Assembly (NCBI GenBank): GCA_021904315.1
Contig: CM038912.1
Coordinates: 10,131,061-10,195,060, forward strand
DNA from: Sphagnum magellanicum
Taxonomy: Eukaryota > Streptophyta > Sphagnopsida > Sphagnales > Sphagnaceae
Reading direction: 5' to 3'
Length of the DNA: 64,000 nucleotides
Numbering within the stretch: position 1 is the first letter of the stretch; each line of letters opens with the position of its first letter. Below the pieces are notes generated by a model. The model was not told the DNA's origin. It searched no databases and saw only the letters and a list, made by a program, of their open reading frames with translations. This document shows positions 1 to 64,000 of the stretch, in pieces. The translations under genes were made by a program, and so were the position numbers.

Positions 1-330
1 TTCTGGTCTTCCCCTAAATCCGTCCCGTCATCAAGCCGGACGGACATTTCATCCGTCCCCTTAATCGGGACGGACAGTAGCTAAAAGAAAAAAAAGGTAG
101 TCTTGGTCAATACAAAAACAAAAAAAAAAGATTCTGGGCTGCCCTGCCCTGCCCTGCCCTGCCCTGCCCTGCCTTGCGGTGTTTGTCGTGACAGACAGAC
201 AGACACCTCGGTTCAGGTCCTCGAAGGTTTTGAGGACCTCGCTCGTTTCAGGACCTCGTGTTGTTTTTATCGTGACAGACAGACGGACGGACACACTGTT
301 GCTTTTATATATAAGATTTGTGGTGAAAGG
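1..330. repeat. Short tandem repeats upstream of the hAT fossil
   Basis: GGACGGAC words in both orientations fill the first 80 bases. A pentanucleotide GCCCT array of about seven units lies at about 139-175. The block starting GTGACAGACAGAC occurs at about 189 and again near 273, with a GGACCTCG word repeated between. No gene is seen. These could be the decayed end of the hAT element that follows, but no terminal inverted repeat or target duplication could be matched. Confidence 0.6.
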
Positions 331-339
331 GCTATTAAT

Positions 340-2110
340 TATGAAGACTGTTGAATTCATTTGGTTGCAGAGGTTGACATATAAACTATGTCCATGGATT
401 GTCTTCCCATCCAAGAAAAAAAAAATTGAAGAAATTTTACCAAGCTTGGTTGAGAAGACCATGATCATGACTACACATGTGCAAGTTGCCTTAGCTGATT
501 ATTTATCAACCACCTACACTTTTGACTTATGGATGTCAAAGGGAGCACATGATGTGTTTGTTGTTGTTAATTTTATTTCAAGTGATTGGGAGTTGAACCA
601 TGTCACCATTGGGTTGTTTGAAGTGATGGACACAAGTGGTGCAAGTATGGCTCCTAAATTACAAAAGTTATTGAACAAGTTTTCCTTGACCCAAAAATTG
701 TGGCTTACATTAAGGATAGGAAGACTTGTGTAAATGCCTTGACTTCTATTATATCATGCATTAATTTGGCTTTGTTGGAGGCATTTGATGAAACTTTTGT
801 TTGGGCCACGCACTTTCAAAAGTGTGTTGATACACCATTATAATGAGAAAATGTCTATTTATAGATGCACATTTGTGCATCTATAAAGGTTGCTTAATCA
901 TCCATTTATAAATGTATTACATGGCCCAAAAAGTCTAAAAAAGGTAAGCAAACATGGGAAAAAACTTGCATTGAGTTTGGGTTGCAGCTTATAAAATTAC
1001 ACACACTCATGAAAACAAGGTAAATCATTTAATTGATCTCTGAAAATAGTTTTTGGATTTTGGATTTTCTAACAACACATTATTTTTGTGTTGTTAATGT
1101 TTTTTGGTTTTCTAATTTCTAATTATTTATGTGCTTAATGGGTGTCATTTTGTTTAATTATTCATCATAGATTTGCAAATTAAGTGTTATTGTTCTAAGA
1201 TGTCCTAATTTTTTGAAGCACCATCACATTATGCTCCAACCAAAAGCTTGTGGCATTATGATCTCATGTTTCATCTCTAAGAATCTAGGTTATATGTGAA
1301 GTTATGGTCAAAGTTTTTCCCTTATTGTCATTGGCTGTGTTTTGAACTAAAGTTGTGGCCATCGGTTGTTTTTAGATGCTTTGTAGTTTATAATATTGAA
1401 TTTTCAAAATATTCAAAAAGAGTTGGCATTTCAAACACTTCCTAATAGCCTTGCTGAAGAAGATTTTTTTTAGCATGAGTTGAAGGAATTTGTGGTTTGC
1501 ATGAAATGAAAAATTCTAGAGGTTCTTCAACCCCTCATTTCATTTCTACATGCATTTGATAAAAAGTAAGGTCATAATATGTTGGTTTTGATGCTTGATT
1601 TGCAGTTTAAAAACATGTGACTGGTGACTTGCTATGATTTTGCTATTGATGCTGTTGCTAAATATGATGAAAATTTATTGTTGCCTTTATTAATAGAAGC
1701 AAGCAAATTGTTGATATCTATTAGTGTTGAAGAAATTGAAAATTTCCAATTTCAAGATCATGTTAAATATTTATTTCACCCCACATCAACAATTGTAGAC
1801 ATTTATAGGGATCTTGTGTCAAAGGAGTTGGTTGGAATTTGTCAATATCTTGTTGATGTAAAAAATTACAAGAATGCCTTATCTTAGAGGGCAAAGATTA
1901 AAAATAAATTCCAACCATTGCCATATTAGCTCAACATATTCTTGACATCCTAGCTAACCAATTTGAGACAAAACATATTTTTTATGTGGTTGCATTTTGA
2001 TTACACTCTGTAGATGTCATCTCCAAATGGACAATATGGACAAGTTGATATTCATCACTAAAAAATGGCCATCTGAACCACAAATTGGCTACTTGAGCCC
2101 CATTAATATT
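340..2110 (+). pseudogene. Fossil hAT-family transposase (RICESLEEPER/BED-type)
   Basis: Several pieces in order along the plus strand match the plant hAT transposase. At 340-730 the translation contains FDLWMSKGAHDVF and HVTIGLFEVMDTSG, the conserved block that opens the RNase H-like catalytic core. Coding sense continues at 740-850 and at 930-1020 (a KSKKGKQTWEK stretch before KLHTLMKTR). At 1624-2095 the C-terminal hATC dimerisation region is recognisable: a DIYRDLVSKELVGICQYL helix, then an ETKHIF block, then MDNMDKLIFITKKWP. Frameshifts and stops separate the pieces, so no protein can be made. hAT transposases cut and paste elements with 8-bp target duplications; no such ends could be found here. 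The family call is firm; the boundaries are approximate. Confidence 0.8.
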
Positions 2111-2394
2111 GCATATGCATGTCAAGTGTGCTAACAAAATTAAAAGCTGAATTTGAAAACCAAAATGAAGGCAAAGATATATTAAACTTCCATGATTCTT
2201 CTTGATTTGATAGTTTTCTATATGGTGGTGGTTGGATTTGTGTTACAAGTATTAAATTGAAGATGATGAATTGAATCATCTATCAAGGTGGGTGGGTTTG
2301 GGGCAATTCTTCCATGATTCCACTGAACAATCTTCAATCTCACACTGTAGTTTGGAAAAGAATTGTGGCATATGCTTGGGTTTGTTGCTTACAA

Positions 2395-3050
2395 GTTTAT
2401 GTGTCTTTAACATGTCTATGTTTGTTTGTTTGTTGTCTCTTCATTGTGTTTCATTTGTCATGTTTTCAAGGAAAATTTCTTCAATGTTTATTTGTTGTGT
2501 TTTCATTGAGCTTTGTCTTTTGTGTCTTAAAAGTAAACATCTTCACTATCTATCTATTGTGTCTTTTGTCTATTGTGTCTTCAACATTGCTATGTTTTTA
2601 GTTTTTAGTTAATATGTTCTCAACATTCTATTCAATTTTCAAATTCTACGTTTTCAATGTTGGTATCTAGTGTCTTTAATTTGTTGTCTTTAACTTTCAA
2701 TCATATCTTCAATTTAAATTTGTCTTGAGTGTTTGTTTATTATGTCTTCAACATTTTGTTGTTTCCTCAAATTAAATGTTTTCAATGTCTATTTGTTGTG
2801 TCTTCAACTATAATGTCTTAAGTTTGTTATGTCTTTAATATGTTATATCTTTTAGTTTAGTGTTTTTAGTTGTTGCGTCTTCAATATGTTTTCAATATGT
2901 TGTGGCCTTAGTTTAAGTGTTTTAAACTTTAATTTGGTGTGTCTTTCGTTTTTGTTTCTTTTAATTTTTTATGTTTTCAATTTGCTAGGTGTTTTCAGTT
3001 TTTTGTGTTTTATGTGTGTTTTATGTCTCCAATTTACAATTTGTTGGTTG
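2395..3050. repeat. Degenerate TGTCTTCAA-type minisatellite
   Basis: The words TGTGTCTTCAA, GTTTGTTGTGTCTT and TTCAACATT recur irregularly for about 650 bases, giving a strongly pyrimidine/TG-rich plus strand. Overlapping cysteine-, phenylalanine- and leucine-rich ORFs in several frames are by-products of the repeat. The unit length drifts, so the array looks old. Confidence 0.6.
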
Positions 3051-3059
3051 GTCTCAAGG

Positions 3060-4800
3060 ATTTGTGTGGAGGGGTGAATGGAAGATGGAACAAAAGAAAA
3101 GTTGCCTAAACTTAGAACCATCCAACATGACAAAAGACCTTCATTATGATTCACTATTTGGGTTAGCCTTTAAAGTTTAAAGTTATATTTGTGCATTCAA
3201 GTTGAAGCAAATCTTTCATGGAATTTTTTTTAGCTTGAAGTTCCACCATGAACCTTTGAAGTTTTCTATTGCTTGTAAATGGTTAACTTTGGTTTGATAT
3301 TTCAAAAGCTTGTAAATGTTTAATGGGCTATGTTTCCAAAATGCAAAAACTTGCCTTGCCTTGTAATGTTGATGTGTGTTGTTAAAGACCCGACACTTAA
3401 TTTTGAAAGGGGGTCATTTAAATATCATGATAAAAAAACCTATGTATACCTGTCCGGGTATCTATTAAAAATTGGGGCTTGTACCCAATTAACCACATAC
3501 CCAAACCCATGCCCCCACCTCATAATCCCCACTGACTGAGTTTCTAAAACTCAGACCCAGTGGGTTCTATACATCTTTGAAAACTCAGAAAACCACACCC
3601 AGTGTGGGGTGGGTTTTGATTTTAAAATAAAAATCGGGTCTGGGTTCTAGAAACAGCCAATTTGTGGAATTAGCAGAATTAACAAATTGTCAATACAAGA
3701 GACATGAGGTGCATAATTTGTGCAACTTTGTGCAGTAGAAATGACCAAAGCACTCGTCAGTCAGTTTCCTACATTTTGGTATGGAACTATGGCTCCTTTT
3801 CAGAAGTGGGAGTCCTTAGCACACTACCCATGCCTCCTATGACGAATTGGACGTGTAAAGGTATTGATGGTAAACAGACCAAAAGCAGTAATTCAAATAA
3901 CACATTTCTTCCAAGAAAGGGGGCGGGGGGGGGGGGGATGTAGTTTGCGCCAATTAGTTTTGACCCTGTGGCTCTCTTTGCTCTGTTTTTGTGGGACTAC
4001 TGCCTTCTTTTCATAAAAGTGACTTTGTGATTCTCGAATATTTAATGTATTGTGTCTACTGCCTCCTTTTGCCAAGTGGTTAGTTTAATTCATATTTTGA
4101 AATGTAAAGAAACCTAGTCAGTTCTAACAGAGCAATAATCCACATGAATTATTACTCTAATGAGTACCACGTAGAAATGAATGTACGGTAGGTTACATAA
4201 CAATAATAGTTAAGAAAAATTCGAACAAACCTGACCATGATGAGCCAAATAAAGTACCCATGTCCAGCTAAAATTTGCCCACAAAAGACAAAGGGAACCG
4301 CCCTTCTGTTTCAAAACTGTTGTGGAAAATGGATATTGGGAGTTTAAAGTTAGGCCGACAACACTGTCTGTGGAAACATCGGTTTTGAAAAGACTTGTTT
4401 TTTCTCCCTTTTTATTTGGGGCACTCTGCTTTTTCTGTAGGCATGCAAACTTCAAAGGGTAATTGTAGGGAGGGAGGGTAAATGTGAATTCTCGAAAAAG
4501 TAGACTGCATGGATTAGAGTATTTTCTATGGCCTTGAGAATAAGGTCAATCTTTGTTTTCCTCCTTTTTTACTACAGAAATGGTCAAGCCCTTGCCCATT
4601 ATGTTATGAAGGTGCCAGTTTAGCCCATTAGAACAAGTCCCATGATACACCCAACAGAAAGGGGAGGGCTCAAACCACTCCATAACGTTAAGATCTGGGG
4701 TTGCAAATTCAACAACTTTGGTGAAAATTAGGTTCAACAGACATGTTTTGATCATTATAATGAGTGCATGATCATCCAAAAATTATGTTAAATAATATGA
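3060..4800. other. Gene-free stretch with a G13 run
   Basis: No convincing coding sequence is seen. At 3540-3650 the words CTCAGACCCAGTGGGTTCT and GGGTCTGGGTTCT form a short GT-rich block. A G run lies at 3925-3937. Short ORFs on both strands show no domain and no codon structure. Confidence 0.5.
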
Positions 4801-4879
4801 TGAAGAAAATGACCCACCTAATCTGCCACCCCCACCCCAGATCTTAACCCCTGAACCTCAGAGAAAGCCAATATGGACT

Positions 4880-5560
4880 GCTTTTTAATGTAAATTCGCA
4901 CGTTTAGGGCTTAATGTGTAGGGTAAGGCCCCACAAGGGGGGCTTTCCTGGGACCCAGCAGAAAGCATTGGCCGATCACGTGGATTTCTCTGCCTTGTGC
5001 CAGGCCCCCAATTTCTGGGATACCCCCTCCAAGGCCATAGGTATTCAGTTTAAGGAATTAGATAAAATTTGTTTAGCAGATGGAAAAGGGAAATACAAGA
5101 GAATTACCCGTAAAGTCTTGAGCCTCAGTTGCACCCTCATTTGATGCTTCATCCCCTACTGGCTGTTGTACGCAAAGTAATGAAATTTTATTAAATAAGG
5201 GTATGAAATACTGAGACTCATGATTAAATGCACGAGGCGCCAGAACACTTATAGCTACAGTACACATTGCAGGAGCAGTGATTGGTTGAAGGCGTTCAGG
5301 AAAAGAAAGGACCGGGCAAACTCAGTTTAGCACTGAGTTTCATGCCCCGTTGAGCCCAATGTACCTTTTTTTCCCAGTTTTTTGAAATCTCATCCACTAT
5401 GTGACCAAACAGGGGGTTCCGGTGCCGTCTTTTCCTGACTTTACGGATAACTTTAATGAAGCACCTTAGAAACCCCCTTAAGTGTGATACCTAGCTTGCA
5501 TGAAGTGCCATCCCAGCGTGTGTCGGTCGTATTCCACCATTTAAGGTATGCGACCATTGT
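4880..5560. other. GC-richer island with no assignable gene
   Basis: Base composition rises relative to the flanks, and a 76-residue plus ORF (4914-5144) looks exon-like, but nothing in it was recognised. A small perfect hairpin with 9-base arms AAACTCAGT/ACTGAGTTT lies at about 5318-5340. It may be a decayed gene remnant; no function is offered. Confidence 0.3.
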
Positions 5561-8500
5561 CTTTTTTTTAAAACCCAGTCTGTATACAAACAACGGTTAC
5601 AAGCAAGGGTTTTAATGTTAGACGAGAGAATATACACAATTATACAGGGTCGCTGGAATAGGCTTGAGCCTAGGGATGAAGAAAAGCCTAAGTGCCCAAT
5701 GAGATTGTTACAATGGGAGCCAAGAATTGTTTTGAGGAGTTCTCATCAGTAAACACTTAAATATTTCTAGTAGCCTCATAGGCTTGTGCCTAGGTGTGAA
5801 GTAAAAATTTCTGACCAACTCCTTTGTAAAAATTGTTTCAAATTGGTGGGGTTGCCTTAATGAATTAGTACTTATTGTTACATGTCCTTTGCATGTGGCT
5901 CCCGCAAAAGACATCCAAATTGCAAGGAGTTTTTGATACATGCTTCTTATATTTCATTAAGGGATGCACTTTCCCTACCATTTCTGTACACAAATTTTCA
6001 ACTTTGCAACCTCCTCCTCATACAAAGAAATAGTGCTTTAGCACATTACTTGTGGTATTTGTTTTTTTCAATTTTTGGGTGTAGTCAAAGTGATGATCAT
6101 CCATAAGAAGGTTTAGCCAAATTTGGCTACAAGATATGAAAGTTAAAAGTTTAAGCATCCTTTTATATTTTTGGTTACAATCCCAAAATGAAGGGGTACA
6201 CCTTCTTGTGGGTTTCAAGTTGCATATTAAGGTCATTTAATTGAGGTAGCACTCTTAATCATAATGAGCAGCAAGGTCACAATTTGTTTAAATGTCACAA
6301 AAACGGTAAAGGTGTTGCAATCTTTTAATAATTTGAAATTTTAAAATATTTTAAAACATTTCCACCAACCTTCTCACCTAAACATATGAATTGCACAATA
6401 TTTTTCTTTTTATCATCTTCCTCGATCCAACTCATCCTTGGTGTGGCATCAATGCCTTCCAATGTTGTTAACCTAAACAATGGCCTATCATGATGAAAAT
6501 TTAAAATAATATTTTCTTTTGACAATTCCCATTTTGAGAGAAAAATTTCTTACTTCTTATATAATCTTTGATATTCTACCTATTATAGACGAGCTTGAAA
6601 TTGCTATTATACATATGCTTTAGGAATGAATCTCTCTACAAATCTTGAATGACATTTCTATTGTAATCCGTAAATTAGTTTACACCAATAGAGGTTTAAA
6701 TGTTTTGGCAATTGAAGTGTTGTTGCAACCATGGGGTTTGGTTCTTAGGTAATTTTTCATCATCATCATTTTCATCTAATGTAATTAGCATTGTGGACTC
6801 ATCACCCTCACCAATCTTATCTTGATGGTCCAAATTGTTGTTTATTACGATGGTTTTGTTAGAACAACATTTATATATTATCTACAATTAATTTCCTTGG
6901 AAAGTGATAATTAAATATTATACATATAATTTCTATATGATCAACATGCATGTTGATATAATTAGGCTATCAAGAGAAATATTTTATTATACTTTCCCTA
7001 AAAAAGTTCACAAATAGTATGACAAGTTCCTATATGTTCAAATGTGAAAAGACAATTCAACATTTAAATACTAATTTTTTTTGTTAAATATTTTATAATA
7101 ATCAAATCTCATGTTTTGAAATTATTATTATTCATCCTTTATGACAACGATTAATTATCTAATGGTCCAATTGTAAGCATAACTTCAAAAGATGGTGGAA
7201 ATTCTAGATAATGTTTATGATTCACAACAAGTCATTTGGCAAGGAATGACCATTGATATAATGTCTAGTCTCATTCCATTGAAATGGTCAAATGATGAAA
7301 ACTAAAAATGACATCATCCAAATTGGGTCAATATTTTCATTTTCAATTTTGATTTCAAAACTTAAAAGCATTTTTTGTTGCATTTTTTCTTTATTTTTCT
7401 TTTTAAACAATTCACCTAAATTTTAGGAGAAAATTTGTTTTGGAATTTTTTTGGCTAGATTTTTACAATGTTTTTCATGTTAGACCTTGATGTAGTTTTT
7501 TGTGGCCAATGTTCTACAATTTGGACAATTTTTTGAAAATGCGCTACCAATTCATGCTAAATTAAAATGTTAATGATGAGTTACATTAGGATACTGGAAA
7601 TAAATAAATAAAAACATAAATTGTTCATGGGGTACAATCTTTAAAGAATCACATTTGGAATTTCAATATTTTGAGTTTGCTAAAAAAATATTGTATGAAA
7701 CATTTTTGTGCCAAATACTTACAATTTTTTTTTTTTTAAATTCTGCAAAATAAATGATGGCTTTGGGAAAATGCTTTGCCAAGGGAATAACAATTATTTA
7801 AATATGACCATTATTATATTTGCATTAGTATTGAAATATGTAAAGTATGTAAAGGGATGTTTGCTTTGTTAGTGAAAGTTATGACAACTAGAAATGTTCC
7901 TAACCAAGGGATGTTTTTGTAGCCACCATGATTATGGATGAATTTTATGAAAAATGTTGTGACAATTGTCATTGAAATGTTTAAAAACATCTAATGTCTT
8001 TGGATTCCTTGAAAATCAAATTGTAAAGATAAGTATATTGTTCAATCAAAAGAAAGTAATTTTTAAAAATGTTCAATTTGATAAAATAATTACCTCTTTT
8101 CTCAAAGAATTTCTATAACAATTGGCATTCAATAATATAAAAAAACACTTAATGGGTTATGCTCCTTATTTAAGACCAATTTTTTTAAAAGGAAAAAAAT
8201 GATTTTTTGAGTTTGCAAAATTGGTTAATGTTTGTTAAAAACATACATTTTGTACACTAAATATTGGCAAAACATTTTTATAAGTGTTTTGCAAAATAAA
8301 TTGCCTTTGACAAACAGTTGGTATACATGAATTGTGATTGATCTATGAAGAAAGGTTGTTTGTTTGTTTGTGTTGATTGACACATGTTGACATCTCCCAG
8401 ATGACATAGCTTGTGCCATGTTCTTGGTATCATTGGAAAGTTGTCAATGAGTCAGGATGCCCCAACTTGGTTTCATAATGTTAACTATAATCATAATTGT

Positions 8501-8640
8501 GATTATATGTTATAACTTAAAACTCAATTTTTTGAATTTTGGGTTTTGGAAAATAGCTGTTTGTTTCCTAAATGTATAACAAAGTTATCCACAAAGTTCG
8601 TAAAACTCAAAATCAAAATCCTAAGTTACAATGAAATTGA
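5560..8640. other. AT-rich desert
   Basis: Three kilobases of AT-rich sequence without an ORF longer than about 80 codons, without recognisable domain and without clear tandem structure. Confidence 0.5.
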
Positions 8641-8684
8641 GGATGACAATGAAAATAAGGCTCCGTAGGGATTATATAAGGAAA

Positions 8685-9290
8685 AATTTAATTGCCTACC
8701 CAGGTTATGGATACCTATGGGATATTTAGGGAAGTTATTTTGGGTTTACCTAAGGGGTTATCTAAGGACTATTTAGAGACACTTAAGGGTCTATTTAGGT
8801 TATGGAATATCTAAAGACTACTTAAAGAACTACATAACTTAAATAGCCCATAACTTAGCTAGGCCCCTTAGTGGTCTCTAGGTAGTACTTGAGTAACCCT
8901 TTAGGTTACTTAGGTAGCATTTCAAAATAACCCTTAGATATTTCCAACATAAGACATTTTTTATAGCATTTTATGTAGGCTTTGTGTAACTTTCAAAGTA
9001 GCCCTTGGGTATCCTCTAACCTAGATATGCCCCTTGGTAGGACCTAGGAAGACTCTAAATAAGGTAGTTTCGAGGTAATATTTTAAGTAGGCTTTTAAAT
9101 ATGCCCTATGTATTGCCCCCATGTAGGCTTTGCATCACCTTTATCCTACTCTGGTAGGTGAGGAAATAGGGAGTCCATTTTAGATAGGTAACCCATATGT
9201 AGGTAAGGAAGTAGGTAGGCCCTAATCTAGTTAACCCCTTATCTAGGTAGGCTCTTAATCTATGCGATAGCCATAACCTAAGTATACTAT
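8685..9290. repeat. Cryptic TAGG/CCTA-rich block
   Basis: Words such as TAGGTA, CTTAGG, CCTTAG, CCTAAG and GTAGGC occur on both strands far more densely than in flanking DNA, with no fixed period. No coding sense is seen. This is cryptic simple sequence, probably grown by slippage of TAGG-like words and then degraded. Confidence 0.55.
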
Positions 9291-10089
9291 AGTACAATTT
9301 AAAAAGAAACTATGGTAACCACTTTGGGGGTTCATCTTTACTTTGAAGGAGTGATATTCAAATTTTTGGATAGCTCAAAAAGGCAAATGACTGAGTAGGA
9401 CCAAAATCAAGTTGAAAGTGAGGATAATTTTAAGGATAATTTTACACGATATTTTAATATATGTCGTGTATAAATAAAAAAATTACACAAATTTTCGCAA
9501 CTTAGAGAGTCTTTATTTCAGAAAATGAAAAAAATGAAAAATTTGTGATTTTTAGGGGCTTTTTTTGCATTTTGGGAATAAAAATTATTGAATTAGCCAC
9601 ATTTAGACCTATTTAGACCAAGGCATTTCCTAGGTCGCCACTTGTAATAGCACTTTTGTAAAAATGCTACAGCTCGCCTAGGACAGTCTTCATTTAATGC
9701 TAATTAATGATGGGATTCTCGCCAGTGGACTAATTTAGGAATTTGAGGCAAACAAAGCCTGGTCATGTAGTTTCATGTAAATTTTCCTAAATGCTAGAAA
9801 GATGATTGTTTAATTTGTTTATACAAATAAATGGAAATAGTTTAATTACTTGTTGCAAAATTTTAACATCAATAAATTAAATTCAGAAATCACGTGTTAA
9901 AAAAAAAATCAACCATACAGAGTAATTCAAAAGCAAGAAAAAACAAGTACAATCAAAATATGAAAGGTATACAACCTTAAGCATCCTTCCATATCACCAC
10001 AAATGTTTTATGTAATTTTTCGAATTTTGGCAATTTCTTTATTTAAAAATGGAATTTGCAGCAGAATAGTCTGTTCTTAAAAAATTCAC

Positions 10090-10800
10090 AAAATGGCGAA
10101 ATTCTGCCACAAAAGCAATGTCTCTACACTCATCTCTCATCCGCGGGCTCTCCTCTTCGGACGGACCTCCGCGTCTCTCTTCTTGCGCGATTGTTTTTCT
10201 GTCGGCGAGAATTGTAGAAAGGTTTGTTGCACGTGTCTTCACACTTTTCGGATAGGAAGGCTTTGTACGAGGTGCGCGGCAAGCGATTGGTAAGCAAATC
10301 AGCATTTCTTTGTTATTTATTAATATCCTGTTCTTCATAGATTTTTCTTAAACATTCTGGCTATGGTGATCCGCATTGTTGATTTCGATGTCGAGAATTA
10401 CTAGTTGATGCTCGTTCGTTTCTATGTTTTTCTGATCCTGTGAGAAGTTTTCTTTCCGGGGTATTAAAATTTTCTGGCACGCTTTGTTGTTTCCAACAGT
10501 CTGTTGCGGTGGTGGTTTCTGCATCCGAGTTTGCTGCATTTGCGTCTGCGCGACATCCTGATGCGGTAAGGTTCTGGAAACATACGAGTGTTCCGTGTGT
10601 TCGATCATGCTGATTGCTAGAGAAGGGACAAGTGCTAGCAAAAGTCGACAACTCGTCGACACACATCTCGATGATCAGAAATACTGCATCATATAAATGG
10701 TACCTGCCTGTAGCCGATGCCCCTGGAAGTCCTACTGATCCGAGGGGATCAGATTGCAGTTCCGACAAACCGAACTATCACCACGATATATACATAAGTT
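10090..10800 (+). promoter_or_regulatory. CpG-rich gene start, probably 5' end of the broken kinase gene
   Basis: After 10 kb almost without CpG, the sequence becomes rich in CpG (CCGCGGG, CGGACGG, TGCGCGA, GTCGGCG). In plant genomes with methylated repeats, retained CpG marks promoters and first exons. Coding-like stretches occur at 10093-10293 and 10490-10600 (with a good GGTAAGG donor near 10567), but none matched a domain. Kinase exons follow from 11281 on the same strand, so this is inferred to be that gene's 5' region. Confidence 0.4.
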
Positions 10801-11280
10801 TGTCGCGCGAAATGTATAAATCTCCACAAAACAAGCATCATAGGTATGTAATTTAGAGTTTCAATTGCAAATTTCCTGATCGACGAACAGGATGTAAGTT
10901 ACAAACTGATGTTTTGAAATTTTTATTTTCTCACAGATATTAAGCATGAAACTTCTTGTCCGTTAGTTACAGAGAGTTTCTGTGCGGGGAAGATTATTGA
11001 AGGAGACTTGTCTGCTGGCAATAGATCAAGAGGAATTGATTTTTTGGGGCAGTGATTCTGAAGTTATTATGCAATCAAGAGAAACTACATTGGGAGAGGA
11101 AATGTTCACAACCAATTAGTATCAGTGCACAGACTTGGTTCTTTGTATTACCTTGTGTTGAGTCTTATGGTGGTTGTTCATATGACCCACCAGTCCAGCA
11201 ACAAGTATGCAATATCACATTAGAAGGGAATAATTTAAGCAGCAGGAGTCCTATAGGAGATGCATGATTTTGTTTGGCAG

Positions 11281-12208
11281 GTAGTGAAGGTTTGTGATTT
11301 TGATGTCGCTCGCTTAAAACCTACACCTATGAGCAGCTCGGAGAAGGGGCGTGACTTGGTGAAATGACAGCAGAGACAGGAACTTACCGCTGGATGTCTC
11401 CTGAGGTATCTATTCAACGGCACTCCTTCACTCCTAGGAGTAACAACTCACTGGTGAACAGTGTACTACATGGGAAGGACGTCTCTTGTGATGCATCTCA
11501 TGGTGTGTTGTCCCACCTCCAATAAATGGTCTGTGTGAGTCAATCATCAGTTCAGTGGATTTCCAATTTGTGTCTGAAACGCATGCTGGTATGACTGTGA
11601 AAGGCCTTGGAGCACAAACTATATGATCACAAAGTGGATGTTTATTCATTTGGCATTATGATGTGGTATGCTCCTGTTCTACTTCCTGATGTAAAGCACA
11701 GTTGATGGTGTGACAAGCTAGCCATGAAACAATTTATTTCACTAGAATTTTACAGTGCTATGACATTACTGGTCTTGAGACTGTTATTTCTCGTGTGCTG
11801 ATGGCCGATTTCCATTGCCTGTACATGCTTTGTTGCATGTGTGAGCAGGGAGGTGCTGACTGGTGGGGTTCCATATGATGGTTTTACACCACTGCAAGCA
11901 GCAATTGGTGTTGTGCAACAGTCTGACTCAGCCTTTTTCACCTGGTTGTTTGGTCATGTTCACAGTTGTTAAAGTACCTTTTTGCTGTCCCCATTGCTGT
12001 GTGAGGCTTTTTCCAGATTTTGCACTTTGCATAGTTCTTTTGTCAAAACTGAGATTGAGAAATGAAAGGGAGCACAGTATCTGATGGAAGAATGTGCTAT
12101 TGCAGGGGGGTTTGCCCTGAGATACCTCCCTTTGTACCTGAGAAACTGTCTCTTTTAGCTCAGCAATGTTGGCATCAAGACCCAAAGCAGCGGCCTGAAT
12201 TCTCTGAG
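11281..12208 (+). pseudogene. STY8/STY17/STY46-like ACT-domain Ser/Thr/Tyr kinase, broken catalytic domain
   Basis: Four exon-like pieces match the C-lobe of plant Raf-like dual-specificity kinases. 11281-11405 carries VVKVCDFDVARLK (the DFG loop with G changed to D) and, after a frameshift, MTAETGTYRWMSPE (activation loop and APE-like motif). 11600-11665 carries YDHKVDVYSFGIMMW. 11849-11921 carries GGVPYDGFTPLQAAIGVVQQ. 12106-12208 carries PEIPPFVPEKLSLLAQQCW and the QRPEFSE tail. Borders are GT-AG at most junctions. Family members phosphorylate cytosolic substrates such as chloroplast precursor transit peptides. The altered DFG, the frameshift and the lack of a recognisable N-lobe or ACT domain upstream make this a pseudogene, or a gene misread by me in its 5' half. 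Confidence 0.75.
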
Positions 12209-12209
12209 G

Positions 12210-13490
12210 TACTGCTCCCATTTTCAAATTTTTGATGTTATTGAGTGCTCAGTTAGGTAAAGTAGGAATTTCACTTCTCCGAGTATCTTGTGAACATCAA
12301 CCTCAAGATTAACTTGTATGAACTTGTGTATTGGAATTGCACACTCAAGCACATGGACCTTGTGAAATGTAAGCATAGTGTGATAAGTAAAAGTGCATTA
12401 TCCATGTTGGAGATTATGAAATCACAAATGAATCAGAATAAAGCAAAGCCTTAAAAGCATTGTCCAACAATACAACAGTATGGACTTCTGTCCTGCAAAG
12501 AATTGGAGATTCATGTGGCTTTGTGAATGCTGGGTGTTTAGGTGCTAGCAGTGTTGGAGGAGATGGTTATGGTGCAAATGACAAACAGGAGGTTCATGTT
12601 TGGTGGGAGGAAGACAAGGAAGACTCTTCTACATGAATAACTTTCTCTTCTTTGATCTGCTGTTACACAGGGTCCATAGAAACCCTTCGAATAACTCATT
12701 ATGTTTTCTGCTGCATTTCTTTCAGTGATTGTATTAACATTTCAATTGTTTAAGATCTGGTCCTGGCTAGTACACATTCCCTACTGGTTTCAAACAGTGG
12801 CGGCACCAATGGAGTCAACTGCTGACAACTATCATTAGGTTCAGAGAGTGTTTCTCAGCAAATTTGTGAAACCAGATCTGAGAAACATATTGTACTGATA
12901 TCAGCTCCAGAACTTTTAGGTGTAGAAGCCTTGTTCTGGAAGAGTGCATGATAATTTACAAAGTTTGGTACAGCTGCTAACTTTCCCTGGCATTGTGACC
13001 TGGACTGTTATCATTCTGGATTGAAGTGTGGAGCTAAGCAAGGTTTCACCCTGCCAGCTATGGATGGGAATTTGTATGTAAACCATTGAGGATGACTATT
13101 TGCAAAGGACAAGTTTGGCTTATGAAATGTCCACCAAATGGGAACTCTGTAGTCGGTATTGTAGCTATTGACCAGTGAAGTGCTACCTTTCATTAATGAG
13201 ACCAGAACCTTTGTTTGCATGGGTGTCTGGTCTTTGCTTTCTTGATCAGCAGGGATGGTTAGCCTCAACCCTTGAGGTGACAGAGTTTGGATAGTCATTC
13301 CTGGACCTGCCCAGCTCCTTAGACCTTAAAGTTATACTCCATGTTATATTTTGCTCAATGATCTTTACCTGTTCAATTGACTTCATTTTTGGTTCTTGAG
13401 TGCTCTTGAAGTTTGCACTCAGATCTAATGTTTGTTTTGGTTCTCTCAAAATAGACGATGTAAACCCTGATGTTGTTCAATTGTTTTGAA
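12210..13490. other. Region downstream of the kinase remnant
   Basis: No clear gene. An exon-like stretch at 12541-12645 ends in an acidic tail (EVHVWWEEDKEDSS, then a stop) and may be the 3' end of the kinase gene. The rest reads as intron or decayed DNA. Confidence 0.3.
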
Positions 13491-13503
13491 CAGGTAAAGA
13501 TGA

Positions 13504-13797
13504 TTGAGCATTTGCCTATTTTGCAAGAGCTGTTGGGTGGAATTTAGCCTCCCACAACCAAGATTCTGTTCTCATTGTGGAGCTCTTCACAATTCCAAGG
13601 GTACACCTTCTTTGACACTTCCATCTCCAGCTCAGGGAGATTCACCTGAAGTGGCGCTGACAGAGTATGAAAAACTGCGGAATCAGAATATACAGAGAAA
13701 CAATGAGAAATTGGAGTCATTGAACCTCTTGTCAATGCCACTGAAGACCCCCACTTTCAAAAACCCTAAGCAGAAAACACCAAAATGTTTGATCTAA
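13504..13797 (+). CDS. Small zinc-ribbon ORF, probably one exon of a lost gene
   Basis: The frame gives CKSC, an eleven-residue spacer ending SLPQPRF, then CSHCGA: a C-x2-C-x11-C-x2-C zinc ribbon, which in general binds zinc to fold a small nucleic-acid or protein contact module. Downstream in the same frame lies LTEYEKLRNQNIQRNNEKL, a charged helix of a type often seen in plant nuclear proteins. The frame opens just after a TGAACAG acceptor-like site at about 13493 and has no convincing ATG, so it is probably an internal or last exon. It follows the kinase remnant on the same strand. I do not recognise the full-length family. Confidence 0.4.
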   Translation: MSICLFCKSCWVEFSLPQPRFCSHCGALHNSKGTPSLTLPSPAQGDSPEVALTEYEKLRNQNIQRNNEKLESLNLLSMPLKTPTFKNPKQKTPKCLI

Positions 13798-14012
13798 TAT
13801 CTCTCTAAGGCTATGCTAGTTTAGCATATTTCATTGAATGTTCATTTCACAAGAAATAATTGATTTATTTTACTGCTGCAGCAAAGTTTGGCTTGTGATA
13901 GTGGTCAGCTAAACTAATTTTGGATATGGCTTTTTGTGTGAAATGTTTTAGGGACTGAAGCAACCATGAAGATGGCACCGCGGAAGCTGAAGGCCATTGC
14001 ACCCCATCAGTG

Positions 14013-14084
14013 ATGATGCAACTGCTGGTGAGAGGCTGTAGCTAATTTCAATTAACTACAGCCTCTCACCAGTGGTCGCATCAT
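14013..14084. repeat. Near-perfect 48-base hairpin with extended arms
   Basis: A 17-base perfect inverted repeat starts CTGGTGAGAGGCTGTAG at 14025 and closes with its complement at 14056-14072. Inside, TAATT/AATTA pairs again around a two-base loop with a single mismatch between the two stems. Outside, GATGATGCA pairs with most of TCGCATCAT at 14076-14084. Confidence 0.75.
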
Positions 14085-14149
14085 TGCCAACACTCACAAC
14101 AGCTGCCGTGAACCTCCTGCCAGAACCACAATGAAAGCTCAATGCAGTT

Positions 14150-14440
14150 GCACCATTGCTAGCAATTGCAACACCACTTGAAGTTGCACCATCACTAACC
14201 GTTGTACCAGTACCAGCAGTTACGGCAGCACCAAAGGTTGCAACACCAAAAGTAGCACCAACACTGAAAGTTGCAGCAGCATCAAAAGTTGCAACAGCAC
14301 GGAAAGTAGCAGTGACGCTGAAAGTTGCAGCAGCACAAGCAGTTGTAGCAGCAACAGCAGCAGTGGCAGTGATTGCTGTGATGAATAATGAACCACTGCC
14401 TTCTGCCACTGTGACACTGACCTATGATTGCATCTAAAGC
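14150..14440 (+). repeat. GTTGCA-type trinucleotide-rich repeat, Ala/Val/Lys ORF
   Basis: Words AAAGTTGCAGCAGCA, GTTGCAACACCA and GTAGCAGCAACAG repeat for about 250 bases. The plus ORF reads as an alanine/valine/lysine low-complexity protein, and the minus frames as serine/threonine/alanine or leucine/cysteine runs. All frames are open because of the repeat, so coding status is doubtful. Confidence 0.5.
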
Positions 14441-15240
14441 CAAGACCTTCTCACTATAGTGTGGAGGTCCATGGCTTATGGGGGAAACCATTTCTCAAGC
14501 AGTATCATCACCACACTGCAATCAAAGCCAATGATAACCACAGGGATGCAATGAACTGGTTTAAAAACAAAGATGATCTAACTGTCAACAAACTACCCTT
14601 TGACAGCAACCTTTGCCATGACCAGGTGCCATGACCAGGTGGGCATCCATGGATCTACTATGATCATTTTTCACTCAAAGGGAACTAGAGTTGGCAACCC
14701 TGGTCTTTGTCGATGAGGGCCTGCATATTCAGTGGAAGCTGAATGACATCATGAGCTATGCCTTGGAGCATAAGCATCACTGCCAGAAAATGGCAAAGAA
14801 GAAGGATATACATATAGATTCACAACTGATGACAATTTCTGATGACTTTCATTGTCCAATCCCTTTCATTGCAATCATGTTGTCACATTCTGCTCATTGT
14901 TGCCATGTGAGAGTTCTGATAGATAGACTTGCAGATCAATTTTTGTTGTTGTATCATTGTTTGTCTTTGAAGGTTCTTTCTTTCCTCTTTCTTTTTCTTT
15001 TGGCTGGATTTGCTGAATTTTGGGGTTTTGGGTATCTGCATCACAGGCTGTTCATCTACAGTTACTGCAAAGCAACAACAACAGACAAGGCAAGAGCCAA
15101 TTTTATCCAGTGGTGAAAAGGCAGCTGCTGTGGTGGTACTGCAGGAGATACCAGCAGCTGAACTGTTGAATGTTGTAGTCAAGGTCACCCTTCCTAAGGC
15201 CATTTGGGTGGTAACTTAACATGCCGGATTTACAGATGAT
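14440..15240 (+). other. Coding-like stretches, unassigned
   Basis: Open frames at 14428-14634 and 14691-15116 are longer than expected in this composition and include a basic/histidine-rich stretch (SYALEHKHHCQKMAKKKD). A splice-like ATCACAG lies near 15048. No family was recognised. These may be leftover exons of the zinc-ribbon gene just upstream. Confidence 0.25.
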
Positions 15241-15249
15241 TACATTTTG

Positions 15250-17170
15250 AAAAGAAACTGGTGAATAATCTCTTGATTAAGCTCTTGATTGCATTTGCCT
15301 CTTATGTGCAATTAAGACTGTCACTTGAAAAATCTTGAGAGAATAAGGTCACCCCATTAGTTCTACTGTTTTAGATTGTAATCAAGTAGCAGATAATACA
15401 TTTATGAGAGATCTAGATTATTTGGGTATTAAAGGCGGCAATCGATATCCTGATGCAGAGGGATCCAAGATTTTGTTGTAGATGGTTGAGCTAAGTTTGA
15501 GAGAAAGAACTTGGCGTGTGCTGGCTAGTTTTGTGTACAGGTTGTTGATTTTTCCATCAAGTTTTCATAACAAAACTTACTCCTGTGTTGTGCTTGCAGC
15601 CTGAACCAAAGTGGTGGAAGAGGTGACCACCAGCTCTGACATTCTCGTCACAACCTTGGTGTTTTTTTGGTCAATGTCAATGCTGCAAGGAATGAGAATG
15701 AGATGAGGTATTCAAGATAGTGCAGTGTAAGTTATTAACAAAAGGTCAGGAGTTACTACTACATGAGGATCTAGAAGATACCCTCTATAATTTAGAAGCT
15801 AGTTCGTGACGGATCTTCTAGTTCACAATTTTGCTCAACTCTTGGATAAGATTTGGCTATGTGGCAAATTGCATAGCTGCACAAATGGAATCTTATAAAA
15901 GGGGAATTGTAGTGTGACAATGGTTTCTTGCACTCTTTTGGCCATTGGATAGGTTGCAACCATCAGTAGAGTGTCTAGAGTGTCCAATAGAAAGCAAATT
16001 TCGGTTGTCATAGGATTGACAACGGACATTGTGGTGACCAAAGTCTTTCGGTCATTAATCCAATGGCAACTAAATTCATTTTCAGTCACCATACATAATG
16101 GGGACAACTCAAGTGTAAAGAAAAAATTTCTTGCATCAATCTTAACTCAAGTGTAAAGAAAAAATTTCTTGCGTCAATCTTGACACATACAACCGACACA
16201 TCAAGACAAATGTCAATGTGACGTTCGACACAAAATGGGCATATCACGTCAGTTTTCATAACCACCCATGAAAGTGCATGATTTTATATCATGATATATA
16301 TTTCACATAACACCTAATGATTTGCTTCATTGTTACTCATTGAAATTTTGCATACTATTTATTTGTAACATTTTATTTTTTAATTCGTTGTGTAGAAGGA
16401 AATCTAGAATCTCCTTTCATAGTCTATAAATAGTATCATCCGCTTCCTGACTAATTTATTACTTTATTACAGCCTAAAAGGTATTTCCCTTCCAAGGTAT
16501 TTCAATGATGTGCATTATGTCATCCATTAGTGGAATCATTTTCATTTATTCTTGCCATCAAATTAAATTCACCTATGCTTGTGAACTATCTTCTGTGTGA
16601 CTATAATTGTGTTTTCTTGTTCCACCTACTTTACTAGGATTTTCCCACAAAACCAATCGGTTCTTTTTTTGCCTTCAAATCCACTATCGGCACTATGTCT
16701 ATAATTAAACATCCATTGGTTCTTAGTCAAGGACAATATTACATACCATTTAATAGTTGGTTATAACATTGGTTTTTTTTTGGGATTTTCAAGTAATTTT
16801 GATATCCATTCTCGACTTACCTCTTCACCTTTGAATGTTTTCTATGCTCCTTTTTTAACATAGCAATATTCAATAAATTAAAAAATCTCCTTCTTGGATG
16901 TTTTCTTCTTAATAAAATTTTCCCACTATTACCTAGTCTTGTTTGTTTGGTCATGTCCATCTATTTGTAAGTTCATTTTGTTCTTGCTTTGTTTTGCTTC
17001 AATTTTACCACTTCTTATCGCTTTCTAAAGCATTGGATTTTTCAATTGCTATTATGAATATCCTTGACATTCATCATCTTTTAGAAAGTTCCATTCTTCA
17101 CACATATTTTTTTAAATAATTTATTTCCTGGCCTCCACGTTCATCACAAACTTGCCCCCTCTTTGTATGA
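15250..17170. other. AT-rich intergenic DNA with one short tandem duplication
   Basis: No gene is seen. The only clear structure is the 38-base duplication at 16106-16181, listed separately. Confidence 0.5.
16106..16181. repeat. 38-bp tandem duplication
   Basis: A unit beginning AACTCAAGTGTAAAG occurs twice head to tail (16106-16143 and 16144-16181) with two or so base differences, so the duplication is recent relative to surrounding repeats. Confidence 0.85.
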
Positions 17171-17830
17171 GTGCTTTTACAACACCTTAACAAAATGTTC
17201 AATGTTCAACGTTCAATGTTGATACAATCATTGATATGATGTTAAGGTGACATTGTAACAATATGTCCTGAAATGGCATTGATATAATATTAAAATATTT
17301 GACATGTTATCAATATTAAACCAATGAAAAAAATATGACCAACATTGGCACAATATACATTAATAAGTCATCAAATTGATGACTGTATGTTGAAGATTCA
17401 ATGTTAATATGGTCATTGATACAATATGTTGATAGCATTATAACAATATGTATTGAGTTAGCATTGAGATTTTTTTGACATAATTTACATTTTTTCAACA
17501 CGCATTCAATGAATAAGATCTTGTCAATGCTGAGATAACACAAATTGATTAACTATTGAATTAATGTTGTTATAACCTTCATAAAAATGGATTTTCAATG
17601 TTGTTGCATATCACATAAAATCAACACATTAAAAATGTTGAAACAATGGTACTCACTGTCACAACATTAATACAATCTTATGAATGCTGCAATATCAAAT
17701 GGGCAAATAACAAGCATTGATTCAATATAAATCAAATCTTGCATTTGATAAATGTTGAAACAACTAGTAGCATTGTTTTAACATTGATTCATAGCAAATC
17801 AGTACAACATTTCATTTATATCATTCCATA
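17170..17830. repeat. Cryptic AACATTGAT/ACAATAT-rich block
   Basis: Words such as TTCAATGTTGATACAA, ACATTGATACAAT, GCATTGATATAATA and AACATTGATTCA recur irregularly on both strands over 650 bases. No ORF of interest is present. It resembles a minisatellite that has lost register. Confidence 0.55.
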
Positions 17831-18134
17831 TAAATTATATAATATATACCCCAAGGGGTGTGCTCAGTGCGTACCTAGTGTGAGGAAGACAATTTCCAAT
17901 TTCTTAATTTTTTCGCTCATTTTCTTCTTCTTTTTTCTTTTTTTTTTCTCTCTCTCTATTTGCACTGCACTATGCGTCTTTTTGTACCCGTTCCTTTCTC
18001 TTCGCTTTGCTTCTCTTGGAGCCCACGCAGTTTGCTCAATGACGAGAGTGTAAAGCTCGTTACAAGTTTGTATTTTGACAAGACAGAAAGAGTTCTATTG
18101 TTAGTTTTTTGTGTTATTGTTGTTGTTGGGAATA

Positions 18135-19898
18135 ATGGCGGATTCACCTATCTTAGTTCCTCCGAAGATGGTGAAGCTGGAGGATTTGCATCACCATGTG
18201 TTGGAGCAGCTTCCTAATCTCGCTTATTGTATCAATGACAATCCTCGATGGGGTAAAGAAGTCGTGATTCGTTCTTCGCATATTTGCGTTTTGTTGTCTT
18301 GTCTAGTTTTGTTTTGTTTATGTTGTGAAGATGGTGCTTTCTTAGTGGTGGAAGCTTGGAAAAGAAGTAGCACAGTTTTTTCTTGTGTACAGAGTTGGTT
18401 TTGTAAAGAGATGAGCTGCTGTTGTTGTTGTATGAGGTTCTTTGTTTGTTTGTTTGTATTTTCCTAGTTGTGATTTGGAAGAAGTTGGCGATTTTTGTGT
18501 GCAGGAGAAGCAATCATCTTAGGTTTCCAGCACCACTTCACCATGCTTTAGACGACAGTGCTAATTCCATCTCTTGTCATTCTTAATATTAATGGACACT
18601 CGGTATGTTCTTCTAGAGAAACACTCACAGACAAACATAGAAAAGAAAGGTTTAGAAAGATCTTGATCTTCTTTTTGTACTTTCTTTGCCATGAAATGCG
18701 TGTTAAGAAGCTCTTTTTTACTACTACTTTGTTGTGGTTTGTTTTGTGTGGACACTGTGGTAAGATTGTTTGTTGTTGTTGTTATTGTTGTTGTGTTTTC
18801 TATGTCTGTCTTATTTGTTGCAGAGTGATTTAGCATGAGTTGTGCAAAGCTCGCTTTTTGTTTTCGGGATCAATACTTTGTTGCAGACTGTACTAGTTTC
18901 AAGATTGCCGGTAGTTATGGGAAACTCCTTCTATTTTTTGTTGATTACGCTTTCCATCGTCAATGCTCCTCATATGATCAACATTCTTGACCCGCATGAG
19001 GTAACAGATCATCCACCTATTATAGTAGCACACATTCTCAAAACCTCCGACTTGAGGAATTCTCCATTCGACTTGTACTTCTACGATCTCTCTCTATGTT
19101 TATCTTCGTGCCTTTTAAACATTACTAACAAATGAGGATTTTTCTCCTTTCGCTTTCCAAAGATTTCGACATGCAATGAGAGCGACACAAGGAGCTTTCA
19201 TTGCAGGTTCAGTGCTCAACATCATACTCGGATTCAACGGCCTATGGGGCATAGCTGCCAAGTAATGAAAGTAGGTTGCTTGCTTACTTGCACAAGGTTT
19301 TCAGTCTATTGCCCTAAATTGGATTGATCAAGTTCACTAGCTAGGTCATCATCATCATTCATGCCTAAAATCCGTTTGAAACACACAGTTGAAGAAATAC
19401 ACAAAGTCGGATCTGAGTTGCATTCTCATCATGTTTCATAGTCATCTCAAAACCACTACCTAAACCCACACAACTTGTGGGTGTAGGTATATAAGTCCCA
19501 TTTTTATAGCTCCTGTCGCAGCTATAGTGGGCTTGGGTCTCCTCGAATATGGATTTCTAGGGGTATGCCATCTTCTTTCTCACCCTCCACAAGACTCAAT
19601 TCTGTTATGAAACCAGTTTTCATATTAGGTTGTACCAATAGTGAGTGTCCTTTTGATCATTCTTCAGGTCTATTACAGTGATGCAATTTTCTCACTTCCT
19701 CACATTGCACAACAATCTTTCTTTTTGCATCCTTGCATTGCACACCAACCTTTCTTCTCACTTCCTAATGTTTTATATACCACATGCTTTAGAAGTGTAT
19801 ATGTTCATATCGACTAAGCCTTTGGTCTTTTATGGCAGGTTGGGAAATGTGTTGAAATTGGCATTCCAGCTCTTCTATTTATATTGCTCTTCTCACAG
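18135..19898 (+). pseudogene. Nucleobase-ascorbate transporter (NAT/NCS2 family) pseudogene
   Basis: Exons resemble plant NAT proteins, 12-14-pass membrane carriers of purines or uracil. Exon 1 (18135-18252) starts at an ATG and reads VKLEDLHHHVLEQLPNLAYC. Exon 2 (18505-18602) reads EAIILGFQHHFTML, then an in-frame TAG at 18549-18551, then TVLIPSLV. Exon 3 (18824-19000) has an in-frame TGA at 18836-18838, where the family usually has arginine, then FVFGINTLLQT and NILDPHE. Exon 4 (about 19163-19263) reads RATQGAFIAGSVLNIILGFNG. Exon 5 (about 19490-19559) reads PVAAIVGLGLLEYGFLG. Exon 6 (19839-19898) reads VGKCVEIGIPALLFILLFSQ. The C-terminal half, including the NAT signature motif, was not found. 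Phases agree between exons 1, 2 and 3, so it decayed from a spliced gene and is not a processed copy. Confidence 0.85.
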
Positions 19899-19899
19899 G

Positions 19900-22760
19900 T
19901 AAAGTGTTAATGATTACTTAGTTGATCATTTTGGAACTTGTTGTTTCGGATAGTATGATTTAATGGTGTTGTCTGAAGACTATTTTTGATCCCTACAATT
20001 TTTGACAAATGTTTTTCAATTGGTTGAGGGATTTCAACCCATTCAACTATGTTGTTGAGTTTGTTACAGATTGTAGCAACTTGACAAGTGACAACCATGA
20101 CCAAGTTGGCTTTGGTGGCAATGGTTTGGGTTGGAGGAGGAGGGACTTTTCATGGGTGTGTCACAGATCCTAGGCTAATGAGATCCCCAAGGGAATCTAT
20201 TCTGGGTTGTGAGGAGATTTGTGGGAGCTGATGATCCCCAAAAGAATTTTGTTTTGAGGATTCAAGCAACAACACAACGAGTCTTTCGACATGGTTAGTA
20301 TCCTTGAAACATATTGTCTATCTACTCATCCATGTCAGTAATGTCTGGATGCTTCAGAAACATGGACTGTACTCTGATTACAATTTTTTTAATAGTTGGC
20401 AATAATCATTTGTGTCTAGAGAAGTATCTAAATTTGAGGGCCTAGTGTGAAAGAAAATGAGAAGGTACTGTGAACTGATGATGGCATGGAGACAATATCA
20501 AGAAGGCTTCATTCAATGTGCAGGTCTTCAAGAGATTTTTGTGTTTACTCCTTGCATGCACTTAGGTTGTCTCACCAAGTACACTCTAACATGTGAAATT
20601 CATCTGCTTCTCATTCCATCAAATCTCAAAAGGTTTGCCCTACTTCCATACTATGCAATTAGTCACTCAGTGGGGATGAAGAGTGTTTTAGTTTCTAGTG
20701 ACCAAATCACAATTAGCAGTCTGCAGTTTGAAAAAGACTGATGGAGAGGGTTTGTGAATTATAGGTTTCATGGGGAATAGACAGTGAATGTTTTAGTGGA
20801 ATGGGCAGCAACATCCCTTCTCAAGTTGCCTCGCATCTTGTACTATGGTGCTAAAGGCTCGGTAACCCATAATACCCATTATCTGAGCAATAGTTTTGTG
20901 GTTGAAATTCTGCAAGGCTACCTCTGTTGCCTCTATCTTGAATTTGCTACATCCCACTTTATACTTGTGTGAAGTTTTGATTAGTCAGGTTTTCGGATCC
21001 TCAATTCAGAGAATGCACACAACAATTGATTGTAGAGTGCTTCTGGAAAGGAATCATGGTCTTGCCATGGTGAACCCAAATCATGAATCCAAGCTGATTA
21101 CCTGATCATTTGTTGGGTGAAATACATGCAAATGATAGATGTCATCTAGAAAACAGGTCCTCACAAGATGCAGTGCTTAATTTCAATCCATTTTGGTTTA
21201 CCTACTTTTCCACATTGAGCTCAATTTATAGTACCACTGATGCATGAAAAGTTGCAAGGGTTGAGGGAACAAGGAGAATCAATAAAGAAGGAAAATGAAG
21301 GCAATAAGAAGCTAGAACTTGCTTACATCAGTAGTGACAATTTCTTTTGTGAATTGGTGAAGATGATAGTATTTTCTAACATAGGTGGAAAGGCAACGCC
21401 ATACATTCGACAAGGTGCCAAGCAATACTAGGATTATGCAGTCTTTGCTATGGTGCTTTGGCAGGAGCAGAACAACACATTTTGGGAGACCAGGTTGTTT
21501 GTCTGCACTAGCACATTTTGTTTTCCTTTTCTTTATTGTACACTGCATAATTTAATTGATTTCTAGAACTCTCAAGAATCTTCTCCTCTTGATTTTTCAT
21601 AACGTCCTGCATCACCTTCAGCATGTGCAGTTACACACTTACTTGGTATGCACAAAGAAAGTAATAAACATATGGTGATGATTGGGTTGTTGTGGATAGA
21701 GTTGGAGTGAAGTCAGCACCTACTGTAGTGTTTGTGAAGGACCTTGGCCTAGAACCTGTCATTTATCACGGCATGAATTTCCTACCTTCTCTTCCACTTC
21801 TAATACTATGATCTTCCTTCAAGAAAAACATCAATAGCCTTAGATGCTCTACTCAATCATCTCAAGGTCAACATTCATTATCTCTTTTGTATTGTGTAAC
21901 TGCTTCTTTTTGTGGTCTTGTGATCCAAAACTATGACAGTTGAAGAAGTCGTCACAATTCTTGCATGAGAATTATGTTCATGGTCTATGAATGTATTCTG
22001 GGGGGGTGCACACAAGTCACATGAACAGCTTAGTATTTCATCAAGCAATGGAAAAGCACAAAAATTTTGGTAATGCATTGATGCACAGATGATGTTGAAA
22101 ATAATTCTATGAAGAAATTATTTTATTTTTGTTGTCATGGAATCCAGAGGGTGTGTGATGATAGATAAATAGTGAACAGGAATGAAGTAGTATGTGGCCA
22201 ACAGAATAAGAAAGATTTGGGTAAGCTCAGTTTCTTAATAGAGGGAGGGTGGAGTGAGATGCAAAGTTGCCACAGCTACGGAGCATAATTGCTGCAAAGC
22301 TTGGTTGTGATGCCTCTGGGTATTCAAAGGCAAGCAGGCAGTTCTTACTTCTCTCAGTGACAATACATGCTTCTAGTTGGATCTCAAGATTTGTGAATAG
22401 TTTTGGTTGGTTTGTTGATTGTTCTATCTGGATTTCAGTACTTGAACGAAAACCTCCAGTATAGGCACGTATATAACTGCCTCTTTCAACTTGTAACTTC
22501 ATACAGAAGGGATCCATAGTGCTTTCATTGTTTATTATGAACTGAATGGGGGGAAACCAGAGAATAAGGTGAGATGGACAGGCAGCAATAGATACCATTC
22601 AGTTCTTCATTTCAAGTTTGGGGTTAAAAGACATTGTCATGCTCTTTATTCAATTTGCAGGATTTGGATCTAAAGGTGCTTTAGAACTGATGCAATATAG
22701 ATGGCTGGGGACTCCCCCAACATTGCAAAATCTTATATATGGAATGTTGAAATCATGTTT
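19900..22760. other. Intronic or decayed gene-flank DNA
   Basis: Several 60-120-codon ORFs occur on both strands (for example 20457-20741 and 21240-21431), but none matched a family. The base composition resembles the introns of the neighbouring pseudogenes. The missing 3' half of the transporter and the missing 5' half of the DNAJ-like gene were looked for here and not found. Confidence 0.35.
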
Positions 22761-22766
22761 CTACAG

Positions 22767-23199
22767 ATTGTAAACATGGTGAAGAAAACACCAACATACA
22801 AGAACAAGATGAAAGCATTTGGGCTAGAGCACAGCTAAGCTAGGACCAACAAGAAGAAGGGTTCTAGAAATAAGATCTAATTAGTCCTTTTTGAGTTTCA
22901 CATGAAAAAAAAAATGCCTCCTAAGGGAAGGGTTTTAGCTTTTATGATGAAATTTTCAATGGGAATTTTTTTTCTGTGTTGGGTTTGTGAAGTGTATTGA
23001 ATTCAACTTTGCAATGGTTAGCTATTACTTGGAGAATGTACAATGAATCTTGACCTTACTGTTGGTGTTTTGACTGCATATAGTGGATGATCAACTTGAA
23101 ATCAGCGAGTTGGAATTGCAAATCACACGGGCAGAAAAACTGAGTCTATGGCAGTTGCTTGGCATTCAATTCATTCTCCTCCCTTATACCCTTGGGAAG
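22767..23199 (+). pseudogene. DNAJ50/DNAJC25-like membrane J-protein fragment
   Basis: Two exons match the region after the J-domain in the plant DNAJ50 (DNAJC25-like) family of ER/endomembrane J-proteins. The first starts at 22767 after CTACAG and reads IVNMVKKTPTYKNKMKAF, then a stop, then TNKKKG. The second (23084-23199) reads ELELQITRAEKLSLWQLLG followed by IQFILLPYTLGK and a GTTTGC donor. These proteins recruit Hsp70 through an HPD-containing J-domain, which is not seen upstream. The C-terminal exons were not found downstream. With an in-frame stop and only two exons, it is a fragment. Confidence 0.75.
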
Positions 23200-25630
23200 G
23201 TTTGCTCCTTGTGACTCACATGTAGTACTTTCACCTATTGACAGTTAGTCAAAGTAGCTAACTAATAGGTGACATATTTTGTGTATCACACTAATTGGTT
23301 TTTTTTTAATAGTTTTGCTGAATGATTGACTAATGATGCAGCTTGCAACCTGGCAAAGTTGGTGGATCTAGCAGTATTAGATAAATTAGAAATCATTTAC
23401 TTGGGAGGATGCTACATTCATTACATGCAACTATATCAAGATCCAAAGCAAAAGTCTTGATCATGGTGAGTGTATTTGTCAAAGTAGACAAAGTAGTCAT
23501 TGGATTGATGTTTTGGAACTTCATTGGCATGTTTCTTAGTGTGTTCCTTGGATATCTGGAGCTTGTTGCAAAAAATAATGCAATATGAGTTGGTTTTTTT
23601 TATTGTGATTCTGTGCAGATGTTGAAAGTTTGTGAATCAGACCAAATTTCATTTTTTGATGAAGTAGCAACTGGTGCACAAACCATGGAGCTTGCTGAGC
23701 AAGTTGCAGTTGAGGTTTGAACCAAGGTGGAATATGTTCTAAACCATCATAGAGGTACCCTATAGGTACAAGAAGTTGTATACATGAAGTTTTGTAATTC
23801 CATAATTGGAGTTGTATTTTTGTTTGACCATATGAGGTGCACCCTGTGAACTAGGTCAGTGGAACATTCTCCAGTAGCATTGTTTATCAATACTGTCCAA
23901 TATTGATTATCATTTACTAAATCCATACCAATACAAAGTTTGTAAACATGTTGCAATATCATATCTCTTGCAGCCAATGGTGCATATGCAATTTTTAAAT
24001 GCTTTTGTTATGGTGTGCCTATAACACATTTACAACATCATAATAAACATTATTTATGATGCATTCTATTGATTGTGCATTCCTATGGCATTTTAGATGC
24101 AAATTATGGGGAATAGAAGGAATGCATATGCAAGATTGACAAAGGCTAAAAAAACTAGGGTTGTTAAAACAAGGCAAGCTGCTACAATAGCTCGAGCCAT
24201 AGATGTGACAACACAGTACCTAGGATCATTCATCCTTGCCCTTTTGGATGATCTTTTCCTCACCCAAATTTGGTCATGAATGTGTGACCAAGTTGATAAT
24301 GGGCTAGAGGGAGTTTTGGATGAACTCCAAGGTTGGAGACTTGTGTTTAAGGCATGGTGTGGGTTGGCTAAAACTAAAGTGGTATGGCTTGCATTGATGG
24401 TGTCAAAATTTAACGTGGTAACATATGCATTATCACACCATAAGCGGGCCCATTTGACATTTGACATTTGGTGGAGGTCAATCCAATGTTTGGACATTGC
24501 TAAAGATGCATAAGAGGTTTGGTGACCCACTCGACCTTAAATCCACCCAAAACCTCAAAAGGGTGTGGAACCGGTATGAAAATATCTTATAGGGAAAGGG
24601 GGGTGGTTATTGTGATGGTAATGGGAAGGATTGTGAGTGTTCCATTGATAGCAAAATGGATTGTACCACTTTAAGGGAAATTATGTGTGTTTAATGAATT
24701 GCCACATTGATGAGAGAAATGTGTTATTTTGGTGTCATTTTGAGTGGATTGATTTGGTATTCATGCAAAGGGTCGAAAGGAACGATTCTTCCATTAGATG
24801 TTAAATGATGGACAAAATAGTATTCTCCTTATATTTATCATTGTATATTTTCCCACAATTTGCATTTGTAAGTGACTGTCACAAATTTGATTAATGAACT
24901 ACTCAAAGTTGACTAAAAGCTACCATGGCATTGGAATAGGGCCACCAACTATGTGATGTGCATTGCTCAACTTCCAAGTAGGTGTTGTAATAGCCATTGC
25001 AAATGAATGTTTTGTACAACATGCCCACAATAGGTCATGGCTAAACTTAATTTAGGTCCACCAATCTCAATTGAACACACCAAGTATCTAGGTCAATTTG
25101 TGATGGGAAATTTATGCATTTTGAACTATTCACTTGTTGACTAATGTTCAAGTTGTCTAGAGTGAAACAATGGCCTTAAAGAAAGAATTCATTAAATATC
25201 AATTTGTAATTGTATTTTATGAACATTAAAATCTTGGATGCAAGTTTATCTTCTAGAGACTTAGGTAATTTTAACATGAGTTCACATATTGTTAGGAACT
25301 CTTGATTAGCTAGTCTATTTGCATTGGTTGTAATTCTTATGTATTTACAACCCTTCTTTGTATTAGTTTCAATTATGAAAATTAATTGGGAGCTAAGCGA
25401 ATAATGGGGCCAAGCCTCTATTAGGAATTTGGACATGTAGATGCTTTTTAATTAACATCATCATCATGAGTAAATGCCCTACCCCCCTCTCTTTCAAATT
25501 GTGCACCACAAGAGTCCCTTGGAATTCCTAAAATGTTTAAAGATTATGAATGCGTGGTTATGGCACCTTGATGATTATGTATTACTCTAATTAAGTAAAA
25601 CCATTATTATAGGCACAACATGTTAGTAAG
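23200..25630. other. Gene-poor DNA with unassigned ORFs
   Basis: Short ORFs at 24097-24279 and 24280-24513 lie in tandem on the plus strand; the first is basic (RNAYARLTKAKKTRVVKTRQ) and the second aromatic-rich. They may be one decayed frame of a mobile element, but no domain was recognised. The rest is AT-rich and featureless. Confidence 0.3.
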
Positions 25631-25635
25631 TCCTC

Positions 25636-25896
25636 ATGGATGCAATTAGACCTGCTAAATTTAATGTAGGTTGGAGGGGAACTTGGGATGAAAGGCTACA
25701 CATAATAGAAGAAACTATAGCTGATGAACTTGGACTTTCAAAATATAGGCGTCCCTATTTTTATTGTTGTGGGGGTGGGAGGCCTGTATTAAGGTCAATT
25801 GTTGAGGCCCACTTTACAAAACATGGATGTGATCCAAAGCTGATGAAACCCGTATTAATACATTGCTCAATCCTTAACAAAAATATATTTGTATAA
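25636..25896 (+). pseudogene. Possible N-terminal exon of a TNP2-type CACTA transposase
   Basis: An 86-codon frame contains PYFYCCGGGRPVLRSIVEAH followed by FTKHGCDP. A Cys/Gly-rich turn followed by an HF-x-KHG helix is reminiscent of the zinc-binding N-terminal domain of TNP2-family transposases. It lies on the same strand as the TNP2 catalytic remnant at 37842-38400, and two complete insertions lie between. Assignment is inference; it could be an unrelated repeat ORF. Confidence 0.3.
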
Positions 25897-26382
25897 AATT
25901 AATGAATGTGTTTGGAAGGGATGCCACGACACATTGATATCAAGCCCTTGAAAGTTTGTGTTTCAAAGTTAGTTATATAAAACATGTATTGTATAATGCA
26001 TGTCTGTAGATACTGATAATGTTGCTTGTGTCATGTGTCACTAGAAGAAAAAGGCCAATATATGACCGTCACATTTACAACTACCTGCAACTATTTGGTC
26101 TTTGCAACTAAATTTTTGTTATCTACGACTATTGTGACATCGTGCTGACATCAGTCAAGTCATCTTCGACTAACCTGCAACTAGTTTGCGACTAATTTTA
26201 TTTTCATCTATATATGGGTTGGATTTATCATCCAAGAGTAGTCATTTAAAGTCCCATTTAGTCGTAAGCGAAATGGTGCTTAGTCATAGTTGACGTATGT
26301 CTATATGTAAAATATTGTATTGTATGGTGTTTTAGTGAAAGTGTTATACAAAGGTGTAAAATACAAATTTGTACATATTCAA

Positions 26383-26403
26383 ACCCTAAACCCTAAACCC
26401 TAC
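26383..26403 (+). repeat. Telomere-type (CCCTAAA) repeats, left arm of the CACTA element
   Basis: About three CCCTAAA units, the plant telomere repeat, lie about 345 bases inside the left terminus. A larger set lies in the right arm in the same orientation. Confidence 0.85.
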
Positions 26404-26453
26404 CATAATTTATATGGTAGTGATATATGTGTTTTTTGTGATATTGCTTCATT

Positions 26454-27480
26454 ATGCATGTACAGAGTCGAAAACAGCAAATAGAGTTAGTTGTAACACA
26501 AGAGAATGATTTTGACAAGGAGGCAGAGAGGCGATCAAAATCTTTGTTATTCTTTCAAGGGGTTCACACACTGCTCACAATTGCCATCACATTGTTGACC
26601 ATGTATCTTTGCATCTGTTTCCTGACATCAGTTCCCGACATTGAGCAATCTTGCTTAGAGTTCTTGCAGAGCAGGTACCAGTTTTGTATCTCGGAAGCAT
26701 TCGTTGGAGTTTGTGTGAGCTTTTTGTTTGTTTTTCGACGAAGACGTTTGTGGGTAAGAAAACACCGCTGTTTTCTTGAGGGAGGAAACGGAAGAGCTTC
26801 TGTCGCGACGAAGAAGAAGAAGAAAAAGCAAGCTCTTGTCTAGCAGCAGTGAGCTTCAGGTTGTGCGGTAGTTACTTCTAGGGTTTGGGGACGACAAAGA
26901 CGGAGATGGAATTTGGCTTTTCAGAGCAGTTTCTGGAGTCACTCGCATTGCGTTGTCTGCTTGTCTCCACTTTTTTCCCTCTTCGTTACTGTTCCTGGGC
27001 AAGGTTCTTTGTTGTTTTCTCTCAAGCTGCTGCTGCTGTGTGACGAGCTTAGGCTAAAGCGGCTTTGGCAAGCAAGGTGCTCAAAGCGGAGCGGTGGCGA
27101 GCAGCAGCTGAAATTTGAGCTTGTGGGTGTCTTCACCCCAATGGCTTCTGAAAGACAAGACAAAAACCACCCTCGCTCGCCCTTGTTGTCATCAACCCTA
27201 AACCCATCGTTTTTCTATCGCGCTGTCTCAGTACATCTCTCCTCGCGCTGTGGTTGGTTGTGATGATGATGATGATTTTCTTCCCGATTGCCGAAACATT
27301 TGTCGTTGTGCAGAACTCTTCGACGAGTGATCTAGTTCATGAAAGGCATGGCTGCAGAAGCAGAAGAAGAAATAGAAGAAAACGTGAAGAAGGTGATGAT
27401 CAGGTTTTGGATCCTCTAACCCTAATTAGGAAGTGGGTGATCGATAGAGAGAGAGATGGTAATCGCTGCTGCTAAAGACA
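26454..27480 (+). other. Unassigned captured sequence in the CACTA element
   Basis: A 129-codon frame at 26454-26843 begins hydrophilic (SRKQQIELVVTQENDFDKEA), then has a hydrophobic stretch suggesting one or two membrane spans, then a very basic tail. From 26880 to 27470 the sequence is GC- and CpG-richer than the flanks and looks like a plant promoter/5' UTR, ending just before the glycosylase exons. It was probably captured together with them. The first frame's source is not recognised. Confidence 0.4.
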
Positions 27481-27628
27481 GCAAAAGCACTTTGCTTGCA
27501 AAGCATCATCTGGTTTTAGCAGCATTTGCGCAACTGGGTTCTGAAGAGAAGAATCCATTTCTGAGAATAGCTTCTTCTCTCTTTCTCTGTCGGGAAGTGT
27601 GATTCTTCTTCTATCGTTCTGTGAAGCA

Positions 27629-28503
27629 ATGGTAGAAGGCCCCGGTGTGCACCGTGTTGCGCTCGTCCATCGTCGTATGCTTCAGGGCCGCGTAAGTAGA
27701 GAATTCGTCACCCAGCTCTCTCTGTCTCTCTGTGTTTGTCCTTCTTGTGCTCATAACAGCTAGGATTTTGGGAAGAAACCAAAGGCTTATTTTTTTTGCT
27801 TCATTTCTTCTTACTGATGAATTTTTCTGCGTGTGATTTTTTGGCCTGTCCAGGTTTTTCAAGCAACTTCACCGAGTGGAAGATTTTTAGATAGTGCAGC
27901 AGCTATCAATGGACGTGTGCTGTCACACATTGAAGCTCATGGGAAGAACATCTTTTATGTAAGAAGCTTTTGCTATCTCTCTCTCTCGTCAGTCATGGAA
28001 TGCTTCTGGTCTTGTTGCCTTGCATGGCTTGAATGTGTGAAAGAAGCAGCTAACATGTATCCAAGAGCTTAAGACTCTCTGTTGTGATGGTGCACATTCA
28101 AGCTTCTGATGCTGCTGCAGCTGCTGTTGTGGGAATAAGCATTCTATTAGTTTTTCACACCAAAGAAAGTAAAGGAGGAGGAAGGTGTGCTTGAGAAACT
28201 GGGATTGGATGCAGTTGTTGTTCATATCCATTTTGGTATGTCAGGCTCCTTCCGCACCTTCCCTTATCCTGGTAAGTTTACATTTTTTTTTCTTTTCTTT
28301 CTTTCTTCCAGAATCAGAGGAGATTGCAGGTTCGGCGTGCTCAGAAGGATGCAGAAGGAGAGATGATGGTTTGATGCAGCAGCAAACTCTGGAGATGATG
28401 ACCCAGATTGGCAGTTTCAGGATCTTTCAAGCTTTTTGGCAGTGAATTGTTGTGGTGTATATATATATAACAGGACCTGAGCCACGGGAAGCTCTGATGC
28501 TCA
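27629..28503 (+). pseudogene. Captured NEIL/Nei-like DNA glycosylase exons 1-4 (5' part)
   Basis: Exon 1 (27629-27691) reads MVEGPGVHRVALVHRRML and ends at a GTAAGT donor. Exon 2 (27854-27958) reads SPSGRFLDSAAAINGRV, then HIEAHGKNIFY, then a GTAAGA donor. Exon 3 (about 28164-28271) reads LDAVVVHIHFGMSGSFRTFP and ends at GTAAGT. A short exon 4 (28474 to about 28503) reads PEPREALM. Phases agree across all junctions. This is the N-terminal catalytic domain of the Fpg/Nei family, which excises oxidised bases. Glu3 and the H-x-H-x-G-M-x-G strand are kept. Residue 2, the nucleophile, is Val where most family members have Pro; Val2 is also the normal state in NEIL3, so it need not be a lesion. The H2TH and zinc-finger parts are absent, so the captured piece cannot be a full enzyme. 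Confidence 0.78.
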
Positions 28504-28525
28504 GTTCTAAGTATTGTTTAGGCAG

Positions 28526-28640
28526 CTGTACCCAGGTTGCCCAAGAGGCTGCTGCAGAAGAGGTGCCAATTGTCTCAGTTTATCCAGGGATGGTGTATGG
28601 ACCTGGAAAACTTACTGCAGGAAACTCCCTTGCTCTGATG
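28526..28640 (+). pseudogene. Captured exon of a farnesol-dehydrogenase-like SDR
   Basis: The exon reads VAQEAAAEEVPIVSVYPGMV followed by YGPGKLTAGNSLALM, flanked by an AGGCAG acceptor and a GTAATG donor. This matches the extended (atypical) short-chain dehydrogenases that include Arabidopsis farnesol dehydrogenase, a Rossmann-fold NAD(P) enzyme. The block lies just after the YxxxK catalytic motif in such proteins; the motif itself is not in this exon. It follows the glycosylase exons by about 20 bases on the same strand, so a transcript could splice the two sources together. No other SDR exon was found in the element. Confidence 0.72.
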
Positions 28641-29154
28641 GTAATGTTTCAAATCTACCAATCTTTTCTTGAAGCTCAGTAGTGTATGAGTAAACAGCCT
28701 CTGATGAATACATTATTAGGTCAGTTGTAAGCTGTGTGGACATTTGGCACTTATTACAAGTTATACAGACGACAGTGTAATTGAATAATGCCTTTGTCTT
28801 AGATGCTTGCTCCTTGAAATATGATATTGCTGTTTTTGAAAACTAGCTCTGCCTCTTGACTGCTAGTTGACATATTGACTGAGTCTTCCCCTTGCTCAAT
28901 GTGACAGAAACTCAGCACACAGGTTTTTGTAGAGTTTTTCCCTCTTAGTCTTCAACAGATTTTTACGAACTTATCTACATGTCAGTAGCTGATGATATCA
29001 GTTGGCGATAATGGCAGTTATCACTGCCATTCATGATGAAAGTGATGGTCTTATACTTTGTCAGAAACTCAAAAGATCATCATGACTGGATTTGTTCTTG
29101 TTACATTTATTTTTGGTTTTGGCAGAACTTTGCAGAACATTTGTTTTGGTTACC

Positions 29155-29395
29155 CTAAACCCTAAAACCTGGGCACATCACACCCTAAACCCTAAACCTA
29201 AACCTAAACCCTAAACCCTAAGCTGTAAATAAATGCATTATTTAAAACTAAAATAAAAAACTAATTGCCACATGTCATAATCCCACAACTTAGGGTTTAG
29301 GGTTTAAACCTAAACCCTAAACCCTAAGCTGTAAATAAATGCATTATTTAAAACTAAAATAAAAATCTAATTGCCACATGTTATAATCGTTATGA
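29155..29395 (+). repeat. Telomere-type repeats and a ~105-bp tandem duplication, right arm of the CACTA element
   Basis: CCCTAAA and degenerate CCTAAA units run from about 29153 to 29221 and again at 29307-29322, with the inverse word TTAGGGTTTAGGG at about 29291-29306. The segment beginning CTAAGCTGTAAATAAATGC occurs at about 29218 and again at 29323, about 105 bases apart, with only a few base differences. Confidence 0.85.
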
Positions 29396-30031
29396 GTAAA
29401 ATCGAACGGTCCATATATATTGCAATTATTTAATAATAGAATAAATATCATATTAAAAGCCACGTGTCATAATCCTAGTGCTTGAATCGGACGGGTAGTA
29501 TTATTAGATGTCATGAAGAATTTTTAAATCAAATATCCAATATGCCACGTGGTCTCTATGCATTGGTGGAAAATAATAACCAAAATAATTGTTGAATACT
29601 AGCACCACATATGTATATTCGTATTTTGTCATGAACTGGTGGTTTGTACGCTGAACAGTTTCCGTCCACCTCGTTGTCGCCTGCGACTAAGGATGCCTGC
29701 GACTTGTCCAAGGCGACTACACAACTTTTAGTTGTAGATGTCGCCTTCGCCTGTGACTAGAAAACAGTTGCGAGGACCAGTCGAAAAAGTCTACTTTCCT
29801 TCTAGTGTGTGTATTCTTGCACTCTTTTTACACTATCCATCATAGGGGGTTGATGGAGTTGAATCAAAAGCCCTAAATGAAAGGGACACAATGGGTCATT
29901 GCAACATGGTGGCAAATGAAGTCCCAAGCATGGATCAAAACATTCAACTGGGAAGAATGTTAGTTGACAACTTTCAAAGGTGATGAGTTACAATAGAATA
30001 TTAATGGACAGGTAAGGACCTTCTAAAGCCA

Positions 30032-30878
30032 AAAGAAGAGGGTCCTATGGAAACAGACAACGCATACACTATCTGATGTGAACCCTAGTGTCCATGTTTC
30101 ACAAATCAATCTCACACCTACTGACAGCTCAACATCTCCAAGACTCAAACTGGCTTCCTGCTCTCCCTGATTCCTTAACGATTCAAAGATTGATCGACAC
30201 AATGACGCAACAATTCAACAACACACACTTCTGGTCATGCATCTCTACACTGATGCAATTCCAAAGAAATTCTTCATTCTTATTCACAGAATATGTACAT
30301 CCTCGAAAGCTCAAGCAATTCTGGCCATTAGAAGTTCACACAAAAAAAAAAGGGTCCGATGGTGCCTCAATATATTGTTTTGATTCTCCTTAATTCCTCT
30401 CATCTACTTCTGCAACAAGAGCTCAACTATACATCAGACGCAGCGGAAAATCCCAAGCATAGCTAAGCTCTTTTCTACAAAACTCCTAGCTCCTCTCTCC
30501 TGCCTCACAACTATCTGCTACCCATCTCCCAAAATTGTCCTCCTAAAAACCACCTTCCTGATCCTTTTTCTTCAGCCTTTTGTTGGCTTCTTCCAGAAGC
30601 TTCTCAAATTCTCCAGTGTCGCCTCCCTCACGCTCCAAACCGCCATTCTCCATAATTGCATTGCCGACCTCAATCATAATTTGGAGCCGCCATTCAAGCT
30701 CCATACCCATTCAGTGCAGTCGTCATGCAAATTCCTCAGTACAACTCCTCTCCCCAATCCAGCAAAGCTTCCCATGTAAAAGCAGCCATCATAGAAACCA
30801 ACGGCTTGATTAACAAACGACCTAACTTCCCTGATCAGTGACGTCCAGGAGTCTGATGTAACCTAATTTCAGGTTACA
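30032..30878 (-). repeat. 3' LTR of the gypsy element
   Basis: About 847 bases, aligned end to end with 36990-37838. On the minus strand it starts TGTAACCTGAAATTAGG and ends CCCTCTTCTTT, so the 3' terminus lacks the usual CA. A poly-A run differs in length between the copies (10 versus 14). Confidence 0.9.
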
Positions 30879-30885
30879 TATGTAG

Positions 30886-30898
30886 CCCCTCCCTTCTT
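30886..30898 (-). promoter_or_regulatory. Polypurine tract
   Basis: On the minus strand AAGAAGGGAGGGG lies about seven bases before the TGTAAC start of the 3' LTR, where plus-strand DNA synthesis would be primed. Confidence 0.75.
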
Positions 30899-30913
30899 AA
30901 AAAGTTGAGTCCC

Positions 30914-32268
30914 TCAGCTCTGCTTAATCAGGTTGCATGTGGAAGATCTGTAAGTCCCTCCTTGATCTCTCCCACTGCATTCCGTCAGCATCTTGAATGA
31001 TACACAATCGACATCCTTCTTCAAAGTCATAGTTGCCTTTCCCATCCACATGCCCAACAAGCCGGTATGGGCCTTCCCAACTTGCAACCAACGCATGCTT
31101 CTTGCCTGGCTTCTTCATTTTGACCATGGTTCCTCCAGCAATGAGACCTTCAAACAGGTGTTTGCCTTTCCTGTTTGCATACGTGCTTCATTGCCTCTTT
31201 TGTGCCTGCTCTACGTTGAGCAAGACGTTCTCGTGTATGCTTGCTATGAGCTTCACCTTCTCCAGAAATTGTGCTGCAATCTGTCCCACATATGTATCCA
31301 AACAAAACCTTAGCCATGTGCTCATCCCAGCAATCCACATTCGCTGGATTCGTGGCCAGAACCGTGATACCATGCTTGATGGTCTTGATCATGTGTTCCG
31401 CCATGCCGTTGCACTGGGGCCACTGAGGTGCAGTGCGTTGATGCTGTATAGCATAGTCCTTGCACATAATCTCAAATTCTGCACCCCACTCCCCTCCATT
31501 GTCAGTCAGTATAAACCCAGGCACTCCATACCTGCAAATTAAATTGTCTTCTAGGAACCTGGCTGCCGTCCTTGCACCATGATCAGCCACAACCTTGGCT
31601 TCACACCACTTAGAGTAATGGTTGATGGCCACAAGTATGTACTCGTTCCTTGCCTTGGTTTCAGGCAGAGGCCCCGCAGTGTCCATCGCCACTCTATAAA
31701 ACAAATCACAAATAGGGATGCTTTTGAGCCTCTCATCCCCAAATCGGATGCTTCCTTCACTCTTAACCAGCTGACATTGTTAGCAACTCCTGACCACCGA
31801 TTTGACGTCCTCAGTGCGACAGTGCCAGAAATACCTCCGACAGATCTCAGCTAAGAGCCTCTATTCGCTAGAGTGCCCCAAGTCCTCATGCATCTGCACC
31901 ACTAGTGTCCTTTCCTCAAGTCTGGGCACATACAGGTCTTTGAAGAAGAGCCTCTGCTCTTTCCAACAATAGTGCTCTGCTCGCTTCCTAGCTCTCTTGC
32001 CCTCCTCTAGCTCAACCACATCGGGCAGCACTCCTTCCTTCAGGAGCGCCAGGCAGGTTGAATCCTGCCATATGTCAAGTTCCTTCACTTCAACTCCATA
32101 CTTAGCTTTTTCATCCACAATGGTTAGGTTGACCTTATGACCTCTGGCCTCAGACAATCCTTGGGCAGCTAGAACCAGCTCCAGCTGCTGCCTTTTGTCA
32201 TAATACCTGATTCGACCCTTTCGATGCCCATGATCAACCTCCAAGTCTTCATGTTCGGCTGCCCCCAA
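30914..32268 (-). pseudogene. Gypsy integrase, interrupted
   Basis: The zinc-binding HHCC region is at about 31750-31900: H-E-D-L-G-H, then a pair of cysteines broken by a stop (SC, stop, QC). The catalytic core (31150-31704) shows MDTAGPLPE (first D), LTDNGGEWGAEFE (second D) and PQCNGMAEHMIKT (E), the D,D,E triad. The tail at 30924-31127 carries SWEGPYRLVGHVDGKGN, a GPY/F module, in a shifted frame. The region before the zinc domain (31950-32268) is a basic linker. It would have inserted the cDNA; it cannot now be made. Confidence 0.85.
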
Positions 32269-32407
32269 CCGTTCTGCGCTTGGGGTAACCTCCTCTTTCT
32301 GAATCAGTTGTAGTCACCAAGTCAATCATGAATAGGTGGTGAGGTTCTGAATCGTGCCAATGTTTGATTTCGGGATGACACCCGTGATGCTCAGTAATTT
32401 CCCTCAA

Positions 32408-33918
32408 CTACCTTCTGTTCCCACACCACTCCATATATTGGCCATGTCGAACAGACAGTACCTTCTCAACTGTCGCTGGTAGTCCATGTTGTGTGTGGGG
32501 ATCATCCTGGATCTCCTGTTGGAAGTCCTCATCATCCACAGCTTGCCCCATCGGATTCCGACTCAGGGCATCAGCATTCACATGCCTCATTCCCGGTCGG
32601 TGGACTATCTTGAAGCTGTAGTCCTGGAGCAGGTCAATCCATCTACCTCTTCTTCCATGCGCATCGGACACAGTCGCCAGCCATTTGAGCGGCTTATGGT
32701 CCGTCCTCAACGTGAAGTGGGTTCTATGCAAGTATTGTCTGAAGTGCAGGATCCCCCAAATCAAAGCATAGCATTCCCCTTCCATGGGGTGAAACTTCTT
32801 TTGTGCCACCGTCAATGCCTTACTGGCGTAGGCTATGACCCTCTCAAACCTCCCCTCTTTCTGTGACAGGATCGCACCAACACCCTTGGTCGACCAGTCC
32901 ACATCAAGGCAAAATGGCTCCTTGAAATTCGGCCTCACCAAAATTGGAGCTCCCATCAGTGCCTTCTTCAAAGCGTCAAACGCCCTCTGGCAATCCTAAG
33001 TCCAGACAAAAGCCACATCCTTCTTAGTAAGCTCAAACAAAGGACCTGCCAATTTCGAATATCCCTTAATATAATTGCGGTAGTACCTGTCAGCCCTAGG
33101 AAGGATCTGACAGTGGTGACTGTCGTAGGTATTGGAAATCCCCGCACTGCATCGATCTTACTAGGGTCAGGCCTAGTTCCTTCCTTATTGACTACATGTC
33201 CTAGGAAAACAACACTTGCTGCAGCAAAACAGCACTTGCTCGGATTCAACTTCAGGTTCACTTCCCTTAGTCTAGAGAGTACAGCTCCCAGATGCTGTAA
33301 ATGATCCTGCCATTCTTCACTGTGGACATTGAGGTCGTCAACGAAGACCTTTAGGAACGAGTCCCCTACATCCTTGAAGACTTCGGTCATGGTCCACGTA
33401 AAAGTACTCGTGGCATTTTTGAGTCCGAATGGCATGACAGTCCATTCAAACAATCCGCTTTTGGTAACCAGTGCTGTCTTTCCCATGTCCTCAGGAGCCA
33501 TCCTGATCTGCCAAAATCCCAATTGCAAAACTAACGCAGTGAACCATGCTGACTTTCCTAATTGAGAGATTACATCTTCTACTAGGGGCATAGGGAATGA
33601 ATCCCTCCGAGTTTGTAAGTTGAGGGGTTTGTAGTCCCCATAGAATCACCTGCTCCCATCCTTCTTGATTGGCAGAGTTACACGGCATGCATATGCTGAG
33701 TTGCTTGGCCGCATTTTTCCCAACTCGACCAACACATTAATCTGCCGGTTTACCTCGGCCTCTTCCCAATATGACAATCGACCAGGAGCTACCTTACAAG
33801 GTGGGAATCCTTGTGTGTCGATGATATGCTCTCCAACATTGCAACATCCGAGTTCCCCTTTGTTCCATGCGAACACATCTTCATATTGCTCCAGAATGCT
33901 CCACAGTTGTCGTTCCAT
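32408..33918 (-). pseudogene. Gypsy reverse transcriptase and RNase H, interrupted
   Basis: The RT start (33646-33918) ends at a TGA just after IKKDGSR. Fingers and palm follow at 32968-33591: LGFWQIRMAPED, TVMPFGLKNATSTF and the FVDD catalytic loop. A frameshift near 33080 moves the thumb and connection into another frame, which carries one more stop near 32998. RNase H (32408-32971) has FCLDVDWSTKGVGAILSQ, then YALIWGILHFRQYL, TLRTDHKPLKWL and VNADALSRNP. Domain order and motifs are those of plant Ty3/gypsy elements. Confidence 0.88.
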
Positions 33919-33951
33919 CCCTTTATCCAGGTGCTGATCGATCCTGATCTT

Positions 33952-35256
33952 CTAACAAATCTCACCCCACCGTGTTTCCTCCTTGGGGTTCTTCATGATT
34001 CGCTCTTCAAATCCATCGCCGGAGTCATTGATCTCCATCCGCTGAATCTTCAGCAGCACAGATTCCTCGGCTGTAATTGTTGCATCTGATAGACTCTGCA
34101 TACGTCGCTCCTCATCATCAGCCCATTGGATCCAGTTGGCGTAATCATCATCATCAGTAAGCTCCTCCCTCATAAAATCGTCCGCATTGGTCTACATTGT
34201 CAGTCACAGAATCTGCTGGGGTCCCTCCTTCTTGACCAATTCTTCAAACTCGATATCCCCAAACTCAGATGCCTCCTCATCATGATCCACCAACTGAGTT
34301 GCTTCTTCTGAGCTTTCGCTTGAGTCAGAGTTAGACTCAAATTCCAGCTCAGTTAATAACTCACAAGTGTCCTATCGAGATGAGTAGGACGCTCCGCCCA
34401 TTACTTCCGAATTCCCAGATGCATGTCTCCTAGTACAATCGTCTTTGTAGTCACTAGTGACTGAGTCGGATCTCTGCATTAAATTCACCATGGTGAGTGG
34501 CAACACTTCCACATCAGCCCCAGGACCTTTCCTGACTTGGATCAGTCCCTGTTCAACGTCTACAATCGCGCCAATTTTGACCAGCAGATCAAGCCCAAGT
34601 AAAACATCATAGCTATCGGTATCTACAACCATGAAAGTCATCCTGCATTGCACTCCTCCAACTTTTATTGTCACCTCCTCAATTCGGCCGAGTGCCTGGG
34701 TAATGGCACCTGAGGTCGTCTTGTATGCTTTTGATCCAGACACTAAATGCATTAGACCCAGCTCCCGAACTACTGCAGCTACCATGACTGACATGGATGC
34801 CCCAGTATCCACCAGTCCTTCAATTAAACACTGGTTCACTTCCACCGAAAGGTGGAGTGTTTTGCTCCTGTGCGTCTTGTTGATGCACAGACGTCTAAGT
34901 GCTGGGACAGCAGAAACCATCGACACTTGAGTGTTTGCAGCCTCCGTATCTTTCTTCCTTTGATCTACCTTTACAAGATTCTCCAGGTGCTCCAACTCCC
35001 CTGGTATCATCATCACTGTCTCCATCGACGTTAGTGATACCTTTCCTTTGACAAAATGGGAAAGAATCTTTGATTTGACAGACTCTTCTCGATTCGCTCC
35101 TGCTCTCTCAATTGTGGCATCAGCTGTTAGTCCAGACGTTGCTGGCGTCACTTCCACAGGCATTCTTCTTCTTGGTACCCGAGTGTAGGAGAACAAGTTC
35201 TCACTCCCACACAACTTGTTAAGCTGGTGCAGGGTCGCTTCCTCATCATCCAGCAT
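33952..35256 (-). pseudogene. Gypsy protease and linker
   Basis: The 294-codon frame 34372-35256 contains the retropepsin active site VDTGAS (D at residue 150 of this frame) and the later YDVLLGLDLL strand, as in plant gypsy aspartic proteases. A stop at 34372-34374 and further stops near 34195 separate it from an acidic linker (33952-34173) leading to RT. All of these lie in the same frame as gag. Confidence 0.82.
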
Positions 35257-35310
35257 TACCTCCAGGAAGTTAGCTGATCCGGGGTGCGTCTTCCCATCCC
35301 TTGGTTTCTT

Positions 35311-36120
35311 CTAGCATCTGTCCTCCGAATGACCTAATCCTGTACAGAAGGAACACTTCACACCACAATTCTCTGTCCTATGCGGCATCCCACATTTAGC
35401 ACATTTGGGCCGGGGTTCATTAAGCCTCGAACATGCTATGGCAGTGTGGTCTCCTCCTCTACAAATTTGGCATACTACAAACATGCTGGAAGAGGATGAT
35501 GTGACAGGTTTAGACACATTCCCTTTCATGAAATTGATCAGCGTATCATTGAAAGCATTAACTTGCTTCTCCATCATTATCTCAGCAACTCCCTCCTCCT
35601 GTTTTTCTTTCAGAGGTTCGAATGGAGTTTCGCCGAGCTCACCCAACACCCTCTCAAGTTTTGTGGCAGCACCCACCATCTCTTCTATGTAAGTGTATGT
35701 CCTAACAACACATATTTTCCTAATTTCTGGTTTCAGCTTACCCAGAAATCGCCTCCTTTGTTCAGCATCGGGAATTTTCCCCCGCTGAAATAGCTTATCC
35801 AATTGCTCAAAATATCTCTGCACCCGCTCCTTGGGTTCCTGTTTGATGACATCGAGCTTCATTCGAATGTCATCAGTGTCCACATGGCCATACTTCTGCA
35901 AAATCAGTGTTCTCAGCTCAAGCCAGTCGGCCGGCACCGGCTGTAGCTTTCGGAACCACTCCCGGGCTCTGCCTCTCAAATTGAGCTTGGCAATCTTGAA
36001 AAGTTTGTCCACGTTGAGGTCGCGCACCTCTGCCGCCATACTGAGCCGTTTAGCCCAATTGCTAACATCCTCATGATCGCGCCCCTAGAAAAATTCGTCC
36101 ATGCCCTGTGGACTAGTCAT
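35311..36120 (-). pseudogene. Gypsy gag with three zinc knuckles, one internal amber codon
   Basis: The frame opens with an ATG at 36120-36118, meets a TAG at 36087-36085, then runs 242 codons to a TAG at 35313-35311. It includes a retrotransposon capsid region (LRGRAREWFRKLQ, then RYFEQLDKLFQRGKIPD) and three C-terminal zinc knuckles: CQICRGGDHTAIAC, CAKCGMPHRTENC and CSFCTGLGHSEDRC, the middle one with a shortened spacer. Gag forms the particle that packages the RNA. Both ambers sit where a tryptophan TGG would fit, which suggests G-to-A change. Confidence 0.88.
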
Positions 36121-36974
36121 CCTAAAGAAGCGTAATTAGGACAGAGAAAATAGCAAAACTACTTACAGACACAAAGCCCTTCAGACAAAATGTATGAACT
36201 CAACAACTGCTCATTGCTGCAGTTCAACTCGGATTACAAAAGCATAGACGTCGAACTACACACTGAACTCTGACTGAGCTCCTTCATGCACAGGTCTCAA
36301 AGGTTCAAAGTTTGATGGGAGGGTAGAAAAACGTTGCTCATCCGTTGACTGTTGTTGAAATCGCCATTGTCCTTCTTGTCCTAACCACACCCTCCAGCTA
36401 ATCAGGCGGGATCTGGATCCGCTATGCTCCACCCGAAGCAGGCGATCTCCCTCTTAAAACAAGTCTTCTACTCCAGGTATGTACAGCCTCACAAAATGGT
36501 TTGGCGACACTTCCGATCTAGGAATCCATATGTCCCCCAGTCTTGGGACACTGCATTGCCTTTCTGCAAGGCCAAGAGCGACCCTACGCAAGGTAGGAGG
36601 TGAAGTAGAAGTTGTCTTGAAGTTCTGAGGTCCATGCCCACCCCCTTGCTCCATCTGTCACTTTCACCCAGACCCGTGCACTGGTGTAGAATCCACTGTG
36701 GGATACTTCCACAGCGATGTCCCCTACCCGAGCTTAGTCAGGGTTTATACCTACAATTCTAACTATACCAAAACCCAGAAATCGTAAGATCACAGCTCCC
36801 CTTTGTGGCCCGTTCTGAATGGTCCCGAAATCAAACCTACGAACCAAGTTCAGTTCACAATTTTCCTGTGTTATGAGCTCTACAGGAATCTCTTCTCCAC
36901 TAGACGAAGACATTATTCTCACGTTTCATATTACCTCGATCGTTATCAGCTCTATACTGGCCACAACTACGCAA

Positions 36975-36989
36975 CCAACTCTGATACCA
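36975..36989 (-). promoter_or_regulatory. Primer-binding site for initiator Met-tRNA
   Basis: On the minus strand TGGTATCAGAGTTGG directly follows the 5' LTR. The first eleven bases match the complement of the plant initiator tRNA-Met 3' end. Confidence 0.88.
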
Positions 36990-37838
36990 AAAGAAGAGGG
37001 TCCTATGGAAACAGATAGCGCATACACTATCTGATGTGAACCCTGGCGTCCATGTTTCACAGATCGATCTCACACCTACTGACAGCTCAACATCTCCAAG
37101 ACTCAAACTGGCTTCCTGCTCTCCCTGATTCCTTAACGATTCAAAGATTGATCGACACAACGACGCAACAATTCAACAACACATACTTCCGGTCATGCAT
37201 CTCTACACTGATGCAATTCCAAAGAAATTCTTCATTCTTATTCACAGAATATGTACATCCTCGAAAGTTCAAGCAATTCTGGCCATTAGAAGTTCACAAA
37301 AAAAAAAAAAAAGGTCCGATGGTGCCTCAACATATTGTTTTGATTCTCCTTAATTCCTCTCATCTATTTCTGCAACAAGAGCTCAACTATACATCAGACA
37401 CAGCGGAAAATCCCAAGCATAGCTAAGCTCTTCTCTACAAAACTCCTAGCTCCTCTCTCCTGCCTCACAACTATTTGCTACCCATCTCCCAAAATTGTCC
37501 TCCTAAAAACCACCTTCCTGATCCTTTTTCTTCAGCCTTTCGTTGGCTTCTTCCAGAAGCTTCTCAAATTCTCCAATGCCGCCTCCCTCACGCTCCAAAC
37601 CGCCATTCTCCATAATTGCATTGCCGACCTCAGTCATAATTTGGAGCCGCCATTCAAGCTCCATACCCATTCAATGCAGCCGTCATGCAAATTCCTCAGT
37701 ACAACTCTTCTCCCCAATCCGGCAAAGCTTCCCATGTAAAAGCAGCCGTCATAAAAACCAACGGCTTGATTAACAAACGACCTAACTTCCCTGATCAGTG
37801 ACGTCCAGGAGTCTGATGTAACCTAATTTTAGGTTACA
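36990..37838 (-). repeat. 5' LTR of the gypsy element
   Basis: About 849 bases, partner of 30032-30878. It should hold the promoter for minus-strand transcription. No TATA box was singled out. Differences from the other LTR are, by my count, all transitions apart from the poly-A length change. Confidence 0.9.
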
Positions 37839-37841
37839 CTT

Positions 37842-38400
37842 CCATAGTAGCCAACTTGCTGATGGTGAACCTTCTAATGGGGATAAAAATGTAGGTGATG
37901 ATTTTGACCTGAAGGCATGGAACTAGAACATGATGATGATTATGATGAAACAATGTCAAATATGTTTAGGGAGGCTCAAACCCCATTATAGGAGGGTTTC
38001 CCACTAGTCGGCTCGCCACTATCCTCTTAATCCTTAATTTGTGTAGTACACATGGAATCAATAACATGTTTGGGGATGAGCTCTTCTCACTATTGAAACT
38101 TGACCTCTTCCCAAGGGACAACACCCTTCCAAAGTCTTTGTATGAGGCAAAGACCATAGTGAAGCAATTGGGATTAAACTACAACTCAATTCATGCATGT
38201 TATAATGGGTGTGTTTTGTTTAGGGGAGAACTAAGAGGAGCCACATCTTGCCCAAAGTGCAAGAGGTCAAGGTTTATTGAAATGTTAGATACAATTCCTT
38301 TCAAGGTGCTTCGTCACTTTCCATTGATCCCAAGGTTGAAATGAATGTATAGGTGTCCAACCTTGGTAGATCTAATACATGTATTATTGTGTAAACACTA
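37842..38400 (+). pseudogene. Fossil TNP2-type CACTA transposase
   Basis: The plus strand reads EHDDDYDETMSNMFREAQTP, then a stop, then, in another frame, HGINNMFGDELFSLLK, NTLPKSLYEAKTIVKQLGL, YNSIHACYNGCVLFRGELRG, CPKCKRSRF and VLRHFPLIPRLK followed by a stop. This is the conserved start of the TNP2 domain (LPKS-Y-EAK, then IHAC-N-C-LFR, then CP-C). It begins within a few bases of the gypsy 5' LTR, so the retrotransposon probably landed in it. A stop and a frame change break it, and the DDE core is missing downstream. It may be related to the source of transposase for the CACTA element 8 kb upstream, but this cannot be shown here. Confidence 0.82.
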
Positions 38401-41400
38401 ATTTGATTAGACGTGAAAATCTACATAAGGCATAATTCACATACCACATAACAAGTAGTTAAACTATAGGTTCCTATACAAAACATGCTAAACAAGCATG
38501 GCATGGACTAGATAGACATAGTTACCTATTCAAAACCTCCAAATGCTATAATTTGCCTCCCCACACAAAGTGCCATTTGCATTCCAACCACCCTATCAAC
38601 ATTGCTTGTTCAATTATAATATGAACAAACTTTTGCACTTTCAACTACAATAATAGAAGTTACTACAAGCTAAGAAAATGAATTACCTAATTCAATAATA
38701 TATTGGTAAATAACATTCATGCACAACAACCTAGACATGTGAAAATTAGATTGAGCCACATTTATTCAATGCATACAAAAGACAAACATTAAACATAAAT
38801 TCAATGCAAGTCTTGAACCTAATAGCACCATATAATGCAATATCCAATTTAATCTTCTCAGTTCCAAAGTTTTTATCAATGAAAACATGCATGATTTATT
38901 TGAAAATGAATTACTAAATAATGTTCACCTAAAAGATCATGGAAAATACATACAATATATGATGTTTGCATTGTCACCATCTCCACACTTGTATGTTTAA
39001 TACCTACATTACACCACATTTGAGCATCCCCCAACACAAAACATGTTATTTTAAATGTGCAATCAAAAGGCACAATTTTTTCACAAGAAACATTAATTAT
39101 GAAACCAAGAAAAAATATCTATAATAATATACAAAGACTTGGTCCCAGGAAGGCCACATGAAACTTGATTTTTTAGACAATACCCCCTGACTAGTAACTT
39201 TCTCCTTGACAACTCCACACAAATCATTGTTCTATTGCAAACCCCATGAAATCTTTGCCAACATTGGGTTAAACAACTTTTGACTCTCATGTTACTACTC
39301 AACATGGCTAATTTAGGCCTAGTTGAGTGGAATATGTCATGTAATCATGTAAGGTTTTAAACATTCAAGAACATTGAATTCCTTTACCTAGGGTGGCTTG
39401 CAAGAGTGCAATTCTCCCAAAAGAAATGTTGGTAATACCCATTATATCCTTGTCTACATAACTTTCATGAATCACCCATTGCATTGCATAGCTTATGCCA
39501 TTCTATAACCAATCACCCACATAACAATTAGAGTAAAAAACTTTAAATAACATCCATTGTGGGTTTAAAGGAGATTGAAGTTGGGAGTTGGAAGATTAAA
39601 ATAAAATCCTAACTCCAAAGTTATAATCCTAACTTGCCATTATGTACATGATTTGTATTCTAGTAAATTGGATAACATGTATTTTTCTTTCAAACAAAAA
39701 ATTTGAAAGTTTTGAATGAGCAACCAAAAATGATGTTATTGATTTCTAACAGATAAAAGACCAAAACCAACCATCAAACATGGTTAAAAATTCAATAATC
39801 ACAAAATTAGGTTTAAGGTAGGAGGATGCATAGAAGAAACAAAAGGGTAATGGAGGACACATACACATAGTTTTTGTAGAAGATCAAGTAATGGGCCAAA
39901 GTCTTTTGGGGGCCCGAAACAATAAATCTCACAAATTGTACAATGATCTCTGGGACCATTATTCAAATTATTGACAAATGACACCCTATACATCCAAAAA
40001 CACATGAATACTTGAAGTTGAAGCTAAAAAAAAGCTTGGAATGGGGATTCAAAAGTTCATATGAACCCTAAAAACATGTTTATGGTACTTACAGTATAAA
40101 ACAAATGTCAAGCAAGAAAAGATTCACAAGTGCAAAAATGTGATTATAAAATTGAACGTGACATTTGACAAACTTGATCCATGCTAAGATTTAGGTGTGA
40201 GGATTCAAAAACATCAATAATGACTGCAAGTGTGCAATCCCAAAGCAAGTGTGATTCAAAAACAATCAGGTCATTTTTTGCGATTCAAAATGGGGTTTAA
40301 CAACCACCCCTACTCATTGCATGATTTGAACTTCCGTATTTCATGGATGGATTTGCTCTGCTTTTGAATATTCGCACTTAAGTCTTAGCAAGGGTCAAGT
40401 TTGTCTAATGGATTTTGACTCTTGATCGTTCTGGGTCACCAACAATAAATTTGAAGAAACATAAAGCACAAAATTAATGATGCAATTGAAGTTGTGTTAT
40501 ACATTTGTTGAGCTTTACATTACACAAATTGATTACAAGATCCCTTTGGTGTTGGAAGTACTTACACATAGTTATAACTTGTCTAGATCTAACATGCGTA
40601 AGAACTTAGAACCTGTAGCATATAGTAATTGAGCTCAATAGAAAAAAAAACTTCATCCTTTCAAGATATGAATACAAGTTCTAAACTTTTGAAACATCAA
40701 AACTTCCACCTACCCCTCTCTTAACAGTAACCATTCAAAAGGAGGATGAATCGCAACTACTTGAACACCAAAAGACTTGCAAAGGAGTCAAAAACTCATC
40801 ACTCCTCTCATTTGTAAGTTGAACTCATGATTAATGTACCAAGTTCTATCTTGGGAAGTCATTGATGGACCCATCTCAATTGTTTAACATGAATTCTAAA
40901 GCTAGTAGATATAGATCGATTTTTCTATCAATGTCACAAATGTTGTGTCTACAAACCAAGGTTGAAATGCAACAAGTTCACATCATTGCAAAGAAAAAGT
41001 TAGGTGTAGTGTGCGCAACCTAACAATGTTGCACAAAGTGTCAATGCCAAATCCGCTTTGGTGGAAGGAACTTGACGAAGGTCAATGATCACGATGTTTG
41101 GCGGTTAAAAATAATAATGATGCAATTAATTTTGAACTGACCAATTTTGATTACGAATGGAACATTTTCAATCCAATGGCCAATATTAAAGAAATATGAA
41201 TATATAATGTACATTTTGGATCCTTTTGGTTCCAGAATGGGGTTTTCAATTTTTGTCTTCAAGAAACATTAGCAAATGGAAATGAAATTGAAAAAAAAAA
41301 CATGCCCACCTATAAAATTTCTTTCTTTTTCATATGGTAGAGGTTTTTTATTAAAACACATAAATTATAATGCCATTATAATTCAACAATTGTAAAAAAA

Positions 41401-41700
41401 ACATATTTTCAACAAATTAATTTAAATTTTAAATAGCTTATATTTATTTGATATATGTTAATACCATTCATTACAAAAAAATTCAACCAAAGATCCCCAA
41501 AAAAACATTAATTTTTAAGTATATATGTGATTTTTCAAATTTTGTGATGGGTATAATTTTGTCCCATATATATTCCATACATTCAAAGTTTTTGATGTTT
41601 CTTAAATATTTTTTTAAAATAACTAATTTAAGTTTAAAACTATTAAAATACACATAAAACAAAGGAAAATAACCCAAGATGTGATGTCACCCATTACCAA
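38400..41700. other. AT-rich desert
   Basis: No ORF with recognisable content and no clear tandem repeat. It may include the decayed remainder of the TNP2 element, but no CACTA terminus could be found. Confidence 0.5.
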
Positions 41701-43010
41701 AAAACAAAATGTAGAAAAAAAACATACATGTGTCAACATTTGGGGGGGGGGGGCTTAGTGTGCTTTCACCCCACTGAATGTAAATTTTCCCTTAATTCGC
41801 CAATCACATGCCATAACATTGGCTTGTTGTCAATACACCTCACACATCACAATGTAAATTTGTATTCAATTCACATGGTGTAATCTTGCCCAATTGCCAA
41901 AACATTACCCTTGCATGTGACCATTGTGAGAATTTTCAACATTATGATTGGTTGTCAAGTCACAAATTATAACCCATAACCTTTGACCATTGTTTAGCAC
42001 AAGGTAGCACTCTAGGCTTTGGTTGGTTCAATGATTTTGTACCCATTCATTGCTTGGATGAAGATTTCATATTTGTTCTTTACTTGGATGAAAAAAGGCA
42101 TCTTGATTTTCCCAAAGGATGGTTATGTCTAGTAATTGGTTTAAGGGTGTTGGTTATCATGAATATTTTGGGCACTTCATATGCTTCAACTATTCACAAT
42201 AACTTGCACATTCTCACCAATCACTTAGTCCATAAACCAACCAATGTAAATTTGCTTTCATACCATAATGGGCAAATAACATGACATCCCCTATCACGTT
42301 GTTAAGTCTATCACATTTGTGACCCTCCCCTAAAAAAACATTGAAATTTTCATGTAAGGTTAGTAAGAACATCACATTTGTGACCTTATCCCAAAAAGGC
42401 AATGTAATACCCTTGCCATATTGGTTGGGGGTCACAAACATTTGTGATTGTCCACCAAAAAAACTTGAAATTCCCCTATCAAGCAAGCAAAGGTTATCAC
42501 ATTTGTCACATCATCCTTTAAAAGCTAGCATAAGTTTACATTTCAAAGTTTCAACCATCCTCCCTAATAGATTAGTGGTGACTCATGAATGCTTTACAAG
42601 TTTGAGCCTTTTAGACAAGTTTGAGCCCCTAGGAACAAGGTCTACTACCCTCATTTATAAGGGTTCAAAACTAGGAAACACCTTGCTAGGATGATTTACC
42701 TTAAATGTTGTTCCATCCAAGTGGGCATTGTTGAAAAAGCATCATAGAGACCTACTTTGGTTTTTCATTCTTTTAATATTTTAAAAGTTATTTTTTCTTC
42801 CACATGGCATTTCAAAAAAACAATGCCCACTATAAAAGTGAAAAACTCAAAAAAAAAGAGAAGAAAACCTTAACATGTAATGATAACCCACATACATGTA
42901 ACTAAACAAAAGTGAGAAACCCAGAGAAAAACAAAAAAACAAAAACTTTTAACATGTGACCATAACCCACATATGCATGATTGAAAAAAATGAAAAACCC
43001 TATTACTAAT
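41700..43010. repeat. Degenerate minisatellite region
   Basis: ATCACATTTGTGACC-like words recur about every 60 bases between 42305 and 42510, each followed by a CAAAAAAAC-type run. At 42845-43005 a different unit recurs with AACATGTRA, ATAACCCACATA and TGAAAAAC words; its reverse complement appears at 45300-45530. A G run lies at about 41744-41755. Confidence 0.5.
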
Positions 43011-43503
43011 AATAATATAAAGGTCAAAGCAACACAAGAACATCCTTCACACACCGAATCAACATTACAATGACATCTACATCCTCAACCCATTGAATCA
43101 CATCTCACAACAAACAAGGCTCTCTAACAAATAATTCATTGAATCATACAATAGTGTAAACATTGCCATAAAAAAACATGATCATAACTAAATTGTGAAC
43201 CCTTATTCAAAAAATTTCTAATACAAGGAATATGATAAACTTTATCCTATTATAGTTTAGGCACCTATAAGCCCTTAGTTTTATCCAAGTGGTTTCCCTT
43301 TTCAATCTAGGGGACATTTAGGGTGATCATTTATCTTGACAATTAAACCATGAACTTTCCCCAAAGATTTTCACCCTTCTCCCCTTTAATCATGATTATT
43401 TCACCTTGCCAAGACCCCATCTTCAATAACCCAACAAAACGATCCTTCCATTAACCAAAACATGGTTTAGTATGTTAAGGTAGCTAATGCCCAATAGGGG
43501 TTT

Positions 43504-44660
43504 TGTGACACACCCCGAAGCTCCTTGATGGACTCAAGTGCGAGTCCAAAAAAGAAGATAGCAAAAAAAGACGGAGTTAGGGTGCGCTCCTTGGTTCGTA
43601 GCACGTTGGGGGTAAAAGGTGTGTCAGAACTCTAGGATGGGATTAGGAAGATTGACAAGCAAGTCACTTACTCACATGGACCTGCACAAACTAAACAATA
43701 GGTTGGTTAGTGTGAAGTTAGAACACCTTTGGTGCACGGACGAGCCACGGGCAAACATGGACTCACAAGACTCACCACGGCCTGGACTTGGGGGAAGCCA
43801 CCACCTTCCCCCTTATAGTATACTCTATGCTTGGCCATGGGACCAACACCCAAATGTCCTTTTGTCCCAAGACTCCCAAGTGGGAGTCCCGAAATTCTCA
43901 AAGTTAGGACTCCCATAACTTTGGGGGCTCATAACTTTGTGTGTAGACTTTTGATTGGGGTGAGGTTTAAAGCAAATTTGTAGCCCTCGTCAAGAGCTTT
44001 CCAATGGTATGTAGCACACCACCTGCACGTAGGAAATCGGGGCAATTCTTGACTTTTATTGGTCGGGAGTCAAATTGCCAATTTGACTCTTAGCCTTTCT
44101 TTTGACCATAACTAGTGTTTTAAGTACTCAAATGTGTCATGCAAGCCCATTTTAGACATCTACGTTCTAAGATCTTTCCAATGATATAAAGAACATTTCA
44201 ATGCAATGAGTTTTGACCCGTGAAATTGTTGTGAACCCATTTTAGACATTTACGTTCCAAAAGTTTTTCAATGATATAGGGAACATCTCAATCCAATGAG
44301 TTTTGACCCCTGAAATCGCCCTTTGAAGATTCGAGAGTCCATTGGGACTCTAACTCCCAAAGTGGGAGTTCATTTGGGAGTGTGAAGGTTCATTCCCTCC
44401 CACTCTCTTGCACACACGAGAGCATGAAATGTGACTCCCGGGCTCACTCTTGGCTCGCACCTTTGCAAGCCTTTGCCTTGGTTGCGAGCCCAAGGCTAGG
44501 GTTGTAAGACTTTGTGTTGTGTGTGCTAATGGCACTTTGATGTGCTTGAAATTGTTTTGTTGTCAAAATGGGGTTATTTCATGTGTGTCACAATGGCAAT
44601 GATTCTTGTTCATGGGTGGGGTCCATGCTAAAATGAGCCACAAAATGTGTAACACACTAT
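43504..44660. repeat. Possible solo LTR or LTR-like repeat
   Basis: Base composition is clearly more GC-rich than either flank. The block opens TGTGACACACC and closes TGTGTAACACA, which are approximately inverted and fit a TG...CA LTR. It contains CTCCCAAGTGGGAGT-like palindromic words and a 90-bp tandem duplication. No gag-pol lies beside it and no target duplication was found, so this is a guess from structure. Confidence 0.3.
44146..44325. repeat. 90-bp tandem duplication
   Basis: Two copies start CCCATTTTAGACAT at 44146 and 44236 and both run through GAGTTTTGACCC. They differ at roughly ten positions. Confidence 0.85.
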
Positions 44661-45190
44661 TTAATTTTACATATTTTTTAATCAAACATTAAATTAATGT
44701 TGAATCTTTTCATGAATTTATATAATAATAATATTTATATAGTATGAAAACCTTTGAACAAGTTTGAAATGAATCTAATGAGTAATATAAAGTGCCCACT
44801 TTAAACATTTGTAGCATAATTAATATTTTCATTGCTTAATGAATGTTAAGGCAAAAACTTAAATGATTTGAAGATGACATATTAAGGGAGGTTTGAAAAT
44901 TATGAAATATTTTACATGATTGCATGTAAGACAAAAAAAAAAAAAACATTTTAAATATTGAGGCATGTAAAAAATAAAATTGTAATTTTTTTTATGGTAA
45001 CATCTAAAAACATTCATCGATTCATTTTCATAAGGTCACAAGTAAGAAATATATTTTTTGATTTCAAAATTAAAGATTTCATACAAAGTTTTTACCATGT
45101 TTATATTTAAAAATTTAATTCATTTTACTTATGGTCTCATGTTAGAAATAAATTTTTTAATTAATTTTATTTATGGTTTCATTAGAAAAT
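44660..45190. other. AT-rich spacer
   Basis: No gene or repeat structure seen, apart from a run of As near 44935. Confidence 0.5.
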
Positions 45191-45193
45191 CTT

Positions 45194-45194
<1 letters not shown>

Positions 45195-45288
<94 letters not shown>
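45195..45288. repeat. Compound (CT)31(AT)16 microsatellite
   Basis: A perfect CT array at 45195-45256 runs straight into a perfect AT array at 45257-45288. Confidence 0.97.
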
Positions 45289-45291
<3 letters not shown>

Positions 45292-45299
45292 ATTAAATT

Positions 45300-45530
45300 C
45301 TTGTGGTCCCCTTTTTTTGGGGGTGTTTCGAGGGGTTCTCATTTTTTTCAATTGCATGTGTATTTGTATCACATGTAAATGGTTTTTCCCCTAAAGTTTT
45401 TCACTTTTTTGGGTTGTGTGTATGTGGGTTGTCACATGTTAATTTTTATTTTTTTTGTTTTCAAGTTTCTCACTTTTTTTGGTTGCATGAATGTGGGTCA
45501 TGGTTTCATGTTCAAAAATTTGCCTAGTTC
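45300..45530. repeat. Three degenerate units of a ~65-bp minisatellite
   Basis: Units combine a TTTCACTTTTTT-like tract, GGTTGCATGAATGTGGGT-like sequence and a CATGTTAA-like end. The same unit in the opposite orientation lies at about 42845-43005. Confidence 0.55.
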
Positions 45531-48500
45531 TCTATTGTGAGAAGGTAATTTGATGGGTATAGAATGTCTTTCATGGGAAGAATGATGAGATTTTTTATAA
45601 GATAGGTAAGTCAATATAAGGGAAGGGTAGTTTTGTAAATTCAAAAACCTCTTTAAATAAATAAATAAATATAACATACCTTAGAATTTTTTAGTTGTGC
45701 TCTTGAGTCTTTTATTAAAAAAGAAATGTTATTTTTATGTTAAATATATATTGTTTTCCATTGCTTTTATATTGTTAGCCTAGTATGGTAATACACATTC
45801 TCTTTGATTAGGAGTACACACTTTTGAATTCTTCACATTGGTGGTATGAAACATAACTAAACTTTTTCTTTTTTAAAATGTGTGTATAGTTAGTATATAT
45901 GCATCTTGAGAGCTAACATGACAATTGTCCTCGTTTCACTTGTTTCCTTGTATTGAAAGACATTATGTTCAATTTGCTTGTAAGTTGTGTATTTTGCATG
46001 TTAATTTTGTTGTACCTATGGTATACTTTTTGGTATACAATGTGCTATGTGTTTAGTGATGTGCTTTAACATGAAAATATGGGTGTAAGTGATTCATATT
46101 GCCTATATGGTTGATGATTGCAAGGGGGCATGTCATTGGAATAAGGTTTTTATTTGGAGGACAATTTTTTTCAATGGTGCAGGGGTTCATTTCATGAAAG
46201 GATGAGGTGGGCATGTTTTTGCAAGAGGTTCTAGATTTTCCCAAATTGGATTTGGAGATCTTTAAGGTCCACAACACTGAAGGGCTTTCATTGGACAAGG
46301 TTGTTATGGGGGGGATCATGCGAAGTATCATGCATTTAAAAAATTTTACACCACTTTGGTAAATGATCCCCCTCCTATATCTTTTGGAGTGTTTCAAAAC
46401 ATTCAACACATGCTTTAATATCAAATGTCAATTCCCAATTAATTAACAACATGACATGGCTTTGAATAAATTTTTGAAATGGTTTTTTCAGATTTTGTTG
46501 TAGAAGATGTTTACAACGCATAGAAATGTGAATGAGTCTATTCTTGATGTGGAGTATCTTCTACATGGTGGTTTTCATAAAGGGGTGAAAATGCGGCCCC
46601 TAAACATTACCTTCTTTAGGGAGGTAAGGCCAAGGAAACAAGGTCAACTCCGTCTTATTCCCAAAAAGAATTACTCTCACTTACTAACTTTATTACAACT
46701 ACTCAAATAATCATAAAAAGTTCATACAAAAAGAAAAAAGGAGGCAAGGTCTGTCATCTGGGTGAAGCATGTTAAGTTGTAATTTTGGATGTACTTGCAA
46801 TATTAAAAGTCCCTTGCAACAATGTGATTTTGCTTTCAAATTAAATGACTAAGATGCTAAAACACATCCATGTTGAATTTAACTTCATTTAGTACCATGT
46901 TGACTTGGATTTGCAATGAAATTTACATTGATTTACCTAAATGAATGCATAATTTGGAGCTCCAAACCAAATTCATTTTGAAAATTTCAAGTTATTAATT
47001 TGTTCATTATACTTATGCATCAATTTTCAATGAATCTAAATACATCTTTTTTTACATGATTTTTTGGGATCATGACTTAAGGCATGTCAAAATTTGGGTT
47101 AATTTGGTGTAAGTGTCAAGATACATGAATTTTTTAAAACAATTAGTTTATCATGCTTATGAATTGAAAGTGTCATTTCAACCAGGATTTGAAGTTTTTA
47201 AAAATTCAACAACATGATTCCTTCAAACATAATTATAAGAACATTTCATCTTCAAACTTTTATTGAAAATATTGATTTTTGATGGACTCCTTTCAATGGA
47301 CATTTTTCTTTAATACTTGTTTTTTGTCAAATTATCCCAAATTGATATGATGTTTCATAAGCATGTTTTTTAGTTTTTTTCATACATTAAGATGTTTTGG
47401 TTAGTCGAAAATATTAATTTTTAACAAATATTAAATTTTTATAGTACTAACTCCATATGATGTGGTACGTTATATTTTGGGACATTCGTTGATAAAAAAA
47501 AGTACAATCAAAGTATAATGTGATTGTATCCAAATTCAAAATGTTTTCAAAAATAGAAAGATATGTTCATAACCATTATGATTTAATCATTTAATTTGCA
47601 TTATATCCTCATATCATTGTGGTGTTGAGTACTTTGTTAATGATAATATGGAAAACTGCCATTTGGGACAATATTTTGCCTCCCCCAATCATGCTTTTGG
47701 GTGTATGCACTTTAAAGTGACTCATTTTTGGCAGATGCTCCACTCCCTAAAAGTCCATATGGTAGTGTTAAAATGGCAATCTATTTTGATATCATTAATT
47801 TAGTGGGCAATTACATGGTGGTTAATGAACTAAAAAGCCCATATGAAAATAATTCATTCTAAAAAATTCTTTAATGTACATGTTGAAAAAATAAAAATTG
47901 AAATCCACCCAAAAATGATTATGATATGAACTTATGAAAATATGGCTCATTTTAGGCCATTCAAAAGTCCATTATGTTTTTTTGGTTAATTTTTTACTAG
48001 CAATTATTTTGCACATATGTTCTTTTTGTTTTAACATATCATATATTGAGTCCCTATAATATATCCCAAATAAAATTCATACAAAAAAATGCATGTATAT
48101 AACGGCACAAACATCAAATCATTCCATATTTTTCAACTTCAAAAGTCCATTACTATATATTTGGTGTAAATATGTTGCAATTTTTTTATAGATGTCCTTG
48201 TCCAAGTTGACAATCTAAATCTAGTCAAAAATTTGGAAAATTATTGTTTTTATGTCATGTTAATAGCATGGAAATGCATGCCACTCAAGTAAAAATAGGA
48301 TTGCGATGCAAAAAATGAGCCACCTTACCTTGGAACCACCCTTTCACCCATTTAGGGATAGACTCGCCCTCTTGTTTATAAACTACTTTAGTGGTGTAAG
48401 AAGAAGTATAAACAACAAACAAATTGAATATGAAGGATTGGGCAATCATTACCTTTTAGGTTTCTATAGTACGTCTAGTGCATTAGAATGGGGTCTAATG

Positions 48501-51500
48501 GGTTTATAGGCTTTCCATAGCTACTGTCCAAGCTTTAGAGTGCTTGTACTAGGCCCCTAAAAGCACTACCTACCATCTGTAGTCTTCCGGAAAGACTTTT
48601 CATCACTACCTACCGTTAATAGCCATTGCAAATTCTCTTGAATGCGACTTACCATCTACAATAGTCCCATGTACCTTACAGATTTCAACTTCTAATTAGT
48701 CTATCTTCCTATTACCATATATGGGCTGTTACCTTCATGTGGCATTGATTGATTTCCTACTTTGAAAACTAAAGCCTTGCACACATCCTTATCACTTTTT
48801 GTATAAGAAACACAGAATTACTACACAAAATGTAACAACACAGAATGCAAGCTTAAACTATATTACTTACCTTCATTTTCTAATAGTATAAACTCAATAA
48901 TGTTCTTCAACCTTTTTCCATGGAAAAGTAACACACAAGTACATTATCATGCCAAATTACTCTTTCCACTCTAACGTTTCACAACAACACTTCTCCAAGA
49001 AAGAGCTTTCAACTTCAACTCCCAAACTACAACACATTGAATGCCCCCAGAATCCCTTCCAAATCTTCCTCTAATCATCCTTCTTTAAAAGGCTACACAA
49101 GGCCCACATTGACCCCATGAAAATAGGATCCTTATCCTAATCCTTTCTAGAAATCTCCTTAGTGGTTGGGTTGATTACGCCCAACCACTCAATAACATGA
49201 ACTACATAATCTCATTAACTTCATCCTTTTGGTAAAGGACAATAAGTCTACCACTAGTAACCAACTAGTTATTAGGATGCCTATGGCACTAACTAGCCTA
49301 GGGATTTTTTACCCCTTAACAATTTTGGTGTATTAGGTTTGATGGTTTTAGCACGTGTGCAAGCTTCACTTTATAATTTGCTAGTTGATTCTTGACATGC
49401 ACCTTATATTAATGTTGACAAGATCAGTTGAGTGATGCATTGCTAAACCATATCTTTTGACACTTGTAGTTAGAGAGGATCATTAGATCATACATCATAT
49501 CTCAACAATCAAAGGTTAAAGTGAGAGAAATTGGATAGAAAGTGAGGTTGGGATGGTAATAGTTGTCCAAGTGTGAGGGTGACTTCTAGGGGTTCTTCCA
49601 AGAGGTGCAATGTTTGGATGTGCCTTTTTTTGCATTTGTTAAGCCATAAAGGGGACTTTATGGCTGGTGATGATGATTGCTTATCATTTAAATCACATCA
49701 TGTTTTAGATCCTATCATTTAACAACATATGAAGTTTTTCATACTTCACCTCCTTGTGTTCATCATTATCATGACCTTTGGAGAATGTAATAGGGGAGTT
49801 TTTGAATGAAGGGGATTGATCCTCACCCTCATATGAAGGGCATGTTTGTTGTGCAACTAGCAATTTATGTGAGTAGTTCATTGTAACATGCTTTTGAGCA
49901 TTTGTTGCATAACCATCCTCAAAAGTGCCTTGGTGACAATGTGTGCATACTAGTTTTTGTATTCTTATTCCTATCATTCATGGTGATATAACTCCAAGCT
50001 AAGACATACCTTTGTTTATCTAATGGTTTCAAGAGGTTGATTAGGAGTGGCAAACATTTTGCGAGCACAATCTTTATTTTGAATCATCCCAAGACTTTCA
50101 TGACTATGACATAGTCATTGGTTGTGATTGCATCCTAGGTTAGAGAATCATGGACATGGGGGTTGAAGGACTCGTGTGTTGCAACTTTGCCCTATTGGCC
50201 TATATTACATAGAGATCACACAAGTGTCTTTAAATATGGTTCACTCATGGTTAACTTCCTACAACAAGGTGTTATTGAAAGAGATTTGGATGGACTAATG
50301 GTACTTCACAATTTGTCAAGGTTGTAAACAATGATGTGACATGCCCATTTTTGTTGGTCATTGCATCAATATCATGATGGATGTGTAAGTTTGTTTAGTT
50401 AATGATAATGTTGACCTTATGTTCTCACATTTAAAAAAAATTCATAGTTTTTTCCATTTTGTACATAAGTTCTTTTCATTTATTATTAGTTTTGAGACTA
50501 AATTTTGGTTGCTTATGACAATAGGAAATCAATCCTAAAAGAAAATTATTTAAAAATATGAAAAATCTCTTGATCACAAAGATGTGCCAATTAAATTTTG
50601 ATCACCATTTTAGCAATCAAATTTTTTTCCAAGACAAAATTTTGAATTTTTCACAACTAAAATTTGGTCGCCCATGGATTATTTGGATGGCACCAACATG
50701 TCTCTAGGGATGGGGAACAAGTCCACCTATATACAATTTTGTGGTAATCAATATTCAATTTGAGAAAAAAAACATTGTGAAAATGGTGGTCGAATTGCAA
50801 TCCCCACATCTCAACAATCAAGATCTTTTAAAAAAATAAAAATCATTTTATTTTTATTTTTCCAGACTGAGTCTAACCCCCCTGCCCCAATTTTTTAAAA
50901 AAAAACATTATATATATATATATAGTTCATTGAAATGTGGTCTTTTTTCTTTTCTTTTCCTTTTAGGTTTGAAATTCGATTACCACAAAAAATTGCGAGT
51001 AGAATGGACTTGGTCACAACCCCTATGGACAAAGGACCCATGTCCAAGTTGTGGCCAAAATTTTTGGTTGCAACTTTGAAGGTGGTTTTTATTTATTTTT
51101 CAAAAACTACTTTTCAAGTTGCAACCAAATTTTTGTCACAACCTAGATAGGGGTGCTCTAGGCCCAAGTCCATAGAGCACCCCTATTATTTTTATTATCA
51201 TTATTTCAATATCAATTTCACCTAAATACCATGACCAAGGTGGACCTAGTCATGGTCCTTGTCTACACCCTATGGGCTAGTCCTACCCAAGTCCATAGCA
51301 ATGCATGTGGCAATCAAATTTTAGGTGTGAAAAATGTAAAATATAAAACTTGGAAAAAGAATTCTTGGCCATCGAGATGCTGACCAAAATTTAGTTGTCA
51401 CTTCTTGATGGTCACGATTTTTTTGAGGATTTGATTTCGGTTGTGGTAGGGACTACCACTTAGGTTCATCCTTATTCACCATGTTTGATTTTTAAAAACA

Positions 51501-51830
51501 ATTAGAACATCAAGATTTTGACTAAAATTCAATCATCAACATCACACCTTGACAATCACAATTTTTTTTGGCTAGTGAATTTTGATCTCCATATGGATCC
51601 AAGTCCAACCAATTATCTATGTCCCAAAAAGTTTATGTTGATTAAATTTTGGTTGGCATTGGGATAAATAATTTTATCAAATTTTTAAAAATTGTTTTGA
51701 CCTAAGCTGACCCGAGGTTGATCCTCAATCAACACGATGCGAAGCTACGTTGACATGAAAACTGATCTGTGAATTGACAAGGCCGATACTGATCTAATCC
51801 TGGAATTCTGTTGTAAAAAAAAAAGTAATC
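45530..51830. other. AT-rich desert with one coding-like patch
   Basis: Mostly featureless. At 46150-46710 the plus strand keeps broken open frames (for example DEVGMFLQEVLDFPKLDLEI and a frame at 46507-46710) that may be a very old mobile-element gene, but no domain was recognised. Between 50580 and 51670 words like CAAAATTTTGATTGTC and TTTTGGTTGCAACT recur loosely, another old repeat. Confidence 0.4.
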
Positions 51831-54640
51831 TTTTGTAGTGTCCCTTATGGGGGAGTTGTTGGCTTTAGGCAGTGCAGTACACACTGAGATCCTTAACGTC
51901 TCCCTTCCAGCTCAATTTCCAAGAGGAGTAAGAAATCCTTTGTGCCGGAGGTTCTTTCTGGAAGACGTTCCTTGATTGAATCTTCTCTCTGGAAACCCTA
52001 AGGAATTCTGGGTGCAGCACCTAAAGCCGATAGTTGCCACTCTGTTTGGTCATTGCAAATTCACTATCATATGTAAACTTATGCCGTCCTCAGGACTGAA
52101 GGAAGGTTTTCTGTGCAGGAACAAATCAGGTTCACCAAGGAGCATTTCAGCATACTGTGGAAGAGCATTTTAGCTGTAGAACAAACATGTGTCATAGCTC
52201 TTGGCTGCTGCCAACGAGGAGAGTCTCGGAATCTTCAAGACTTTCTCATTCAACCAAATCTCCCTCAACAGGAAACAGATCTTGGTCGTTCGAACATGCC
52301 TGGACGTCTCCACAAGACTCAACTTTGAAACTTTTCCTATACCTATCCAAATATCTTGCCACTTGCTGTGATGTTTGTGCTCGATTAGACCACCTGTAAA
52401 TGCTATCAATTTCACCATTTGTTGAGCTATTTCATCACTGTCTCAAAATTATGTTTCAAATTCATGTGGGCATTATTGTTCGTTGTTACTTGTTACTTCT
52501 CATTCAGCTGGGTAGCCCTTACACATAATCTTGCTGAATAGTGAATTGCCTCTGGCTGCTGTTTGAACCCAGTTCTGGAGGTTACCATTCTCACAGGTTT
52601 CCATTCATGAGAGTCTTCAGAAGAAGAGTATGATATGTTCAGGTTTAAGTTGGTGGCCAACTTATAAGAATTCCGTGTTTTATTGGAAGAAAACATCATT
52701 TCTCAAGACGCTAAATTCTATATTTTCATGTTGAAAGGGCCAAAAAACTGTGAGTGTGATGACATTCTCATTTCCAATGGGTTCCAGAAATGCAACAGGA
52801 GCTCAATATGCAGATGTTTATATGTTGGTGCCCAAATTTTAGGCAGATTATTTAAATACTTATCTATACCCACCATCAGGAGCTGATGCAGTCTGTGGCA
52901 GCTGGTTGCTGTTATCCTTGATGAAGGTGATCTAACACTTCGTGAGCAATACTCAAAGTTTTGACGTTATGACTACACTCATGATTGTGTACCTTCAACG
53001 TGTTCTTGAGGAGTTTTCTCTGCAATCTCATAGATATGGGGTTCTTTTTCTATTTAGGTGCAAATTCTGATGCTGAATTGCTGAGCACAGTCCTCACTGT
53101 CCTGCTCAATAATGAGTAATTCTCCTTCGCATTCCCCTTGATTTGTTTTTGAAAGATTGGATGGGCTTGTAGCTGTGCAGGTTGTCAGCAGGAATCATAT
53201 CAGGAAGATGAAGCTGCATCTAGACGTAATACCACTCTGGAACTACGAGGTGTAGGTACAAATAGAGTTAAAAGGTACTGGTACTTCAGTAAGGGAAAGA
53301 AAATGTGTCAGAAAGCATGGTTGATCTGGAGACCTGTGAAGAAAATATTGAATGCAAACATGGATTGAAATCCAAGAAGACATGTCAGCAAAAGATCATT
53401 TGTCAAACTCCAACAAACGAACTTGCTGCAGCGGTAGTGAACATGTTACCAGAGCTGCAAACTCAGTGCCACTTTGTCTGACAAAGTAAGTTTACCCACT
53501 ACAAGGACTCATCAATGGATGGTGTTGAAGGCTCATTAACTGAGAACCCACTCCTCTCTTTCTCCTTGTGGCAGTACCAAGGGTACTATCATCTCTGGTC
53601 CCATTACTAAGGAAGGTTGATTCCTCTTCAGTGGGGTTCTCTCACAAACCAAATAATAGTGAATCTACAGTGAATCTATGGGCAAGTCAGAGTATTCTTG
53701 TGTAAACAGTTTCATGTAGAAACCTCACAGAAGACCACCTAGTGATCATATCTTCCATTAGGATTAGAGAACAGTTAATTGCCAGAAGTGAAATCCGACC
53801 AATCTGAAATGGATGCCAATTTGTGCTTTGACCAGCAAGGCACACTTGTCCATCCCCATTGTCTCTTTAATATACTGACACAATTTGACACACCCAAAAC
53901 ATGAGAACTGAACAAATGCATGAAATAGTATGAGAATCTAAGAACACAATTGGATCCAGGACCTGACAATCCTGCTCATTATTTCTATTTGTGCTTTCTG
54001 TTATGGTGGCAAGTCTAAACCTAATCCATTCATGTCCTCTGCAAATGCTAGTCAGGATAGAGTATCCTGATCATCTTGTCACAACAGTCTTCTCATTGAG
54101 ATGTAGTGGAGAAATTAGATTTCCTGTGGAGCTTTGCCCACAGGTCTTTGCATTGGTGATAGTTTATCATGCAGTCTACAGAATGTTACACTTGCTGAGC
54201 TCCTTTTCTAGTAGATGAAGGCTCATGCCAACAATTATATGGTGCAGTGCTGTGGAGTTGTCCACAATAGACTGCTTGATGGTGACCTTCTTGAGAATAG
54301 GAAGGCAATCTTCAGAGCTTCAGTGAGTATTTGGAAACAATGTTTGGTTCAGATGAGGTTTTTGTCCTGACAAGGATTGATAGTCAGAGGTCTTTTGTCG
54401 GTGTGAATACTCTGAAATCGCAAAGCTCCTTCCCAGCAGCATCTGCAAATGTAATCCTTCTTCGGCCCTGCAGCAACAATCCCTTGTAACCAGTGTAAGA
54501 ATGCTGCAAAGGACTGTGCGTGGAGGTTCGTAGTCATTTGCAGAAGGTGTACAATTCAAAGAGCACCTATTAAAAAACATGGCTGCTGCTCCAAATCTAT
54601 TTGAAATCAAAACTGCCAACAATATTTGGGAACTCAAAGA
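51830..54640. other. Decayed gene-like DNA, unassigned
   Basis: Composition matches introns and exons of the neighbouring gene more than the desert. Exon-like plus-strand patches occur at 52080-52330 (TEGRFSVQEQIRFTKEHFSI), 52900-52975 (VILDEGDLTLREQYSKF) and 53230-53340 (RGVGTNRVKRYWYFSKGK). None gave a confident family, and stops separate them. The part nearest 54640 should include the 3' UTR of the minus-strand gene. Confidence 0.3.
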
Positions 54641-54672
54641 TGAGCGGAAGGAACTGAATGAAAAGAAATAAG

Positions 54673-57600
54673 TCATACAAGGATGTGGCAAACACGTCTG
54701 GAGTCACGAGCCATTTTTGCAAGATCTTTCTTTGCAGACCCCGCTGCTTCTGATGCACCATCAAGACCCCCCTGAACCTGCATAGTGGTAATGAGCAAGA
54801 TGAGAACCATAGAAATTCACCTAAGTTCACACCATTTGTCATATATCCTTGCTCAAAAGGAAGGGGAACATACTAAAGGCTGTTCAAGTTCCACATTGAA
54901 CACTGTTTTACTGGTTCCAAGCAAGGCACATATCATGAGTGTATGTACCTTCAGGGACAATGGAGAAGCCACAGATGAAGAATCTGTTTGATGATTAGTG
55001 AGGACTTCTTCGAATATAGTGCACATGTTTCCCAATTGTCCTATCAAGCGCTTGGCAATGCGGCCTATGAACTTCATTTGAGAGTCAATGAATACTGAAG
55101 CAGTATCTGTATGCTTGTAAAGTTGCAGACACCGAGGGCACTTGCAACGGCCCTGACAAGACTTGAGTATGCCCTTGGGTCTGCCTGGGGCTGGAGAAGT
55201 CTTAGTAGTGTCCGGGCTACCTGACCTGGGTGCCTCATTGTCAGTTTGCTGGAGGCATGGAATGGGAGACACATCATTACACTGCAATAGGGCCTGCTGC
55301 AAGCCCAACTTCCGAGGAAGAGCAGGTTGCTTGTTGTGATCTGGGGAGCCAAAGGCTGAACAAGAAGAGTTGGCAGCATTGTGCAATTCTTCTAAGACTG
55401 GTTCACTTCCTGGAGAGCTGTTATGAGCAGCTTGCCCAGGTGTGCCCAGAGACTTTGCAGTTGGAATAGGTGATCCAGACTGTGGCTCATGCTGGACTTT
55501 CCTGTCACTCCTTCCTTGGATTTCTTCATTTGACTCGCAAAAGAAGTTTCCATTGGGATAATCATCTCTGTCAGCCTGTGTTCCCATCCATCTAAAAACA
55601 ACTTTGTTGCTTTGCTTTCTTTCATGGGCATCTCCACCCTGATGTTCTGCATTCATAAATTGTTTGTGCAATAGTCTCAACAAGCAGCTACAAAGAGTCA
55701 ATTGACCCAGTTAAAATGGCAGCTTATATAGCAAGGAAAAATGCCAAACACCGGAAGAATGATACAATAAAGGAGGAGCAAAACATTCACGAGAAACATA
55801 CGCTTCATTCGCTTGACTCGGATAGTAGGCATCCTTTCTTCCTCAAGGGATGCTCGAATGAGTTGGAACTGCGACTGGGGTGATATGGCCTGCAGCAAAA
55901 TGAATGGTCCTTTAGCATGGGGCTTATACAGCTCAAGTAAACCACTACACTGCAGAGATCTGCCAGGTACTGATTACCACCCATCACTCCAAAGGTGCAG
56001 TCTGTAATAATTGCTTTCTAATGACAAAATCCTAAGGATTATGAAATCCCCATCATAAATTCATGTATCATGAATTGTTTACACAACAGAAGGTGGTTCA
56101 TTAGTGACCACATGAGCTGCACTTCAGAAATGGCACATGTGTGTTCTGCCTTGAGAGCTCCAAAGTGATAGGAATAACTGCAGGCGGGGTTGGATGCTTA
56201 CCTTGCGTTTGTGGGGCATCCTTGAAGGCCCTGCAAACAAGCAGTCAGTGTCCCCTCCTGCTTCCTCCTCAAGTTCAGAGTGTTGAATGGAAGGCAGCTC
56301 ATTTGTTAGCATATCTTCCTCCTCTGCACTGAACATTTTGGAGGTCTTTGCTGCTGGATCACCATTGTTGATCTTGCTGCTGCAATCAGACATTTCTGGC
56401 TCAAAGGTCTTACCTGTCTCCACATTGTCAACACCTGCTCTGTGTGCACTACATCCAGTAAATTTGCAAGGGACCGAAGGTTTGAGTGAATCTAAGGCGC
56501 AAAATGAACCTGCTGACATATTTTCACAATAAGCAGTGCAGTCTGATTCCTCAATGGTGCTAAGAAGGGCACAGTTTTCTTCAGAATGTTTATACATGTC
56601 AACTAGCGCAGAAGCACTGGTCTCCATGGTCTGTAAAGGGGATGCAGTATCCACAGTACTTGTGATTAACTCTTGAAAGCTGCCTGTTTCCAAAGGTGTA
56701 TCCATTTCTTTGGGGTCATGGCATGCAATGTGCTTTGCAGCACCATCACTGGAAACATCTTCATTCCGTGTCACTGTGCAGGCAAACTCTGGCTCTGTGA
56801 TCATACTCTCAGTGTCTCCTTCCTGAGAAGCAATTTCCTCAATGTTGCCTGACAGATTATTATGGAGGCCAGAATTCACTTGCTCCATCTGTGAGACTTC
56901 ATTCTCTTTCTTGGAATCAGAATCGAGAGACCAAAAGCTTGTTACTGATGGTAATTTTGACTCCCCCACCCATGTTTCTTGGCATTTCTGTTTGTCAGTG
57001 TCATGTTCATTATGCTCATGCCCACTCTCAGGAACAATTTGGGAATTCACAGTCATGGTAGAGACATCCTCCTTCGTGGACATATCTCCCATATTGCTGC
57101 TTGGCATTCTTTCCACAAGAAAAGTGTTTTGAGTTTCCCTATCTGCATCAGGTTTCAGACAGCAAACAGTTAACTTCAGGTTCCTACAATGCAAGGAAGT
57201 TCATTTGCACATTGGAAGCTGAGTGATCAGAACAATCAGAAACTAACATAGATTCTGCTGGAGATACAACTCATTATAGTGAGTGGAAAAGCATTTACCC
57301 AGTACAGATTTCTGGGCTGCAATATTTTCATCAGTTTCTGATACCACTGCATGTTGAGATATGATTGAACTTGGCTCCTGCTTTTGCGACACTTCATCAC
57401 AGCTCAATTCTGCATTGCAACTTGCAGGTGAAGTAGACCCATGTGTAAGCTGTTGCCCTGGCAATTCTGCAGCAACCACACGCTCATTTGGTTTACTTCG
57501 GTCTCCAAGTTGCCCTGGTGATCCTGGCACTCCCACAGTTGGTCCATCGTTGTTGTGAATCACCTCTTCAGCACTTTTGTCCATAGCAATGATTGTTGAA

Positions 57601-60222
57601 TGGAATGTATTTACAAAAAATGAACTTATGGGGCCATCACCAAGAGATGAAGTTGAGATGTCTTCTTCTTGGGACTTGCTTGACAACTTGTTTTGCACAT
57701 CTGCATCAGTGTGCCCATGATCATGCACCAAAACTTCACCAGGGACATTTGGCAATACCACTGCCACATCTTGACAATCTTGTGTACTTTGGATGGCCAT
57801 TCCCCAGGGTGATCCTTGAGCTCCCTTGGATATCTCCTCATCCTCATCATCAGACAGGTAAATGACCTCATGGGCTTGATCACATTTGGTCACTCTTTCC
57901 CCTGACATAATGATCTCGTCTTTGGAGCTATTATGAATATCATGTGGAGATGATTTTGCAGGGCTCTCATGATAGGAGCTGGCTGCTAACTTATTTTGCA
58001 CATCTGCATCAACACCTCCATGCTCCTGCACAACACCTTCAAAGGTGGCAGTTGATAAAACTGCAGCATCTGTCAGGGCCTTACAATCTCGTCCATCATT
58101 TTGATGCAAGGAGCTCATGACCTGTGAACTGGTCTGCAGCGCTGCTGAACCTGGCAGACAAGCTACCGCTATGTCTTTTGCAAGTTGGAAGGAATCTTCA
58201 TGCAATAGCAAGTTTTGACTTGTTGCAAGCTGTCCTACTTCTCTAACCCTGGAAGAATGCAGACTTAGACCTATTTGCTCAGAAACTTCCATAGTTGCAG
58301 CTATTTTGTTACTGAGGACCTCTGTGGGGACAGTTGCTTTGTGGAAGGTAGAGCTTGAAACCAAATGTCCTTGCTGCAATAGGTCATAACGTGACATTGG
58401 CATTTCAAGAGACAGTTCATCAAGAACAGCATTCATTTGCTGGGTAGTAGAACTGGGAAGGATGTTTTCTTCTTGAGATATAGTGAGAGTGCTAACATCA
58501 AGCTCACTGTTGTCTTCTCTGCTCAATAACATTGGATGCTCCTCAAAAGTTTCTATAAAGTCACAGGGAAGATGGGTTGTTTCCTGCAGGCTGCATCTGG
58601 TGCTTTGAATTTCCCAAGCCTCAAACAGAGCAGGACCATCATGAGTTCCCTCCATTGAGCTCTGGACAACATTATCTGCAACTTCCCAGACTGTTCCTGT
58701 CACTGGCTTGCTCCCACAGGTTGCAGATTCTGTAAGAGTTTTTGAGGAGTGGTCAGGAAAAGAAGCTAGCTCTGATAGTTGCATATCACATGCAGTCAAA
58801 TTCCAAGCATGTCTGGTGGCTGAATGAGATGTTATTGTCATTTTGAGTGTTCCTAGATCCTCCTGTTGACGACCATACATATAAGCTTCATTTAGTTCAC
58901 CTCTTGGATAGTCCTCAATGCCTTTCAAATGTAATGCTGACTTGCTAGCATCCTCTTCAATGAATTGGAAGTCGTCAGCTTCAGATTCAGCAATGGTATC
59001 AGACACCTGCATTGTACAATTGCTTGCCTCCTCAGCTTCAACTGCTCCTGGATAGCTGGTGTGGCAACCTTTCTGGGATTCATAACCCTCAGATTTCACC
59101 AATTCCAAATCCAGCCGACATGATCCTTGGCAATTGCCCATAGGCTTTGGATGTCTAACAACAGTCTTGTGCTTCTTTCGCCGGTAGCCAAGAGTTGCTT
59201 CCTCAGAGTTAGTTTCCAGACAGTCATCTTCAGCCTCGTCTTCCCAACAGTCATCCTCAACATCATCCTCCAGACAGTCATCTTCAAATTCATCTTTGAT
59301 TGCCTCTGTTCTCACCTCCTGAGTGCAAGCATACAGAGAACTTGTGCTCCTAACTTTCCTTCTTCTCTTTTTCTGCTTTCCAAAGTTGTCATTCTCATGC
59401 CAAGCACCCATCTCTTCACAATTCCACACCTTTCTACTCAAAGCAGGCTTCTCATCCTCCTCCACTGCTATTCCTTGCTTGACTGAATACATCTGCTTTT
59501 GGAGGTTCAATCTGGACAGGTTCCCCTTAAACAGAGGCGAGTCATCCTTTTGCTGATGCAGACCCAACTTGTGCCCCTCCTCGTTAGCCTTCTTCTTCTT
59601 CTTCTTTGCCAGAAACCTCTTGGGAGTCAATTCACTCTGCCTCTGAGTCACCATCTTCTCTTTCAATTGGCTCTGTCCCTGATTCACCATCTTCTCTTTC
59701 TTCGTCTCTTTAGCAGAATCGAACTTGGCAACTTTCTTGACCTTCGACATTAGGCTCTGGCTCTGATTCACTATCTTCTCAATGCCTATCTGTTCTTCAG
59801 CTGAATCAGACCTTGCAACTTTCCTCAAATTTTGTGGTAGGCTTCGTGTCTCTGTGTCAAAAACCTCCCAGAAACGCTTCTTGCTATCACGAGGAGGATC
59901 CACCAAGGCCTTCTTATCAGCGCAGCTTCCAATTTGAAGAAGCGAAAGAGATCGCCATTTCTTCACTCGTGAAGAAGAATGCTCCTCCTCCTCTTCATCT
60001 GTCCATACAACAAAGGAGCCAAATCATATTTCTACTCAAAATCATATGCACAACATCTTCATTCATGATTATGTGACTCGATGCAGATTATTATTGAAGA
60101 GAAACTTCTCAAACGTCATGAAGAAATGCACCTGAGTCTGCACAAGTACTGGAAATGTTGCTATTGCCAAATCCCATAGCCCGCCCGAGCACTTGCTCCT
60201 CCCGCCGCACGAATGTCATCAT
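54673..60222 (-). CDS. HAPLESS 8-like plant nuclear protein, about 1,540 residues, six exons
   Basis: I place exons at 60222-60132, 59998-57299, 57142-56202, 55889-55802, 55646-54949 and 54777-54673. All five introns are GT-AG and all phases agree, giving one uninterrupted frame. Exon 2 alone is 900 codons. The C-terminal part (residues 1432-1446) has GILKSCQGRCKCPRC: a G-I-L-K lead then C-x3-C-x-C-x2-C, the signature I associate with the family of Arabidopsis HAPLESS 8 (AT5G56250). A helical stretch (QMKFIGRIAKRLIGQLGNM) and a final GASEAAGSAKKDLAKMARDS helix follow, also as in that family. The long N-terminal part is low-complexity and probably disordered. It has basic patches (KQKKRRRKVR near residue 240; AKKKKKK), which could act as nuclear localisation signals, an EDDCLEDD-type acidic repeat near 265-290, and VIYLSDDEDEE at 742-752, a textbook SUMO-interacting motif. 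It is much longer than the relatives I know. The molecular role is unknown. The start is the first of two adjacent ATGs in exon 1; exon 6 ends at TGA, but a further short exon cannot be excluded. Confidence 0.8.
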
Positions 60223-60930
60223 AGCTTTCAAACAACCAGTTCGTGATCTAACACACAATGCGAAGCCGAATCATTCCTCAAGACCTTGGACCCCCAAAAA
60301 ATACAACTACAGAAGACAAAAAGAAGGCCAAAAGAGGAGATACAACACTCTCCAAACTTCCGAAAACAAAGACTCGAAACTCGTGTAAGGGACGGAGACC
60401 TAGCTGTATGGCCGCCTGATGCAATTCTAAGTATGGGAAGCAGAATGAAAACCTAGCCAGCCATCAAAACAGATGCAATATTCTTACCTAAGACAGGATC
60501 CTTGAGCGCTCTCTCTCTCTCTCTCTCTCTCTTCACCGTCCGCCTGCTGCTACACCAGATCTCCCCATCATCCCTTCCTTACAAACGAATCTCGCTCCAT
60601 ACTTGAAGATTGAGAAATTCGAAAGCTCCGGCCAGGACAGGAGTGAAGGAACTGAAATGTGACCTCAATTCTGCGGGCGTTGCAAATTGTGCGACAGAAT
60701 TGCATCCCGCGAGGGCCACGCGCTAGAGAGAAGAAAAGAGAGAGAGAGACGGAGCTTTGCACTTGCTCCCTTGGAGAGAGCGCGGGAAAGCGTAATGGCG
60801 GGAAGGGCGGGAGGCGGCAACATGGAACTAGACATACACCCACGAGTCAGGACTCAGGACCCGTCGCGGTTTGAAAGGTTTGGAAATTTCTGTCCAACCA
60901 ACGAATTTAATTAGCGAAGAAAAATCCAAT
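60223..60930 (-). promoter_or_regulatory. Promoter and 5' UTR of the HAPLESS 8-like gene
   Basis: Upstream of the first ATG the DNA becomes GC- and CpG-rich (CCCGCGAGGGCCACGCGC, GCGCGGGAAAGCG) and stays so until about 60880. A (CT)12 array at 60508-60531 and a GA-rich array at about 60731-60750 match the CT/GA elements common around plant transcription starts. Short plus ORFs here are by-products of the CpG-rich composition. Confidence 0.6.
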
Positions 60931-61101
60931 TGTGGCCATTTTCGGCACTCAGGTATACAATAATTATTTTATTTTCTAAAAATCAAGTGCGTCAGTAAAG
61001 ATGGTAACTTTTGAAATTTTCGACTTCACATGATGCCAAATAAAAATATTCAACTATAATAAATAAATAAGTACCCCCAGTTTATAATGGGGTTATTAGC
61101 A

Positions 61102-62030
61102 TAGGCCGAAAATGGTCAGGAACAGTTTTGGAAATAGAAATTTCGTGCAGCCAATGGCAAGGCTCAGCATGCACTCAAAGTGTCTTGACTATTTTTCTTT
61201 TAAGTTTTGGGCGGGGGGGGAGGGGGGGGAAGGGATTTTTTTCATTTTTTCTTTTTTCCCAACATGTTCCATTCAAGTTCCCCAGGTTCCCATGTTCCTG
61301 ACATGTTCCCCAAAGAATCCCCAATAGCACCCCAGGTTCATCCCATATGCTTTGGCAAATGTAGCTGGGCCAAAGGGGAGAATTTGCAGACTTCAAAATG
61401 GAACCTTCTATTTTGGGGAACCTCCATAGTTTTTTCTTTTTTGCATGATGGGCCAATCAAATTGGCTCATTGCAAAAAAAAAAAATTGAACTTGGGAGGC
61501 ACCTCATCTAATGAATAGGAGAGGTGATGAATATGATGACTATTTCCCATAGTTTGTGCCCCTGCCATTAGCTCAGGCCAAAAATGGTGACAAATAGTTT
61601 TGGAAATAAGTTTTATGCACCCAATCAGAAGGCTCAACATGCACTCATGATTGGCCCAATTTTTTTCCTTTTGGGGGTGAGGTGGATGAAGTTATTTTTT
61701 GTTTTTTCTCCTTGTCCCCAATGTGTTCCGAACATGTTCTCATCATGTTCCCATGGGGTTGCCCAAGTTCCCAAGCTATTCACCAATACTTTCCCCATAA
61801 CACCTCAATTTTATCCCATATGGTTTTGTCCAAAGTTCAACTCTCATGTTTATACACTGAAAAGGTTGGTTAAAGGGGTGCACATTTGTTTCTATTTTGC
61901 AACTTGGGTCCAAAGGGATCTTTCTATTGAAAAGTGTCCAATGTTCCAAAAAAATTGGTGATGGGCCAATCGATGTGGCTTTTTCAAAAGAAAAAGAAAC
62001 AGTTGTGAACACAACCATGAACTAATTAAT
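61102..62030. repeat. Diverged ~0.5-kb tandem duplication
   Basis: Copy 1 starts near 61102 with AGGCCGAAAATGGT, copy 2 near 61575 with AGGCCAAAAATGGT. Both continue through TTTTGGAAATA, GGCTCA-CATGCACTCA, a T-rich tract, several CATGTTCCC words, ATCCCATATG and GATGGGCCAATC. Spacing between matched points grows from about 473 to 516 bases because of an indel. CATGTTCC words are further repeated inside each copy. ORFs in it do not look coding. Confidence 0.75.
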
Positions 62031-63130
62031 ATGAATCACAAATTCATTTCCAATCATTGCACTTAATGTTCATGAGAATAATTTTTATAGTTTCTTGAAA
62101 ATGGCCCTAGTGGCTATTGTGTTTTTGAGCTAGTAACTTAGGTGGCTACATTCATGTACTTGGAGATCTTTTGATTGGCTATACAGAAAAAATAATAATA
62201 ATAACATGTGGCTATTTTCCTGTCGAGGGGTGGTGTATTTGGCTATTTTTAGGTTGGATTGTGTATGTGAATAATGATAATTTTGACAAAGTCTGAATTT
62301 AAGTTATAGTTGAAAAACTTGTGGAATCGTTTGGCGAGTTGGAAGATTGGAATGGCAAAAGCTTGGCAAAAAGAAGTCATGGCCAATGACTTAAGCTATA
62401 TGAATTACAACTTACAAGTTAAGGATTAAACACAAGAAATTTTTACAAATTCGTAAATTTAAGGATAGAAACTAAAATCACATGAACAAATTAGAATGCA
62501 TAAAAAACAAATTGACAAATCATGTGACAAATTGAACCCTTGTTTCAAAGAACTCTACACCCAATGATAGCACATGATCTTAACTTGCAAGCCACACATT
62601 AATTTAGGGATACAAAGAAAATCAAATGGGACTAAAGAGAGAAGGAGGAATTTACCCAAAGCTCAAACTAATCAACATTGTGGAAACTAAAGGTTGTTTG
62701 TTCCAATGAACCATTGAAGTTAAATTACATCAAACTAGAAGGCCCCTTTTTGCTTTCTCATTAGTATAAGGTGTTATGGCATCATCATAAGGAAAAATAT
62801 CAACAATATAAAATGGTTGTGCAAACATACACACCACCAAATCCAAATGTTCACAAAGTTGAATATGTAATCTTGTTTTGATGAACGTCAAGGTTGAGAA
62901 AATTCTTTCATCTTCCACAAATCCCATAATTTGAACCACAACCAACTTTGTTGTTTTTAAGAATTCAAAAAGTTGAACATGTAATAACACATTAGAAAAA
63001 AAATTCTTCCAAAGTTTAGACATTGCATTGGGATCCATGGGTTGGTACATAACACATTGAGCATTATATATCATGGTGACCTTGGGTATTTTCTCATGTT
63101 CCTAATTTGTGGTTGTCATTTTTTATGTTA
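62030..63130. other. AT-rich intergenic DNA
   Basis: No recognisable gene. A 114-codon minus frame (62730-63074) is the longest and has no known domain; it could be part of an old transposase-like gene but evidence is lacking. Confidence 0.4.
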
Positions 63131-63159
63131 CTAGTCATGTCATTTTTCTTGTGACCCTA

Positions 63160-63690
63160 TAATTATTGTTAACCATTGTCATATACACCTTTTCCGTCCT
63201 ACTGATGATTGTTGTATTTTCCATCTTAATTGTGATAATTATCTTCTTTGCAATCAAGATCATAATCATGATTGAAGCCTTTTTTCGTGCTTTTGTAGCT
63301 ACTATTGATCATCAGAATCGCCATCTCTTGTGCTTTTGCAATTATTGTTGATAATCGTTGTTGCCTTCTCCATCCTAATTATGGTCATTGTTTTCTCTTA
63401 CGTTCTTACAATTGTTGTTGATTATCATTGTTGTTTTCTTTGTCTTAATCATGGTCACCATCTTTTTTATGCTTTTATAATTATTGTTAATCATCATTGT
63501 TGCCTTCTCTTCTGCTTTTAATCATGGTCATCGCCTTTTTTGTTCTAATCACAATTTTCACCTTCTTTTGTGCTCTTGATCATTATTGTTACTTTCTCTT
63601 GTACTCTTAATCATAGTCATCACCTTCTTTTATGCTCTTGATCATGTTTGTAACCTTTTATTATGTTGTTAATCATGTTATCCCCCCCCC
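63160..63690. repeat. Degenerate ~70-bp minisatellite
   Basis: Units share ATTGTTGATAATC, GTTGTTGCCTTCTC and CTAATTATGGTCAT-like words. Matched points at 63356, 63426 and 63495 give a period of 69-70 bases, and weaker units run on to about 63680, ending at a C10 run. Hydrophobic ORFs in it are by-products. Confidence 0.75.
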
Positions 63691-64000
63691 CATTCTTCCA
63701 AATTTTTTTCATGGGTTAGTGGTGTGTTGTAGCCTTGTGGTAATAGGACCCTTGGATTTTTGTTGAGCCTTTGCCCTTGCCCTAACTATTTTTGAACTTC
63801 TATTGTAGCCCTTAATTTGACACCTCCAAACCTTAAAGGATGGGCTTTGAATCTTGCAACAAAATTCTAGGGGAATGTGTCCCCTGGTTTTGTTACAACC
63901 AAACATTGTTAAAATTTACATTCATAAACATTTTTTTAGTCGTTGTTGAATGATTCTCTCAACCACAATGAAGGACTCAATATTTGTTTAACCTTCACAT
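63690..64000. other. Window end, nothing identified
   Basis: No gene, repeat or element boundary could be supported here. Confidence 0.5.

Follow-up and report, generated by a model that had tools for sequence, protein, structure and literature searches.

A gene-carrying CACTA element in Sphagnum magellanicum with cargo from four unlinked loci and telomere-type repeats at its joins

How plant DNA transposons pick up host genes is an unsettled question, and it is raised by an element in the moss Sphagnum magellanicum in which pieces of host genes lie between intact transposon ends. The window, that is, the whole stretch of DNA analyzed, is 64,000 nucleotides long (C6:10131061-10195060), and the element spans window positions 26039-29807 (3,769 bp). 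It is a real non-autonomous gene-carrying CACTA (EnSpm-type) element with the following limits.

26036-26038, no strand: target-site duplication TGT, left copy; a single TGT stands at a related empty site on C17
26039-26381, plus strand: left arm, made up of the terminal inverted repeat (TIR) CACTAGAAGAAAA and the subterminal region; present in 20 of 20 siblings and in all 40 scored genome matches
29330-29807, plus strand: complete copy of the right arm with the right TIR at its end, from sibling alignment and right-arm genome matches
29808-29810, no strand: target-site duplication TGT, right copy, read from the sequence

A preliminary description of the locus had placed the element and its TGT duplication correctly to the base. 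The 13-bp length that it gave for the TIRs also holds, with one mismatch: CACTAGAAGAAAA and CACTAGAAGGAAA begin with CACTA and are identical at 12 of 13 bases. The sequence CACTAGAAG occurs once per strand in the window, exactly at the two element ends, and apart from the element's own pair, no CACTA/TAGTG pair in the window reaches 12/13 identity. Two hundred first-order shuffles gave 79 such pairs in total, one of which had a matching target-site duplication. A chance match of TIRs and duplication is rejected on the basis of these shuffles and of the genome-wide family described below. The subterminal repeats reported at both ends were borne out: each terminal 220 bp contains four GC[GA]ACT-type motifs, where the mean is 0.2, and 0.6% of windows, among them an unrelated patch at 14.1 kb, are as dense. 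Because the two 300-bp ends share 7- to 9-mers at a level not above that of random pairs, the subterminal repeats are defined by motif count alone.

The genome (438,994,042 bases) was searched with each arm, and the search for shared termini returned many copies. A 262-bp left-arm query identified 125 candidate places, and the 40 that were scored all begin at query base 1 (79-100% identity); a 248-bp right-arm query identified 55 candidates, and among the 40 scored, 26 were strong matches ending at the last base and 14 were weak. The 20 siblings with the best left-arm match were examined. All share the left arm up to about element position 340-360, and 10 have right-arm matches within the 10 kb examined, one of them partial. 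Left and right ends could be paired by place and strand for 16 siblings, leaving four of the 20 fetched unpaired. Perfect 3-bp duplications flank 15 of the 16, the exception being L023 (GTC/GTT), and seven span about 14-33 kb as judged from their end coordinates. The tnp2 transposase domain (PF02992) was detected in L014 (3e-66) and L012 (9e-19), in two of six reading frames scanned, and larger relatives would presumably supply transposase in trans. The CACTA TIRs, the 3-bp duplication, subterminal repeats at both ends, and relatives with tnp2 place the element in the CACTA (EnSpm) superfamily, which has been reported to make up 6.8% of the Sphagnum divinum genome (PMC9946827).

A related empty site was found on C17. 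The joined flanks of the element match C17:16913308-16913671 without interruption at 89% identity, and the C17 site lacks exactly the element and one TGT, a single TGT remaining; its flanks run colinear with those of the element, at about 87%, over 1.7 kb to the left and 215 bp to the right. Places on C11 (81%) and C2 (72%) also match across the flank join, along part of the query. All three sites are paralogous, not orthologous. The case named beforehand as refuting the element, an orthologous site where only part of the interval is missing, is answered at the paralogous C17 site by absence of the whole interval and one duplication copy. The C17 copy is also without the long terminal repeat (LTR) element found at window positions 30029-37838.

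Between the arms lies a mosaic of four segments, for each of which the donor is still in place elsewhere, on C1, C5, C19, and C11.

26402-26452, plus strand: displaced 51-bp remnant of the element core, equivalent to L010 positions 4751-4801; 98% identical to L010 and L009, and also present in L011 and L018
26456-26636, plus strand: cargo 1, from C1:22528374-22528554 (minus), 96% identity, part of a long reading frame for a putative membrane protein
26637-26663, no strand: 27-bp filler matching neither neighboring donor
26664-27142, plus strand: cargo 2, from C5:10107234-10107722 (minus), 93% identity with gaps, upstream of a Myb-like reading frame
27143-28493, plus strand: cargo 3, from C19:8019992-8021358 (plus), 96% identity, covering the 5′ portion of a gene for a NEIL/Fpg-type DNA glycosylase
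28494-28533, no strand: 40-bp filler, in frame inside predicted chimeric exon 4
28534-29154, plus strand: cargo 4, from C11:18836198-18836814 (minus), 95% identity, part of an exon and an intron of an NAD-epimerase-type gene

The interior (26400-29150) has a full-length match only to itself among the 40 scored of 525 candidates; the next-best of those 40 are the pieces on C1, C5, C19, and C11, followed by weaker matches at 68-87%. The cargo limits are sharp in the alignments to the donors, and the C5/C19 join has neither filler nor microhomology. The two fillers gave three exact 12-mer matches and no 14-mer match to the DNA examined. Cargo 3 contains exons 1-3 and part of exon 4, together with introns, and its joined exons match PF01149 (E 9e-8); against solved structures, this piece matches only at E 0.1 or worse. 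The C11 donor matches PF01370 above the cut-off (E 1e-4), and the Myb-like frame at the C5 donor matches PF00249 below it (E 2e-4). A name for the C1 gene drawn from the Pfam Orai-1 family was rejected because the match fell below the cut-off and the best solved-structure match had an E of 1.3; we therefore refer to a putative membrane protein.

Host gene pieces whose donors remain elsewhere, with no transposase inside the element, are the marks of a Pack-TYPE element, and the Pack-CACTA reading in the preliminary description is supported by the shared termini, the siblings with other cargo, and the related empty site. Its statement that transposase is missing also agrees with our finding none in the cargo, all of which is assigned to the four host loci, the rest of the interior being core remnant, telomere-type tracts, and fillers. 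Its figure of about 3.8 kb of captured host sequence has to be reduced: the host cargo is 26456-29154, 2.7 kb with the two fillers, and the remainder consists of element arms, the 51-bp core remnant, and telomere-type tracts. The proposal that the element moved relatively recently is unsupported, the cargo differing from its donors by 2.5-4.5% (substitutions: C1, 8/181; C5, 12/474; C19, 34/1349; C11, 28/621). The four unlinked donors and the telomere-type repeats at the joins go beyond that description.

The mosaic also contains a predicted open in-frame fusion of the NEIL/Fpg-type glycosylase and a piece of the NAD-epimerase, running across the 40-bp filler.

27629-28640, plus strand: predicted chimeric frame without a stop, 152 codons long, its four exons lying at 27629-27691, 27854-27958, 28151-28271, and 28474-28640

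At the predicted borders, GT follows each of the four exons and AG precedes exons 2-4. Relative to the donor gene, exons 1-3 carry two synonymous and four non-synonymous changes, with no sign of constraint.

What is unexpected in the moss element is the presence of (CCCTAAA)n tracts at three joins: left arm to core, cargo to right arm, and right arm to right arm.

26382-26402, no strand: telomere-type tract AACCCTAAACCCTAAACCCTA at the left-arm/core join, absent here in 19 of 20 siblings, with L024 the exception
29152-29221, no strand: telomere-type tracts at 29152-29169 and 29183-29221, separated by a 13-bp filler, where the cargo meets the right arm
29223-29282, plus strand: right-arm fragment, first copy, 98% identical to L009 and L010
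29290-29327, no strand: telomere-type tract in head-to-head arrangement, TTAGGGTTTAGGG followed by CCCTAAACCCTAA, separating the two copies of the right-arm start; an inverted repeat, 95% complementary

The right-arm duplication repeats 29199-29282 at 29305-29388, and the head-to-head tract is absent from the 10 siblings in which the right join was read. Telomere-type 13-mers occur eight times in 297,737 genome bases, a background of 0.3 Mb from which overlapping loci were dropped: six are in the element, one is at the left join of L024, and one lies elsewhere. Left joins were read in 21 elements and right joins in 11; two of the 21, this one and L024, have a tract at an arm join, and these two share the C1 donor gene and may not be independent. 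The tracts stand at joins and are absent from both parental sequences, the pattern of telomeric sequence inserted at a break. Sphagnum telomeres consist of TTTAGGG repeats, and the portion of the source available leaves open whether interstitial tracts occur (PMC10856949).

These features are probably best explained by a broken CACTA element whose interior was replaced during break repair with pieces of four loci, telomere-type tracts being added at the joins. Breaks inside the element would have led to loss of most of its core, DNA from four loci, each on a separate other chromosome, would have been copied in by end-joining with templated copying, and short telomere-type tracts would have been added where element ends or pieces were joined, with telomerase, or a telomere or TERRA template, as their possible source. 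Counting against this explanation, no repair intermediate was seen, arm-join tracts are limited to two of the 21 elements read, and L021, L019, and L015 took up genes with no such tract.

Siblings with other cargo bear on the timing of such repair. L024 consists, in order, of left arm, CCCTAAACCCTAAA, pieces of C1, C13, C8, and C1 again, and right arm; its C1 pieces come from the same gene as the donor of cargo 1 but from a non-overlapping part. The cargo of L021 comprises pieces of C12, C3, and C12, perhaps with a 121-bp piece of C19, and is found at 99-100% in L019 and in part, at 98%, in L015. Since L019 carries the L021 cargo at this identity, captured cargo moves. The cargo of the 26039-29807 element is present in none of the 20 siblings.

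In both L024 and L021, donors sit between two pieces of an outer gene, and the joins show 0-9 bp of overlap or a 5-bp filler. The placing of donors inside an outer gene favors serial capture, a timing variant of the break-repair explanation in which an ancestor with the C1 piece was broken repeatedly, with every repair inserting a further donor into older cargo. L024 and the 26039-29807 element share both the C1 gene and the left-join tract, and divergence from donors is greater for the outer pieces (C1 and C11, 36/802) than for the inner ones (C5 and C19, 46/1823; Fisher p = 0.010), although this grouping was chosen after the numbers were seen and exon, intron, and untranslated stretches may differ in evolutionary rate. 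Moreover, the C1 pieces of the two elements, being non-overlapping, offer no test of common descent. We regard serial capture as a serious candidate whose chances fall a little short of even.

The orientation of the tracts bears on how the break repair that we favor may have proceeded. Where the left arm meets the core and where the cargo meets the right arm, the C-rich strand reads in the direction of the downstream piece; between the two right-arm copies, the repeats stand head to head. This fits ends healed by telomerase and then fused, with copying of a telomere or TERRA as the alternative; no in-register telomerase start was seen at the joins. It is conceivable, if rather doubtful, that gene capture includes a step in which broken transposon ends are healed by telomerase or on a telomere template; the healed ends would be kept and later joined to copies of donor DNA, and the head-to-head tract would mark the fusion of two healed ends.

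The tracts might instead have pre-existed, either as telo-box motifs of promoters or as an interstitial tract of older date, and been carried along with a donor or an arm. Boxes of the AAACCCTAA type are common in plant promoters, and single CCCTAAA/TTTAGGG units are not rare, with 30 in the window, of which 10 are inside the element. Against this, the donor DNA at the C11 join contains no tract, and canonical siblings run straight through at all three (CCCTAAA)n positions. The exact left-arm-plus-tract pattern has one genome match, the element itself, and all three matches of the exact tract-plus-right-arm pattern lie inside it, making carriage of older tracts very improbable.

Just as improbable is the neighboring-element model for Pack-CACTA formation, summarized in the available part of PMC13317346, in which aberrant excision removes complementary ends from two adjacent elements and the resulting hybrid takes up the chromosomal DNA between them. 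The right arm does group with L015, L019, L021, and L024 (100/98) and the left arm outside the group of those four (89/85), so the arms may come from two members, but support for placing the left arm is weak (84/0, with the bootstrap not settled), which makes the hint of a hybrid slight. No right-arm match was found within 1.2 kb on each side of the donors, and where the model predicts one contiguous local stretch, there are four pieces from four other chromosomes.

Multi-gene CACTA cargo, Pack-CACTA elements, and telomeric repeats at mammalian breaks are already known from the accessible accounts. The nearest counterpart of the mosaic is Tgm-Express1 of soybean, a 5.7-kb CACTA element with exonic and intronic fragments of five unrelated genes (PMC1947982). 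Chimeric transcripts were shown for Tgm-Express1, whereas the moss fusion is predicted from sequence, and the available part of that account makes no mention of telomeric sequence (PMC1947982); for the moss element, in contrast, a single genome has yielded the positions of the donors, the related empty site, and the nested siblings. Pack-CACTA and other Pack-TYPE elements are likewise non-autonomous, with inverted-repeat ends, host gene pieces, and no transposase, but the moss element has four unlinked donors, and telomeric sequence is not mentioned in the accessible portions of those reports (PMC8903248, PMC13317346).

Telomeric repeats at the joins recall two other systems. In the horse, telomeric repeats are described as entering at breaks with deletions, additions, inversions, and duplications, and mammalian interstitial telomeric sequences resemble the moss joins in combining short tracts with such changes; the mammalian tracts occupy ordinary chromosomal sites, whereas those in moss lie within a plant's DNA transposon, where arms, core, and cargo meet (PMC7215372). 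Terminons of bdelloid rotifers, as far as the accessible text describes them, have truncations marked by telomeric repeats and host genes captured nearby, but they belong to the Penelope-like retroelements, sit at chromosome ends, and differ in their enzymes and termini (PMC6431247). Our literature search, which covered its sources in part, found no description of telomeric tracts at the joins of transposon gene capture.

Donors, joins, a related empty site, and post-capture copies all come here from one genome, making repair-based capture, and a role for telomere repair in it, directly testable. The seams with telomere-type repeats hint at how such elements acquire genes.

To the right of the Pack-CACTA element, a 3,769-bp non-autonomous CACTA element, lies an LTR retrotransposon at 30029-37838, whose minus-strand reading frames look Ty3/gypsy-like when judged by eye. 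Its LTRs, of ~850 bp each, are 96.5% identical to one another:
30029-30878, LTR
36987-37838, LTR

Plus-strand reading frames at 25680-25890 and 37970-38341 resemble, by eye, parts of another CACTA transposase, a resemblance that a Pfam search did not confirm for the 37970-38341 frame. The Pack-CACTA element may be nested in an older element, with relatives of the older one on chromosomes C17 and C11. A simple repeat at 45195-45288 consists of a perfect (CT)31 followed immediately by (TA)16.

Among sibling copies elsewhere in the genome, L009 carries a reading frame that looks protein kinase-like by eye, at its positions 1279-1653, and the interior stretch containing it is common in part to L009, L010, L016, and L018; the frame is perhaps another, older captured gene. 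Siblings L019 and L021, on chromosomes C10 and C8, respectively, share one mosaic of captured host gene pieces, 99-100% alike between them, a sign of recent movement within the Pack-CACTA element's family.
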